From positions 1 through 64,000 of the forward strand of contig JAIVFH010000079.1 of NCBI GenBank assembly GCA_025765595.1: a stretch of DNA of 64,000 bases. Direction: 5' to 3'. Positions 1-64,000 of the stretch are shown here, piece after piece. The stretch comes from Obelidium mucronatum. Lineage: Eukaryota; Chytridiomycota; Chytridiomycetes; Chytridiales; Chytriomycetaceae. The position numbers and the translations under genes were made by a program. Position 1 is the stretch's first letter, and each line of letters starts with the position of its first letter. The notes beneath the pieces were generated by a model. It was not told the origin of the DNA and made no database searches. It worked only from the letters and a program-made list of their open reading frames with translations.

Positions 1-541
1 ATCTTGACCTTCGACATGAATAGCAGCTTGGAAACCTGTTGAAATGGAAAAAATTTAATTTAGGAGAAAAAAAATTTTTAAAAAAATTTATAAAAAAAAT
101 TTATGAAAAAAAATTTATAAAAAAAATTTTATAAAAAAAATTTAAAAAAATAAAAAATTTAAAAAAAATTTTACCATCATGATATTCAATGACAGTACAA
201 TACTGCACCAGGTCACTGAGCTGGTCAAGGCTTACATAAAAGGGCAAGTCAGCCTCACTTGATGCAAAGTAGGCCATGGCTTCTTTGGTGATAGCTCCTT
301 GAGGGGAACCAAAGGACATCTGATCCAAGCAAGCTCTGATGGAAAGTGACTGCAGTTCATATGGTGTATAACTGTGGGTTGCTGGTTTGACTTTTGGAGT
401 AGACGTAGCTGAAGATTTTCTAGCTGATAAGAATGAAGATGGTGTCACAGATTTTTGGGGTGTAGAAGCTAGAGAGGAGCAATTCGACGGAGCAATAGGA
501 GATGGAGGTGCTTCAGGTTCATAAGCATCTCCTTGCTTTCT
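1..541 (-). CDS. Unidentified gene, two internal/partial exons at left edge
   Basis: Two exons on the minus strand read through cleanly. The first (541 to 175) has an acceptor ending CTTAG at 542-546 and a donor GTAA at 174-171. The second (35 to the window edge) has a CAG acceptor at 38-36. Splicing joins them in phase as ...IEYHDGFQAAIHVEGQD. The encoded part is a Ser/Pro/Thr-rich linker followed by a probably folded segment (around SFGSPQGAITKEAMAYF). I do not recognise the family. The intron (36-174) is almost entirely A and T. Upstream exons probably lie between 545 and 800, but I could not place them, and the 3' end is outside the window. Confidence 0.5.
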
Positions 542-544
542 CTA

Positions 545-1445
545 AGAAAAAGCAAGTTGTGTTATTAGATTATCATACCAAATTAAAGACAGTCACTTTT
601 GTAGCAGAGGTTGTGGTTTTGCATGCAAACAACATTGGATGAGGGAGAGAAAAAAAAGGAGGGAGGATTTTATACCTTTTTCCAGAATTGTCATGGCAGG
701 CAATGTGACAATTCCAGCTGTTCAACCTCCAATAGTTGGAAGGGAAGGTGCAGATACATGAGGTGGCTGAAGGAGTGGACAAGGTGGACAGTTTGGGAAG
801 AATTTCAGAAGGATTTTATGTAGGGGACGGGAGGAAAAGAACAATGAAGAAAAAAAAATCTATTTTTAGTTCATTCGGAAATTTAGTTCTATTTTTAGTT
901 CAATCGGAAATTTTAGTTTATTGAAATATAGTTTATTGAAGAAATTTCATTTTTCGTGCGATCGGATTGGTGCGATCGGAAATATTATTTCAAAAAAAAA
1001 TTGTCAAAAAATGAGTCACAGTGATTCACTTTGTGACAGACGGACGGACGGTCGAAAAAAGCAGTGGAATTCAAAGGGTTGATTCGGGTTGCATTTCTGG
1101 GGAATCCAGTATGTACAAGAAAGAATTACCGGGCATGGATTATTTTCAAGTGTCCTACAGTGAGAGTGATTGATTTCAGGAAAGTGAAGGATGTGGTGAG
1201 TATCCATGCTGTATGTGTCTTTTCAATAACCAATCGAACACAAAAACAAAAAACCAAAGGAGCGCGTCGATGCCAAAGCACTGTTTTCTGGCTCGACGCG
1301 AGCGCGTCAGGGCAATTGGGGTTGTCGCGTCCGTGTCCTCATCTTCGTTTTCCATCGCCTCTTCGTTGCTGTCAAAGACCACTCCCTGTGCAACCCCAGT
1401 CTCCACTTCGAGTCTGTCAATGTTCCGGTTGATTCTTTCAATGTT
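545..1445. other. AT-rich stretch with short tandem repeats, no clear gene
   Basis: No convincing gene was found. At 861-919 a unit of about 28 bp (CTATTTTTAGTTCAWTCGGAAATTTAGTT) occurs twice in imperfect tandem. It is followed at 955-985 by two copies of a GTGCGATCGGA-like motif. Short open frames on both strands at 1060-1440 are low-complexity and overlap each other. The 545-800 part may hold upstream exons of the left-edge gene. Confidence 0.4.
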
Positions 1446-1499
1446 TTGGTCGGTTCTGAGCTGGTTGATGTCGATGACATAACAATAGTTAACTCGGAT

Positions 1500-2215
1500 A
1501 AGGCCTGGATCGATTGCGTTACCCTGGCTACTTCCAAGTCCGCTCTGTATGCCTTACACAGTTACACATTGTCTTCACTGAATCCAATGGTCTTATGTTT
1601 TGTGATGACCTTATTTACCTTCCAACTGAGGAGCTTCAACTTGAAGTTTTCTGTCAACGTCATGTGCTCCCGCTGCCGGCCACTTTGGTGTTACTAAAAC
1701 AGTTAAGTTAATCTCTCGCAATTACTGGTTTCCACACATGTGGCGCATAGTTCAGCGTTTTATCGCAAACTGCGACGTGTGCCAGCGTTCTCGTCCCTCT
1801 CGCCATGCTCCATTTGGTCTTCTTCAACGTACCTGTCCCTTCCAAACCATGGATGGATATCTCCATGGACTGGATTACTGACTTACCTGTTAGTCAAGGT
1901 TTTGATGCCTTACTTGTGGTAAAAGCCCACTTTATTCCTACGGTAAAAACTTCTACTGGTGCTGACACTGCAGACAGCTTCATTTGAGACTTCACAATGC
2001 TTCCAAATCCATTGTATCGGACCGCGACCCGCGTTTTACCAGGGGTTTCTGGCAACGTTTTATGGAACTCCTAAACGTTAAACTTATCATTTCTACCACT
2101 TTTCACCCCCAAACGGGCAGATCTACTGAAGTCCTCAACCAAGTAAGTCATTGAGCAATACCTGTGCGTTTTCTGTAACTACCAACAAGACGATTGGGTG
2201 TTCAAGCTACCTCTT
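1500..2215 (+). mobile_element. Degraded Ty3/gypsy retrotransposon integrase fragment
   Basis: Pieces of an integrase appear in different plus-strand frames. First comes an H2C2 zinc-finger region reading AGHFGVTKTVKLISRNYWFP, then CDVCQRSR (about 1677-1800). Next is the core start with a [18 protein letters not shown] motif (about 1845-1890), then IVSDRDPRFTRGFWQRF (about 2010-2060), HPQTGRSTEVLNQ (about 2105-2145) and a YQQDDWV motif (about 2170-2200). These are the usual landmarks of Ty3/gypsy integrase. The frame changes several times and stop codons intervene, so the copy is dead. No reverse transcriptase or LTR pair could be recognised nearby. Confidence 0.8.
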
Positions 2216-2746
2216 TTTAGCTTTGTTGTTATTACTCTCGACCCTCTCCGAGGAACTCCAGGTTCAATCCCCACTGTTCATCTTTTACTTCAGAATTACT
2301 TTTATTGATTTGTCATCTTTGATTTATCATATTTGTAATTTCCAATGATGTCATCTTTGTGATATCACTTTTCTTAATTTCCAATTCTCTGTGATTTGTT
2401 GTGATATCATTCTTTTTGTGATTTGTTTTATCTTTTATCTTTGTTTCCAGAACTCGCATATAGCGAGGTTTCTGCCCTGAGTTTTAGTTCAGTTTCAATA
2501 CATTATGTGTTAGTCTTACAGTCTTTGTACTACTTTGCCTTCGTCTCTCGTGACTTCCAGCCATTATTGGTCAAGCCCTTGTGCTCTCTAAGCCCTGGTG
2601 CCCTCTGAGCCCTCAAGTCCTTATTTAACTTTCTGGTTCTAACACTTCAGAAGACAAAAGAACATCAGATCCACAGAGTGTAGATAGCCTAAGCACAAAG
2701 AAAAGCCTACCATGAAGAACAGGAGCCTACGGGAACAGCGCACAAG
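2216..2746. other. Intergenic, no gene seen
   Basis: T-rich sequence between the gypsy remnant and the piggyBac reading frame. GTGATATCA/TGTGATTTGTT-like words recur loosely at 2340-2425. No coding region or clear piggyBac terminal repeat was recognised. Confidence 0.3.
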
Positions 2747-4534
2747 ATGGTGCAAACCGTGCCAAGAAATTCTTCAGTTGCAATGACACACAAACATGGA
2801 TCCAGTAGCAGCGACTCAGATGATGAAAGGGATCAACAGGCATTGCCAGAGACAGCCATCTACCCCCCACTGGAAATTGACCTGCTTTCAATCAACCCAG
2901 CAACGCGCAAGCGTTGGACAAAACCGGAGCTGAATCGCGCATACCTGGCCCACATAGAAAGCCGCTGGACAACTGAACTTTCAACACAATGCAATCAAGA
3001 TGGATCCTTGCCATCCCTTGTCTTTACAGGCCCCGCCCCTAGTCCAGTAGGCACTGAGGAGACGCCATTGTCAATTTTCAGGCTATTCTTCACAACTGAA
3101 ATCATGACACACCTTGTCGACGCATCAAATGAATATGCGCAATCACCATGCTGCATGCCATGTCGCAAGCATTTCCCTCCTACTGTTACTGCCAGTGTTT
3201 GCGAAGCTGAACTGTGGAAGTTCTTGGGCCTGCAGATTCTTGCGTCAGTCCACAATAAAGTGTGAATTCAAGACAACTGGTCAAGTAACACATACCTGTG
3301 CACTCCCATCTTTGGCAAGCACATGTCACATGATCGATTTTTGTATATTGCAAGCATCTTGCATACTGCAAAGGACTCGGAAGTGAATGAACACGATCCC
3401 ATTTGGAAAGTCCGGACTTTTGTTTCGAAACTGTCACACAACTTTGAGTCCTCCTTTAATTTGGACTGCGAGATTTCAATAGATGAGAGCTTTCTTCTCT
3501 ATTGCGGCCATCACAGTTACATCAGATACATTCCGAACAAAGCTGCGCAATTTGGATTCAAGCTTTATGGGGTTGCTGGGTCAACATCTGGTTACTTATT
3601 TTGCTTCATTATTGATGAAGGAAAACGTACCCGTTTGTTGGCAAACTGTCCATCTTTGCTGAACAAGCCAGTTCAAGTTGTGTGGACGTTGATGAATCCA
3701 ACAATTGGCAATCCAAGCTCTGTTTCGCTGCTTGGAAAGGGACACAGACTTGTGGTGGACAATTTGTATACTTGTATTCATCTGTTCCATCAGCTCCGAG
3801 AACGGCAGACAGACTGTATTGGAACGGTTCGAAAAAACAGGGCTGGGTTGCCAAAGACTGTGCTCTCCAAGACTTTCAAGAAGCACAAGAAGGGAGAACG
3901 ACTGATTGTGTACAATGACTGTTTTTTCCTTATGAATTGGAAGGACAATAAGGAAGTCAGAATTCTGTCATCAGTCTCAACATGAATCAAACAATTTGAC
4001 TCACCCAGCCCAAGCAATCCATTTAACAGAACGTTGAAACCATCTGTTATCCACAAATACAACCGGGGAATGCCTGGGCTGCATTCAAATGATCAGTTGA
4101 AGTTTGGAAGGAAAACAGCAAGACGAAGAATCAAAAAATATTACCGGAACTTGTTCTACCACATGCTTGATATTGCACTTGTCAACGCATTCATATATTT
4201 CAAGCAAATTGATGGGAATTCAACTGTGAAACACAACACATTTCGATTGAATCTCATCAGCCAAATACTCGAAGAGACCATGCCTGTTGAAGAAAATGAG
4301 ATTATTTTGACAAAGCCGGCCCATTTGCCTGTGTACAGGAACAAACCAGCCAACTGCTCTGTTTGCAGCCAAGCAATTCCAATCAAATACAACCGATTGA
4401 AGTGGTTCTGCAAGGAATGTCATGAGCCTTTCTGTATGAGCGGAGAAAGAAACTGCTTCACTATTTACCATGAGAGTAATGCGCAGGAGTTTGGGTTGGG
4501 AAGAGCTTCTTGTTGTTGTGCCAATAAAAAGTGA
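2747..4534 (+). pseudogene. piggyBac-type transposase with two in-frame TGA codons
   Basis: A single frame of 596 codons is broken only by TGA at 3263-3265 and 3983-3985. Homology continues in the same frame across both. Landmarks of the DDE_Tnp_1_7 (piggyBac) family are IQDNW..TPIFGKHMSHDRF, ISIDESFLLYCG (first catalytic Asp), HRLVVDNLYT (second Asp) and YNRGMPGLHSNDQL. The last is the counterpart of the canonical GGVDxxDQ, but the third catalytic Asp position holds His while the Asp before Gln is kept. The C-terminus carries the Cys-rich domain (CSVCSQ, then WFCKECHEPFCMSGERNCF). Both TGAs could be decayed CGA Arg codons. The copy is most likely inactive. It has no introns, and terminal repeats were not located. 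Confidence 0.85.
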
Positions 4535-4684
4535 TTTTTTTTTAAATTATTGTTCTTCTTTGTCACATCCGCCACCAGTTTATTAGTACATGTGCAAAGT
4601 TTGAAATCAATTGAGAGAAGTATTGTATGTTGCCCACAGATTGGTTTTTTTTTATTGGTGGAATTTCCCCTTCGCCCATCCAAT

Positions 4685-4702
4685 AGAGGTTTGCAGATAT
4701 TC
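4685..4702 (+). repeat. Left terminal inverted repeat of Harbinger element
   Basis: AGAGGTTTGCAGATATTC, preceded by the AAT target duplication at 4682-4684. It is an exact reverse complement of 7929-7946. Confidence 0.92.
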
Positions 4703-4944
4703 CCCAAATCCTTTGAAATCCTCCGGATTGCTAAAATTTGCTCAGATCCGGAGGATTTCATGTTTCCGTGCAGATATTCCCAAGCAGACTTTTGAGATCC
4801 GGTGAGATCCGCCGGAACCCTGGATTTTTCAAAATCTGTTAAAAATCTGGCGGATTTACACGTAAAATAAAATCGGGAGTTTGGTCTGGATTTATGGTGG
4901 ATTTCTTGCAAAATGAGATAATTAATCACTTTTAATAATTAATA

Positions 4945-6371
4945 ATGAAAGCAATCAGCCTCCTCTTCATAAACAATCACGCCCCTCCTCCCCCTATACG
5001 CAAGACTCGAATCAATATTGAGCTTGCTGAGGCCCCTGCTCTGTTTTCATTGCCCCTTCCACTCCACTCCTCCAGTAAGCCAGTTCGTGGTGAGGACAAG
5101 CTGAAATCGCACGAGTGGAAGAACTTGAACCTGTACACCATGGCTTCGGAAGAGTTCCGCAAAGAAGTTCGGGTTACTAGAGGAACCTTTGACTTTCTTC
5201 TTCGTCATATCAAGTCTCACCTTGAGAAGGGGCCATTAGACAATCCACGTGGGAAGCTTCGCACCCCTGCAAAGGATCAATTAAGCATGTATCTGTACTT
5301 TGTTTCTACCGGAAGTCCCCTGCGTATGATTGGGCAATTGTTTGGATATGGAATTCATACAGTTAGTGATAGTGTGCGATGTGTTGCCCTGGCAATCATT
5401 GCGGAGTTTCAAACAGAGTATATCCAGCTCCCAGACGTCAATAACAATGCTGAGTGGGAGAGGATTGCTGCTGATTTCAGTTTCTTGGGGGGCTTGTGTA
5501 ATGTGGTTCTTTTGCTGGATGGATACTACATCCCATGTAACACGCCTGCCAACAGTGAAGAGAACTTAAAGAAAGAATTCTTGTGAGATTCTCTATTTTA
5601 TTTATTTATTGATATTTGGGTGTTGTTAATCCCGCTTTCTAGGAATCACAAGGGCTTCAACTCGCTCCTTGCTTTGATGGCTTGCGATAGTAGCCACATC
5701 ATCCGCAGCCTATATGCAGGATGGCCTGGCTCTGTTTCAGATTCCACTGCGTTCGAAACCAGCAGTCTTGGTCAGAACATAGACCATCTTCTCCCACCCC
5801 ACACAGTTATTGTTGGAGATAAGATCTTTGCCAACAGCAACCGCCTTATAACACCTATAAAGAATGAGGCTGGATATGTGAGTGCTTTAACGTGCAATAA
5901 TCAGTGTTGAATTGAAATAATTAGCCTCGACAAACCCTTCGATACAGACGCTACAACAAACGCCATGCCATGACAAGAGTTATTGTTGAAAATACTATTG
6001 CGCGTCTCAAAACGCGATTTCAAATTCTGCGAAGCGCTATGGCTGTTCAACAAGAGCTGATGGTGGATATTGTGATGTCCACAGGCATCTTGCATAACAT
6101 TTGTGAATTGAAGAATGAGCCCCTTGATGATGAGGAAGTGGAGGCATACATGCAACGGGAGCGAATTCTGGATGCCGAAAACCATCAATCATACTTGGAA
6201 TCGTTGGAAGAGGATGGGAATTTGGATGCATCAGATGAGTTGTACATGGACCCCATCATTGATCTTGACGTGAATACTCTGTCTGGAGACTTTGCTCAAC
6301 GTCATGGTCGTGTTGTTGCTGATAATTTGAAGCGGCGAGAAGCTATGGCGGAATGGTTGAACAATCAATAA
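4945..6371 (+). CDS. PIF/Harbinger DDE transposase (nuclease)
   Basis: Three exons (4945-5582, 5643-5877, 5925-6371) with GTGAGA/TCTAG and GTGAGT/TTAG junctions give an uninterrupted protein of about 440 residues. It has the DDE_Tnp_4 landmarks in order: VVLLLDGYYIP (first Asp), NHKGFNSLLALMACD, YAGWPGSVSDSTAF, VIVGDKIFAN (second Asp), and TRVIVENTIARLKTRF (catalytic Glu). All three catalytic acids are present. The protein should cut and paste the element that carries it. It normally needs the Myb-like partner encoded on the opposite strand for DNA binding and nuclear entry. The start ATG is the first in the frame and lies inside the left terminal repeat boundary. Confidence 0.88.
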
Positions 6372-6423
6372 ACATTTATTCAATGCAATTAAGCAATACA
6401 TCAGCAGGCTAAAAATGCTCCAA

Positions 6424-7812
6424 TCACTCTTCAGAACTAATTGCACTGGAGGCTGAACTATCACTAGTCTCATCTTCGCTCTCACCCCCATCCCTGCTCT
6501 TTCTGCTCTTTGCTCCCCGCTTCTTCTTCATCCTCTTTGACTTCTTTTTGTTGCTGCTTTTGAGTTCCTGCATTTGCATAATCCACTTCTCATCTATCTT
6601 TGCATCCTTCTTGCGGTTGCGTTCCATGTCTTCCTGACGGAGCTCTCGATCACGTGCACGATCCGCTTGGCGCTCTTCGTACAGCTGCTTGTTGTTGGCC
6701 ACTGTGTTCTTCAAAGTTTGCTGATTTAACTGCAGAGTGGCATCTTGATTGGCAAGAATTCCTTGTTCATATTCCGTCATTTGGGTTCTTTTTCTTTTTC
6801 GTTCTTTGGGAGTTGCCTTGACTTCTGGTTCAGTGTTGGATGTAGAAGCCTTCTTTTTGGCTGAGGTGGGTGGTTTTTTGGCTGACGTCGGGGGAATAAA
6901 AGAGGTATTAGACACTGAAATTACTGTTTTTGATATTGGAAGGGGTGGAGATAGGGGATTTCCAGCTGGGGCGGCTGAATTCAAAAATGAATACGATGTA
7001 TTCATCAACTCTGTCATGCTGTAATCCTCATTTGCACTGTAGATTCCGCTGGTATCGTAAATGGTGGAGTCTCCATTGCTTTCAGCGTTGTTCAACCCAA
7101 AGTCTTCAATACTGAAGGAGTTGCTTGATGAGTAGGTATTCAAGTTGCGGAGACTTCCACCAATAGATGGTTCAACTGATACGTCTTCACTATCGAAATC
7201 TGATTCATCGGCATCCGCAGGTTCTTCATTTCGCTTTTGAGGTTGAATTCCTGCACCCGAGTCTCAAATATGGACAGCACCTTTCACAGCAATGCTTCCA
7301 GTCATAAATGCAGCACATTGATCATAGAACGGAGGTTTGTCTTTAGCTTCAGACCCTGTTCCAGTTTTTCCACTGTTTCGAGAGTGTCAAAACAAACAAA
7401 CAAACAAAAGAAGATGTCATACATACTGTAGAGTCAGCGTATACTCAGTCACAGCTGTTTTAACTTTCTTCCATCTGGAAAGACACTTGGCTCCAGTGAG
7501 ATGGATGATGTTGGGGTTACTGGCGGGAACATGCTTCTTAATCTTAGAACAAGAGATAACATGTTACTTTAACCTCATATTCAGGAACAATATTACCTCC
7601 TCTGCGACTTCCATCCAAGCTTCAGCTGTGTTCTTTGCTTGCGAAAACACTCTGATGTATCTCGATGCAACATTTGCCACAAGCTGTCTCAACATTTCAT
7701 CCGACCATGAAACAGATGGTACTGAGACCTTGGGTGCTTTCTTTGATTTCTTTGGTTTTGGAGAAGGTGGGTCTGAACTGTCACTTTGTGGTTCAGCTTT
7801 CTTCTTCGCCAT
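6424..7812 (-). pseudogene. Harbinger Myb/SANT-like DNA-binding partner, one in-frame TGA
   Basis: Three exons (7812-7597, 7542-7427, 7372-6424) join in phase to 427 codons. Residues about 25-100 form a Myb/SANT-like domain (VSWSDEMLRQLVANVASRY, then LTGAKCLSRWKKVK). It continues into a GTGSEAKDKPPFYDQCAAFM motif typical of these transposon partners. A long acidic, Ser-rich and Lys-rich tail with a probable coiled coil and nuclear localisation runs follows (KKKSKRMKKKRGAKSRK). The frame is broken once by TGA at 7266-7264, directly after AVHI and before DSGAG. A CGA codon there would restore Arg. Readthrough, an unrecognised small intron or true inactivation are all possible. Confidence 0.7.
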
Positions 7813-7928
7813 TTTTTTTGGTATATTTATTTATCAAGAAAAAATCCGGCAAAATAAATCCTCATTGCAGTTAAATCCAGCACATGCGGTTTTTTCCAGA
7901 AGCATGTTTAAAGGATCTGAAAACCGCT

Positions 7929-7946
7929 GAATATCTGCAAACCTCT
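7929..7946 (-). repeat. Right terminal inverted repeat of Harbinger element
   Basis: GAATATCTGCAAACCTCT is the exact reverse complement of the left repeat at 4685-4702. The AAT duplication follows at 7947-7949. Confidence 0.92.
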
Positions 7947-7949
7947 AAT

Positions 7950-8660
7950 GGGTTAAACATTGAGTAGATATATGAATGCATACACAAAAAACAAAGAGTT
8001 TGAATACAAACCCAAAATGAACCAGGAACCAGAAAAAAAAGGCCAGAAAACAGAGTACACTAGAACCCAAAGGAGAAGGAAAAAGGAAGGAAAAGAGGAA
8101 ACTAGAAGAACTGCAAGACTTTGAAGACAGAGTGTTCAAGGAACTTAGAAAAGGCAAAATGACACTGGACCAAATAAGCCAAGAGATAGCGAAAGAGAGA
8201 CAAAGACTGGGAATACCTGACGAGTTTGAGGAAAAGGATCCTTCACGCCCAAGCCACAGGAAATCAGCCACAGGAACAAGCCCAACGCAAGGGGAGCCTC
8301 AGGGAACAAACATCTGCCAACAGACTGGGGAGGGAACGGGGGAGGAGGCGAGGCTGAAGGGGGGCTCTCTTTTTCTCCACAGGGGTTTTTTAATGAGGCG
8401 GCCCCTGGAAGGTTTCTAAATGTGGAAGATCCTGGTGAGCTGGGGGATGGGAGGGGGGAGACGTTATGGGTGGTGGAAGTAGACGGGAGGTCTACAAGGC
8501 GGGTTGGGGTGCTAGCTGTGCCTACAAGCCAGAATGTGGAGTCAGGTCTTATCATACTGCTTCAGGAATGGGGGAGGAATGGTAGTTCAGCACAGTGTTT
8601 ATTACAAAGTACATCCACATCAAACAAAAAAAAAACCCCTTTCTGTAGGTATAACAACGT
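7950..8660 (+). other. Remnant region with a Lys/Glu-rich open frame
   Basis: A plus-strand frame at about 8050-8419 reads KLEELQDFEDRVFKELRKGK, then MTLDQISQEIAKERQRLGIP, and ends in low-complexity sequence. The helical, charged part looks like a fragment of a larger protein, possibly a retroelement. No start, partner exon or recognisable domain was found. I cannot assign a function. Confidence 0.3.
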
Positions 8661-9325
8661 AAGAGCATCTCCAACAGGGGATTTCAAAATACAAAATGTG
8701 ACAATATTTGAAAACACTTTTGAAAATGTTTGTCACAGCGGAGTTTCAAAATACATTTTGTTTTGAAAAAATCTATTTTCACATTTCAAAAAAAGAAATT
8801 TTGAAGCTCCCGAAACACCAGTTTCAAATGGCCTACTACTCCCAAAAACGCGTATGCCACCCAAAACTCCAAGAACTGAAAACTACTCCGTTGATGAGGA
8901 CATAGCCATTGCAAAGGCTTACAGTGCTGCAAGTCAAGATGCAGTTGTAGGCACAAGTCAAACCAGTTCCCAATGGGACGAGAAGCTCTTTGCAGCATTC
9001 AGAGTACAAATCCCTGGCACTGCTAGATCAAATCCAAATCCTTTAAGGCAGAGATACAACAAGTTAAACGCGAATGCAAGTAAATATGTGGGAGTACATC
9101 AACGTAATCGAGAGGGTCCAGATACTCCATACTGTCCGAATACCAATTTTAGGAGGTGACCTCTAAGAGTTTTACCTGAATGCACAGTGACTTACATCAG
9201 AATGGTGCAGTTTCAGTTATTTACCGGTGTGTTCGTTGAGTTCAAAATACACTTTCAAATTTTATTTTGAAGCAAAAAAATTGAAAACTGTATTTTCCCG
9301 CTGGAGAACTACCCCAATCTGGTTT
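8661..9325 (+). mobile_element. Small element with imperfect inverted ends and a Myb/SANT-like ORF
   Basis: The left end GAGCATCTCCAACAGGGGAT (from 8663) matches the right end read in reverse (TTCTCCAGCGGGAAAAT, about 9308-9292) over the core CTCCARCRGGGRA. Flanks on both sides repeat TTTCAAAATACA / TTTTGAAGC-type words. Between them the frame 8854-9159 encodes 101 residues with a SANT/Myb-like helix pattern (SVDEDIAIAKAYSAASQDA, then WDEKLFAAFRVQ, then LRQRYNKLNANASKYVG). This resembles the DNA-binding halves of transposons. No transposase was found, so it is probably non-autonomous. Exact ends are uncertain. Confidence 0.5.
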
Positions 9326-9720
9326 TCAATACTGTTTGACTCATTTGCCTTCTTCAGTTCATTATTCTTCAAGATTTAAAGAGCTCAGAGTTCCACATTT
9401 CTTTGGAATTTGCAACCTGACTTGCAAAGGAACAAAGTGCCTGAGGGTACGTCTCTAGCAATCACTCAGCAATTGGGTGGTGATGAATAAAGTGACATAA
9501 TAATCTCCAGACACGTGCAGTTGCCAAGGTGTGACTGTCCACTGAAACGCAGATTCCTGGAAATTTCATGTTTAGTGATTCTGTTCTCTTTTGTTGTTTG
9601 TGATGTTGTTATAAGGGTGGCGTCAGAAGTCAAGCAGACATTGTGGTTTTCGTGACTTTTGTTTCTGGACATACAATTTTTATTTGAAATCACAGCTAGC
9701 CTCTGCAAAAAAAAAAAAAA
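9326..9720. other. Intergenic / MutY 5' flank
   Basis: No gene was seen. A run of 14 A lies immediately before the MutY start codon (about 9707-9720). Confidence 0.35.
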
Positions 9721-11174
9721 ATGCACAATCTGTCCTACCACTCCTTCGAGTCTGAAGACGAAGTTACCCAGCTCCAAAAATCACTCATGACTTGGTTTCA
9801 CTCCGAGAAGCGGGACTTGCCTTGGCGTAAGCCATTTGAAGCCAATCCAGACCCCATTGCCCAAGGACAACGCGCCTACGAAGTATGGGTTTCTGAGATT
9901 ATGAGTCAACAAACTAGAATTTCCACAGTGATTGAGTATTACAACAAGTGGATGACAATGTGGCCCACGATGGAGGCCCTGTCAAAAGCTTCGTTGGATG
10001 ACATACATAAAGTGTGGAGTGGACTCGGGTATTATTCAAGAGGAACTAGAATGTTGGAAGCAGCGAAAATCGTGATGGATAACTACAAGGGTCGATTGCC
10101 GGACGATCCTGTCGTCTTGGAAAAAAACATTCCAGGAGTTGGGAGGTATACGGCTGGTGCAATTGCGTCCCAGGCATACAATAAACCGGCACCCCTTGTG
10201 GATGGAAACGTGATTCGAGTATTATCAAGGAGTAGGGCGTTGGGGTTGGATCCAAAGTCAAAACGTGCTGTTGAATTGCATTGGGCTTTGGCGGAACGAG
10301 TTTTATTGAAGAGTGATCCTGGGGATTTTAATCAAGCAATGATGGAGTTGGGAGCTCGAGTTTGTACTCCTCAGAATCCGTCTTGCGGGACTTGTCCCAT
10401 TCAAGCTCAGTGTCGAGCTTATTCTGAGGTGTTTTCTTCGTTTCCTCTCTTTCTCGTTGCTCGGTATCTCACGACGAAACAAAAAAAACACAGTCCACAA
10501 ATGCGTTAAAGGGGGGCCCTTTCAACAAGTCTAAAAAACGCGTCCTGGAAAACGTGAATCCCTCGGCGCAATGCGAGTTATGTTTGCCCCTCGGCGACGA
10601 AACAGACATTGAAGACTGCTCCTCCTTCATGGTTACAAGATACCCCGCAGCTATAAAAAAGAAGGCGCCTGAGGAAAAAGAGGTCCTCGTTGTGATTGTT
10701 GAAATTGAATCCACCTCTGATTCATTGCCTTCAAAATACCTTGTCCACAAGAGACCAGAAAAAGGCCTTCTCGCGAACCTTTGGGATTTCCCCCATATTC
10801 CCTTGTCGGAATCACTGTCGATGGAAACGCTGCGGTCGGAAGACATACTGTTCAAGCAATTGCCGTTAGGTGGTCCGCATCCCATCAAGAAGCGAAAGAG
10901 TCTCGGATCAGTTCTGCATCTATTTTCGCATATTCGACTAACAATGAATGTGGAATGGGTTGTTATAGCTGGGGCTGTTGATGGGTTTAGTGTTGGTGGA
11001 GGGGAATGGTGGGCGGAAGCGGAACTGGATACGGGAGCTGTTCCTGTGACTTTGAAGAAGGCATTCAAGTTATTGGTGGATAGCAAAAGCAACGTTTCTG
11101 GTAGACAACGCAAGAAGGCCAAGGTTGAAAAATCACAGCCAACAATCTCCAACTTTTTCAAACCGAAAGAATAA
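9721..11174 (+). CDS. mutY: Adenine DNA glycosylase (MutY/MUTYH)
   Basis: Two exons (9721-10428 and 10530-11174) encode about 450 residues. The protein removes adenine mispaired with 8-oxoguanine in base-excision repair. Visible landmarks: the EIMSQQTRISTV helix with the catalytic Glu; the helix-hairpin-helix IPGVGRYTAGAIAS; the catalytic Asp in PLVDGNVIRVLSR; the 4Fe-4S ligands C-x6-C-x2-C-x5-C (from CTPQNPSCGTCP); SAQCELC at the domain junction; and a C-terminal NUDIX-like 8-oxoG recognition domain (LLANLWDFP, FSHIRL). The last residues, QPTISNFFKPKE, match the PCNA-interacting peptide QxxIxxFF, placed as in some eukaryotic replication-coupled repair enzymes. The intron uses GTGTTT..AAG, and exon 2 reads on in phase. 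Confidence 0.95.
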
Positions 11175-11305
11175 AGGTCTTTGTGACTTTCATCATAAAG
11201 GAATTGACGGGATGATATGCTTAAAAAGTTCTTATAAGGACACGTTTTGCCAGGAACTTGTTAGAAAATATTAATCAAAACCTATTTATTTACCGACAAA
11301 CAAAC

Positions 11306-12165
11306 ATGCTTGCCGTGCTTGAACACGACCGAGCACTGCGGACAGCGCATCTGCAGTCTCTGAGGTGCGTCTTGTCTTTGTTACTTTGAAGCGCCTTGCT
11401 CCGCGGCTAAGTCTCTGACTTGCCAGTTGTCTGCTGCTCGACGCCAACACGCAGCTTGTCCAGGTCGGCGAAGGCGACGCGGTTGCGACAGCGGCCGGTG
11501 AGTTTTTCGTTGTCGTTGACTCGTTGTCGTTTGTGTTTGTGTTTGTGTTGACACTCAAAGCCTCAAAACGCCCAAAACAAAACAAACACTGAACAAACAA
11601 AACAAAAAAAAAAAAAAAAAAAAAAAAAACAAAAACCAAAACAGCGCTGCTTGCGCTCGCGCCGGTCGACGGCCTCGCGGGGCGCCAGACGCAGCGGCGG
11701 CTGCACTTCCGGCTGGCGCTGTTTGCGCTGCTGCGCGTGTTTTTCGGCGACGGCAGCGCGCCGCTGGCCGCGTGTCTCAAGCGCTTCGTCGACGCGAGCG
11801 ACTTTGCCGCCGCCGCGCACGCGCCGCCGCCGCTCGCCCGCAGCGCCGCCGCGCGCTGGTTCCGCCTGCTGCGCGACTTCCAGATCCACGCCGCCATCGA
11901 GGAGCTCGAGAGCGGCGCCCCCGCTGACGCGGTCGCCCGCGCCGTGTTCACCGAGGACATTTTCGAGCACGCCCCGCATCTGCGCGCGGGCATCGACGAA
12001 AACGCGTATCTGGCCTTTGTCATGGAACAGCAGCGGATCATCAAGAATCTCGAAAACCTGCCCAACGAACAACACTCGTACACTGCATTCCACCATCAAA
12101 TATGCTCGTTCCTCAAAACCATGGCAATGGAAGATTTATTCGAATGGAAGAGTGAATCGAAATAA
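11306..12165 (+). CDS. Hypothetical protein with GC-rich central exon
   Basis: Three exons (11306-11364, 11427-11497, 11645-12165) with good junctions (GTGCGT..CAG, GTGAGT..CAG) give 216 residues starting MLAVLEHDRALRTAH. The protein is Ala/Leu/Arg-rich and predicted helical. I recognise no domain. The intron before exon 3 ends with a 27-base A tract. The first 350 bases of exon 3 are very GC-rich (alternating GCG/GCC codons), and composition falls abruptly near 12000. This 5'-biased GC pattern recurs in other genes of the window. Confidence 0.65.
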
Positions 12166-12247
12166 AGAAGAAGAATATTTTAATTGTAAGTATATTAGAA
12201 AGGCTTGCTTGGCTTGGTTGGGTTTTTCTAAGTTTCTAGAGATTCGT

Positions 12248-14352
12248 TTAACGGCCATTGAGCCAGTACGTGTTCATTGTTCCTTTCCCCTTGATGTTCA
12301 TCACATCAGGGCCTTCAATCTTGAATCCTTTTCCGTTAATGAGCTTGTAGGTGTTTTCAGAAATGTGAATTCTCATTGGCTTGGAAGTTGACTCCATTCT
12401 ATTCGTGACATTATTCGATTTAAGATAGTTATAAAAAAACATCAAGTGAAGATTGAAACTCACCGAGACGCCGTATTGACAGCATCCCCAACAATACACC
12501 AGTGTGGATTACTGTCTCCCAGAATACCCGCCGTGATGGGTCCAGAGTTCAACCCAATACGAGTGACAATCTCTTCATCTTTAATTGTTCTAAAGTCTTG
12601 AACCATGCGAATAACATCAATTGCAAAGTTGGCGGCTCTCTCGGCATGATCTGGAATACGGTCTGGAGCTCCAATGACACCAAGGAACGCGTCGCCAATG
12701 GTTTCCACCTTGTACATTCCCCAACGCTTGCAAATTACATCGTATTCAATCCATAACTTGTTTAAGTTTGCCAGCATGTCCTTTGTGGAGTTTTTGTTGG
12801 ACAATGCAACAAAGTTGGTAATGTCAGAGAAAAAGACGGTGACTGAAGAGTATTCTTCAGCACCAGAAGCTTTTCCGGCCTTCATTGCCTCAACGATACT
12901 GTAATTGTGAGAAGTTTAGTGAGAGAAAGAGAAAAAAAAAATAGCTATATGAGTTGTTTTTTAAAAAAAAAAATAAAAAAAAAGTATAAAAAATAAAAAA
13001 TAAAAAAAAAAAATGTAGAATAAAAAAAGTACCTTGGTGGCATCAGCTTCTCCAAAAGCTTATCAGCCTGTGCCATTTGCGCCTCAATCTCATGAGCAAC
13101 CGACTCCATCTTCTTGGCCTTGGAGTTCATTGATTCCTCAAGCGTCGCATTCACAAGAATAAAAGTCAAAAACACTTTTGCAAAAATATCGCTGACACAG
13201 AACATGACTTCTCCTTGCTCATAAGTGACAATCTGGGCGCGTTGCAAATGCCAAGTGACTGGAAACGCGGACCATGCCAAGAAAGTGATGGCTCTTGCAG
13301 CCGCCAGGGATGGAACGTCGAGCTTGCAACTAGTCTTTCCTTCAATAGCGCGAGTGTACATTGTCACAATACCAATGATTGTGTAAAAAAAGAAGATTAC
13401 GGCACTGCAGGCCATCCATTCAGAGTAGGGCTGTTTCAAGAAACACGCAAAGAACCCAAAGGTTATCAAAACGTAATCGTAGGTGGCGGTTTGATCGGCC
13501 ATCTGGTGGTTGTCTGTGATTTCGGCAATGAGATAAATCAAGATTGGGCAAGTTGCAATCCATTCAAAGAAGCGGGCTGGATCGACAGGGTATCCGACAT
13601 AGTCTTTGAAAGATGGTGATGTACGAGTAAACTGGAGAATATAGGTTGCCATTGCAATAAAGTTGACAATGCACAACACCTAAATATTACCAGGAAGAAA
13701 GTTTTTTAAAAAAAAATGGAATATCATGAAAACGAATTTGAAAAAAAAAAGGAGAAATAGAAAATTAAAAAAAATAAAATAAAATTAAAAAAAAATTAAA
13801 AAAAGTACAAAAATATGCGAAATAAAAAAATAAAATAAAAAGTGTGTAAAAGAAAAAACAAAAGAAACCGGTACATACTTTTCCTAGGTCTCTTTTTTCA
13901 TTGTTTTGGGCATTGGCGTACGCGATATAAGAGTAAATAACCGCAATGGCAAAACAACCAGCAGTGTACGCGTAAAACTCGTCAGCATATCCTCGATCAA
14001 ATGCCGATAGCGCGTATCCTGTCGCCAGCAAGTACCAACCGAGTCCGGTCATGACCGACCAAGCGATGAAGTTGCGGAAAACATAGTAGACCGCTCCCGA
14101 GTTGTCTTTCTCGGCCTTGGCAGCTTCGAGCTTTTCTTTCCAGTTGGTTTCTGCACAAGTTTTTTTTAAAGTTGTAAGTTGGTGTTTGGAAATATTGACA
14201 AGAATCGTACTTCCTGATTTTGGAACAGCGCGTACAATAACTTGGTGAAAAATGGCACCGTGATGGCAACCACGGCAACGCTTTGTTCCTGTTTGGACTT
14301 GAAAGACAGAGCAGTTGCAGTTGTCACACGTGCCGCGTTGAATCTCGTCCAT
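12248..14352 (-). CDS. RGC: Rhodopsin-guanylyl cyclase, paralogue A
   Basis: Five exons (14352-14211, 14150-13879, 13679-13033, 12898-12464, 12398-12248) give 548 residues. Order: an N-terminal CxxC..CxxC zinc-ribbon-like segment (CDNCNCS, then KRCRGCHH), an extra helix TM0, seven rhodopsin helices, a coiled coil (ESMNSKAKKMESVAHEIE) and a class III cyclase domain. Helix C has RFFEWIATCP, with Glu at the bacteriorhodopsin Asp85 position and Cys at the Thr90 position. Helix G has SDIFAKVF, with Asp212-like and retinal Lys residues. Cyclase residues are complete: FFSDITNF and GDAFLG metal Asp, VET Glu plus HWC Cys for guanine, and DAVNTASR with catalytic Asn and Arg. Light should drive GTP to cGMP conversion, alone or with NeoR. 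I cannot tell whether this is published RGC1 or RGC2. Confidence 0.95.
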
Positions 14353-14586
14353 TGCTTTTTCCTCTTTTTTTTATTTTTTTATTTTTTTGTTTGCTGTAAA
14401 TCCGTGTTCAAGATGCAAATCTTTTGTTCAAGAGGAAGCAAGTTCCGATTTTTACAAGAATTGAAAAAGTGTCACTTCTTTTGTATGATGGTTTTAATAC
14501 TGCAATTCAATTTTTTTTTTTTGTTTGTATTCTTGTATGATGAAATGAAGGATTTGTCAAAAATTTACGACATCATCAAAAGTGTT

Positions 14587-16476
14587 TTAACCACGACCGT
14601 TAATCCAATATGTGTTCATTGTTCCTTTACCCTTGATGTTCATCACGTCTGGGCCTTCAAGTTTGAATCCTTTTCCATTAATGAGCTTATAAGTGTTTTC
14701 AGAAATGTGAATTTTCATTGGCTTGGAAGTTGACTCCATTCTATTCGTGAGATTATTCGATTTAAGATATTTATAAAAAAACATCAAGTGAAGATTTAAA
14801 CTCACCGAGACGCCGTATTGACGGCATCCCCAACAATACACCAGTGTGGGTTACTGTCTCCCAGAATACCCGCCGTGATGGGTCCAGAGTTCAACCCAAT
14901 ACGAGTGACAATCTCTTCATCTTTAATTGTTCTAAAGTCTTGAACCATGCGAATAACATCGATTGCAAAGTTGGCGGCTCTTTCGGCATGGTCTGGAATA
15001 CGGTCTGGAGCTCCAATGACACCAAGAAACGCGTCGCCAATGGTTTCCACCTTGTACATTCCCCAACGCTTGCAAATTACATCGTATTCGACCCAGAGTT
15101 TGTTCAAATTTGCCAGCATATCCTTGGTTGTATTGTTGCTTGAGAGCTGAACAAAGTTGGTGATGTCAGAGAAGAAGACTGTAACTGATGAGTATTCTTC
15201 GGCACCAGAAGCCTTTCCTGCCTTCATTGCCTCGACGATACTATTCGGGGGAAAGGGTTGATTTAGTTTCAGTTAAAAAGTCAGGGGTGGAAAAAAAGAA
15301 CCTTGGTGGCATAAGCTTCTCCAAGAGTTTATCAGCTTGAGCCATTTGATTTTCAATTTCCTGTGCCACAGCTTCCATCTTCTTGGCCTTGGAGTTCATT
15401 GATTCCTCAAGAGTCGCATTCACGAGGATAAATGTGAGAAAGACCTTGGCGAAAATATCATTGATGCAAAAGATAAGCTCTCCTTGCTCGTATGTAACAA
15501 TTTGTGCTCTTTGGATGTACCAAGTGATAGTGAAGGAGTTCCAAGCCAGGAATGTAATAACTTTGGCAACCTTGAGAGAGGCAACATCAAGCTTGCAACC
15601 GGTTTTACCATCGATGGCTTTTGAGTACATCTCCATGAGACCCGTAATGGTGTAATAAAAGAAGATTGTCGAGCAACAGGCCATCCATTCGGAGTAGGGT
15701 TGCTTCAAGAAGCACGCGATAAACCCAAGAACAATAAGAGTATAATCATAAGACGCAGTGAGATCGGCCATGTGGTGGTTGTCGGTAATTTCTGCAATGA
15801 GGTAGATCAAAATTGGACATGTAGCAAGCCATTCGAAAAAGCGAGCTGGATCAACTGGGTAGCCCACATAGTCAGAGAACGTAGGAGTAGTGCGAGTCCA
15901 TTGCATCAAGTATGATGACATGGCAATGAAGTTGACGATGCAGAGCACCTGTTCAAGAAGATGTGTTTTTAAAAGGAAGTGATGAATTGGAGGAGCCCCC
16001 CACCTTTCCAAGATCACGTTTCTCATTGTTCTGAGCATTAGCATATGCAATATAGGAGTAAATGACAGCGATTCCAAAGCATGCGGCAGTATATGCGTAA
16101 AACTCGTCAGCATAGCCTCGATCGAATCGCGGTGCAACGTAGCCAGTGGTCAGCAAATACCAGCCAATGCCAGTAAGCCCAGACCAAACAAGAAAGTTAC
16201 GGAATACGTAATACACTGCACCAGAATTGTCTTTCTCGGCCATAGCAGCTTGCAACTTGTCTTTCCAGTTGGTTTCTGGTATTTTTCCCTTTTCAGTTGA
16301 AGTTTTAATTGTTAAATGATAGGTAACCCACTGCCTGAAGTCTTTGGGGCAACGCGAACAACAACTTGGTGGAATATAGCGCCATGGTTACAGCCTCGAC
16401 AGCGCCTTGTACCAGTCTGCACTTGGTAGACGGAGCAGTTGCAGTTGTCGCAGTTTCCACGTTGGATGTCGTCCAT
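14587..16476 (-). CDS. RGC: Rhodopsin-guanylyl cyclase, paralogue B
   Basis: Five exons (16476-16332, 16275-16004, 15948-15302, 15240-14806, 14740-14587) give 550 residues. Intron positions and phases are identical to paralogue A, 234 bp downstream. The start is the ATG of MDDIQRG; an upstream in-frame TTG is not needed. It has the same architecture: zinc ribbon CDNCNCS..RRCRGCNH, TM0 plus seven helices, coiled coil, cyclase. Helix C is RFFEWLATCP and helix G is NDIFAKVF. In helix F the Pro186-equivalent is Thr (AWNSFTITW, against AWSAFPVTW in A), so colour tuning probably differs. The cyclase active site is complete (FFSDITNF, VETIGDAFLG, HWCIVGDAVNTASR). It shares a divergent promoter with NeoR. 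Confidence 0.95.
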
Positions 16477-16691
16477 CAGTTTGGATTTGTGGGACAATTA
16501 AAAAAAATCAGTGAAAACAAACGCCCCTTTGTTTCCTCCCTGAATCCGCGAATCGCATTCTTTCGGGCAATTCTTTTTTCGCGTGATTTCAGATTTCATC
16601 AAGATTTTTCTCAAACCCAAAAAATCCTTTGTTTGTGGTCTTTGTATTGTTCCAAATATTCTATTCCACAAAATTCTTTCAAACACCGATA
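16477..16691. promoter_or_regulatory. 215-bp divergent promoter between RGC-B and NeoR
   Basis: The start codons of RGC-B (minus, 16476) and NeoR (plus, 16692) are only 215 bp apart, so both 5' UTRs and promoters must lie here. The sequence is AT-rich with a TCGCGTGATTTCAG-like patch (about 16578-16592) and repeated TTTGTTTG/CCTTTG words. No clear TATA box was identified. The arrangement suggests co-regulation of the two heterodimer partners. This is inferred from geometry only. Confidence 0.6.
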
Positions 16692-18642
16692 ATGTCAGCA
16701 CTCTCCAAGACTAGTATATATCCTATTACTTTGGTCTCATGGCTTTTCTAACCGTACTACTAATACACAATGTAATAGAGGACGCAGCTGCAGCAGCTAG
16801 CTCAAAAGACCCCCACAATCAAGCGAAACCAATGGGTTTTGTCTGGCTGAACTTTGCCATGTGGGCTGGCGCGGTCGCTTATACTGTTAATCAAAGACTC
16901 TTTGGAGGATACCGCACAAAAGCTTTCGACCGCGGAAATTCTGATTACATTTACAAGGGACAAGCCTTTGTTTTCTTTGTGGCAATTTGTTTCGCTGGCT
17001 TGGGCTACATTGGAACAAAGAGCAAAGCCAAGAGAAGCATGACTTTTGTGCTCATGATGACATGTGGGGTTGTTACTGTTAGTTGGTTCCTGTTGTACCT
17101 CCGTGCAGGAGTCACTCTCTTTGACAGAGCCGGAAACCCAGTCGATGTTATCAGATACTTGGAATGGGCTCATGACGAAGCTAACTTGTTTGTATTTTGT
17201 TTTTTATACTTTTTTTTACTTGGTGAGTTGAATGTAAAATTTGTAAAAACAGGGCTTATTTCATTGGACTCTTGACGTCAGCTGACCAATGGACCATTGG
17301 TCGCGCTATTGTTAACTCCCATCTCTGTATTTTGTTTGGTTTCCTGGGAGCCATCGCTCGACACCCGTTTGATGAAGTGTTTGCCACAATTTCCATGGTG
17401 GCATATCTTGCATGTCTTCAAGATGTTCTTTCCATGTTTCAGAAGGCAATCGATGGAGAAGTGGACAACAAGGTAGACACTTGGACTTTGCGCAGAACCC
17501 GTGATGCTACTGTGTTTGCCTGGTCTTACATCACTCTTGCTTGGTACCTTGTTAGAGCGTAAGTTGCCTCGGCATTTTTTGATAACCTCAATTTACGAAA
17601 GAGCTTCTATTACTCAGCGATATTTGGTCCTTCGAAAAGGGAGAACTTCATATTGCTGCCGGAGAGTTCGTCGCCAAGATTGTTGTTATGCTCATCTTTG
17701 TCAACAACTCAGTTGAAGAGGCGCAATCCGACACTGTCTTCCAGATGGAGAGCCTCACCTCCTCGTTGGATGAGCAAATGGCCGCTTCTGACAAGCTTTT
17801 GGAGAAGATGATTCCTGCCGGGTACACATTGTTTTTGTGAGAAAGCTCTTCGAGAATCCTCATTCTTTGTCTATAGGGTTTTGGACCAACTCAAGAGCGG
17901 AAAGGCCACTGGTGCCGAAGAATACAACTGTGTTACTGTGTTCTTCTCTGATATTGCCAACTTCACTCCATTGTCCCAAAGAACTTCGGTAATACTTCTG
18001 CTACTTTGACACCACAACCTTGTTGTTCAAACTGAAGACTCTTTTCCTAGACCAAAGATATGCTTGCCTCCCTCAACAACATGTGGATCGAATACGACAA
18101 GATCTCCAAGAAGTATGGCATGTACAAGGTAGAGACTATTGGAGATGCCTTCTTGGGTGTTGTTGGTGCACCAGAACGCGTTTCCGACCACGCCGACCGC
18201 GCCGCCGAATTCTCTATTGGTTCGTATCACAACTTGAGACGGACATAAACTTTAACATTCATTTGAATAGATATTATCGAAATGATCAAGGGCTTCCGTC
18301 TGGTCACTGGCGAACCCATTCAGATCCGTGCAGGATTGAACTCTGGACCAGTTACCGCTGGTATTCTTGGAGAATCTAATCCCCACTGGTGCATTGTAGG
18401 AGACACTGTCACAATTGCGTCCAAGATGGAGGCTACTTCTAAGCACATGAAGATCCATATCGCAGAAAGCACGTACAATCTGTTGAAAAACAGTGGAAGA
18501 TTTAGAACTTCAGAAGGAGAACCTGTTAACATCAAGGTACTAATAGTTATTTTTTTTCTTTTCAAAAAGCCACTATTTTAACACCTACCTAATTTAAAAG
18601 GGCAATAATATCAATACCTACTTTATTGAGGGACGTGCTTGA
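16692..18642 (+). CDS. NeoR: NeoR: near-infrared rhodopsin-guanylyl cyclase subunit
   Basis: Eight exons (16692-16713, 16779-17187, 17253-17558, 17618-17822, 17878-17988, 18051-18219, 18271-18536, 18601-18642) give 509 residues. The first intron contains a consensus branch site (TACTAAT). Helix C reads IRYLEWAHDE, giving Glu136 and Asp140. Helix G reads AAGEFVAKIV, giving Glu262 and retinal Lys266. This is the Glu-Asp-Glu counterion triad, with the numbering I recall for R. globosum NeoR. It has TM0 plus seven helices, a coiled coil and a cyclase domain with metal Asp339 and Asp383, and guanine-binding Glu379 and Cys448. The canonical N-x3-R is replaced by Thr455 and Lys459 (DTVTIASK), so the homodimer should be inactive. 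Unlike the RGCs it lacks the N-terminal zinc ribbon. Confidence 0.96.
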
Positions 18643-18940
18643 TCATTTAATTTCATTTTCATTTTTGGCAACTTTGATCCTTTGTCTCGTTTTCGAATAA
18701 ATTCAAAATCAATCAATCCCAACAGGGTATTTTCAACGACTAACCCAAGGCGACACGATTTTGGAATGGCCCAGTGTTTCAATAGGGCGGTTGCATCTTA
18801 TTTAAAGAGATCTACGTGTTGGTAACAGAGCATGGGTGTTTTCAGTAAGAACTTTCTTTCAAACAATGCACGAAAATCTGATTACTAATAATATTACCCC
18901 AAGGTCTTTGAGCCAGAGGTACCGATCGATCTGGTGTTTA

Positions 18941-19445
18941 CCTGCCCTTGGCTATGTCGGCACAAAGAGTCCAGCTAAACGAGACATCATTATAAGAGCG
19001 GGTTTATGCATTACCAACATTTTTCAATATACACGCGCCGTACCAGCTTATTTTGACAAAGTCGGATTTTCTAGGATGGCCATGTTCCAAAACGCGATTG
19101 ATGGCGCGGTAGGCCAAAATGCCAATGTTTGGACATTGCGCAGATCAAGAGACGTTACAGTATTTGCTTGGATATATATCGCGTTGCACTTCCATGCAGG
19201 ATGGAACTCTGGACCAGTTACGGCTGGCATTCTTGGAGAATCTAATCCCCACTGATGTATTGTAGGAGACACTGTCACAATTGCGTCCAAGATGAAGCTA
19301 TTCTTCTAAACACATGAAGATCCATATCGCAAAAAGCACATATAATCCATTACAGAGCAGCGCAGGATTTAGATTTTCTGAAGCATCTTCCAATGATGGA
19401 CTCTATTGAGGGAGACGCATTTGATCATTTAATTTCAATATCGTG
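18941..19445 (+). pseudogene. Decayed, internally deleted second NeoR-like gene
   Basis: Downstream of NeoR, fragments of a paralogue follow in order: LGYVGTKSPAKR (NeoR has LGYIGTKSKAKR), YTRAVPAYFDKVGF (closer to the RGC loop before helix C), AMFQNAIDGAVGQNANVW then TLRRSRDVTVFAWIYIAL, then a jump to NSGPVTAGILGESNPH, a stop codon, and CIVGDTVTIASKMK. Helix C, helix G and most of the cyclase domain are missing. The end matches NeoR's stop and 3' UTR (TGATCATTTAATTTCA at about 19423 and 18640). It keeps the non-canonical TVTIASK signature, so it derives from a NeoR-type gene rather than an RGC. Confidence 0.85.
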
Positions 19446-19741
19446 CTTTTTCTTTTGTTTGAAATAAAGTCATTAAAAGTTTATTAATTTTAGTCAGCGA
19501 GTAAAACAACACCTATCGCCAAATCTTTACCAATTTGACTTTATTAAATTAAGAGAAAACCAATAAAAAACGAGCATGTCATGGATATTTTGTATTGTTG
19601 TGGAGAATGCAGGTTGAAAACAAAAGGCGAACTAGAACTGAAACTGCAAGATCAGTCCAAAAAACAAACTATATCCAAAAAAGGAGAGCGGTAGATGAGG
19701 AAAGAATGACATTGAATACAATTGGGTCCGCAAGGGCTAAT

Positions 19742-20549
<808 letters not shown>

Positions 20550-21288
20550 TATTATTTGTTTTTTGAGGGTTTTTTCTTGCGAAGTTCACGATATCTGGGA
20601 ACATTGAGTTGTTAGTCGCCAACATAGATTTCCCACGAGAAAGTAGGAGCTATTTCAGGTTGTCTCATTTTATGAGCCACGGCCCTTTAGCTGAGCGGCT
20701 TATCGATGCTATTGTGATGATATCTGTCCCATCCTTTTTTGTGCTTCCACACTCGCCCAATCTCCAATAAAACATAACGCGGCCTATGAACTGCTGACAG
20801 TTTGAGCGTCCGATTTGGCCTGGCTGGTTTTGTGCGTGGAGATCACTACTCACAGGTGTACTTGAGAGTAAAACGCGTCACAGAAGTACTCTTTGTGGAT
20901 AGGTTATTGAGCAGTAAGGTGCGTCAAGACTCAAGCGGCGATAGATGATAGGTAACACCCGCGTACGATTGGAAACTTGGGAAGAAAAAAGTAGAGGGAC
21001 GCGACGAGGGACAATGGAAAGGGAAATCTGCACTGAGTTATTTTTTTTCTTTCTTTTTTTTTTTTTGGCTTCCAGAAGCAACTGATTCTTGCGATTGGTC
21101 AATGTTTCCTTCCCAAAGCTTTCCCCTCCAGGAGTTGTGTTTTGTGTTTTTTTAATTGTGGGGGGGATCAGACTTTTTTTTTTCTGACCAATGAGATTTC
21201 GCCAACAGTCTCAAAATCCACCAAATTCTATACACCCCCTTTTTTTTTAACAAAACAGAAACAGAAAAAAAAAAGGATTTGAAATTAA
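20550..21288. other. Divergent intergenic region (Rsr1 / disulfide isomerase)
   Basis: No coding or RNA gene was recognised. It contains poly-T and poly-A runs near 21040-21070 and 21170-21265 that precede the isomerase start codon. Confidence 0.35.
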
Positions 21289-23172
21289 ATGCAGCTCGTT
21301 CACGTTCTGCTGGGACTATTCGCGACTGGGATTGCCCCTGCTTTGGCTCTCTATTCGACGCGTGATACTGTTATCCAGGCCACTGCATCCACCTTCAAAG
21401 AAGCAGTGCTGGACACGGAGCATGCGGTGATGGTCGAGTTCTTTGCCCCCTGGTACGTGTCTGCAAGTAGCCGTATGTTTGTGCTAATGACTGAATAATG
21501 TTGTACAGGTGTGGCCACTGCAAGAATTTGGTATATTCGAAACAACTGGTGTCTTCAATCCGCAGCTAAACCAAAAACACATCAACAACAACAACAACAA
21601 AACCGAAATTCAGGCCCCCGAATACAAAAAGGCGGCAGACAGTTTAAAGGGATTGGCTAAGCTTGTAGCAGTGGATTGTGATGCTGAAGCCAACAAGCCA
21701 CTTTGCGGGCAATACCAAATTCAAGGTAGATTTACAAGGGGGTTTCGGCCAGCTCTGCTGGTTGCTAAAGCCTCGTGCTTTGTATGGTTGCAGGTTTTCC
21801 AACGTTGAAGTTCTTCGGAAAAAACAAGAAGTCTCCACAGGGTAACAATATATCCAGCTCGTTAACCCAATCGTTTATTCCTAAACTCTGATGTGTTTTG
21901 TAGATTACCAGGGCCAAAGAACAGCCAAGGCAATTGTCGACTACATGATTCCACAAATCCCCAACAATGTGCAGTTGATTGGAACAAAGGGGAAGGCCAA
22001 GGCTCTCGAGGAATTCGTTATTCAAGAGGTATTCAAAACCATTTTATGTTCTTTGTGGATGACCTTTCACTAATGTTTTTTTTTTCATAAATTTCCACGA
22101 TTCCAGCCAACTCTCCCAAAAGCAATGCTCATTTCCAAAAAGTCATCCACATCCCCACTTCTCAAAGCTATTTCCACTGAATTCAAGTCGCGGTTAATCG
22201 TGGGTGAATTGAGAACCTCCGAAGCGGAAACCTTGGCCAAGGTCGAAGCTGTGCGAAAGTTTGATACGTATCCTGTCTTGGTCGTATTTCCAGTGGGTGT
22301 CACGAGTGCTGATGGAGTTGTTGTATATGACGGTGAGGCTTTTTTTTTTATTTGTTTTGGTTTTGTTGCACGACGTATAACATGTTTTCCGTGGTGGGTT
22401 TTTTAGGTGCGTTGAAGAGTGCTCCACTTACGGCCTTCTTGGATAAATACGCCCTTCCAAAGCCAAAGAAAGCCTCCAAGGAACCCAAGAAAAGTGGCAG
22501 TGCAAAGAAGGACGGAAAGAAGGAAGGAAAGAAGTCTGCCAAGAAATCTGAAGAAGAAGAAAAGGCTGCCGATCCAGAACCATGTAAGCTATTTTTTTTT
22601 TCAAGGTTAAAGGAAGAAAAAGATGAGTCACTAAAAACTGGTTGTTTTGTTTTCCAAGTTGATCCTATTGTCCACGAAATTGTCGACCAAGCCACTTTGG
22701 ACACTCTCTGTATTGAAAAGTCTGGAGTATGTGTTCTTGGAATCTTGACTCTTGAAAGCGAATTTGAAGAATCCGTTGCGGCCCATAAGACAGATTTGGC
22801 TATTCTTGAAAAGGTGAAAGTATCGCGTCATGGTTTGACTTTTTTAATACTTACAAAACGTGTATTTTATAGATTAAAAAGAAGCACCACGACAAGAAAT
22901 CTCCCTTCCACTTTACATGGCTCAATCCCCTTCGTGATCCAAAGCCATACCTCCTTACTCAATTTGACACACCCGACTCTTACCCTGGTCTCTTGATTGT
23001 CAACGCGAAAAAGGGAGTGTACAGAATTCATCGTGGTGGGTTCGATGAAGCTAGCGTCGAATCCTTTTTGGATGATGTCTTGAAGGGACGTGGAAGAAAC
23101 TTGAAATTCGATTGGAAGGTTTCTTTGACAAAGGAGGGAGCAAAGAAGAAGGTTGAGAAGGACGAGTTGTGA
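21289..23172 (+). CDS. ER protein disulfide isomerase, one CGHC site, KDEL end
   Basis: The protein starts MQLVHVLLGLFATGIAPALA (signal peptide). A thioredoxin domain follows, VMVEFFAPW/CGHCKNL, with the catalytic CGHC. It continues APEYKKAADSLKGLAKLVAVDCD, FPTLKFFG, later redox-inactive domains, a Lys-rich KKDGKKEGKKSAKK spacer and a final KDEL (stop 23170-23172). It should oxidise and isomerise disulfides in the ER lumen. At least eight exons were followed. Exon 1 is 21289-21452, and exon 2 is a 22-base micro-exon (21509-21530) that carries the whole active-site motif. Only one CxxC thioredoxin motif is visible, unlike classical two-site PDI, so it is closer to P5/Mpd1-like proteins. Confidence 0.9.
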
Positions 23173-23476
23173 AACCCCACTTTTTTTTTCCCCCATTCTC
23201 AAAATAAAAACATACTGTATCCATGAGTATGGTTTTTTATATGAAGTCCTTTTATTTGGAGCGATTAACTTAACTTAGAAAGAGATGATGTGATTTGCAA
23301 AATAAGGATGTTGAAAATAAAATAAGAGGCACTGGGAGTGACATTGAAAAATAGATAAAAATAAAAAGGAATAAAAAAGGAATAAAAAAAAAGACGCAAC
23401 AGAGAAGGTTTGATTAATAAATTTGGGGTGAAAGCACACAACAACAAGTCAGTGTTTGTGGAAGTGATTAACTCCT

Positions 23477-25839
23477 TTAGCGCCTGGAAGAAGACGCACC
23501 CGACCGCGGCTTCCGCTTCTTCTTGAGCTTCTCATTAACAGCAATGGGACTCCCACAAGCTTCTTCCATCCTCATCCTTTCCTCTTCATTCAGTTTCGGA
23601 AACATTTGCAGCCACCGAGTACGACATTGTCTCTGAGTCCGGTTTGGGATATTAGCAGCAATCTTGACCCAGCTTTTACCAAACGTTTCGAGCCCCTTCA
23701 ACAAAAGGGCGTCCTCCTCTTCCAGCCATTTCCCTTTCCGGATCTTTGGGTCCAAGGCTTCTTGATACCGGGCAGCACATTGAACTCCCGTCCGACCATG
23801 AACAGCCAATGCGATTTTTTGCCAGTTCAAGTCAGATGTGGAACCGTCGTCGTCGTCGTTGGCAGCAGCCTTGTCCACCTGCCGCTCCTCAAGATCTGCC
23901 TCGTCTCCATCATCTTCATCATCATCCTCAACAGCAGCAGCAGCAGCATCTACAACAAAGTCCTTCTTTGACCGATGATGACACGGACGGCGGCGACGAC
24001 GAAGCGCCAATTCCGCTCGTACCGCAGAAACCAACAATTCATCTTCACGACTTGTCCACTTTCCACGCACGATTTCATTGTTGAGTGCTCCTGACCAACG
24101 GGCGCTGCATTGGATCGGGCTGCGGTTGGGTACAAGGTTTGCGATTCGAACCCATTTCCCAGTGATATCGCGGGTGTGGTTTTTGGTTACGCGGGCAACG
24201 GCTTCGCGGAGGAGGGAGTCTTCTTCTGGGGTCCATTTGTTGTATATGGATTGTTGTTGGTGTTGTTGGTGTTGGTGTTGGTGTTGGTGTTGGTGTTGGT
24301 GGTGTTCTTCTTGAAGGGGGGGTGGTGAGGACGGGTTTGGAACGGTTGTGGAAGTGGTTGCGGTTGTTCTTTTGGAAGCAGCAGCTTCATTTCCTGTTGC
24401 AGAATAACTATCATCGTCATCGTCGTCGTCGTCGTCTTCATCAACGTCTTGGTCAAAGTTGTCTTGGTTTTCATTGTCGTCGCTTTCCTTGTATTCAGCA
24501 ATGGGGGATGGAGTTGAGGTAGCAATGATGGCGGCGGTTGCGGCAGTGGCGATTGTCGCTGCATGACGCATTGGACGCAAACGCTGCTGCTGTTGTTGTT
24601 GTTGCTGCTGCTGCTGTTGTTGGAATTGCGGGTAAGGAGAATAACGGGCTGCGGCATTTTTGTTGGACGACGTCGAATGTTGACGATGCGGGAGCGGTAC
24701 CAGTGCTGCTGCCGCAGGCGGTGAAAGATTTGATTCGTGACGAGCAATCGTAACGTGCTCTGTCTTCATCAAGTTGGTCACTTGAGGCGTTGTAGGGGAG
24801 AGAAGCGATAAATTGGAATCAAAAGGAAACGAATCCGTGGTGGTGGTGGTGGTGGATCCGCCTAGCACAATTGGTTTGAGGGGAGCAAAATGGCTAGACA
24901 CTGGGAGAGTTGTGTTCACATTCATGAAAGGAGAGTTAAATAACGATGGGGCCATGCAAATAGAAGAAGATTGTTGAGGTTGTTGATGTTGTTGGTTTTG
25001 ATGGTGTTGCTGTGACAGTAGTTGGTGGTGGTTCGGGTGCAATTGCTGCGGTTGGTGATGAAGAGGTAGTTGTTGGTGGTGAAAGTCTGAACCATTGCTG
25101 AAAAAGGCGGACTCTTCGTTGTTGATTGACGAAGTACTATTAAAGTATCCCCCTGGAAACACATAGTTTTGTTGCCGTTGTTCAGGAAAGTGAGGAAACA
25201 CATTCAATTGAGGCACAAAACTCTGTTCAGTGAGTGGAAGTGGTTGTGCTTGTTGATTGTGAAATTGAGATTGATGTTGCTGCTGCTGCTGCTGCACCTG
25301 CTGAAACTGCTGATACTGATTCATGAAAACCAGCTCGTTGTAAGGAGCAGCAGAAGCAGAAACAGGAGGCGGAGAGACAGACAGTGATACGTCGGGTGAA
25401 AACGAATAGGGAGCCGAGTGCGGCTCGGGAAACAAGTGAGCATCCATCACATATTGCGGAATAAACTGATGGGCAGTGCTGTTGGTGTTGGCATTGGCGC
25501 TGCTGGAGTGATCCGCCGCATGGAAGGCAAGGGGGGCAGACGACGCCACAATGGGAGTCGCCAGCAGCGGATGCGCATCGACGCCGAAGCCGAGCGCCGC
25601 TGCCTGGGCAAATGCGCCGTCTTCGTCCGCCCGCGCGCGGGTGTCTGAGCACAAAAAGACGTAAGATTAATTGGTGAAAATTTTCGCATCTCTCTTCGAC
25701 AATCACCCGACGACGACGCACCCGCTTCCGGCTTCGGCCGCGGCGACGGCGGCGGCGTCCAGCTGGTCTTTTTGCGCACGGGTCCGAGCCCGGCGCTCTG
25801 CGTGTCCGAGGGTTGTCGTTGTTGTTGTAAGAGGTCCAT
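23477..25839 (-). CDS. MYB-type transcription factor with three C-terminal repeats
   Basis: Two exons (start MDLLQQQRQPSD at 25839; intron GTGATT..CTCAG at about 25648-25708). The N-terminal two thirds are low complexity: poly-Q (CAG/CAA), Asn/His/Gln-rich tracts, an acidic Asp run and HQHQHQ. Three Myb repeats follow: YNKWTPEEDSLLREAV, then RGKWTSREDELLVSAV and RKGKWLEEEDALLLKGL. The middle repeat is split by an acidic/Ala insertion of about 70 residues between helix 1 and LNWQKIALAVHGRTGVQC. The last repeat has the normal tryptophan spacing (WVKIAANIPNRTQRQCRTRW). It is a nuclear DNA-binding regulator with unknown targets. The 5' exon and the start of exon 2 are GC-rich. Confidence 0.88.
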
Positions 25840-26841
25840 TTCGATAATAATTAACTGCCTGGCAAGAGTTAGGCCCCTAAATTGGCAGCAGCAGACTCAA
25901 CGCCAACACGTACTATGAGATTCTAGAAGTGTGCTTGTAATGCAGAATGCTATGAGATCCTAGAAGATGCTGAAGTTGGCTGTCTTGGCGACGTAAATGC
26001 AATGAGAGATTTTTCTTTGCAACGAGGTCTTTGATCAAAATAGAAAATGAACCAAAAAAGGTGAGCATGCGCAGTTTGTCACACAAGTACTACAAGGCGC
26101 ATCAAAAGGAGTTGATGATTAAAAAATGCGAGGATTTGGGTCGTTGGCATCGTCCGCGTACGCACGCAGGCAATGCCAGTCCCAACTCGACTTGTTTGGA
26201 GCGTCATATACTCCTGCACATCTCCCGGGCACACACACATTGTCTAGGTTGAGGAGTGCATTGGTAGAAACGAACCGAGAGTGAAGACAATGAATAGGCT
26301 TGGAACGAAACTCCCTTTCCCTTTCATCTTTGCTGTTTTTGTGATTGCGCAGCATACGTGTGATTACTGACACGAATGCTTTCTTCAATAGGTGAGCAGT
26401 CTCCCCTCGGCATGGTCAACGCGCAGCGATAGGCTCTTCATTTGTGGACAAAGATTATAACAACAGCGAGGATGTTTGTTCCATTGGTTATTGTTCGGAG
26501 GTACCGCTTTGTCTTGTTGTTGTCAGACTTGAATTTGAAAGATCGTTTTGAGTGGCTTTTGTTTTCGAAGAAGAGCCCTTGATGGTGCATCATTTTTTTT
26601 TGTTTGATGACGCTTGAAGCGTTCCAAAGTTGACGAGACTGGTGGAGCAACAGCGCGAGTGCAAACTACAACAGTAGTAAAAAGCAATGAACGAAACGAA
26701 TAGGCTTGAACGAGTCCCATCATCCCTTTTTTTGCGCTTTCCCTTAATCATTCTTGTTATGAGCACTGGTTAACTTTATTTCTGTTTCAGGGTCAGTATT
26801 TATTAAAAAGCAATAAACATCAATAATAAACAAATAAGAAC
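25840..26841. other. Divergent intergenic region, no gene seen
   Basis: The region lies between the MYB gene and the next plus-strand gene. Short open frames on both strands lack domain resemblance and conserved splice structure. A motif TATGAGATYCTAGAAG occurs twice (about 25914-25930 and 25950-25965). Otherwise nothing was found. Confidence 0.35.
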
Positions 26842-29253
26842 ATGGCAGAGCGAGAGCAACGCGAACGCGAACGCGGCGGCCTCGTGGGGGCGCCCATCCC
26901 GCCGCTGCCGCTGCCGCTGCCGTCGTCGGCGCCGGCGGCCGCGCGGCCGCAGCCTCAGCCGCAGGCGCAGTCCACGCTGGCGACAACCACCGGCGCCACT
27001 GGGACCGCCGGCACCGCCGCCGCCGCCGCCGCGGGCGCCGCGGCATTCCCGTGGACGTGGACCACGGACGACGACCGCAGCGACGCGGCCACCATCGGCA
27101 CCAGCATTGCCGACTGGAACAACGACAAGGACGACGATGCGCCGCACAACGACGACGACGCGGTGACTGGTTTTGACGGTGAGTTTGTGTGTGAGTGTGT
27201 GAGTGTGTGTGTGAATGAGAGTGAGTGTAGTGACAACACGCACACAGCCGTCAAGCGCTGGGCCCTCCGCGTAAACAACTCGTCGTCGCTCACGGATCCA
27301 ATCGCAAACACGGACCAGCTCGACGCCGACCTCGACGAGCTCGTGCTGGTCCAGAACAGCCCGCTGCGCGTCCCGCTGGGCGCTGGCGCGTCGGCTCCAA
27401 CCGTGGCGGCGGCGGCGGCGGCGCCGACTGTGATGCGCCAACTGCCGCACTCGGACCAATTCAGACGAATGTCCACGAAAATCGACCAGTCGGTCCTGAA
27501 TGAGTGTTTATCGAATCTCGACGATGCTGATGCCGAAGCAGTATGCAACTTTATTGCCTCATATCGCGGACCCGATGTTGTTGGTGAGTGCAGATGATTT
27601 CAATTTATGAATATATTTGGGAATGTTTTTCTTATGATTGAATGCCGCAGCTGCAATGTATGCACACCTGGCTAAAATTCAGGATTTGAGAGCAAGCGAA
27701 CAACAAACTGTGGACGAAATGCCTGTGAAACCTTTGGATTGGGAATCTCTGGATTTGGATGGAAACGATGTCATTCATGGAAACCCCCAAGTCTTGATGA
27801 ATGATCATGTTCTTGTTCAACAAGATGAACACAGTACGCGACGTCAACGAGGTGGCGGTGCTGCTCATGAGAATGTGGTTTCTGCCGCACAACAAGCTGT
27901 TGATGGAGAAGAAGAAGGAGATGGAATCATTGTTGGAAGCAGAAGTAATCGTGGAATTGGCGGTGGTGCTGATGGTGTCAGGGGCACCACTGGGGCGTAT
28001 GGAAGCACCACTGAAGATGGAATCTTTTCGGTAAATTTTTTTTTGTTTGGTTTCTATTGGGTTTTAAGTTAAATATGTGTTCCTTATACAGGATGAAAAC
28101 GATGTTTGGGCCGAAACTGAAGGTGGCCACTCGGCCGAAAGTGATTGGATCATGTTGGATGACTTGTCTTGTGAGTTGGATAAATACTGCATGATGTATT
28201 CTATTCGGTTTTCTTTTTCTTTTTCGTCGTTTTTTCCTTCTTCCACTGCCACAGGCGGTGTATCCTTTCTTCTTCTGCTTTTTCTTCTCTTCACCTCTTC
28301 TGCTCCCCCTTCTCTTCTTTGCGACGATCATCTTGTTAACTAAAAACTTTATGTCCAGTGACTGATTCAATGATTCCAACATTGCAACACCTTCCAAAAC
28401 GCGCCCTCACAAAGATTCTGATTTATTCCCAAAACCCAAACCTGCTCAAAACATCCCGTCGTCTCTCTCGCCTGCCTCTACCAACTCTCGGTACAGATCT
28501 CGCCACTGTCATTATGGCGCTTTTGCCCCCATCAGTCCTTTTTACACCAGCCCCATCTTCATCTAGCAGCACCGCAAGTGAATTTGCTGCCTCAGCATCC
28601 CCCCATTTAAACGAAATCCTGACTCGCGCCGCCCACTCCCCTTACGCAAACAGATCCCCCTTAACGTTTCCCCGTCTTGCAACACTGGCCCAAGCGGCAT
28701 ACCCACAGGAAACGATTTCAGTTGAAACTTTGAGTGCTGTGTTGGATATTGGGTGTAAAGAAAAGAGATGGAATAGTGTACGTGGAGTCTTGAGTTTGTC
28801 CCAAGCCTTGTTTTCTGCGTCCAACAATAAGTTTGGAGTTGTAATCTCTGTGGACGATTTGGCTCAGCAACATATGAGACGACCGTTTGTTCCTTCCATT
28901 ACTGCGGCGGCTACTGCTGCTGTTGGTGTGGCTGAAGGAACTGTCCCTCCAGCGATTGTTTTAGGGGGGAGTGTGTATGGTTGTTTGTCAGCAAATGTGA
29001 TTGCGAATCATGGGAAGGCGTTGAATTTGGCGTTTTTCAAGGATCTGGTTGAGGAAGGAGGTCTTGTTTTTGATACTGGTGTGGTAAGTCTTGGTGAAGT
29101 TGTTGGAGGGTTTTTTTATTATTTATTTTCTGGATTTTTTTGTTTTGTTGTCTTTCTGATATCTCGTTTATTGTGTTATAGATTCGTCACTGTAGCGAGC
29201 AGTATGGTATTTCCGCGACTGTGGTGGATTACTTGTTGCAAAAAGCGCTGTAG
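26842..29253 (+). CDS. Hypothetical protein, GC-rich Ala/Pro-rich N-terminus
   Basis: At least six exons were followed, including 26842-27178, 27248 onward, and a last exon ending at TAG 29251-29253 with residues IRHCSEQYGIS...LLQKAL. The N-terminus is a disordered Pro/Ala/Gln and acidic region (PIPPLPLPLPSS, then AAAAAGAAAFPWTWTTDDD). The middle holds WDLDG-like acidic stretches and VDDLS. The C-terminal 250 residues look folded (PTLQHLPKRALTKILIYS, then ETLSAVLDIGCKEKRWNSVR, then VVISVDDLAQQHMRRPF). I do not recognise the family. Intron 1 is a GT/AC-rich microsatellite (GTGAGTTTGTGTGTG..). The first exon is markedly GC-rich compared with the last. Confidence 0.7.
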
Positions 29254-29466
29254 GTGATGGGTTCCGACAACCACGTGTGTTTTTGCTTGATTTTTTTTTT
29301 TTTTTTTTTTGTTGTTGCTCCATCCCCCTGTCTTTTTTCTTTGACTCATCACTCATTATCATTCCATTGTAGCTTTTTTTTTGGTTTTCTCTTTATACTT
29401 TTACATAGTCGAAATAAAAAAAAAATATCTGTAAAAAAAAAAGCAACGTAATCTACAAATTCATGT

Positions 29467-30766
29467 TCATGAAGCTCTTGATCGCTTCTTGCTGTCATAT
29501 TTCCTATTTGATTGAATGGACACAGTTCCACTTGATTGGGAGCCCGTGATGGTGGTGGTGGTGGTGGTTGTGGTGGTGGTGGTGGTTGCGGTGGTGGTGG
29601 TTGTGTTTGAAACTTGAATTGGAGGACGACTTGATTGGGGCCCGCTCTTGTCGCGAATTGCTTTCCCTAAAATCAAAATAAATAAATAAAATAAAATAAA
29701 TGAAAAATATATGAAAAACCAGTTGAAAATTTAGCCCAAGTCAATTTTCTGACCAAAAAAAAAAAACTCAACTAACAATACACTTCCAAATTCATCAACA
29801 AGAAAATCGCAACATCGTTTCCAAGATAAACTAGCGTCATTTGATTGAAATCAATATCATTGAATGAGTTCAGGTATGCAATTATGGAGTTTGTTGTGAG
29901 TGTCAACATGGACCGGAATACTGACAGAAAAGGTTTTAACAAAAAAAAAAAAAAATTCAAGCAGGATAAAAAAAGTAACATGAGTATATAATGCTGGAAA
30001 AAAAGAAAAGAAAGAAAAAAAAACCTCAAACCATTCTCCTTGACCAAATGGAAAAACAAGCTCCAAAACGGCAACAAATACGCCTTGTTTTTGAAAAATG
30101 CCAACACTGCGCCAATAGTTGCAAGGCAATCAATCACAATATCCCCCACCGCGCATTGGAGTGCCGAATTGAGGAGCCCTTGAGTAGCCGGGGCGATACA
30201 GGTGGCCAATTCCGGATCCCACTCGATATACGACGTGATGGTATCCACGACTCCCCATACTATCCTATTGATAAAGGCGAGAATTGAGAGTCCTAGGAAT
30301 ATTGTGCTTTCGGTGGCGATGTAGGACTTGTAGAGAATCAACCAATCTGTTTTTTTTTTTTTTTTTTTTTTTTTTTTTGAATTCAAAGTTTCAACATGAT
30401 AAATACTACATGTAACATGGTATAGTTACCAAATAAGATCAAATATCCATGGACAGTTACAGACTGCAAGATATTTATAGCCACGCAGAATATCCCCTCC
30501 AAAGGAACTGCAAGTACAATTGACAAGGATATCATATTCAACATTCCGCATATATTAAACGCACAAAGCAACGCGTTCAGTAGTGTCGAATTCTTGCTTC
30601 TGCTACTGGTACAGTTGTTGTTGTTGCCAATCCAAACTACAAACGAGTGGAGTTGAAGTGGTATGGACATGAAGGCGTGGTAACAAATTGTGAATCCCAT
30701 TCCGCATAGGAAAAAAGTGAAGGGCGGTCCTAGCGCTTCTAGGTCTCCTGTGGAAGATGTACCCAT
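29467..30766 (-). CDS. Polytopic membrane protein, unrecognised
   Basis: Four exons begin MGTSSTGDLEALGPPFTFFL at 30766. About six hydrophobic segments are visible (FTFFLCGMGFTICYHAFM; LLNALLCAFNICGMLNMISL; IFCVAINILQSVTVHGYLILF; STIFLGLSILAFINRIVW; VIDCLATIGAVLAFF; VAIFLLMNL). This resembles a small G-protein-coupled-receptor-like layout, but no diagnostic motif supports that. The last exon carries a poly-Thr stretch. Two donors are possible before it: GTTAGT at about 29787 leads to the stop at 29467, and GTGTAT leads to a Pro-rich tail ending at 29349. I prefer the first. Intron 1 contains a 30-base T/A tract. Confidence 0.6.
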
Positions 30767-31127
30767 TCTCAAAAAGAAAAAAAAAATATGGATTTACTCA
30801 ACAGAAAAAAAAGGAAGAGAGATAATGCGAAGAAAAAAAACCTGTTCATGTGCTTTTTTGATGTAACTTTCCTGTTGATGGAAAGGGGAAAACGAAATGT
30901 CATTCCATCCGTCAATAAAACTTTTGGTCATGTCACGCGATGGCTAAATCGCAGAAACCGATTTCTTCTTCGGAGTATAGCGACGTCGTCGCTTTTCAAC
31001 AGGAAAGCACTCTCAGAGTATTTGTGTTTAATTTTCAGACGGCTGTTTATTGAAAAATTGTCTTTGTTGATTCAAAAGTCAATCTTTCAACTGAGAAGCT
31101 AGAAACGCGACACATCCGATCATCACA

Positions 31128-31495
31128 ATGTCCAGTCGCGGCGTAAGGATCTTCCAACCCTTTCTTTTTTTTTGGATTGCGTCTTCTTGTGCTGAGAGCT
31201 TCTTTCTTTCCCTCGTTTTTGGGTCTCCAGAACACTCTGACAATGGCGTCTCTTCCCACTCCCGCGCGAAGAGTATACAACAAGGAGGTACAAAAGATCA
31301 AAAAAAAAAAGAAAAAAGAACACGAACACTGCGGCACTAAGAATATATCTCAACTCGTCTCTTTTCTTTTTGCAGAAATCTATTACAGTCATCACACGTG
31401 ACAACATTAGGACTTTGAAACCCCACATTACAGATCCCTCGCAAAAGCAAAAGGGCCCGGCTTTGCGACTTTCCTGTAACGAGCTGGACAGAATC

Positions 31496-31530
<35 letters not shown>

Positions 31531-33299
31531 TTAGTGAAACGAATATCGCCTTTTCTTTTCAACCCTCAAAGAACTCTGCAGTATTTCTCAGCAAAGAAGA
31601 GCTTCAGGAATATAATCATGAGCTCAATAATCAAAGATTAACTGCCGCGGAAGCCGCAAAAGCAAGAAAGGTCTGAAGAGGATGAGCCGACTTTTTTCTC
31701 CGTAACAAGAATTTTTGACTTAATTCCCCCTCTCCCCACAATAAAAAAAGGCCAAAATGGAGGAATACGACCACCAAAGGTCCTCCAATGCAAAGCTCTC
31801 TGCTCTCGAACAAGAAACCAAGGACAAGTCGAATTATCTGTTGGCGAAAGCTCAAATGCAACTCGAAGAGCAAGAAGACGAAATCAAACATATGAACGAG
31901 TTGATGTTATACGCAAAATGTGTTGCTATTCGTGATGTTCAAGTGGAGGAAAAAGTAAATGTCCCAGCACCGTGGAGCCTTTTTTTTTTTTTAACACTGT
32001 TTCTTTTTCTTTGGTGTCTCAATAGAAAATGATTGCACGGGAGAGAAAAGATGAAGAAGCGCGATTAGATGCAATGATGGAGTTGGAACGCGTGAATGAG
32101 TTGAAGAAGCTTGAAGAGCGCGAAAAAAAGAGAATTGAAGGTAAGCCCCCTCGTTTTCAAAAAGTTCCCCTGTTTCTAAAAGGTAAAAAAAAAAAAACGC
32201 CGTATCACTTAGAGCTTCGCAAAGGAGCTGCGAAAATTCGTATCCAAATCGAAGAGCGTCGTGAAGCTGCCTTGTTGGAACAAGAAAGGCGCGATCAAGA
32301 GACCAAGCAGATTTTAAAGGCTATTGCAGACATGAATGAGCAATTTAAAGTCGAAAAATTGAACAAAGTTAAAGCTCAGCGTGTCATGATGCAAGATGTA
32401 TGTACCGCCGATCAACCTCCCCTTTTTTTTCTTTTCTGATGGATTATTTTTTTTCTCATTAAAAAAAAAAAGGTTGCCAAAGCAAACCAGGAATCTACCG
32501 AACGCAAGCGCCAACAGAAACTTGCCGAAGAAGAAGAAGACAAAAAAGTTCTTCAGTATATCTTGGATAAGGAACAGCGCGAAATCGAAAAGGACAAGAT
32601 CACGCAACAGAAAAAAGCAGAGCGCGAGCAGGAGCTAGCGCGCCTTCGTGCAGCCCAGGAGAAAATGAGTGATAAGCAAGCACAACAGGATGCTTTGCGT
32701 GCTCAAAGAGCTTATGAAGCGTACGAACGAGAGTGGAGGCGGAAAGAGAAAGAAACTGCAGAGAAGCACAAATTGCAAGAGGACGAGCTGAAGGCAGAAA
32801 GAATTAAGCAACAACGTGCTCGTGAGCATGCAATTGCTGTGGAGGCAAGAAAAATGAAGGATGAATTCTTTGAAAATCTCAGGCGCCAGAAGGAGACGGA
32901 AGAGAGAATCAAGGCAGAAGAGCTCTTGAAACATGAAAAGAATAGACTTTATTCCACGGAAGTTCAGGTATTTTACTGATGAAAATCCATTGGCAAATTC
33001 TAAGAAAACCGCTCCATAGACACAAATTAGAGAAAAGGAAGCACTTCGCAAGAAACAGCGCGAAGAATTCTTCATGGAAGGTGTCAGACTTGCTTCAGAA
33101 CGTTTGGACAAGAAAAATAAGATTGATACTATTAAAGGCAGGAAGATTCAGGTAGATAACTGTTTCAGTTGAAGATGGCATCTAAAAAATGGCGCAAAAA
33201 TAGGAATTACGGAACATTGGCGTGCCTCAAAAGTATTGTAAAGAAATTGAGCGTCAAGTTAATGCCTCAGACAAACACACGTTCAGTATGGGTCACTGA
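31128..33299 (+). CDS. CFAP45: Cilia- and flagella-associated protein 45 (CFAP45)
   Basis: A multi-exon gene begins MSSRG at 31128. The CFAP45/CCDC19 signature is clear: VITRDNIRTLKPH near the start, then VFLSKEEL, LMLYAKCVAIRDVQVEEK, REWRRKEKE, RAREHAIAV and the C-terminal ELRNIGVPQKYCKEIERQ. The last exon (33209-33299, stop 33297-33299) is reached from a donor after GRKIQ, with intron 33152-33208. The protein is almost entirely Lys/Glu/Arg/Gln coiled coil. The family is a microtubule inner protein of axonemal doublets, so it would act in the zoospore flagellum. It is absent from fungi without flagella, which supports a chytrid origin for the window. Its upstream region is shared with the divergent membrane-protein gene (362 bp between starts). 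Confidence 0.92.
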
Positions 33300-33882
33300 T
33301 ACTAAAAACACGCGTGTGCGACGCGTTTTTTTTTTGCTCTCTTTCTTCATATACAGTAAAACATTTTAATAAATTTAAGCATATGAATTATTATTGAGAT
33401 GTAGGATAATTTATTGATTTATATTTCAAAATATGTTGGAAGGGCATCGAAGGAAATTTTTTTTTGATCAAAACAAAACAACCTTCGCCCCAACGGTTTT
33501 TGTCAACGCGTTTTGTCAAGGCCAATTTACAGACAGTGAATATCCAGACATTCCTGAAAACACTACTAAGAAACTTTGGAGCGGAAGATCAACGCGATAG
33601 AGATTTGGTGATTTTATTTAGACATAGGTATGGTGATAAAACTATTCCCAACCCTGCTTATTACCACGAACGGCCGCTATGGGAATACCTAAACTATTAC
33701 ATTCAATACGCGCGTGAATAGTATGAGACTTTTGGAATATTTAGGCAGTTATGGCGGATGCCTATTTTTTCCAACCTGTCAACTTGTTTTGACGTGCATA
33801 AACCACTACCCAAACCCCATTCTTTCCAAAATAACTAAAACATAAAAAACAATTAACTTAAAATTCATTTAAGACATATAGA
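33300..33882. other. Intergenic; orphan open frame without ATG
   Basis: A plus-strand frame at 33464-33721 reads FLKTLLRNFGAEDQRDRDLV, then PAYYHERPLWEYLNYYIQYA. It looks protein-like but contains no ATG and no evident splice partner. It may be a gene relic or an exon of an unannotated short gene. Confidence 0.3.
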
Positions 33883-36478
33883 ATGAGTGAAGACGCGTCG
33901 AACCACCATGACCGACCCTACTCCATGAACGAGTATCAAACTATGGACCCAACAATGCATCAACAACACCTCGAACTTTTTCAGCAAAATAACCACCCAA
34001 TCGCAGGAGGCCCTATAGATCACGACTATGACAACATGCAGGTTCAAGGAAACACATTCTATAATATGCACATGCCTTTTCCAATGATGCCAGTCGTATC
34101 AAACGGAATCATGTTCCCAGATCAATACCAACAACAACAGCAACAACAGCAGCAACAACAACAACAACAGCACTCACCTCCATCTCCATCCCAACAGCAC
34201 CATCACCCAGGTTTCCTCTTCCCCCAACATTACCCTCCACCCACGCATCACTCCTACATGGATCCCCTCCATCTACAAGGGTTCAATCAGATGCATGCTC
34301 ACCAGTACCATGACTCACGGTTCATGCCGTCTTTTGGAATGAGTCTCATGGAAGGTGGTTTGGGCGGTTATGATGGAAGTGGGATCCACACTGACTTTGG
34401 TGGGCACCAGTTCATGCCACCTGAAATCCCACACGACGCATCGGCTGTAGAAATCATGGGCATGGGTATGGTAGGAATGGGTGGTGGTAGCAACAGTAGT
34501 AGTGAAAAGCATGGGTTTCATCACACAGACTCTCCCAGTGCTTGGGGGGGCCCTTGGAACCATGACCACGCGACGGCGGCATCGTTTGTTCCAGGTGTTG
34601 GGGGTGGTGGTGGTGGTGGTATGGATGGGAATAATGTGACTGGCGGTGGTGTCTTGGGAGGTCTTGATGAATCGATTGCGGCTGGGGCTTCGCTGGTTGA
34701 TCCTCATGAGGTTGGGTATACGCCTGAATTGGAGAGAGTGCAGGGTAGAGGGGATGTTGATCCAGTGGCGGCTTCTGCTTCTGCGGCTGCTGCTGTCGCC
34801 AACTCTGGCTACAACAACGGACGAGTTGGTAGTATGGGTGGTATGAGTGGAGCGGTACAGCACGAGCAGGATGACAGAGACCATGGGTCAAATCAAAGCG
34901 GAGAAGACTGTGATGCAAAGGATAAGAATCTCCGCCGCGGAAAAGGTGCTGTTTACTGTGTTCACAGAAAGCTTTTGTACAGGGTGAGATTAGTTTAAAC
35001 TTGTCTGTGTTGATTTGTTACTTATACCTGCTCTTGTAATGGTAGTGTGGCGACTGCAGCTCTCTTGGAAACGCCAGCCACGTGATTACTAGAGTTTCAG
35101 CAATTTGCCATCACGGCAAGAGAAGAAGTCAATGCATTCAGTGCTATGATGAAGGGACGGGTGGATCAATCATTTGTGAACATCGCCGACAAAAATACGC
35201 GGTAAGTTCCCACCCCACTCAAATAATTTGATGCTGAAAATAAATCCAAAAAAAATTGTAATCCATGTTGGTCCTGCAGTGCCCGAAGGTTAGAATGAAA
35301 CGCCCCTTTTTTTGGTCTTTGACAAAACCCACTGACAAAACGTATTTTTTTAAATTTAAAAATAGTGCTTTGACGCCGGCCGCGAAACAAACTCTCTTTG
35401 TGAACACCGTACAATCAAATTTAAATGCAAAATCTGCAGCCCCAGTGTCCACCAGCCAAAGACATACAAAAAGCGTCAAGGAAACAACAATGAAAATGCA
35501 TTGAACAAAAAGCGGCCCATCAACCGCAAACGGGCAAACTCGGGTAATCACGGACCAGGAGTCAACAACGGCGATATCTTTGGTTCCGGAGGTGGCGGTG
35601 GCGGTGGCGGTGGTCATGACGATTCCGGTGGTCATATGGGACAAGCTGTCTTTTATCCGTCCCACCATCATCCCATGATGTTCCCCATGCAAATGCAACA
35701 ACAGCATTCGGGTATATCGCCATATGGTGGATCAGGATCGGGACAAGCCCCAGGATACATGTTCCAAATGAGTGGTCCTGCTCCGATGCCCATGATTCAG
35801 GTGTTGCCACCAAATGTTGGTGCAACTTCCTTTATTTCCACACCGATTCCAACGAGAAGAGGATCTCCAGAGCCAAACAAATTAGCAGGAGTTCAAAATG
35901 GACCTGTTTTTGTGGCTGGAAGTATGGGTGGTGTCCAATACTTGGTGCCATCAATACCAATGCCAACAGCATTAACTCCAACTGTATCTCCCATGACGAT
36001 AAACGCAACGCTCGGTAGCCTAAAAGCAGTAGCTGCTGCCATCGTTCCGCCAAACTTCCCAAAAACTACCTCCCCTGTTGTGAGCGCTCAAATCGCCAGC
36101 AAGACAACGAAAGGGCCCGAAGTGAAATTGGAGATTGAAGTGATCTCGACTGAACAGAAGGAAACTCAGGCCTCGTGCAACGCAAAACTCAAAAAAGAAA
36201 ACACTGAAGCTGAGGAAGAAGAAGTTGCTAAAACCATGATTAGCATCTTTTCGCAACCACTTCCATCTGATGATGTGCCGGCTTCTACTTTAGCGCAAGT
36301 ATACGAACAGAATCAATCACAGGCGTCGTCAACAAGGCCCGAAACGTCTGCCGATCGTATCTTGAACAATTCCGAGTCGCAACTTGTTGACGAAAATGAA
36401 GTTGATGTCGTTGAAACCAAGTCCGTGATTGAGAATGAAAACACACCAGTGGAACGCGAACCGTCACATACCAACTAA
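33883..36478 (+). CDS. Protein with four tandem CxH-x6-CxxC zinc repeats
   Basis: Three exons were followed: the first to about 34990, then about 35052-35201, then from about 35367 to TAA at 36478. The N-terminus is disordered and Met/Gln/His/Gly-rich, with a poly-Q tract. The centre holds four short repeats of the form C-x-H-x6-C-x2-C: VYCVHRKLLYRCGDC, AICHHGKRRSQCIQC, IICEHRRQKYACFDA (last Cys lost) and SLCEHRTIKFKCKIC. Similar CxHxxx..CxxC arrays occur in protist, algal and fungal putative DNA-binding proteins. Basic residues around the repeats (KKRPINRKRAN) fit nucleic-acid binding. Glycine-rich and Pro/Met-rich stretches and an acidic tail follow. Likely a transcription regulator, by inference. 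Confidence 0.75.
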
Positions 36479-37009
36479 TGGTGGACTTATGTGACACGTG
36501 GATTTGCTATTCTTGTTGATTGTGTGTTTCTCTTTTCGTTTTTGTAAATTGAATACTTTTTAGATTTTCCCCTCACCACAACTTAAAAAAAAGATAAAAA
36601 ATAAATCCGAAAGATATTTGTTTCCCTTATACATTTTGAAAAGATATTAAGAAATGAGAGTTGACAGAAGTCACACAGGACCTTGACAAAATTTGAGAAC
36701 TTGAACGCAAGTGAGCCGCTAAAGGTTCGATCTTTTTGAGATGGTTTTATGCTGCTTCTTTATAGACTTTTCTGATCTGAAAATTGATATACTTAGGAAA
36801 ATTTTCCCCCTTGTTCAATGTTGAATATTAAAGGGGCATTCTTAAACATAATAATTGATTTTGTGATGAGAAAATAAGTATGGTATTCAAAAGATTGGTT
36901 TGGGTCTTTCTTTATGGCTTTCACATTTTTAACTCTCCACAATCAACGATTGTCACATCATGCTATAAAGTTAAAAAATAGTCAGGTCATCCGCCAGATT
37001 AATGTATGA
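36479..37009. other. Convergent 3' flanks, no gene seen
   Basis: AT-rich sequence between two converging genes. An AATAAA-like signal for the plus-strand gene lies near 36599-36605. Nothing else was recognised. Confidence 0.35.
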
Positions 37010-38076
<1,067 letters not shown>

Positions 38077-38812
38077 TTTCTTGTTGTTTGCACAGCATCA
38101 AGAATCGAAGAAACGATTCTGACCCATCTACGGCCTTTGTGGCAAGGCGGAAAGAGAAATAATGCTGGGCCTTGTGTTCGAAAAAGACTCCAGGCGGAGG
38201 AATACCGAGAAGCGCGGTGCAGACAACAAGGTCGGCGGCAGGAGAAGCCTTGGATATTTACCGCTACATTCTTACAGATATTGTGCCCTTAGGATGGCCT
38301 AATGCTACAGTTGTTGGCTTCAAACTTATTAAACTCTCAAAGTTTTAGTCGAGGTGTTGCCTTGAATATGAACACATCATAGGGGTTAAACCGGCAAAAT
38401 ATCTTTTGACTACTAGTAGTACTTGAGTGTGGGGGTTGAGAGACAGGCGTCTTTTAAGGCTAAATTTAGCAATAACCACATCATTCCTATGCAAATTATG
38501 AACTGTTAAGAAAAGAAAATAAAAGGATCGGCCATCGAACGCAGCCTAAATTGTCTTTTATTTTATAGTCACCAGGCGAGAGTCGGACACGCCGCCAAAT
38601 AATCAGTAATCAAGAGTTAACACGTGCAAAATTTCGTTTGTCTGCTTGGAGCGGAGGCTGACTTTGTTCTTTTTTTAGACGAATATCCCCGAGTATTGAC
38701 TTATAAAATCTTATTTTTAGCAATCAAAACGACTATAAAATGACGCCAGAATATCCGATTCCAGAAATATAAAAACGACCTCTAAAAACCCCATCTCTAC
38801 AAGAATACGAAG
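38077..38812. other. Divergent intergenic region with TATA-like boxes
   Basis: No gene was seen. Two TATA-like words lie before the amidase start codon: CTATAAAA at about 38732-38739 and ATATAAAAA at about 38767-38775. Confidence 0.4.
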
Positions 38813-40561
38813 ATGAAGCTCGCAACTGTCCTTGCCACTGTCTTTCTTGCTGCTCAAGCAACCGTCGCACAAGGAGTTGAATACAAGGAATGGACTGTCA
38901 CTCAAATGAACGATGCCATGAACGCTGGAACTTTGACCAGTGTCAAATTGACCCAATACTACGTGAGATAAACTTTTTTTTCTTCATATGTCCATGATGA
39001 ATCAGTTGGTAACGTTTATTTTTTTTTGGAAGTTGGACAGAATTGCAAAGTACAACCCCGCTTTGAGAGCTGTCATTGAAACTGATCCACAAGCTTTGGC
39101 TTGGGCCGACCAAGCAGACAAAGATCGAGTTATTTGTAACCGAGCCAAGACTTGCAACCCGCTCCTTGGTATTCCAGTCTTGCTCAAGGACAACATTGCC
39201 ACTCGTGATCTTATGCAAACTACCGCTGGGTCCTGGGCCTTATTTGGAAGCATCTCTAAAAGCGACGCCCACGTTGTTGACAGATTGAGAAAGGCCGGAG
39301 CTGTTTTGCTTGGAAAAGCCAACTTGAGTGAGTTTGCAAACTTGAGAGACGCGTTGGTGATTCCAAGTGGTTGGTCCGGCCGTGGTGGGCAAACTATTAA
39401 CCCATACAATGCGACTGCTTTCGTTTGTGGGTCTTCTTCTGGATCTGCGGTAACTGTCCGCTTTTCTGGATTTTTTTTTTTTTTGGCGAACTAAAAGAAA
39501 ATTATTCTCTCAGGTTGCTGTCACTGCCAACTTGGCTGCCGTTACACTCGGTACTGAAACCGACGGCTCCATCATCTGCCCTTCTGCTTTTAATGGTGCA
39601 GTCGGTTTTAAACCGACTCTTGGACTCGTCTCTCGTTCTGGAGTGATTCCAATTTCTCATACTCAAGACAGTGTGGGACCTATTGTGCGTACAGTTGCCG
39701 ATGCGGCCTATTTGCTTGATGCCATTGCAGGAACTGATTCCGCCGACAACTCTACTGTCAATGCCGACAAATACAAACCAAAAACCTCTTACGCTTCCTA
39801 CTTGAGCACATCGTTTTCAGGGGGCATGTTTACCGGACTCAGAATTGGTTACGACCCTTTTGTTGATCAAGACCAGTGAGTTTCAATTTTCGTTTTCTAA
39901 CGGTAGAAGGGTGTCTAAACAACCCCCCCCCCCCCCCCCCCCCCCCCCCAAATGCAGAGTTCTTAACAAAGCAACTAGCTGGGCCAAAGGAATCCTTGGT
40001 ACATTTGGAGCCAATGCAACATTGGTTCCTTTGCCATTCCCCAAGGTGGAATTTGACCAAGGCGAAACCGAACTCCTCATTCTGTTCACAGAATTCAAAG
40101 CTGGCTTGAACAGTTACCTGGCAAACTTGCAGTACAGCCCAGTCCGAAGTTTGAGTGCTCTCATGCAAGCTACAAAGGCCGATAAGCGGGAAAACATTTA
40201 CCCATTTGCCAACTGGGAGGCAAGTCAGGCAACCAAAGGGTTGAACGACCCAGCGTACTTGGATGCAGTCAAGAGACAAGCGCAAAATGTCAAGGCGATT
40301 GACAAGCTCTTTGCTGACAACAAGTTGGATATTTATATTGGAAACCCGCTTGAGTTGTCCCACTATGCGGCCTTGGGTGGGTACCCAGTCATGACTGTTC
40401 CAGTTCGCACGCCATTTGGTTCTACTGAAAATGACAGTACTCCTCTCGCTGTTGGGTTCTTGGGTTTGCCTTATTCCGAACCATCTATTTTGAAGTTTGC
40501 TTCCTTGGTGGAAATCGTCAACTCCTTCTTTGGAGGTCGTTTGGCGCCATCTGGTTTCTAA
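38813..40561 (+). CDS. Secreted amidase-signature hydrolase
   Basis: The protein starts MKLATVLATVFLAAQATVAQ (signal peptide). The amidase signature fold follows with the Ser-cisSer-Lys triad: GIPVLLKDNIAT (Lys), FVCGSSSGSAVAVTANLAAV (cis-Ser) and GTETDGSIICPSAFNG (nucleophile). At least four exons were followed, with stop at 40559-40561. It should hydrolyse amide bonds in the secretory route or outside the cell; the substrate cannot be told. The intron before VLNKATSWAKGIL carries a run of 27 C. Length is typical of the family. Confidence 0.92.
39923..39949 (+). repeat. Run of 27 C inside an amidase intron
   Basis: An uninterrupted C homopolymer ends about 7 bases before the acceptor (CAAATGCAG), so it serves as the polypyrimidine tract of that intron. 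All other introns in the window use T-rich tracts. Confidence 0.9.
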
Positions 40562-40970
40562 GCCTTCAAGTTCCTTCCATCGTTCCTTACTATTTTTATC
40601 TCCTTTATCTCCATTATAATAATAAATCTCCCTGATATTTAAAAGTCTCTTGTGGTTTCTCATACTATTTTCTTCTCGTTTGCCTTCAACTTGATATGTG
40701 TTCTCGATCGATTCTTAAACTGCTTTGCATTCATTACTTACTTAATTAACTCTTTAATCCTCTTGATACGGCCATTTTGATGATTATTCTAGAATCGTGA
40801 TTTCAGATTAACGATACCAGCTCCCAGGAATCCACAAACAAACCCCCCGTAGCCTTTGCTAACAGTTATTATTATCACTTTTTTTTGACTGATTTCAGAT
40901 CGATGTTCCGATTTAATAATATTCATCATCATATTCATGTATCGTCAACCAAAAAAAAAGTGGAAAAATA
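40562..40970. other. Amidase 3' flank, no gene seen
   Basis: T-rich sequence with an AATAAA polyadenylation-like word near 40620. Nothing else was recognised. Confidence 0.35.
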
Positions 40971-43250
40971 TTAAAACATATGCATCAACTTGTCATCGCG
41001 AAAATCTCCGTAGCGCCAAAGCCCCAATCTGGACTTTCTAGCCTTTTCCTGAGCAGCCACCAAAGCAGCCAAAACCTTCCTTCTTCAAGTTCTTTGGCTG
41101 CCCATTATTCAGTTCCAAGCTCTCTCGATATGTTGTTAAATCGCACAAACCGGTCGAAATACGCAATACAATCGACAACAAACGAAAGATTCAGACACTC
41201 CCCCACCCTTCCCATCATCAACCAGGAACAGACCAACATTACTTGAACCACATCTGCGGGTCGATTCCCTGAAAGTACACGAGCGACAAGCTTCTTACCT
41301 TCTATATCGTCCTTCAAACGGTCATAGGCTGCTCCTCGCTGATTTTGGGGGAACACTGGCTTCCCGCGCAAAGCACAGTCCTACTAAACTGAGGCGCCAA
41401 CGACCAAAAGCGAGCAAGCAAAAGAGCTTCCACTGTTTCATAAACTTCCTTGATAATGCCTTTGAATTCTTCGCCGTTGCCGCTGCCGTCGGCAGAGGCA
41501 GCTGTGGCTTCCTTTGAACGTGCTTCGTCAACGGGATCATGGATGGACAAGATTCGTGCCCATTTTACTCTGTCCGCGCTTTTCTGCTGCGTATAGTTGA
41601 CTTGATTGCGGGGATTGGGCTGCTGAATAGTCGTGGATAGGTGATTTGCAACGTCTTCAACACAAAAAAAGTATCAGCCTTTTCAGAAGAAGCCGCCGCG
41701 GCACTGCTGGTCATTGTTGGGCGCGTGGGGCTTTTGGTGTACGGAATCCACCTGGATAAAAAAAAAAGTGAGAAAAATTTTCACAGAAAAAAATCTCAAA
41801 AATGAACAAACTTAGACCTTGAATTCGAGCCGGAGGGAGAGGATTCCGAGCAATACGCTCTTCGCTTTTGCGACAAACTCGGAAGCATCCACAAATCGGT
41901 ATAAAGTTGGTTCCTTATCGGAGTGCGAACCATTGAGTGCTTTGAGGGCCTTGTCCTAAGCCACCGTCAGTGCGTCATAGTGTGGCGACCCGGTTGTCGC
42001 TATCTTTTAGGTGATTGAGAGCAGTTGGAAGACCTCGGGAGATTAATGTTTCGGCAACATTGAGGTCGCCAAGAGTGACAGTTGTATTCACAAAGTTGAT
42101 AACAACGTGGACAGTATTGCCAATTAATCGTTGTCGAAGAAACTGTTTCATGTGTAAGTACTTTGAGAAACCAATGTAGAGCTGTACCTCTTTGGCTTCA
42201 CCGCTTTCCCCTGTTTCGCCTTCCTTTGATTTTGGTGGCGCTCGGAATGAAGAAACAAAGATTCGGCGCTCGGGGGAGTTTGGTTTGAAGGTTGGGCTGA
42301 CGGCTCCCACGATTCGCGTCACCAGAGCAGAATAGAACCCTTAGCACAAAATGCAGCCGCTCCAACAGATTTTTTGAAGGATTTTCAGATTCTTATACTT
42401 TTCTTTGGCCAAGTTCTCTGCAATCCACAACTTTTCTGGACCACCTGTGACCCTTGCCGCTTGTCAAGATATAACAGACGTGCATCCTTCAGTCAATAAA
42501 GCTTCCGCGATGGAGTCAACAACTTTTATGAATCAAGCTGGCGATAAAGACACCGTTGTTGTTCACACCTTCAACAACGACAGACGCATCGCATTGACGC
42601 ATACGAGATTCGACGAAATAGTTGGCCTCTTGACTGAATGGTTCAATCAGATCTTCGACATTGGGCACATTGGCCCGGTATATAGGCTTTGATGCCTGCG
42701 AGATTGATGTTGAAGTATTGATGCAACTGTGGAAGAAGGAGCGCGAACTTGATCCACATTTGCTGGAAAGACGAACATTTGAATCGCATCACTAACGTCA
42801 ATATGGACGATTGCTTCTGCCCTGGCACAGCAACGCCCTTGTGTGTATCCAGACACTGGCGCACATCAATCAAACAGAATGTGACAAGAGTTTAGGATTC
42901 CAATCCGGCATGAGCGGCCGCTTTTAGAACTAATGGGACAGTATGTTCAGTTGTTGGGTGAAGATACGGACTGCACTCTGACGGCGGGCGCCTCCTGCCG
43001 CACTTTTAACTTTCACCCACCCTGTCTTCACTGGCAGGCGGGCCACGTTTGTCTCCCCATGACACCGGACGAAGCAAGTGAACCAAAAGTCCGGTTGTAG
43101 TGTATTCGACCTTGAACGAGACTTCTTTTCCAACCCAGCCTTCGCAGATACTCTCGTGATCCGAATGCACCCGTCTAAGGCGGGGAGCAGATTTTGGTTT
43201 TCCATAATATCGATCATCGATCCACATCGACTTCGATGCAGACGATGAGT
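40971..43250 (-). pseudogene. SND1: Decayed Tudor-SN (SND1) gene
   Basis: Collinear pieces of Tudor staphylococcal nuclease occur on the minus strand in changing frames. From 5' to 3' they are: GWVGKEVSFKVEYTT (about 43110); EANYFVESRMRQCDASVVVEG (about 42600); VDSIAEALLTEGCTSVIS, stop, QAARVTGGPEKLWIAENLAKEKY (about 42530-42400); RRIFVSSFRAP and LISRGLPTALNHLKDSDNR (42322-41975); KEPTLYRFVDASEFVAKAK (about 41930-41870); VDEARSKEATA; AYDRLKDDIEGKKLVARV; and the family C-terminus KARKSRLGLWRYGDFRDD (about 41045-40985). Frameshifts and an in-frame TGA at a position where SND1 normally has Trp separate them. It is about 2.3 kb long, against about 2.7 kb coding in animals. Very short introns cannot be fully excluded. 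Confidence 0.65.
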
Positions 43251-43338
43251 CGATGGTTATGTCATTTGTTTGCTGTCACGAAAATTTGATTGCTTGCTTT
43301 ATTCGCCTGCCCCCCTCTGCCATCCGACATCCTTCATC

Positions 43339-43967
43339 CTACATGCCGCCCACCTGGGTAATGGTTGTCTGGATCTGGTCGCCGTCTTCCATCTCGAGCT
43401 GCGTCAAAAGGAACATGTCAGAGCACAAAAAACAACAGCAAAAATAAGAATAATAACTCTACATACAGAGTCAGGAGTATCGGTCGGGTTCAATCGGTTT
43501 CCGTCAAGCATGAATCTTACTGATCTTGGATCCTACAAAAGACGGAATCACGGTAGAATGCAATTTGCGTTTTAGGCCCAGCATTCACAACTTGGCAATT
43601 CACAGAGACAAGACACATACCACTCCAGTCTTTGATGAATAAGCATCCATCAACTTCGAAAGCGGTGTAGTACGTTTGATTTTGAATGCTAATGCGGTGT
43701 GTCACATCACAACCAGTACACACACATCTACAAAGACTTCCAGACATACCGATTTCGTTTCCATCGGACCCAAGAACCTTCAGGTTGATGTGTTGAACTC
43801 CTTCCTGAAATTGAAAGAGGAATAATGTCAGAATGTTGTAATAAGTTGTCCACTCGGACTGCTCTGACGCCCCATGGCTCTCCCCTCTTTGGCAAGCCAC
43901 AAACACTGAGAAACGCAGTGTTGTGAGTGCTTACATTGCCTGGCTCTTGTTTCGCTGCATCAGCCAT
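43339..43967 (-). CDS. SMT3: SUMO homologue, copy B
   Basis: Five small exons starting MADAAKQEPGN at 43967 splice to about 95 residues: EGVQHINLKVLGSDGNEI / AFKIKRTTPLSKLMDAYSSK / DPRSVRFMLDGNRLNPTDTP / LEMEDGDQIQTTITQVGGM. This is the SUMO ubiquitin-like fold. The processing site is QVGG followed by a single Met, so a SUMO protease must remove one residue. Mature SUMO is attached to lysines of many nuclear proteins. The intron positions match copy A, which lies just upstream on the same strand. The second intron uses a normal GT donor (GTATGT), unlike copy A. Confidence 0.87.
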
Positions 43968-44042
43968 TGTAGTGTTCCCGTTTTTTTATAACTTATTAAA
44001 AGCTCTTTTATTTGTTATTATTTACTTCAACCTGCTTCAGAA

Positions 44043-44561
44043 CTACACCATTCCTCCTCCAACCTGCATTATAAAAGCCTCCATTACGTCGCCGTCTTCT
44101 AACCCGAGCTATAAACTTTGCGTAAGGTTCACGGTTGACGATTGAAACATTTGAAATGGTGGATCTTACTGTTGCTGGGGTATTGTCTCCAGCCACTGCC
44201 TCACCATCAAACTTAAATCGAACGGTAGCCTTATTCTGTAAGATATGTGTTATGGGCACAGCTGTGGTTGGGGAAACGGTTTCACACATACAATCCCAAG
44301 CTTTTGAGCGTATGCCGTCAACACCTTCTCCATCGATGTTGTCTTTTTGATTTTGAATTCTAAGTTATCAAACGTTACGAACGCCTGAATTGATTGTAAA
44401 GAGAAAGATTGCGAGAAGGGGCTTGCCGATTTCGTTTCCATCCTGCGCCTTGACTTTTAGAGTAATCTGCTCAACTTTGGCCTGCGTCAGGGAACAGTTA
44501 GTTCGCAGATGTTGGTTGGGAGCGCACTTACGTTTTCGTCTTTAACTTCTCCGCCCATCAT
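44043..44561 (-). CDS. SMT3: SUMO homologue, copy A
   Basis: Five small exons starting MMGGEVKDEN at 44561 splice to a SUMO protein: AKVEQITLKVKAQDGNEI / EFKIKKTTSMEKVLTAYAQK / NKATVRFKFDGEAVAGDNTP / LGLEDGDVMEAFIMQVGGG plus MV. The diglycine is followed by a short GMV tail to be cleaved. The second intron starts with GC (G/GCAAGC) at the position where copy B has GT, so it appears to be a GC-AG intron. The two copies share phase and intron positions but clearly differ in protein sequence, so the duplication is old. Confidence 0.85.
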
Positions 44562-44937
44562 GGTTATGGTTTTTCTTTCTTTTTTTGCTGTTCGGACAAG
44601 ATATTTTTTTCAAACGTGAACATCAACATAAAGACGCGAATACTGCTCTCTCTACTATAATAACAGAAGAACGAGATGCTGTTCGATGATGATGAAGGGA
44701 CTGGGTTGTGCTTTGCTTCAAAAATAGCCAAGCGAACGAGACTGCACAAGCCTTTATGTAATAAGACCCTGGTCAATTTACCACAACCACCAACAACTCA
44801 GGAATCCAAACTGACTTTCAAAAACATCGCCAAAAAGTTCGAGTGCGCGTTAGAGTTTCGGCCTTCAACAACTCCGCTATAACTAACCGACACAACTTCA
44901 CAGACCAAAGTAGTTGAAAGAACCTCATAAAATTCCC
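44562..44937. other. Divergent promoter region, SUMO-A / F-box gene
   Basis: A short plus-strand frame at 44676-44882 starts with ATG (MLFDDDEGTGLCFAS) but has no recognised domain. It could be an upstream open frame or a 5' exon of the F-box gene. Otherwise nothing was seen. Confidence 0.35.
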
Positions 44938-47900
44938 ATGTTCAGATTAAGGATTCCTCCAGACCCAGTGTCTCCCGTGTTTCCAGTCTCTGCATCAGCA
45001 TCATCTCCTTCTGAATCTCCAAACGGCGAATCATCAGACTCCTCAACAGCCTCACTGACACCCACCATCGAATATGAGAAATATGATAACCCCCAAGTAC
45101 CCCCCAATCGTTTTGAATCCGCATCAATCAACGACATTCTTCCATATGAAATCCTCAGTCGTATTTTCGCCCAGTTGGATGCTCAAGAAACTGTTTCTAC
45201 AGCGTCGATGGGACATTTACCTGCCGTGTTGACTGCTTCCACTCAGAAGTTTCAATTGACGTGCAAGCTCTTTAAACAAATTTCAGATGATCCGCATGCG
45301 CGTACATTATGGCTGATTACGCGTTATGGCACACGTCTTGCCTTGTACTATGCTTTTAAATTCCATCGTGGTATCTTCACGCCAGAAGTGAGGATTGATT
45401 CGATTCTTTTTTTTTTGACAAGTCTTATTGATTGAAAAAAACTCGCTCTGTGTTTTTATCAGGTTGGTAAATGCATGTTGTCTTCTGGATGCTTCTTGCC
45501 AAGATATTTGCTTCAACTGGCTGATAAGGATTATCATCAACGCGTCGATAGAATCCGCAGACCTATTTCGCTGCCTGTGTGGATGTTTTTCATTCAAAAT
45601 GGGTTTACCAAGTATGGTTTGGATGCAGACTTTAGAGATGACGTGAGTATAGCATCTTTTTTTATTTCTTTTCTCGCGACGTGCGTTTATTGACTTTTTT
45701 TATTTTTATTTTTTTGGAATAGGATGTCACACTTTTTGAAAGATGCTTGTATGGTGTGAATTACTCGGAAGAAGATGCTATCGTAATTCTTAAGAACCTC
45801 ATTGAAAACTTTTTGTTTGTTCCGATTAGAGGAATCGGATCTCCTGTTGATGAAACTGTTAATGTGAGTAATCTAGTTGATGGTCCTTTTTTTGGAATTG
45901 TATGTGCTGTGTTTGATACGTTTGTTTTCAGCTTGTTGCAAAACTAGATGTGAATTTGATTTCGGGCTTAGTCAATAATGGTCTGGACCTCGCCGTTGTA
46001 AACGATTCCATCATGGAGCGTCTATTGTGGAGAACTGATCTGACTGAACCAATGGTTGCTTCATTCCTTCGAATCGGTTTTACTTTGTCGTCACCCGCCA
46101 TAAAGAAAGGATTGCAAATGGGACGCATAAACACTCTCGAAATCTTGAGAAAATATGTTTCGGCATCCAATCTACAAACTTACGCCGAAGATACTGTCGT
46201 TGATATGTTTGGACCATCAATCAGAGGTTGGTTTCTTTTGAATGGTTTGTGTTAAAACTGACAAATGTGAACTTAGGTTGGAATTTCACACCCGAGGCGA
46301 TTGATTTTCTTCGGTCGACTTTTTCAATCTCTGACGATGTTATGGAACGTGCCATTTTGCGTTTCCCGAATGGAATCAGTCCAGACTCCCAAGACTCTTT
46401 TCCCGCAACTCGTTCGTACATGAAAGCGAATCCATGCCCTGTTTGGAGATGGATTCTTCGAACTTATGGACCATCTCATCGGTTAACTATGGCGTGTTTT
46501 GATGGTGAGTAACTTTTTTAGTTTACGAAGTTTGTGTTGGGATGACAAATCTAATATCAATTTTAAAGATGCAATCAGTCGTGCCGCTGCTGAACGAGAA
46601 CTTCATGCACTCCATGACGTGTTTTTGGAAGCTGGAGTACAATTCCGCCCCAGACATGTAAAAATACTCGCCTGTCGTGTCCTCCATCGCGATATGACAG
46701 CCAACGCACTTCACTTACTACGAGTGATGAAGCAACAAATCAGTGCATCTGCACGTGAATTTTATAAGGAACTGGAACAAGCTACAATCAAGGCCAACTT
46801 TGAGAAAGACCCATTGTCTGGCTCATCGTTTGGGTTCATCTTTGGGACAGGAATGTCATCTACTGGGTTGACAATGTGGAATAATGGTGGGGAAGCCCCC
46901 AACTTGTCCACACTGCTTACAGCTGGAACGCCAACTTTCCAACCCTTGAATGTTCCAGAAGCCGTTCCGACAACACCAACAGTGAATGCCACTACCAACG
47001 TTGTTGCAATGACGCTTGAACAGCGAACAGAGTGGCTTGCAGCTTTCACAGAGGAAGTCACGGGAAGTGAAGAATGGGAGACGCGTATGAAAACAACTCA
47101 ACTTGAAGGGGGTCCACGGGGTGGTGCATTCCGAATCTCCAAACCGCCTGAAGATGCAGTGAAATTCCTGGATGAGGCAAAAGAAGTTGTGGCAACGCTA
47201 GTTAACCTTGAGCAAACATATCAAGCAGAAGTAGCTGCCAATGCGAAGCGTGTCGGCACTGCTCGGAAGGGAAAAACTGCATCTCGGTCTGTTAGTATCG
47301 GACCCACAACCCGCCGTTCGACGCCGCCCAAATCTGGAATCGTTCGAACCAATTCCACTGGAGGTAGCCGCGATAGCTTCATAAAGGCCTCTTCGACATC
47401 AAACTCGCGTTTGGTTGCTCCTCCCGAAAATGAAAGGCCTCGTGATGAATCGGGATTTATCATGGATGCCTTGAATGCTGCAGAGGATAACGCTATACAC
47501 GCAGATCCTGCACTGGATTTGGACGTTGGTGTCGGTGCTCAAGCTGCTGCACCAAACCCGAATGCTGGATTTCGAGACGTGGTTGTGAACGAAATTGCTG
47601 TTCAAACGTCGATTGATATTAATAACGCTGATGACGTTGACGATGGTGATGCGACCGATGAAGACGATGATGATACTGTGACTATTACTCCAGCAAACGC
47701 AAATGAACACGGCGGCCCATCATCGTCGTCGTCGACATCTACAACAGTGCCCACAGCTGAAGAAGTTGGCCTTTTCACAAATGGATTCCGAATTCATGGT
47801 ACAGAGCCGCGGGATACAGTTGTGACGCTTGAAAACCAACAAATTCAACAACAAGATAATCATATTCGTCGATCAGGGACATTGACGCCTGAACCACCGT

Positions 47901-48004
47901 CTCGGCCGTCATCATCAATGGGGCGACCGCGATTCTTTTCAAACTCTACGCGAAGAATGAGTGGATTCTGGAATTCTTTAGGAAAGAACAACAATCGTCG
48001 GTAG
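44938..48004 (+). CDS. Large F-box-like protein
   Basis: The protein starts MFRLRIPPDPVSP. A Ser/Pro-rich leader is followed by an F-box-like segment (INDILPYEILSRIFAQLD, then FQLTCKLFKQISDDPHARTL). Helical repeats then resemble ankyrin-like or degenerate F-box-associated regions (WLITRYGTRLALYYAFKFH; LAVVNDSIMERLLWRTDLTE; FTPEAIDFLRSTFSISDDVM). The last exon (about 46569-48004) adds a long disordered tail with acidic and Ser/Thr-rich runs. Exon 1 ends at 45387. Introns were followed at about 45388-45462, 45642-45722, 45864-45931, 46226-46275 and 46504-46568. It may recruit substrates to an SCF ubiquitin ligase; the target is unknown. Confidence 0.75.
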
Positions 48005-48340
48005 CAAAGTTGTGGTTTTGAAAAGTTAATTTATTTGTTTGTGCATTGTGGGGTGTCTAGACGTGAAAAATTCCCCAACCCCCATCCTTCCTCTTTAAAA
48101 CCTCATTTTCTATATAATTATGTTTTTTTTTTATCTCCAAGTGACCCCATATATAATAGTTTATGTGTGAATATAAAAAAAATACCTGCGATTAATCCAC
48201 CTGGATTTGAGCATGAAAAGATGTAAACGTGAAAAAAAGGTAGAAAATCGAATAAAGATTGAAGCAAGATCGAAGCAGGCATTATTTTAAAATAGACAAA
48301 CTACGTTTTAGAGCTCTCGTGTTGCTCTCGTGTGTGTGAT

Positions 48341-48375
<35 letters not shown>

Positions 48376-48785
48376 ATAGCTGAATTACTTTTGTCTCTTT
48401 AAAAAACAAAATGATTATACTTACTTATCTCACAGCAGATACACTCTAAATTTGGGCACGTTTGGATAATGGAGGCAGATGTCCAAAATGCCCACAGTCA
48501 CAGCAAAAACTGATTTATTTTTTATTTTTAGCCCACTCAGAAACATAAACGCTCGCAATTAATAGATATGAATCCAGACGACACACTTCTCGAGGAATAC
48601 TGACAAGACATCTATCTCCGCCCGTTCCAAAAATTAAATTCGAATCAAAAGAGGTTGAAGCTGTTTTGCAAGTTCAAATAACGCTGTTAGAATAAATACC
48701 AATGGTTGAAGGACGCGTTATGCTTTTAGAGAAAAATTCACGGAGTGTTTGCGGCGCAACTGTATAGACTTGGCTCTTTGCTCAA
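48005..48785. other. Intergenic with A homopolymer
   Basis: AT-rich 3' flank. A run of about 29 A lies at about 48343-48371. No gene or RNA was recognised. Confidence 0.4.
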
Positions 48786-49013
48786 ATTCACAGCCATCAC
48801 AAAGGTCCTGAAATCCATCAGGAGGGAGAAGTTGTTATCCCACAACGCAAAGGGCCTGAAGTCCATCAGGGGGGAGAAGTTGTTATCCCACAACGCAAAG
48901 GGCCTGATCCATCAGGGGGGAGAAGTTGTTATCCCACAACGCAAAGGGCCTGAAATCCATCAGGGGGGAGAAGTTGTTATCCCACAACGCAAAGGGGTGG
49001 ATGGCTGTGAAGT
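48786..49013. repeat. Four 48-bp tandem repeats flanked by a 12-bp inverted repeat
   Basis: Units at 48807-48854, 48855-48902, 48903-48948 (2 bp shorter) and 48949-48996 are nearly identical (CCTGAAATCCATCAGGGG, then GGAGAAGTTGTTATCCCAC, then AACGCAAAGGG). Each unit contains a small palindrome, GTTGT..ACAAC. The array is enclosed by TTCACAGCCATC (about 48787-48798) and its exact complement GATGGCTGTGAA (about 49001-49012). The whole looks like a small foldback element or amplified recombination site. Frame lengths are not kept in all units, so it is not coding. Confidence 0.85.
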
Positions 49014-49215
49014 AGGCGAAGATCTCATCTTGACAGGATCATTTTAAATTTAATAATTTAAATTGAACGCGTGAACAAAAAATCATAAACGAACTTCAGA
49101 TTATTATCTTCACTGTTCTTACGGCTCCGAGAGTGGCAGTTTTTGGGCAGTTAATTGAAATGTGGTCACGTAAAAGTTGAAACGTGCATAACGGGTTTGA
49201 ATTTCTTCGATTAGA

Positions 49216-51096
49216 ATGGAAGCCAACAAGATTTGGCAGAAGATGGACAAGAGCTGCCTTACGAACGAAAAACTCAGTTCTTGGCGTGAAATGTGCCAGA
49301 AATGGCCTGACGAATGCCGGGAAGAATCTTTGAAACAAAAATCCCTCAAAATCCCAAAGTTCTCCAGAACATATTCCCGCCAAAAAATGCCGAAAAACAA
49401 AAGACATCAGTCCATTCTCAAGAGTAAACAGGACATTCAAAACAAGAAAGAGCAGAAGGAAGCAGAGGAAGATTTGGCTCGACGTCAGCGCGGTTTCAAT
49501 TTTTGGCTTGGTGTTCATGAAACTGCCATTGGAAGTGCTTCGGCTAACGAAACCGTTAATTCTCTGTTGAACGAGAGACCTGATGAGGAAAAGGTACTCC
49601 TAATATAAAATATTTACTTAACCTTGTTTTTTAGAGTACACGACCATTGAAGCCGCCGTTGAAGAGGAAGATTGAATTTGTTTCGAAGGACGAGGAAAAT
49701 GTCAACTTATGCGAGCAATCAGTCAGTGAGCATGATTCTTCATCAGTCTGCGAGAATGATGCTTTATCAGTTAGTGAGAATAATTAGCTTGAGAATTTGG
49801 ATGATTCCACCGGGTATTCATCAGATGAAGGTGACACTTGTGTGAACTTTTTGCCACTTTTTTAATCACAGACAAAAAAAACGCCAGCCGACGTATCTTC
49901 TGCCATTCCGATCAAGTAACTCAAAAATAACATATTTGTTCTTACCATTAAAGAACTACCAAAATTTAGTTTTCAAGAAATACTTGTAAAATTCAGTTCC
50001 TACCAAACAAAGTGCAAAAACGAACACTGCCTAAGTCGTGATGGCATTATCGATTTAAGGGAGTCATCTTACTTTCGAAGAAGCTTGCAGGGATTGAATT
50101 ATGAAGGTCATCTTACCCAAGTTCAAGCTTTTGTTCGTGATAAGATTGGTTTCATTGACACTCACGAGTCAAGTGCGGGATATCACAGCGCATCAAAATA
50201 CGCTTTGTAAGTTTTTCAAAGCCTTTGAATGATTGCATGTAAAGATGCCACTAACAGTTTTTTGCAGTGAAATTGATGCCAAGAAAACTCTCTCACGCAT
50301 GACGGCCATGTCTGAACCAGAGTTTACCCAGTCTGTGCTAAGGCCTTTACTTGCCTGGCCGTTTGATAACCATCCCGACATGCACTGGTGCGGGAGTGAA
50401 GAGTACTTGGTCGCGTCGGCACAACGATGCAACTCTGTGCTCAACCCAATGGTTGAAACCATTGAAGAAGGGCATAAAGTGGATGGTGTGTTGAGGCTTA
50501 TGAGCCATGACCACGAAGGTTTTGAATGCTTGGTCTTGGAAGTATCCGGAAAGCCATACGTACAAAACCCGACACACTATGCAAACGACTTTTTCAAAGT
50601 TGGACGCGAGGTATTTTTTCATTATTTTTTTTATTATTTATTAGTCTGTTGATAAAATTTCTTTCAGATGAAGGATTGTTATGATCACATCCTGAGCAAG
50701 ATCCAACAATCAGGGAAATCAGCGCGAAACTTGAAGGAAAAACTCGGGGTTTTTGGCATCCAATGCCATGCCTATGACATGGAGGTCTCTGTGTTTGTCA
50801 AGCTCTTTGGCAGACTTTTCATTGTCCCACTTCACACCAAGAAGATACCTTTCAAGAAGAGTACACTGAACACACAGCTTGAACAAGTTGAGCAGATGAT
50901 GCTGTCCATAAAGGTATGTTGTATTTACTTTGTGTGTGTTTTAAAAGGGAGGGTACACAGAGTTACATGAGCTCTTTGGTCACCATTTTTGAAGCTATTG
51001 AAGTCAGTGAATCATTGTCAAATTCGCCAATTCACGACCCAGAAGTCACCCGTAAAACCCCTTTGAAAGGGAAGAAGGTGCGTGGGAGTAAGTGAA
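49216..51096 (+). CDS. Hypothetical protein with PD-(D/E)XK-like core
   Basis: Exon 1 starts MEANKIWQKMDK at 49216 and encodes a basic, Lys/Gln-rich region (QKMPKNKRHQSILKSKQD). After a poorly resolved acidic part (about 49635-49960, with stop codons implying introns), folded exons follow: SFQEILVKFSSYQTKCKNE (from about 49960), DAKKTLSRMTAMSEPEFTQS (from 50269), MKDCYDHILSKIQQSGKS (from 50670) and a last exon ending SYMSS...KKVRGSK at 51096. A motif DGVLRLMSHDHEGFECLVLE then VSGK fits D-x(n)-E-x-K of the PD-(D/E)XK nuclease superfamily, and the following MKD helix is common in expanded families of early-diverging fungi. Function is inferred only. Confidence 0.6.
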
Positions 51097-51160
51097 TGAA
51101 TTTGTATTGTTTCCGACCTCTTCAATAAAATAATGGCTAGTGAAGTCATGATAAATTTAA

Positions 51161-52231
51161 ATGTCTGAGAAATGGAATGACGCCGCCAAGCGATACTCGG
51201 AATGGTCCACCCGCCAAACCTTACGCTACGCACAAGACGCACTTGATCTATTAAACATTCCACCGAATGCATCAGCGCGGATTCTCGATATTGCGACTGG
51301 CGATGGCGCTTTTGCCCTTGAAGCAGCCGCCAGGCACCCAACGTCCTTGATTGAAGCCGTCGACTATTCTTCAGGCATGATTGATATTCTGGATGGAAAA
51401 ATCAGGGAGCTTGGATTGCAGGGTGTGGTGACAACGAATGTTGTGGACGCTCATGTGAGAGATATTTTGGCAACTGAAAGAGCGAGCGTGTAAAAAAAAA
51501 AGGATTTATTAATATTTCTTGTACCGAAAACATAGGATCTTCCATATCCTGATAATTCGTTTGATCATGTCGCTGTTATATTTGGTCTGTTTCTGATGGT
51601 GAAACCTTGTTTTTTTTTATGGCTTGTGTCAAGATTCACTTTCAATTTTTCACAGAAAGATAGCGTCCAATGCCTCAAAGAGATTCATCGCGTTCTTAAA
51701 CCGGGCGGAAAGCTTGTCTTTACTTCATGTACAGTACCCAAAATTTTTTTTTTTAACTTTACATGATTGCTTATGTTGGAATTTGCAAAAAAAAAACAAA
51801 TGATTCCAAAAGGGGGTTCCACATTTGCTTCCGACCTGCTACTCGCGTCGTTAATGGTTGTTAACCCAGAAGCAGCCATAACCCGCGTTTTGAAGAAATG
51901 CACAACAACAGAGCCGAAACAGATGCTTTGGAATGACCACGACTGGCTTCGCGCCCAATGCTCTGCTTTCGAAAATATTCAAGTGACAGTCGCTTCTCAT
52001 CCAGTACGCGTTGGTGCATCTGAAGTAGACTCGTTTGTGGGAATGTTTGCAGGGGGGCCTGGAATCCAGTATTTGATGAAGGCGGAGGGGTGGGATGATG
52101 AAAGGGACACAGTACGGGTTTCAGAGGCGCTTACAATAGTGTTCAAGAAAATGATTGGAGACGGTGGTAGGGAATTCATTGAGCTTGTTTCGAGTGCGAA
52201 TCTTGTATGCTGTAGGAAAGCGTCACAATGA
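51161..52231 (+). CDS. SAM-dependent class I methyltransferase
   Basis: The protein starts MSEKWNDAAKRYSEWSTRQT. The Rossmann SAM-binding motif is ARILDIATGDGAFALEAA. VDYSSGMID (acidic motif II region), DLPYPDNSFDHVAVIFGLF (motif IV) and CLKEIHRVLKPGGKLVFTS (post-motif) follow, as in UbiE/COQ5-type and related enzymes. A C-terminal region (VNPEAAITRVLKKC, then ASEVDSFVGMFAGG) completes the substrate cap. Four exons join in phase. The stop is at 52229-52231. The substrate cannot be deduced. No targeting signal is evident. Confidence 0.88.
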
Positions 52232-52339
52232 TAATATTACAGGGCTGGAAATAATAAAAAATGGGAATATTTAGTCGTGCCACTTTGATTTCGGAAACAC
52301 GGAAAGGCATCATCCGCCTTGTTTGGAGAAAAAAAAATC

Positions 52340-54161
52340 ATGCAAAAAGTAGAAACGGAACAGCTTCTGCCACCAATGGCATCCACTGTCAATGCCAAAG
52401 TGTCGAAATGCATCTTTGCTAAAAGCCGCTGTATCCGCGGACTGTTGGCCATCGCGGCAGTGGCGCTTGCAGCTGCCACTCTGTTGCCCAGCTGTATGAC
52501 AAAGAAGCACTCACTCAGCGATGGTGTGTAATTTACAAAGCAACAAAGAGACAACATAAATACTATTTTGCTAATAGCAGCTTATGTCTAGTTTGTCCAT
52601 TCAAACAGCCTGATGTATCAGTCCCCATCTACCACTCAACTCGGCCACGCTTGTTCTCCATTCTCAACAACACCTTTGTTCAGCAGCCACACACGATTCT
52701 CTTGCCTGTTGCACCACATATTCTTCAGGCTGAATCAGACGGAGAATATTCCGGCTGGAAGCAAGCTGCAAACATCAAGTACATTTTGGACCAGTTTACT
52801 GTAGATGGGGGCGTTGTGGCATTGACCAAGAGAGCATCTGCTACTGCTGCCAAGGAAATTTATGACATTGTTGTCTATCTGCCCATCCAATCTGAACGCG
52901 ATGTTGTCTTTACGGGTGCTTATCCTTCCAAAGAGGAGCTTGTCAAGAACTTTGATGTACAAGACGTCTTTAGTGTCGCCGATTTACCCACCCATTTGGC
53001 GACTCAAAAGAGTCACAAAACTCAGGTATTTTCATTCTATTCCTTTTTTGTGTTGTTGCGTGTTTACCAAACGAACGAACAAACAAAAAACAGATCCTTT
53101 CCACAGTTCTTCCAGAAACTTTGTTCAAGTCTCTTCCTCAAAGCGTAGTGGATCAATTGGCAGAGAAAGGAATCGAAATTGAATACAGCTTTGAAGCCTT
53201 ACAAGCTTTCCACACGTCGCGATTCGTAAAGACAGAGCAAGAGCTGGTTCGTTTGGCTTTTGCATCTCAATTGGCTGCTTGGGTGCACAAACGCGTTGGC
53301 AAATATATTGCTCGAGCTGATTCCGTGACGGAGATTGAGCTCATGACTGAGTTTATCCGGCTTTCTGCTCTTTGCGGCGGTGACTTGCAGTCGTACCCGC
53401 CGATTGTGGGTGCAGGTCCGAACTCTGCTGTGCTGCATTACAGAACGGGAACGTTCCGCGGCCTCGCGCATGCGCCAATCGACAAGGATACGTTTGTCTT
53501 GATTGATGCGGCTCCAGAATTTGTCGGGTACACATCTGACTTGACGAGAACGTACCCTCGAAGAAAGCAATGGACAAGAGAGATGCGTGAAGTGTATGGT
53601 ATTGTGGAACGTGTTCAATCGAAATTTGTGCATGAGCATTATCAGCTGGGAGCTGATTGGGCGGCCATCAATCGCTTAGCTGCTGTTGATTTAACGGTTG
53701 AGCTTGTAAACGCTGGTTTCATTCTTGGAACTGCTGAAGAAGCTATCGCCGCTGGCGTTGCCAATGCCGTGTTTATGCCACATGGGTTGGGTCATCCTGT
53801 TGGACTTGAAGTGCATGACCCAACGCCTGCATCGTTTTTTGGAAGCGTGGATGACGCAGCGTTTATTCCTCGTGAAGAAGGGATGGAGGAGTTTTTTGCG
53901 TGGTCCAAGGAGACTCGGCCTGCCCTGTATGATGCCGCTCGCGCTACCTTCAAGGTGCCCAAGGGACATGTTTGCACTGTCGAGCCTGGGGTGTACTTTA
54001 TTCCCAAGCTGCTCGAGCAGGTCAGGAAGGGGCCGCTGGCCAAGTTTGTCAACTGGGCTAAGCTCGAGGCTGGAAACTACGTGTCGCTGGGGGGAGTTCG
54101 CATTGAAGACGTTGTTTTGTTTGACCACGCGGGGCAGAAGCTGATCGTTACTCGACTTTAA
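52340..54161 (+). CDS. Membrane-anchored Xaa-Pro dipeptidase (peptidase M24B)
   Basis: The protein starts MQKVETEQLLPPMAS at 52340. A single hydrophobic segment (GLLAIAAVALAAATLLP) acts as a signal anchor. The N-terminal aminopeptidase-P domain follows (STRPRLFSILNNTF; LLPVAPHILQAESDGEYSGW). The pita-bread catalytic domain has metal ligands IDAAPEFVGYTSDLT (two Asp), MPHGLGHPVGLEVHD (His), TVEPGVYF (Glu) and GVRIEDVV (Glu). It should cleave X-Pro dipeptides or N-terminal X-Pro bonds with two metal ions. Three exons are seen (52340 to about 52526, about 52593-53024, about 53094-54161). Most prolidases are soluble, so the anchor is unusual. The next gene starts 26 bp after the stop. Confidence 0.9.
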
Positions 54162-54186
54162 TCAATAAACTTGAAACAAAATCAAA

Positions 54187-54720
54187 ATGCTGACCTCGAA
54201 GAGCCGCAGCCCGACGTCCTCGCCGCCGCCCGAGCCCGCCGACGCCGCCGCCGCCGCCTCCGCCGAAGGCGCCGTGGCCGTGGCGCCGGCGCGCTCGCGG
54301 TCCGTCGGGACTGTGGACGTGGCGACGGGCGACCTGCTCGCGACGGCGCTGGTGATTGCCGAGCTCGGCCCGTCGCTGGTCGGCAACTCGGTCGGGTCGA
54401 TCGTCAAGACCGCCGTGTCGACCGTGCAGGAGTCGTTCCTCAAGACCACGCAGCTGCGCCTGCTACGGCTGCACCACCTGTACGAGCGCCACTTTGCCGA
54501 CTTTGCGCCGTGCTCCGCCGTCATCAAGCAGCTGATTGCCGCAACAACCGCAAAGGACGGCTCGTCGCCGGACTCGCTGCTGCGTCTGGTGTCCAGGGAC
54601 GAGTGGCTGGAGCGCTGCGAGTCAAAGTCCGTGCTCAAGTCGACGGCCGCGGAAATCCTGCAGATTCTGTTTGATGCCAACATGAAGGCCGATCCAGGTG
54701 TGTGTGCATTCGTTGCTGTG

Positions 54721-54765
<45 letters not shown>

Positions 54766-56236
54766 TGCCCCATTTCAAAGGAACTGTGACGTCGTCGTGC
54801 ATTCACACTATTGCATTGCATCTCGTTGATATGACTTTTTTCAAGCCAAGTCATGATGGCACTCCCTACATTGGGAAGAGAACTCGTGCAGGAGGTGAAA
54901 ATCCACTTTCATTAGCCGAAAAAATTCAATTGAAGAAAGGAAAAAAAAATACTCATCAACGCATTCTACATCCCTCCCCCACCTAGATATCCAAGCATTA
55001 TCTAGTTTCTGCATGGGTCTCTGCAACTCCATCGACACTGGAATCGGCGAAAAGGAAAAATACATTTTAAAAGCGGGATCAAACATGCAAGGCAAAATCT
55101 CAACATTCCTCAAAGTCTCAATCAAACTAGACGAATGTCTTAAAATATTCCAAAGCGCCGCGTCCGTGAGTAGTCGTCATGGAAGTCTACAAGTAGCAGA
55201 CGGAGGAGGGGAACAACAGCAGCAACCGTTTGTATTCGCAACTGCAGCAGACGCTTCCGAATTACTCGACTTTGAACCACTCAAACAATCCATCGTCAGT
55301 TCTCTATTGAATTTGGCCAATGTTGAAATCTGTCGTGTTGTGCATTTGGGAATCACGTATCCAGGGGTCAAGAATACGTTTGTGACGGCTGTGGAGGTGT
55401 GGGATGATTTGATCAAGGCGAGGCAAAACTCTTTTTCTTTTAATAACTTGTTGGGGGCTGGAGCCGGTGCGGCTGCAAAGGAGGGAACACCCGTGTTGAT
55501 TGAAGGATCTCGACGGATTGTAAGGTTGTTTACGTTGATCCAAAAGGGAATGCAATCGCCAGGAACTGCTGGTATTGGTTTGACGGATTCCGAATGGATG
55601 GCGGAATATGAGTACTTTCGAACAATGGGCAAGTCCTCATCACCTGTATCGACTTCATCAACATCAGCATCAACAGCAGCAGCAGCAGCATCTAATAGTG
55701 TACCCACACAACCGACCCCACCAGTAGTAGTATTACCAGTTGGACCCTTACCATTCAAGACCATTGTTCCTGGATCCCAAGAACGAATCACAACGCTAGT
55801 CGCAAACGCCGGACTTTTGCTTCTATTCGCACACTCACTCCTAAACCACGACGAATCGAAACCCTTGAACCACTTGACTGTCGTACGGATCCACGTTCAA
55901 GATTTATTAACCAACCTGGTTGAAGAAACGGAATCGCTTTTCCAAAACATCAAGGAGTTTAGAGTGGATTCTGGGGAGCAAGTATTGGCAGAAGTCGCGT
56001 GGTATAGATATGTGTGTGATTATGCAGATGTCTGTCTTGTGGGGAATGAAAAAAAGAGGATCATGCAGGACTTTTTGGTGTTGGATGCGCTTTGTGGGGG
56101 GAAAGGTGGGATGATGGCGGCGGCGGGTGGGGAAGATGGTAAGGAACTCAAGAGTTTGTTTTCAAAGTTGAAGCTTCAATGGTTTTCGTCTTCTTCTGGG
56201 AATTTGTCGTCGCCGTCATCGTCGTTTTCGTCTTGA
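54187..56236 (+). CDS. Hypothetical protein, very GC-rich first exon
   Basis: The protein starts MLTSKSRSPTSSPPPEPADA at 54187, only 26 bp after the prolidase stop. Exon 1 (to about 54698) is strongly GC-rich. Then come an intron with GT repeats and a 27-base T run, exon 2 (about 54781-54939, GTVTSSCIHTIALHLVDMTF) and a long last exon (from about 54989, DIQALSSFCMGLCNSIDTGI to stop 56234-56236). The protein is helical, with VGSIVKTAVSTVQESFLKT and LLRLVSRDEWLERCESKSVL. No domain was recognised. The tail is Ser-rich (SSSSGNLSSPSSSFSS). Composition falls sharply from exon 1 to exon 3. Confidence 0.7.
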
Positions 56237-56420
56237 AAATTGGAACAATTTTTTTTTGATGTGTTTTTTTTTTTGCGAGAGTGGATATTCTTTGTCTTTT
56301 TTTTTTTTCCATGTAACTTTGCAAATTAAAAATTTTTATATGGAAATTCTCAATCAATATTATATTATTATAATACACTTTTAAAAAAACTTGTAATACA
56401 ACGGGGTGAGGAGACCGCAA

Positions 56421-56434
56421 AAATGTGTGTGTGC

Positions 56435-56480
<46 letters not shown>
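56421..56480 (+). repeat. (GT)n microsatellite
   Basis: GTGTGTGTGCGTATG followed by about 20 GT units, in the 3' flank between two converging genes. Confidence 0.9.
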
Positions 56481-56508
56481 CCATGTGATGTGTTGGTTTC
56501 CGTTTTAG

Positions 56509-56603
56509 CTATTTCTCAAACCACTTCATAATCTTTACACGTTTGTTTGGTTTACTGGATTCCGGATTACTGGTAGTAGTAGAAGAAGAAGAAGGCGAAT
56601 ACG

Positions 56604-56634
<31 letters not shown>

Positions 56635-57885
56635 TCTGATCAACCATTGCGGGATACTTGTTTGATGCTTTTGACGAACGCGTGATGGCGATGATGATGG
56701 CGAAGATGACAATATTGAAGACGACGACGACGGCGGCGGCGAAGACGATGAAGACGACGACGATAAAGATTCCAAAGAAAATGCTTTGGGCACCGTTGCG
56801 GGCGTCGTCCAGCCCAAAGTAAAAGAAAACCTTTTTTTGCTTCTTGGACTTTTCTTCACTGAGGAGGAGGAGGAGGAGGAGGAAACAATAATATCGTCAT
56901 CAATACTGTAATAATTTGGTGCATCATTTGTTCTTGGTGTTGTTCTTGTCGTCATTGCAGTTGTTGTATCATGATTACCATCATCAGTATCATCATCCCT
57001 GTCGTCGTCGTTGAGCCAATCAAAAGATCTCTTCATACCAGCGGTAGCAGTAGTACCAGTGGCGGACTTGGTTTTTTTGAAGGAATCAAAAAGCCGTGTG
57101 AATACAATAGAATCTTTTCGAGTAACGAATTGAGGAGGATGATGATTCTTTACAACTGCAACTTGAAATTTGGGAACCGCAGCAGATTGTGGAGGAAGAA
57201 GTGAAGAAGAACTAGAGCCAGCAGCAGCGGCAGCAGCAGCAGCAGCGGCGCGCTTCTCCAGCTCTTGGCGCTGGCGTTCTAGTGCGCGGCGGACAAAGAT
57301 GGGTACTTCTTGTTGCTGACTGTTGCCCTCAGCGGTGGGTGGTGGGATGACTGATTGTTTGATGCAAGACTTTTGCGGGAACCGATTGCGGGTTGATATT
57401 GTGCCGAAAGTCGTGAAATCGAGTGGAACAATTGCCGGAAGACTGTCTGACACAAACGAGACACGTTTGCGTTTCAGCAAGGGTGGTGATGGTGATAGTG
57501 GGAGTGATCGTGATGGTGGTAGTGGTAGCGGTAGTGGTAGTCCAGGTACAGTGCTTGAAACTGCAAGTGTAGGCGGAAGTGGTGGCTGAAGAAGGAGGGG
57601 TGTTGTCGGTTGGCTGACAGGCATTCGTCCTGTACAAACAAGCGGATGATCGAAGCCCGCGCCTTCAAGAGGTGAAAGCAGCGGAGTAGCGGGTAGGTCT
57701 TTGTTGACGTCAGCAAGGGACAGTCTGTGGAGTGACAGGAACATCTGATCACTGCTCATTATCATGGTGGGAGTTGCAGCAGCAGCAGTCTCTGTCGCTG
57801 TCTGGTCAAGAGCGCCATCCAAGCTGTATCTCTGTCCGCTGGCAGACGGCGATGGAGACCATCGAGGGCGCTGTGGTGGTCTCAT
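56509..57885 (-). CDS. Intrinsically disordered Ser/Pro-rich protein
   Basis: A single open exon. I chose the ATG of MRPPQRPRWSPSPSASGQRY at 57885 because the frame continues upstream without a better start and the neighbouring gene begins divergently. Content is low complexity: Pro/Leu repeats, Ser runs up to 12, poly-Ala after LERQRQELEKR and acidic DDDRDDDTDDG. Short ordered-looking islands include KRKRVSFVSDSLPAIVPLDF and IPQWLIRTSS. It ends NKRVKIMKWFEK. RVSF-type motifs could dock protein phosphatase 1, but this is speculation. No family was recognised. Confidence 0.6.
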
Positions 57886-58228
57886 TGAATGGAAAAAAAT
57901 ATCGATAATTTCGGAGCCGAAAAGAAAGAGAAAAATGGTCGGCTGGTGCCAACGAAAGGACTTGCATGGGAAGCCGAAACGCAGTGCTCCCGCGTCGAGC
58001 AGCCGGTCCAAGTGCAGTCGCGTCCAGTCCCAGTCCAGTCGACAATCCAATCTCGAAACAACTCGCATGGGATTTGCGCAACAAGAAAACTGACATTCTT
58101 TCTTTTCACTCATTCTATTCTTTCTTTCTTTGCAAAAGACCGACCGACCGGCCACCGCTACGCACCCGTGAGTGAGAAGACGCGAGTGATCGGACGCGAT
58201 CCGCAGCTAACGCAGTTTGCGCACGCAG
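57886..58228. promoter_or_regulatory. Divergent promoter region, Ser-rich protein / FAM72
   Basis: About 340 bp between the two start codons. It contains TTCATTCTATTCTTTCTTTCTTTG and CGACCGACCG patches. No TATA box is obvious. Confidence 0.4.
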
Positions 58229-59636
<1,408 letters not shown>

Positions 59637-59925
59637 ATTTAAAAAAAAAAAAAACACAAGCCTTTTGGGAACCAACAACATCAACAACAAAAAGAAAACC
59701 CATACTTTTGGAAAAAAACGCCCATTTTATTATACCATCTCCAATCAATACATAGCATGCATACACAAAAACCATCACACAACGTACATACATACATACA
59801 TACCCATATTCTTGCATTTTTTTTTTTTCCTTTTCTTGATGCATTGAGTCCAAGCGAATTTGATAAAAATCACCAACAACATAACAAAAAAAAGAAACTT
59901 TTTTTTTTCTTACACACTTTTAAAT

Positions 59926-60632
59926 TCAAAGTTCATTGTTACATACTGCAGCAAACCGACCACCCCCATTATACGCTCCATCTCCAAACAACGACCAACC
60001 CCTCCTATCCGCCGCACCAACCCCGCCCCGTCCTCCCGCATCCAACCTCATCCCAACACCACCCACAACCCTGTCTGGCATACACGCAGGGGCACTCGTT
60101 CGGCAAAACACTGCTGTATCCTTGTCATTGCAAATGGGAGAGTTTAGAAACGGATCTATATACGCTAGTGATGCGGGTACTTCAGGTTCAAAGTCTGGAC
60201 TGTCTTGAACTTCTTCTCCACTGCTACTGCTACTGCTGCTGCTACTGCTACTACCAACGCCGCCACCACTACTACTACTACCACTACTGTTCTTCTCCAA
60301 AGATGAGAACAACACAAGGTAATCCGATACATGTCCCATCGAATCAGTCCAATACGGCCATTGCGCTTGCGTTTCACCCTTTCCTGCAGAAAACCAACCA
60401 AACGAACCACCACCCGTTGAACTTGCATCGCCGCTGTAATACTGAAGCCTTAGGTAATCGCGATACAAGACCCGTTCTGAAGGAACAATTGCTCGGACAC
60501 GCAAGTTCTCATTATGACCCGTTGGGAACTTTGAGTCTCCCACTTGGTTTTTTCGAATTCTGTTAAGAACCCAAACGAAAAAAAAAAAAAAAGGATTTTA
60601 AAAAAAGAACCCAAAAAAAAAGATGACACCTC

Positions 60633-60667
<35 letters not shown>

Positions 60668-63600
60668 TACACTTACATTTCCTTAGCAACTCTATCCATA
60701 TACCCTCGAAACTCAACAAAAGTCCCATTCAACTTCACAGCCTTCTGTCTCATTTCACTCGATAACCCCCAACTCCCCATAAAAACGGCTGGAATCGAAT
60801 ACTTGCTACACCCATTGTCAGCCGTACCTGTCGCATCGCCGCCACCGCCGCCAGCTCGTCGTCTCCGAAGACACAAACTCGCATACACTCTCTTCATAAC
60901 GCCTCGACTTTCCACCGGCAAATCTACACTCGGATTCGTCAACGGAGACCGCAGACCCGCCGCGTATTGCAATGGAGGGATATACATGCTTCGATCTTCA
61001 CCTGTCGCACTCAATAGCGAAGTCATGGGATCGTAACATGTCGCCGCCGCCGCCCCCGCCTCCGTGGCCCTGTCTCGCTCTTTTCCTGAAACGGGATTGT
61101 AGACTGTATCGTCCAGAGTCGCAATCATGATTGGTTCCGTTTCTTTTACTTGGAATAGACAACCGAGAATCGACGACGACGCTCCGTATTTCTCTGCGCT
61201 GCAATGTACAATGGATAGTCTCGCTGGGATCCCCTTCTTCTGCGCCGCCGCCGCGTCTTTGAAAAATATGTGCAAATTGTTTGGATTGTCTATTCGTGTC
61301 GTTGCTCCCGCTCCTCGCGCGAATAAACTGGGACTCATGTATTTCGAGTGATGCCGAAACTGAAAATCATCCTTCTTGATTCGTGTCTTTCCATCGTTGC
61401 TCACGAGCTTGTGCAGGGAATCAGTCAGGATCTGGGTCAGCTTTTCGGCAACAAGAATCGAATCGTACTCTTCTTCAGGATCTGGCAATAATTGCTGCGA
61501 CCTTGGCGAAGACGACGACGATGACGACGCCAAACGCGTCGTTTGAAGAGATATGACATCAAACCCAGCCAAATACGAAAACAGGTAAGGCTCATTCTTG
61601 ACCAGGTTTTCAAGACGAGAAAGACTCAATCCGCCAATATTGAAAGTTACGGTTGAGATTTGCTCATTTGCTTTGAAAAAAAAGATTGAATTTGAAATAT
61701 TAACCTTTTGAGCCCCAGAAAAAAAAAAAAAAAAAAAAAAAAAACAGCATCAACAACAACAACAACACTCACCTTTAACAAGAGTATAAACAACCGGCAA
61801 ATGCCCACCCTCCGAAACCTCACTCGCACACGCCTTATGCTTCGCCAACAACCTATCCTCTCCCACAACACCCCCAACAGCCGCTTTCCGAAACAACTTG
61901 CCATATTCCTTCAACACATCACAAGACCCCGCACCGCTTTCTGACCCGTTCAAGTAGGGAGCAAGACAGCTTTCAAGAGTCGTTACAGCGGCTATAGGCG
62001 CATGCCGAATGGATGGATCACGTTTTGGGTACGAGGTTGGGATAAAGGGGGCCCATACATGGGAGCCACGAGTTCCTGTTTTGCTTGGACTGAAGAATTG
62101 TCTGCATTTTTTTTTTTTTTTTTGTTGAATTAAGTCAAACATCCAATAAAAGAAATAAATGAAAAAAAAGACATCACCTTGCCAAACCAGTTTCATCCAG
62201 CACAAATCGCATCACCTTCTCCATCCCATCACTAAACGTTCCAGCAACAATAATCGGATACCCCAACGAGACTCTGAAATACTCCATCATGAAAAGGAGT
62301 AGCTTGGCTTCCTGATGATTAAATGAAGACCCCCAATTGACATTTATCAAGACAAACTTTGGCAACGATAGAGAGAGAGAGAGAAAAAAAACAAAATGTT
62401 AGCCCTCGCTTGAAACAAGAAGGAAAAAAAAACACGTACTTTCTGGTTCTTATCCTTCTTGGACGTCACCAACGACACCACCGGAACTTCCACTCCAACA
62501 GCCAACGCCACAACAACATTAGAAATAAACGATCCCATCCCATTACTACTACTACTCTCCAAACAAGTCTCCACAGTCATCAGATCACTCCTGTACACCA
62601 ACCGTCCACCTCCAGCCACACTGAACGTTGAAGTACTCATATCACATGCGTCTGTCACCGCAATTTTCCCAGCAAGTGGTGTAGGTAGTTGTAATGGGTT
62701 TGAATCACCGCTACTACCCAGGTGTCGCGCGTTTTGGAGCGCAATCAAGGGCGACTGGGCAGTCAGGAAAGCCAATTGTGGAATCAAGTATGGCGTGTTT
62801 ATGCTTTTTGAGTCGAAATCAAATGTGGATACTGGGGGCAAAAAAGGTAATTAGTCATTAGCCCCCAACAAATTAGAAAGAAAGACAGGAAGAAGAAGCA
62901 AAAAAAAAAGAAAAAAAAACCATCTCAATACAAACCATGATATCTAATTGGAGAACTCATTACACTTTCTGAATTAGCAAAAAACCAATCCGTAAGCGTA
63001 TTGGCAAGCGGAGCAGAAATGTGTGGGAACACTCCTGCAGCCACTTCGGGAGAGTACCCGCAAATCACATTGATTGAAAATTCATCCATTTTGGTGGATT
63101 TGCCTGGTAAATGTAAAAATGTCAGTCAGTCCAAGAGTAAAAATAATAAAAACAAAAAGAGAGAGAGAGGTGGCACTTCACTGAAACTAAATCCAACATC
63201 CAATCGACTACGCCCCACAATATTCCGCCTAAAGTGAATATCCATTTCCAAGTGAGATCCATCAGGAGAAAACTTGAACAACGCGCCTTCTTCGAATCCC
63301 TCAAACTCGAGAGACTTATCATAGCTCTGCAATACCTCGACTTCGCTGCCACTGCTGCCACCAAAATGAGATTCATAATAAGGTATACTAATGTTATTCG
63401 AGAGCTGGATATACGTTGGAACCAGGTTGTGCTTGCCAACAGTGTATTTCAGATTCAGTAATGTGATTGGCACAGAGAACTGAAGACGACTTGTAGACGT
63501 GCATCTGTTTTAAAATAAAAAGATCAACAAACCAAAAAAGAAAACATTGCAGAGTTCTAGATTATTTCTAAACTTTCAAAACTCACCGATCAAAATAAAA

Positions 63601-64000
63601 GGCAGTTTCAGTCGTGGATACATTAATCAACTGTCCTCGATCAGAAAGCTCCTTTCCGAAAAGGCCTCCAAGCATACTGCTGCCCTTGTCTGCAGCAGCA
63701 GCCCCCGCAGCATCCACTTCTTGCCAATACTCGTCTTCATAGTCATAGTAATAACGCTGAAATGTTTCTGGTATTGAATCCACTTGAAGGGTGGCGGTAG
63801 CCACAGACGACATTCCCAACATGACACGTTCTAGCTCATTTCGGTTTCTGGTCAGGTATTCCGATAGGCGATCTCCTCGACCCCCCAAGACTGACGCTTT
63901 ACATGGAATCGATGTTATATCGTTGGCAGCTTTGTAAATCTTGTAGAGCGAGAGGTCGGAGATGGAGCGACATTTCAAGCAGATTGATGAAAATTGGTGC
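59926..64000 (-). CDS. Large protein with degenerate EEP-like domains (5' end outside window)
   Basis: Many exons read on the minus strand from the right edge to TGA at 59926. An upstream region (63978-62347) contains ISDLSLYKIYKAANDITSIP and other unrecognised parts. Then FVLINVNWGSSFNHQEAKLL and GYPIIVAGTFSDG resemble the late strands of an endonuclease/exonuclease/phosphatase fold. A second start, ISTVTFNIGGLSLSRLENLV then AGFDVISLQTTRL, resembles the fold's TxN...DxxxLQE opening but has Thr in place of the catalytic Glu. The end HVSDYLVLFSS has Tyr where SDH would be expected. This suggests an inactive EEP-type scaffold, held with low confidence. The C-terminal part has Ser and Gly runs. 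Confidence 0.5.

What the first reader, a model, noticed from the sequence alone, without database searches (positions are those of the whole stretch)
12248..18642. Complete NeoR plus two rhodopsin-guanylyl cyclase cluster (heterodimeric photoreceptor system)
Three rhodopsin-cyclase genes sit together: two tandem on the minus strand and one divergent on the plus strand. The plus-strand protein, spliced by hand, has Glu136, Asp140, Glu262 and retinal Lys266. As I recall, these are exactly the counterion residues reported for R. globosum NeoR, which absorbs near 690 nm. The family knowledge (NeoR works only as a heterodimer with RGC1 or RGC2) is established. The genomic clustering is read directly here.
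Basis: partly seen in the sequence, partly recalled or inferred. Interest (0 to 1): 0.95.

Follow-up and report, generated by a model that had tools for sequence, protein, structure and literature searches.

The report
Fungal NeoR and rhodopsin-cyclase gene cluster
This stretch of the genome of the chytrid fungus Obelidium mucronatum carries a gene for a near-infrared-type light sensor (NeoR) beside two partner rhodopsin-cyclase genes, a published gene arrangement predicted to make the messenger cGMP in light; the partner genes also carry likely gene-conversion patches in which one half of the protein was overwritten while the other half diverged.

Summary
Two tandem minus-strand rhodopsin-guanylyl cyclases (RGC_A 12248-14352, RGC_B 14587-16476) face a plus-strand eight-exon NeoR1 (16692-18642). 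NeoR1 carries 17 of the 18 residues that I took by number from R. globosum papers, including E136, D140, E262 and K266. The window is Obelidium mucronatum. The layout is published for R. globosum and called common in chytrids, and an O. mucronatum NeoR has been studied: a further member of a known kind.

'Complete' is wrong. The genome also holds a head-to-head NeoR2/RGC_C pair in a collinear duplicated block on contig C25, a third NeoR type with counterions E-G-E on contigs C74 and C278, and a NeoR pseudogene at 18935-19440.

The likely new part is mosaic evolution: RGC_A and RGC_B are saturated at silent sites in the opsin but nearly identical in a cyclase patch and its intron, whereas RGC_B and RGC_C are nearly identical in the opsin core. 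The 215-bp divergent intergenic region holds a 28-bp block found only at the two loci.

The parts
12248..14352 (-). RGC_A, rhodopsin-guanylyl cyclase, 548 aa; exons 14352-14211, 14150-13879, 13679-13033, 12898-12464, 12398-12248
   Evidence: Identical to listed protein P0040 of O. mucronatum; D379, E419, D423, C488 at the published RgRGC1 numbers; both Pfam domains
14587..16476 (-). RGC_B, rhodopsin-guanylyl cyclase, 550 aa; exons 16476-16332, 16275-16004, 15948-15302, 15240-14806, 14740-14587
   Evidence: Identical to listed protein P0037; same four cyclase residues one place later; 87% identical to R. globosum P0045
16477..16691 (.). 215-bp divergent intergenic region, candidate shared promoter of RGC_B and NeoR1; 28-bp block at 16542-16569
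   Evidence: 76% identical to the C25 intergenic region, shuffle mean 50%; longest exact block 38 bp against 6-12 bp in introns; 28-bp block only at the two loci, control 0. Promoter role inferred
16692..18642 (+). NeoR1, eight exons, 509 aa; E136, D140, E262, K266
   Evidence: 17 of 18 published RgNeoR residues
12278..12738 (-). Likely gene-conversion tract in RGC_A (codons 408-539, with intron 4); core codons 448-512
   Evidence: 27 A=B, 1 B=C, 2 A=C sites in codons 448-512; 2 of 60 codons differ silently, 0 of 20000 permutations; intron 4 95% identical
14620..15080 (-). Matching conversion tract in RGC_B
15466..15945 (-). Likely second conversion tract: opsin core of RGC_B shared with RGC_C of contig C25 (codons about 141-300)
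   Evidence: ps 0.07-0.20 in windows starting at codons 141-281; 3 of 60 codons in 237-300, 2 of 20000 permutations; 60 B=C against 1 A=B sites in codons 241-300
18935..19440 (+). NeoR pseudogene: pieces of opsin and cyclase with stops and deletions, ending in a NeoR1-like tail
   Evidence: Opsin pieces closest to NeoR3-type P0005, cyclase piece closest to NeoR1; tail seen

Best explanation
The locus is the NeoR-RGC cluster of Obelidium mucronatum: NeoR1 and two rhodopsin-guanylyl cyclases (RGC_A, RGC_B) whose products likely pair as NeoR1/RGC heterodimers that would make cGMP in blue or green light, with NeoR1 as the predicted far-red, bistable partner. Shown here: gene structures, domains, residue identities, gene order, a duplicated pair on contig C25, and the silent-site patterns. 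Inferred from R. globosum: RGC_A or RGC_B is the light trigger and supplies the base-recognising Glu/Cys, NeoR1 supplies the metal-binding Asp339/Asp383 of the one active site, and cGMP acts on channels in the zoospore. Inferred from sequence: NeoR1 and RGC_B share the 215-bp divergent promoter while RGC_A has its own; RGC_A is the shorter-wavelength partner (Pro at the BR-P186 position, Ala at the NeoR-191 position) and RGC_B the longer-wavelength one (Thr, Ser). Gene conversion likely keeps the cyclase halves of the tandem pair alike while their opsins diverge.
For: 17 of 18 published RgNeoR residues in NeoR1, including triad, Lys266, DEAN motif and the four cyclase residues; RGC_A and RGC_B carry the four RGC1 cyclase residues; R. 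globosum RGC P0045 87% identical to RGC_B; both Pfam domains in all three; eight-helix opsin in the model of the orthologue P0001, best solved matches rhodopsin phosphodiesterase and RGC cyclase cores; same layout published for R. globosum; NeoR-type and RGC-type proteins on a contig of the same length in 8 of 14 other species or strains with a NeoR-type protein; conversion tracts.
Against: No expression, spectra or pairing were tested. In R. globosum, switching NeoR changed photocurrents in one study but had no significant effect on RGC1/NeoR activity at saturating GTP in another, so a regulatory role of the far-red half is open. H134 is Tyr here (the H134Y change in RgNeoR shifts the spectrum by less than 10 nm). 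The colour assignment rests on two positions. The ungapped-column identity of the intergenic region (0.85) lies inside the range of the introns (0.66-0.86), and 4 of 7 NeoR1/NeoR2 introns exceed the highest of 100 shuffles, so not all of its likeness need be constraint. The trees do not settle where RGC_A stands against R. globosum.
Confidence: 0.92

Rival explanations
1. The genes encode independent homodimeric rhodopsin cyclases, as in Blastocladiella, and their clustering is only a history of tandem duplication.
For: The cyclase residues needed for turnover are present in each of the three proteins, so nothing in the catalytic site demands a partner.
Against: NeoR1 has the NeoR counterion triad; NeoR and RGC-type genes recur on contigs of the same length in 8 of 14 other species or strains; R. 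globosum orthologues work only as NeoR pairs.
Confidence: 0.04
2. The A/B and B/C similarity patches are not gene conversion but local constraint on silent sites, or an assembly error in the tandem repeat.
For: The permutation tests treat codons as exchangeable and ignore codon-use differences along the gene. The tandem genes are close repeats, where assemblers can err. Direction and donor are not identified.
Against: RGC_A against RGC_C has no such tract in the same codons (ps 0.53-0.69 around codons 441-500), and intron 4 of A and B is 95% identical while the other three introns are at shuffle level; the patches are near-identical, not identical, which a collapsed assembly would not give.
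Confidence: 0.12
3. Contig C25 is not an independent second locus but the diverged homologous chromosome of a hybrid or a remnant of whole-genome duplication, so NeoR2/RGC_C are homeologues rather than an added pair.
For: Beyond the RGC-NeoR pair, a Ras-like gene, a Myb-domain gene and an unidentified gene follow in the same order on both contigs over about 29 kb of the window and 27 kb of C25.
Against: No similarity to the window was found in 7.2 kb beyond RGC_C nor in the 6.8 kb between NeoR2 and the Ras-like gene; silent divergence is high (dS about 0.5-0.6), unlike C74/C278 (about 96% identical DNA). Either way both copies are in this genome.
Confidence: 0.3

Closest known systems
Rhizoclosmatium globosum neor/rgc1/rgc2 cluster (PMC7655827, PMC8815786, PMC12264004)
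   Same: Two tandem RGC genes and a NeoR on the other strand; 17 of 18 numbered NeoR residues; RGC1 cyclase residues
   Different: Another genus of the same family. R. globosum is said to encode three RGCs; this genome has three RGC-type genes, four NeoR-type genes (two of them perhaps alleles) and a NeoR pseudogene
OmNeoR, NeoR from Obelidium mucronatum (Sugiura et al. 2022, known to me only through a passage in PMC9636224)
   Same: Same species; NeoR1 or NeoR2 is presumably that protein
   Different: The passage gives 78% identity to RgNeoR and a photoisomerisation result; which of the two gene copies was used, and its genomic setting, I could not see
Homodimeric RGC of Blastocladiella emersonii (P0066)
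   Same: Rhodopsin fused to a class III cyclase; cyclase identity 66.3-66.7% to RGC_B and RGC_A
   Different: Works as a homodimer and has a longer N-terminus according to PMC8815786; opsin identity only 34-35%

Membership tests
NeoR (NeoR1, window) | Counterion triad E136, D140, E262 and retinal Lys266 | tested here: met
   Same residues at the same numbers
NeoR (NeoR1, window) | Other residues numbered in the RgNeoR papers (134, 141-143, 191, 192, 195, 234, 237, 238) and cyclase residues D339, E379, D383, C448 | tested here: met
   13 of these 14 match; 134 is Tyr instead of His
NeoR (NeoR1, window) | Near-infrared absorption, bistability, high fluorescence | not testable with these tools
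   Needs purified protein
Heterodimeric RGC1/RGC2-type cyclases (RGC_A, RGC_B) | Rhodopsin with retinal Lys and Asp at the BR-D212 position, fused to a guanylyl cyclase with D379/E419/D423/C488 | tested here: met
Heterodimeric RGC1/RGC2-type cyclases (RGC_A, RGC_B) | Active only together with NeoR | not testable with these tools
   Shown for R. globosum; needs co-expression
NeoR/RGC gene cluster | NeoR on the strand opposite to tandem RGC genes, sharing one intergenic region | tested here: met
   215 bp between start codons
NeoR (NeoR3a/b, contigs C74 and C278, outside the window) | Full E-D-E triad | tested here: not met
   E136, G140, E262, Lys kept; NeoR-related by sequence and tree
RgRGC1 against RgRGC2 orthology | One-to-one relation of RGC_A and RGC_B to the two R. 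globosum RGCs | tested here: inconclusive
   RGC_B is closer to P0045 in the opsin (83% against 77%), but the tree is weak and no second R. globosum RGC was among the listed hits

The most novel reading that the evidence does not exclude
The RGC/NeoR loci of O. mucronatum evolve as a recombining cassette. Gene conversion overwrites the cyclase module between the tandem colour variants, so that both stay able to pair with the one NeoR, while their opsins diverge in colour; a second conversion, between contigs, spreads one opsin core. Alongside, a third NeoR lineage (NeoR3) has lost Asp140 and carries the S191A+T238A pair that shifts RgNeoR 65 nm to the blue: a NeoR that has given up far-red light but keeps its role in the cyclase.
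Probability: 0.5. Interest if true: 0.6.

Novelty: new member of a known kind. Interest (0 to 1): 0.42.

Why it matters
NeoR is the most red-shifted rhodopsin in the papers read here, and how its far-red half influences the cyclase is unsolved. One genome here offers a natural test set: two near-identical NeoRs, a NeoR3 without the third counterion, and three RGCs of two predicted colours. If the module-wise conversion is real, evolution has itself been overwriting opsin and cyclase halves separately, which shows where the natural joints of this photoreceptor lie and suggests that fit of the cyclase to its shared partner is what selection guards.

Tried and rejected
Rejected: that the window is R. 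globosum. P0045 of R. globosum is 87% identical to RGC_B, whereas the O. mucronatum proteins are identical and sit on a contig of exactly the window contig's length. Rejected: a NeoR start at 16739 in an unspliced first exon; the Glu then falls six places late, and the C25 copy and P0001 support the spliced MSAL start. Rejected: intron 2 from 17223 to 17281; it adds two residues and disagrees with P0001.

Corrected: I first took the C25 copy for a pair moved on its own. That call had not read the flanking loci L005 and L006, because their file names did not exist. Repeating it showed a Ras-like gene, a Myb-domain gene and one more block in the same order on both contigs, so the pair is part of a larger duplicated block. 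I raised the odds of the homeologue reading accordingly.

Led nowhere: no NeoR chain among the 60 shown of 76 hits in the PDB sequence search. The PNAS 2023 survey of RGC diversity is not held. The core TTTTCGCGTGATTTC occurs exactly at three places, one of them on C129, and at 15 places with up to one mismatch, against 1 for the reversed control; not followed up. The roughly 120 bases upstream of each NeoR3 printed show none of the conserved blocks by eye. NeoR1 against NeoR2 has no significant lowest window (6935 of 20000 permutations), its longest identical run is reached in 776 of 20000; RGC_A against RGC_C has no tract (3166 of 20000). The full-length models have weak cyclase parts, so I drew nothing from them about the dimer.
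Full report
What is there. The window is part of contig C79 (160,979 bases) of a 48.3-Mb assembly in 694 contigs. Two of the proteins predicted here are letter-for-letter listed proteins of Obelidium mucronatum (P0037, P0040), on a contig of exactly that length. The species is in Chytridiales, Chytriomycetaceae, the same family as Rhizoclosmatium. On the minus strand lie RGC_A (12248-14352, 548 aa) and RGC_B (14587-16476, 550 aa); on the plus strand, 215 bp away from the RGC_B start, lies NeoR1 (16692-18642, 509 aa, eight exons).

Membership. From passages and sections of PMC7655827, PMC8815786 and PMC12264004 I took 18 RgNeoR residues by number; NeoR1 matches 17, all but H134. They include the triad, Lys266, the 140-DEAN-143 motif, S191 and T238 near the ionone ring, and four cyclase residues. 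RGC_A has D379, E419, D423 and C488 at the published RGC1 numbers; RGC_B has them one place later. The R. globosum RGC P0045 has the same four numbers and is 87% identical to RGC_B. Pfam finds both domains in all three. A model of the Siphonaria orthologue P0001 has a well-predicted eight-helix opsin part and a poorly predicted cyclase part; its best solved matches are a rhodopsin phosphodiesterase and RGC cyclase cores. R. globosum NeoR and RGC2 were not among the hits shown (120 of 206, 120 of 1799), so those full alignments are missing.

What is known. The clustered layout is published for R. globosum, where transcripts of all three genes were detected, and the authors call it common in chytrids. 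There RGC1 and RGC2 work only with NeoR, and the single active site takes its base-recognising residues from RGC1 and its metal aspartates from NeoR. Far-red pre-illumination raised photocurrents in one study, but NeoR photoconversion had no significant effect on RGC1/NeoR activity at saturating GTP in another. OmNeoR of O. mucronatum is mentioned in one held paper (passage of PMC9636224); the cited study was not seen. Of 14 other species or strains with a NeoR-type protein in my table, 8 also have an RGC-type protein on a contig of the same length; the six without are Blyttiomyces JEL0837, C. cf. hyalinus JEL632, Phlyctochytrium bullatum, Podochytrium JEL0797, Rhizoclosmatium JEL0117 and Siphonaria JEL0065. 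That table holds 48 of the 143 proteins listed, and equal contig length is the only evidence that two proteins share a contig.

Not the whole set. Searching the genome with NeoR1 leads to four more NeoR-like genes or remnants. (1) NeoR2 on C25, head-to-head with RGC_C; it differs from NeoR1 at 5 of 509 residues and has the same 17 of 18. (2, 3) NeoR3a on C74 and NeoR3b on C278, intact in the exons read, 63% opsin identity to NeoR1, with E136/G140/E262 and the Lys. C278 matches C74 at 96.1% over 6.2 kb around the gene and 96.5% over 7.7 kb near its other end, so they may be alleles. (4) A wrecked NeoR at 18935-19440, behind NeoR1: its two opsin pieces match the NeoR3-type Siphonaria protein P0005 best (65% and 52% identity, against 57.5% and 39% for NeoR1 and 62.5% and 40% for NeoR3a), while its cyclase piece is closest to NeoR1 in DNA (86.6%, against 81.4% for NeoR2 and 81.6% for NeoR3).

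The NeoR3 type. NeoR3a groups with P0005 (support 92/98) beside, not inside, the Siphonaria/Obelidium NeoR1 group (81-99), so the split seems older than the two genera. NeoR3 has Ala at positions 191 and 238. In RgNeoR the double change S191A/T238A shifts absorption 65 nm to the blue and D140T 60 nm, while D140N keeps the spectrum and D140C moves it to 676 nm. NeoR3 is therefore predicted to be less red than NeoR1, more on account of 191/238 than of 140. A Rhizoclosmatium JEL0117 protein in the same branch (P0013, very long branch, N-terminus missing) has G/G/V at the triad with the Lys kept.

The duplicated block. RGC_B-NeoR1 (14587-18642) corresponds in reverse to C25 102839-98884, and the order goes on: a Ras-like gene (19663-20559 to C25 92073-91206), a Myb-domain gene (23.5-26.0 kb to 90.4-88.1 kb) and an unidentified gene (41.0-43.2 kb to 79.2-76.3 kb). 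No similarity to the window was found in the 6.8 kb between NeoR2 and its Ras-like neighbour nor in 7.2 kb beyond RGC_C; RGC_A has no counterpart on C25 in the genome search. So the second pair came with a segment of at least about 29 kb, by segmental or genome duplication or as the other parental copy of a hybrid; I cannot tell which. C25 was compared from 40.5 to 140 kb only.

Mosaic genes. Synonymous differences per site (ps, Nei-Gojobori) between RGC_A and RGC_B are 0.80 in codons 1-138 and 0.76 in exon 3, but 0.28 in exon 4 and 0.39 in exon 5, down to 0.035 in one 40-codon window. In codons 448-512 only 2 of 60 codons that keep their amino acid differ (0 of 20000 permutations), and intron 4 is 95% identical while introns 1-3 are at shuffle level. 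Between RGC_B and RGC_C the low stretch is elsewhere: ps 0.07-0.20 in windows starting at codons 141-281, 0.29-0.69 in the others, 3 of 60 codons in 237-300 (2 of 20000). Three-way sites show the switch: codons 241-300 have 60 B=C and 1 A=B; codons 448-512 have 27 A=B, 1 B=C and 2 A=C; no permutation of 20000 reaches the observed run of A=B excess, codons 408-539. RGC_A against RGC_C has no such tract. I read this as gene conversion of the cyclase half between the tandem genes and a second conversion of the opsin core between contigs; direction and age are unknown. A literature search for gene conversion with rhodopsin, guanylyl cyclase and chytrid (at least three of four terms; 19 papers, listing only) showed none whose title or abstract start deals with this; the PNAS 2023 survey could not be read.

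Colour. At the BR-P186 position, where R. globosum RGC1 (550 nm) and RGC2 (480 nm) are said to differ, RGC_A has Pro and RGC_B and RGC_C have Thr; P0045 has Ala. At the NeoR-191 position RGC_A has Ala, the others Ser. This predicts RGC_A to be the shorter-wavelength partner, from two positions only.

Shared promoter. The 215 bp between RGC_B and NeoR1 and the 207 bp between RGC_C and NeoR2 are 76% identical over all alignment columns (shuffle mean 50%), above the RGC_B/RGC_C introns (51-55%) and NeoR1/NeoR2 introns (51-69%); on ungapped columns the figure, 85%, lies inside the intron range of 66-86%. The longest exact block is 38 bp, against 6-8 bp in the NeoR introns and 7-12 bp in the RGC introns, and a 28-bp block occurs only at these two places in the genome with up to 3 mismatches, control 0. 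I expect NeoR1 and RGC_B to be the co-regulated pair. That is inference.

Downstream. The genome has RPE65-type carotenoid oxygenase matches at three places, 107 cNMP-binding matches and PDE matches on nine contigs, one of them C79 about 68 kb from NeoR1. This fits a retinal-cGMP pathway but does not prove one.

Verdict. The reading is right in kind and wrong in 'complete'. The layout and a NeoR of this species are already in print. What may be new is the duplicated block with the second pair, the NeoR3 type and pseudogene in this genome and, above all, the module-wise conversion.

Noticed in passing
G000:C25:76263-102839 against window 14587-43226: Collinear duplicated block (RGC-NeoR, Ras-like, Myb-domain and an unidentified gene) in reverse orientation; may point to a genome duplication or a hybrid genome.
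   Followed up: partly
L003 (G000:C74:110500-117500) and L004 (G000:C278:28000-34140): NeoR3a and NeoR3b, intact NeoR-type genes with G at 140 and Ala at 191 and 238, with no RGC gene beside them in the genome search.
   Followed up: partly
P0013, Rhizoclosmatium sp. JEL0117: NeoR-related protein with all three counterion positions changed (G, G, V) but the retinal Lys and the four cyclase residues kept; N-terminus missing.
   Followed up: no
Chytriomyces sp. MP71, contig of 190,912 bases (P0010, P0011, P0017, P0086, P0049, P0084): Four NeoR-type and two RGC-type proteins listed on contigs of the same length; triad variants Q-D-E and Q-T-E among them.
   Followed up: no
window 8660-9099: 440 bp 97% identical to C25 68436-68875, much closer than the duplicated block; perhaps a mobile or recently copied element.
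   Followed up: no
window 9700-11174: Neighbouring gene with HhH-GPD, EndIII iron-sulfur and NUDIX domains in two pieces, as in MutY-type glycosylases (the name is recalled).
   Followed up: no
window 16576-16590: Core TTTTCGCGTGATTTC of the intergenic region; resembles fungal cell-cycle boxes (recalled). Three exact copies in the genome, one on C129.
   Followed up: no
G000:C79:86352-87099, outside the window: PDEase_I domain gene on the same contig, about 68 kb from NeoR1.
   Followed up: no
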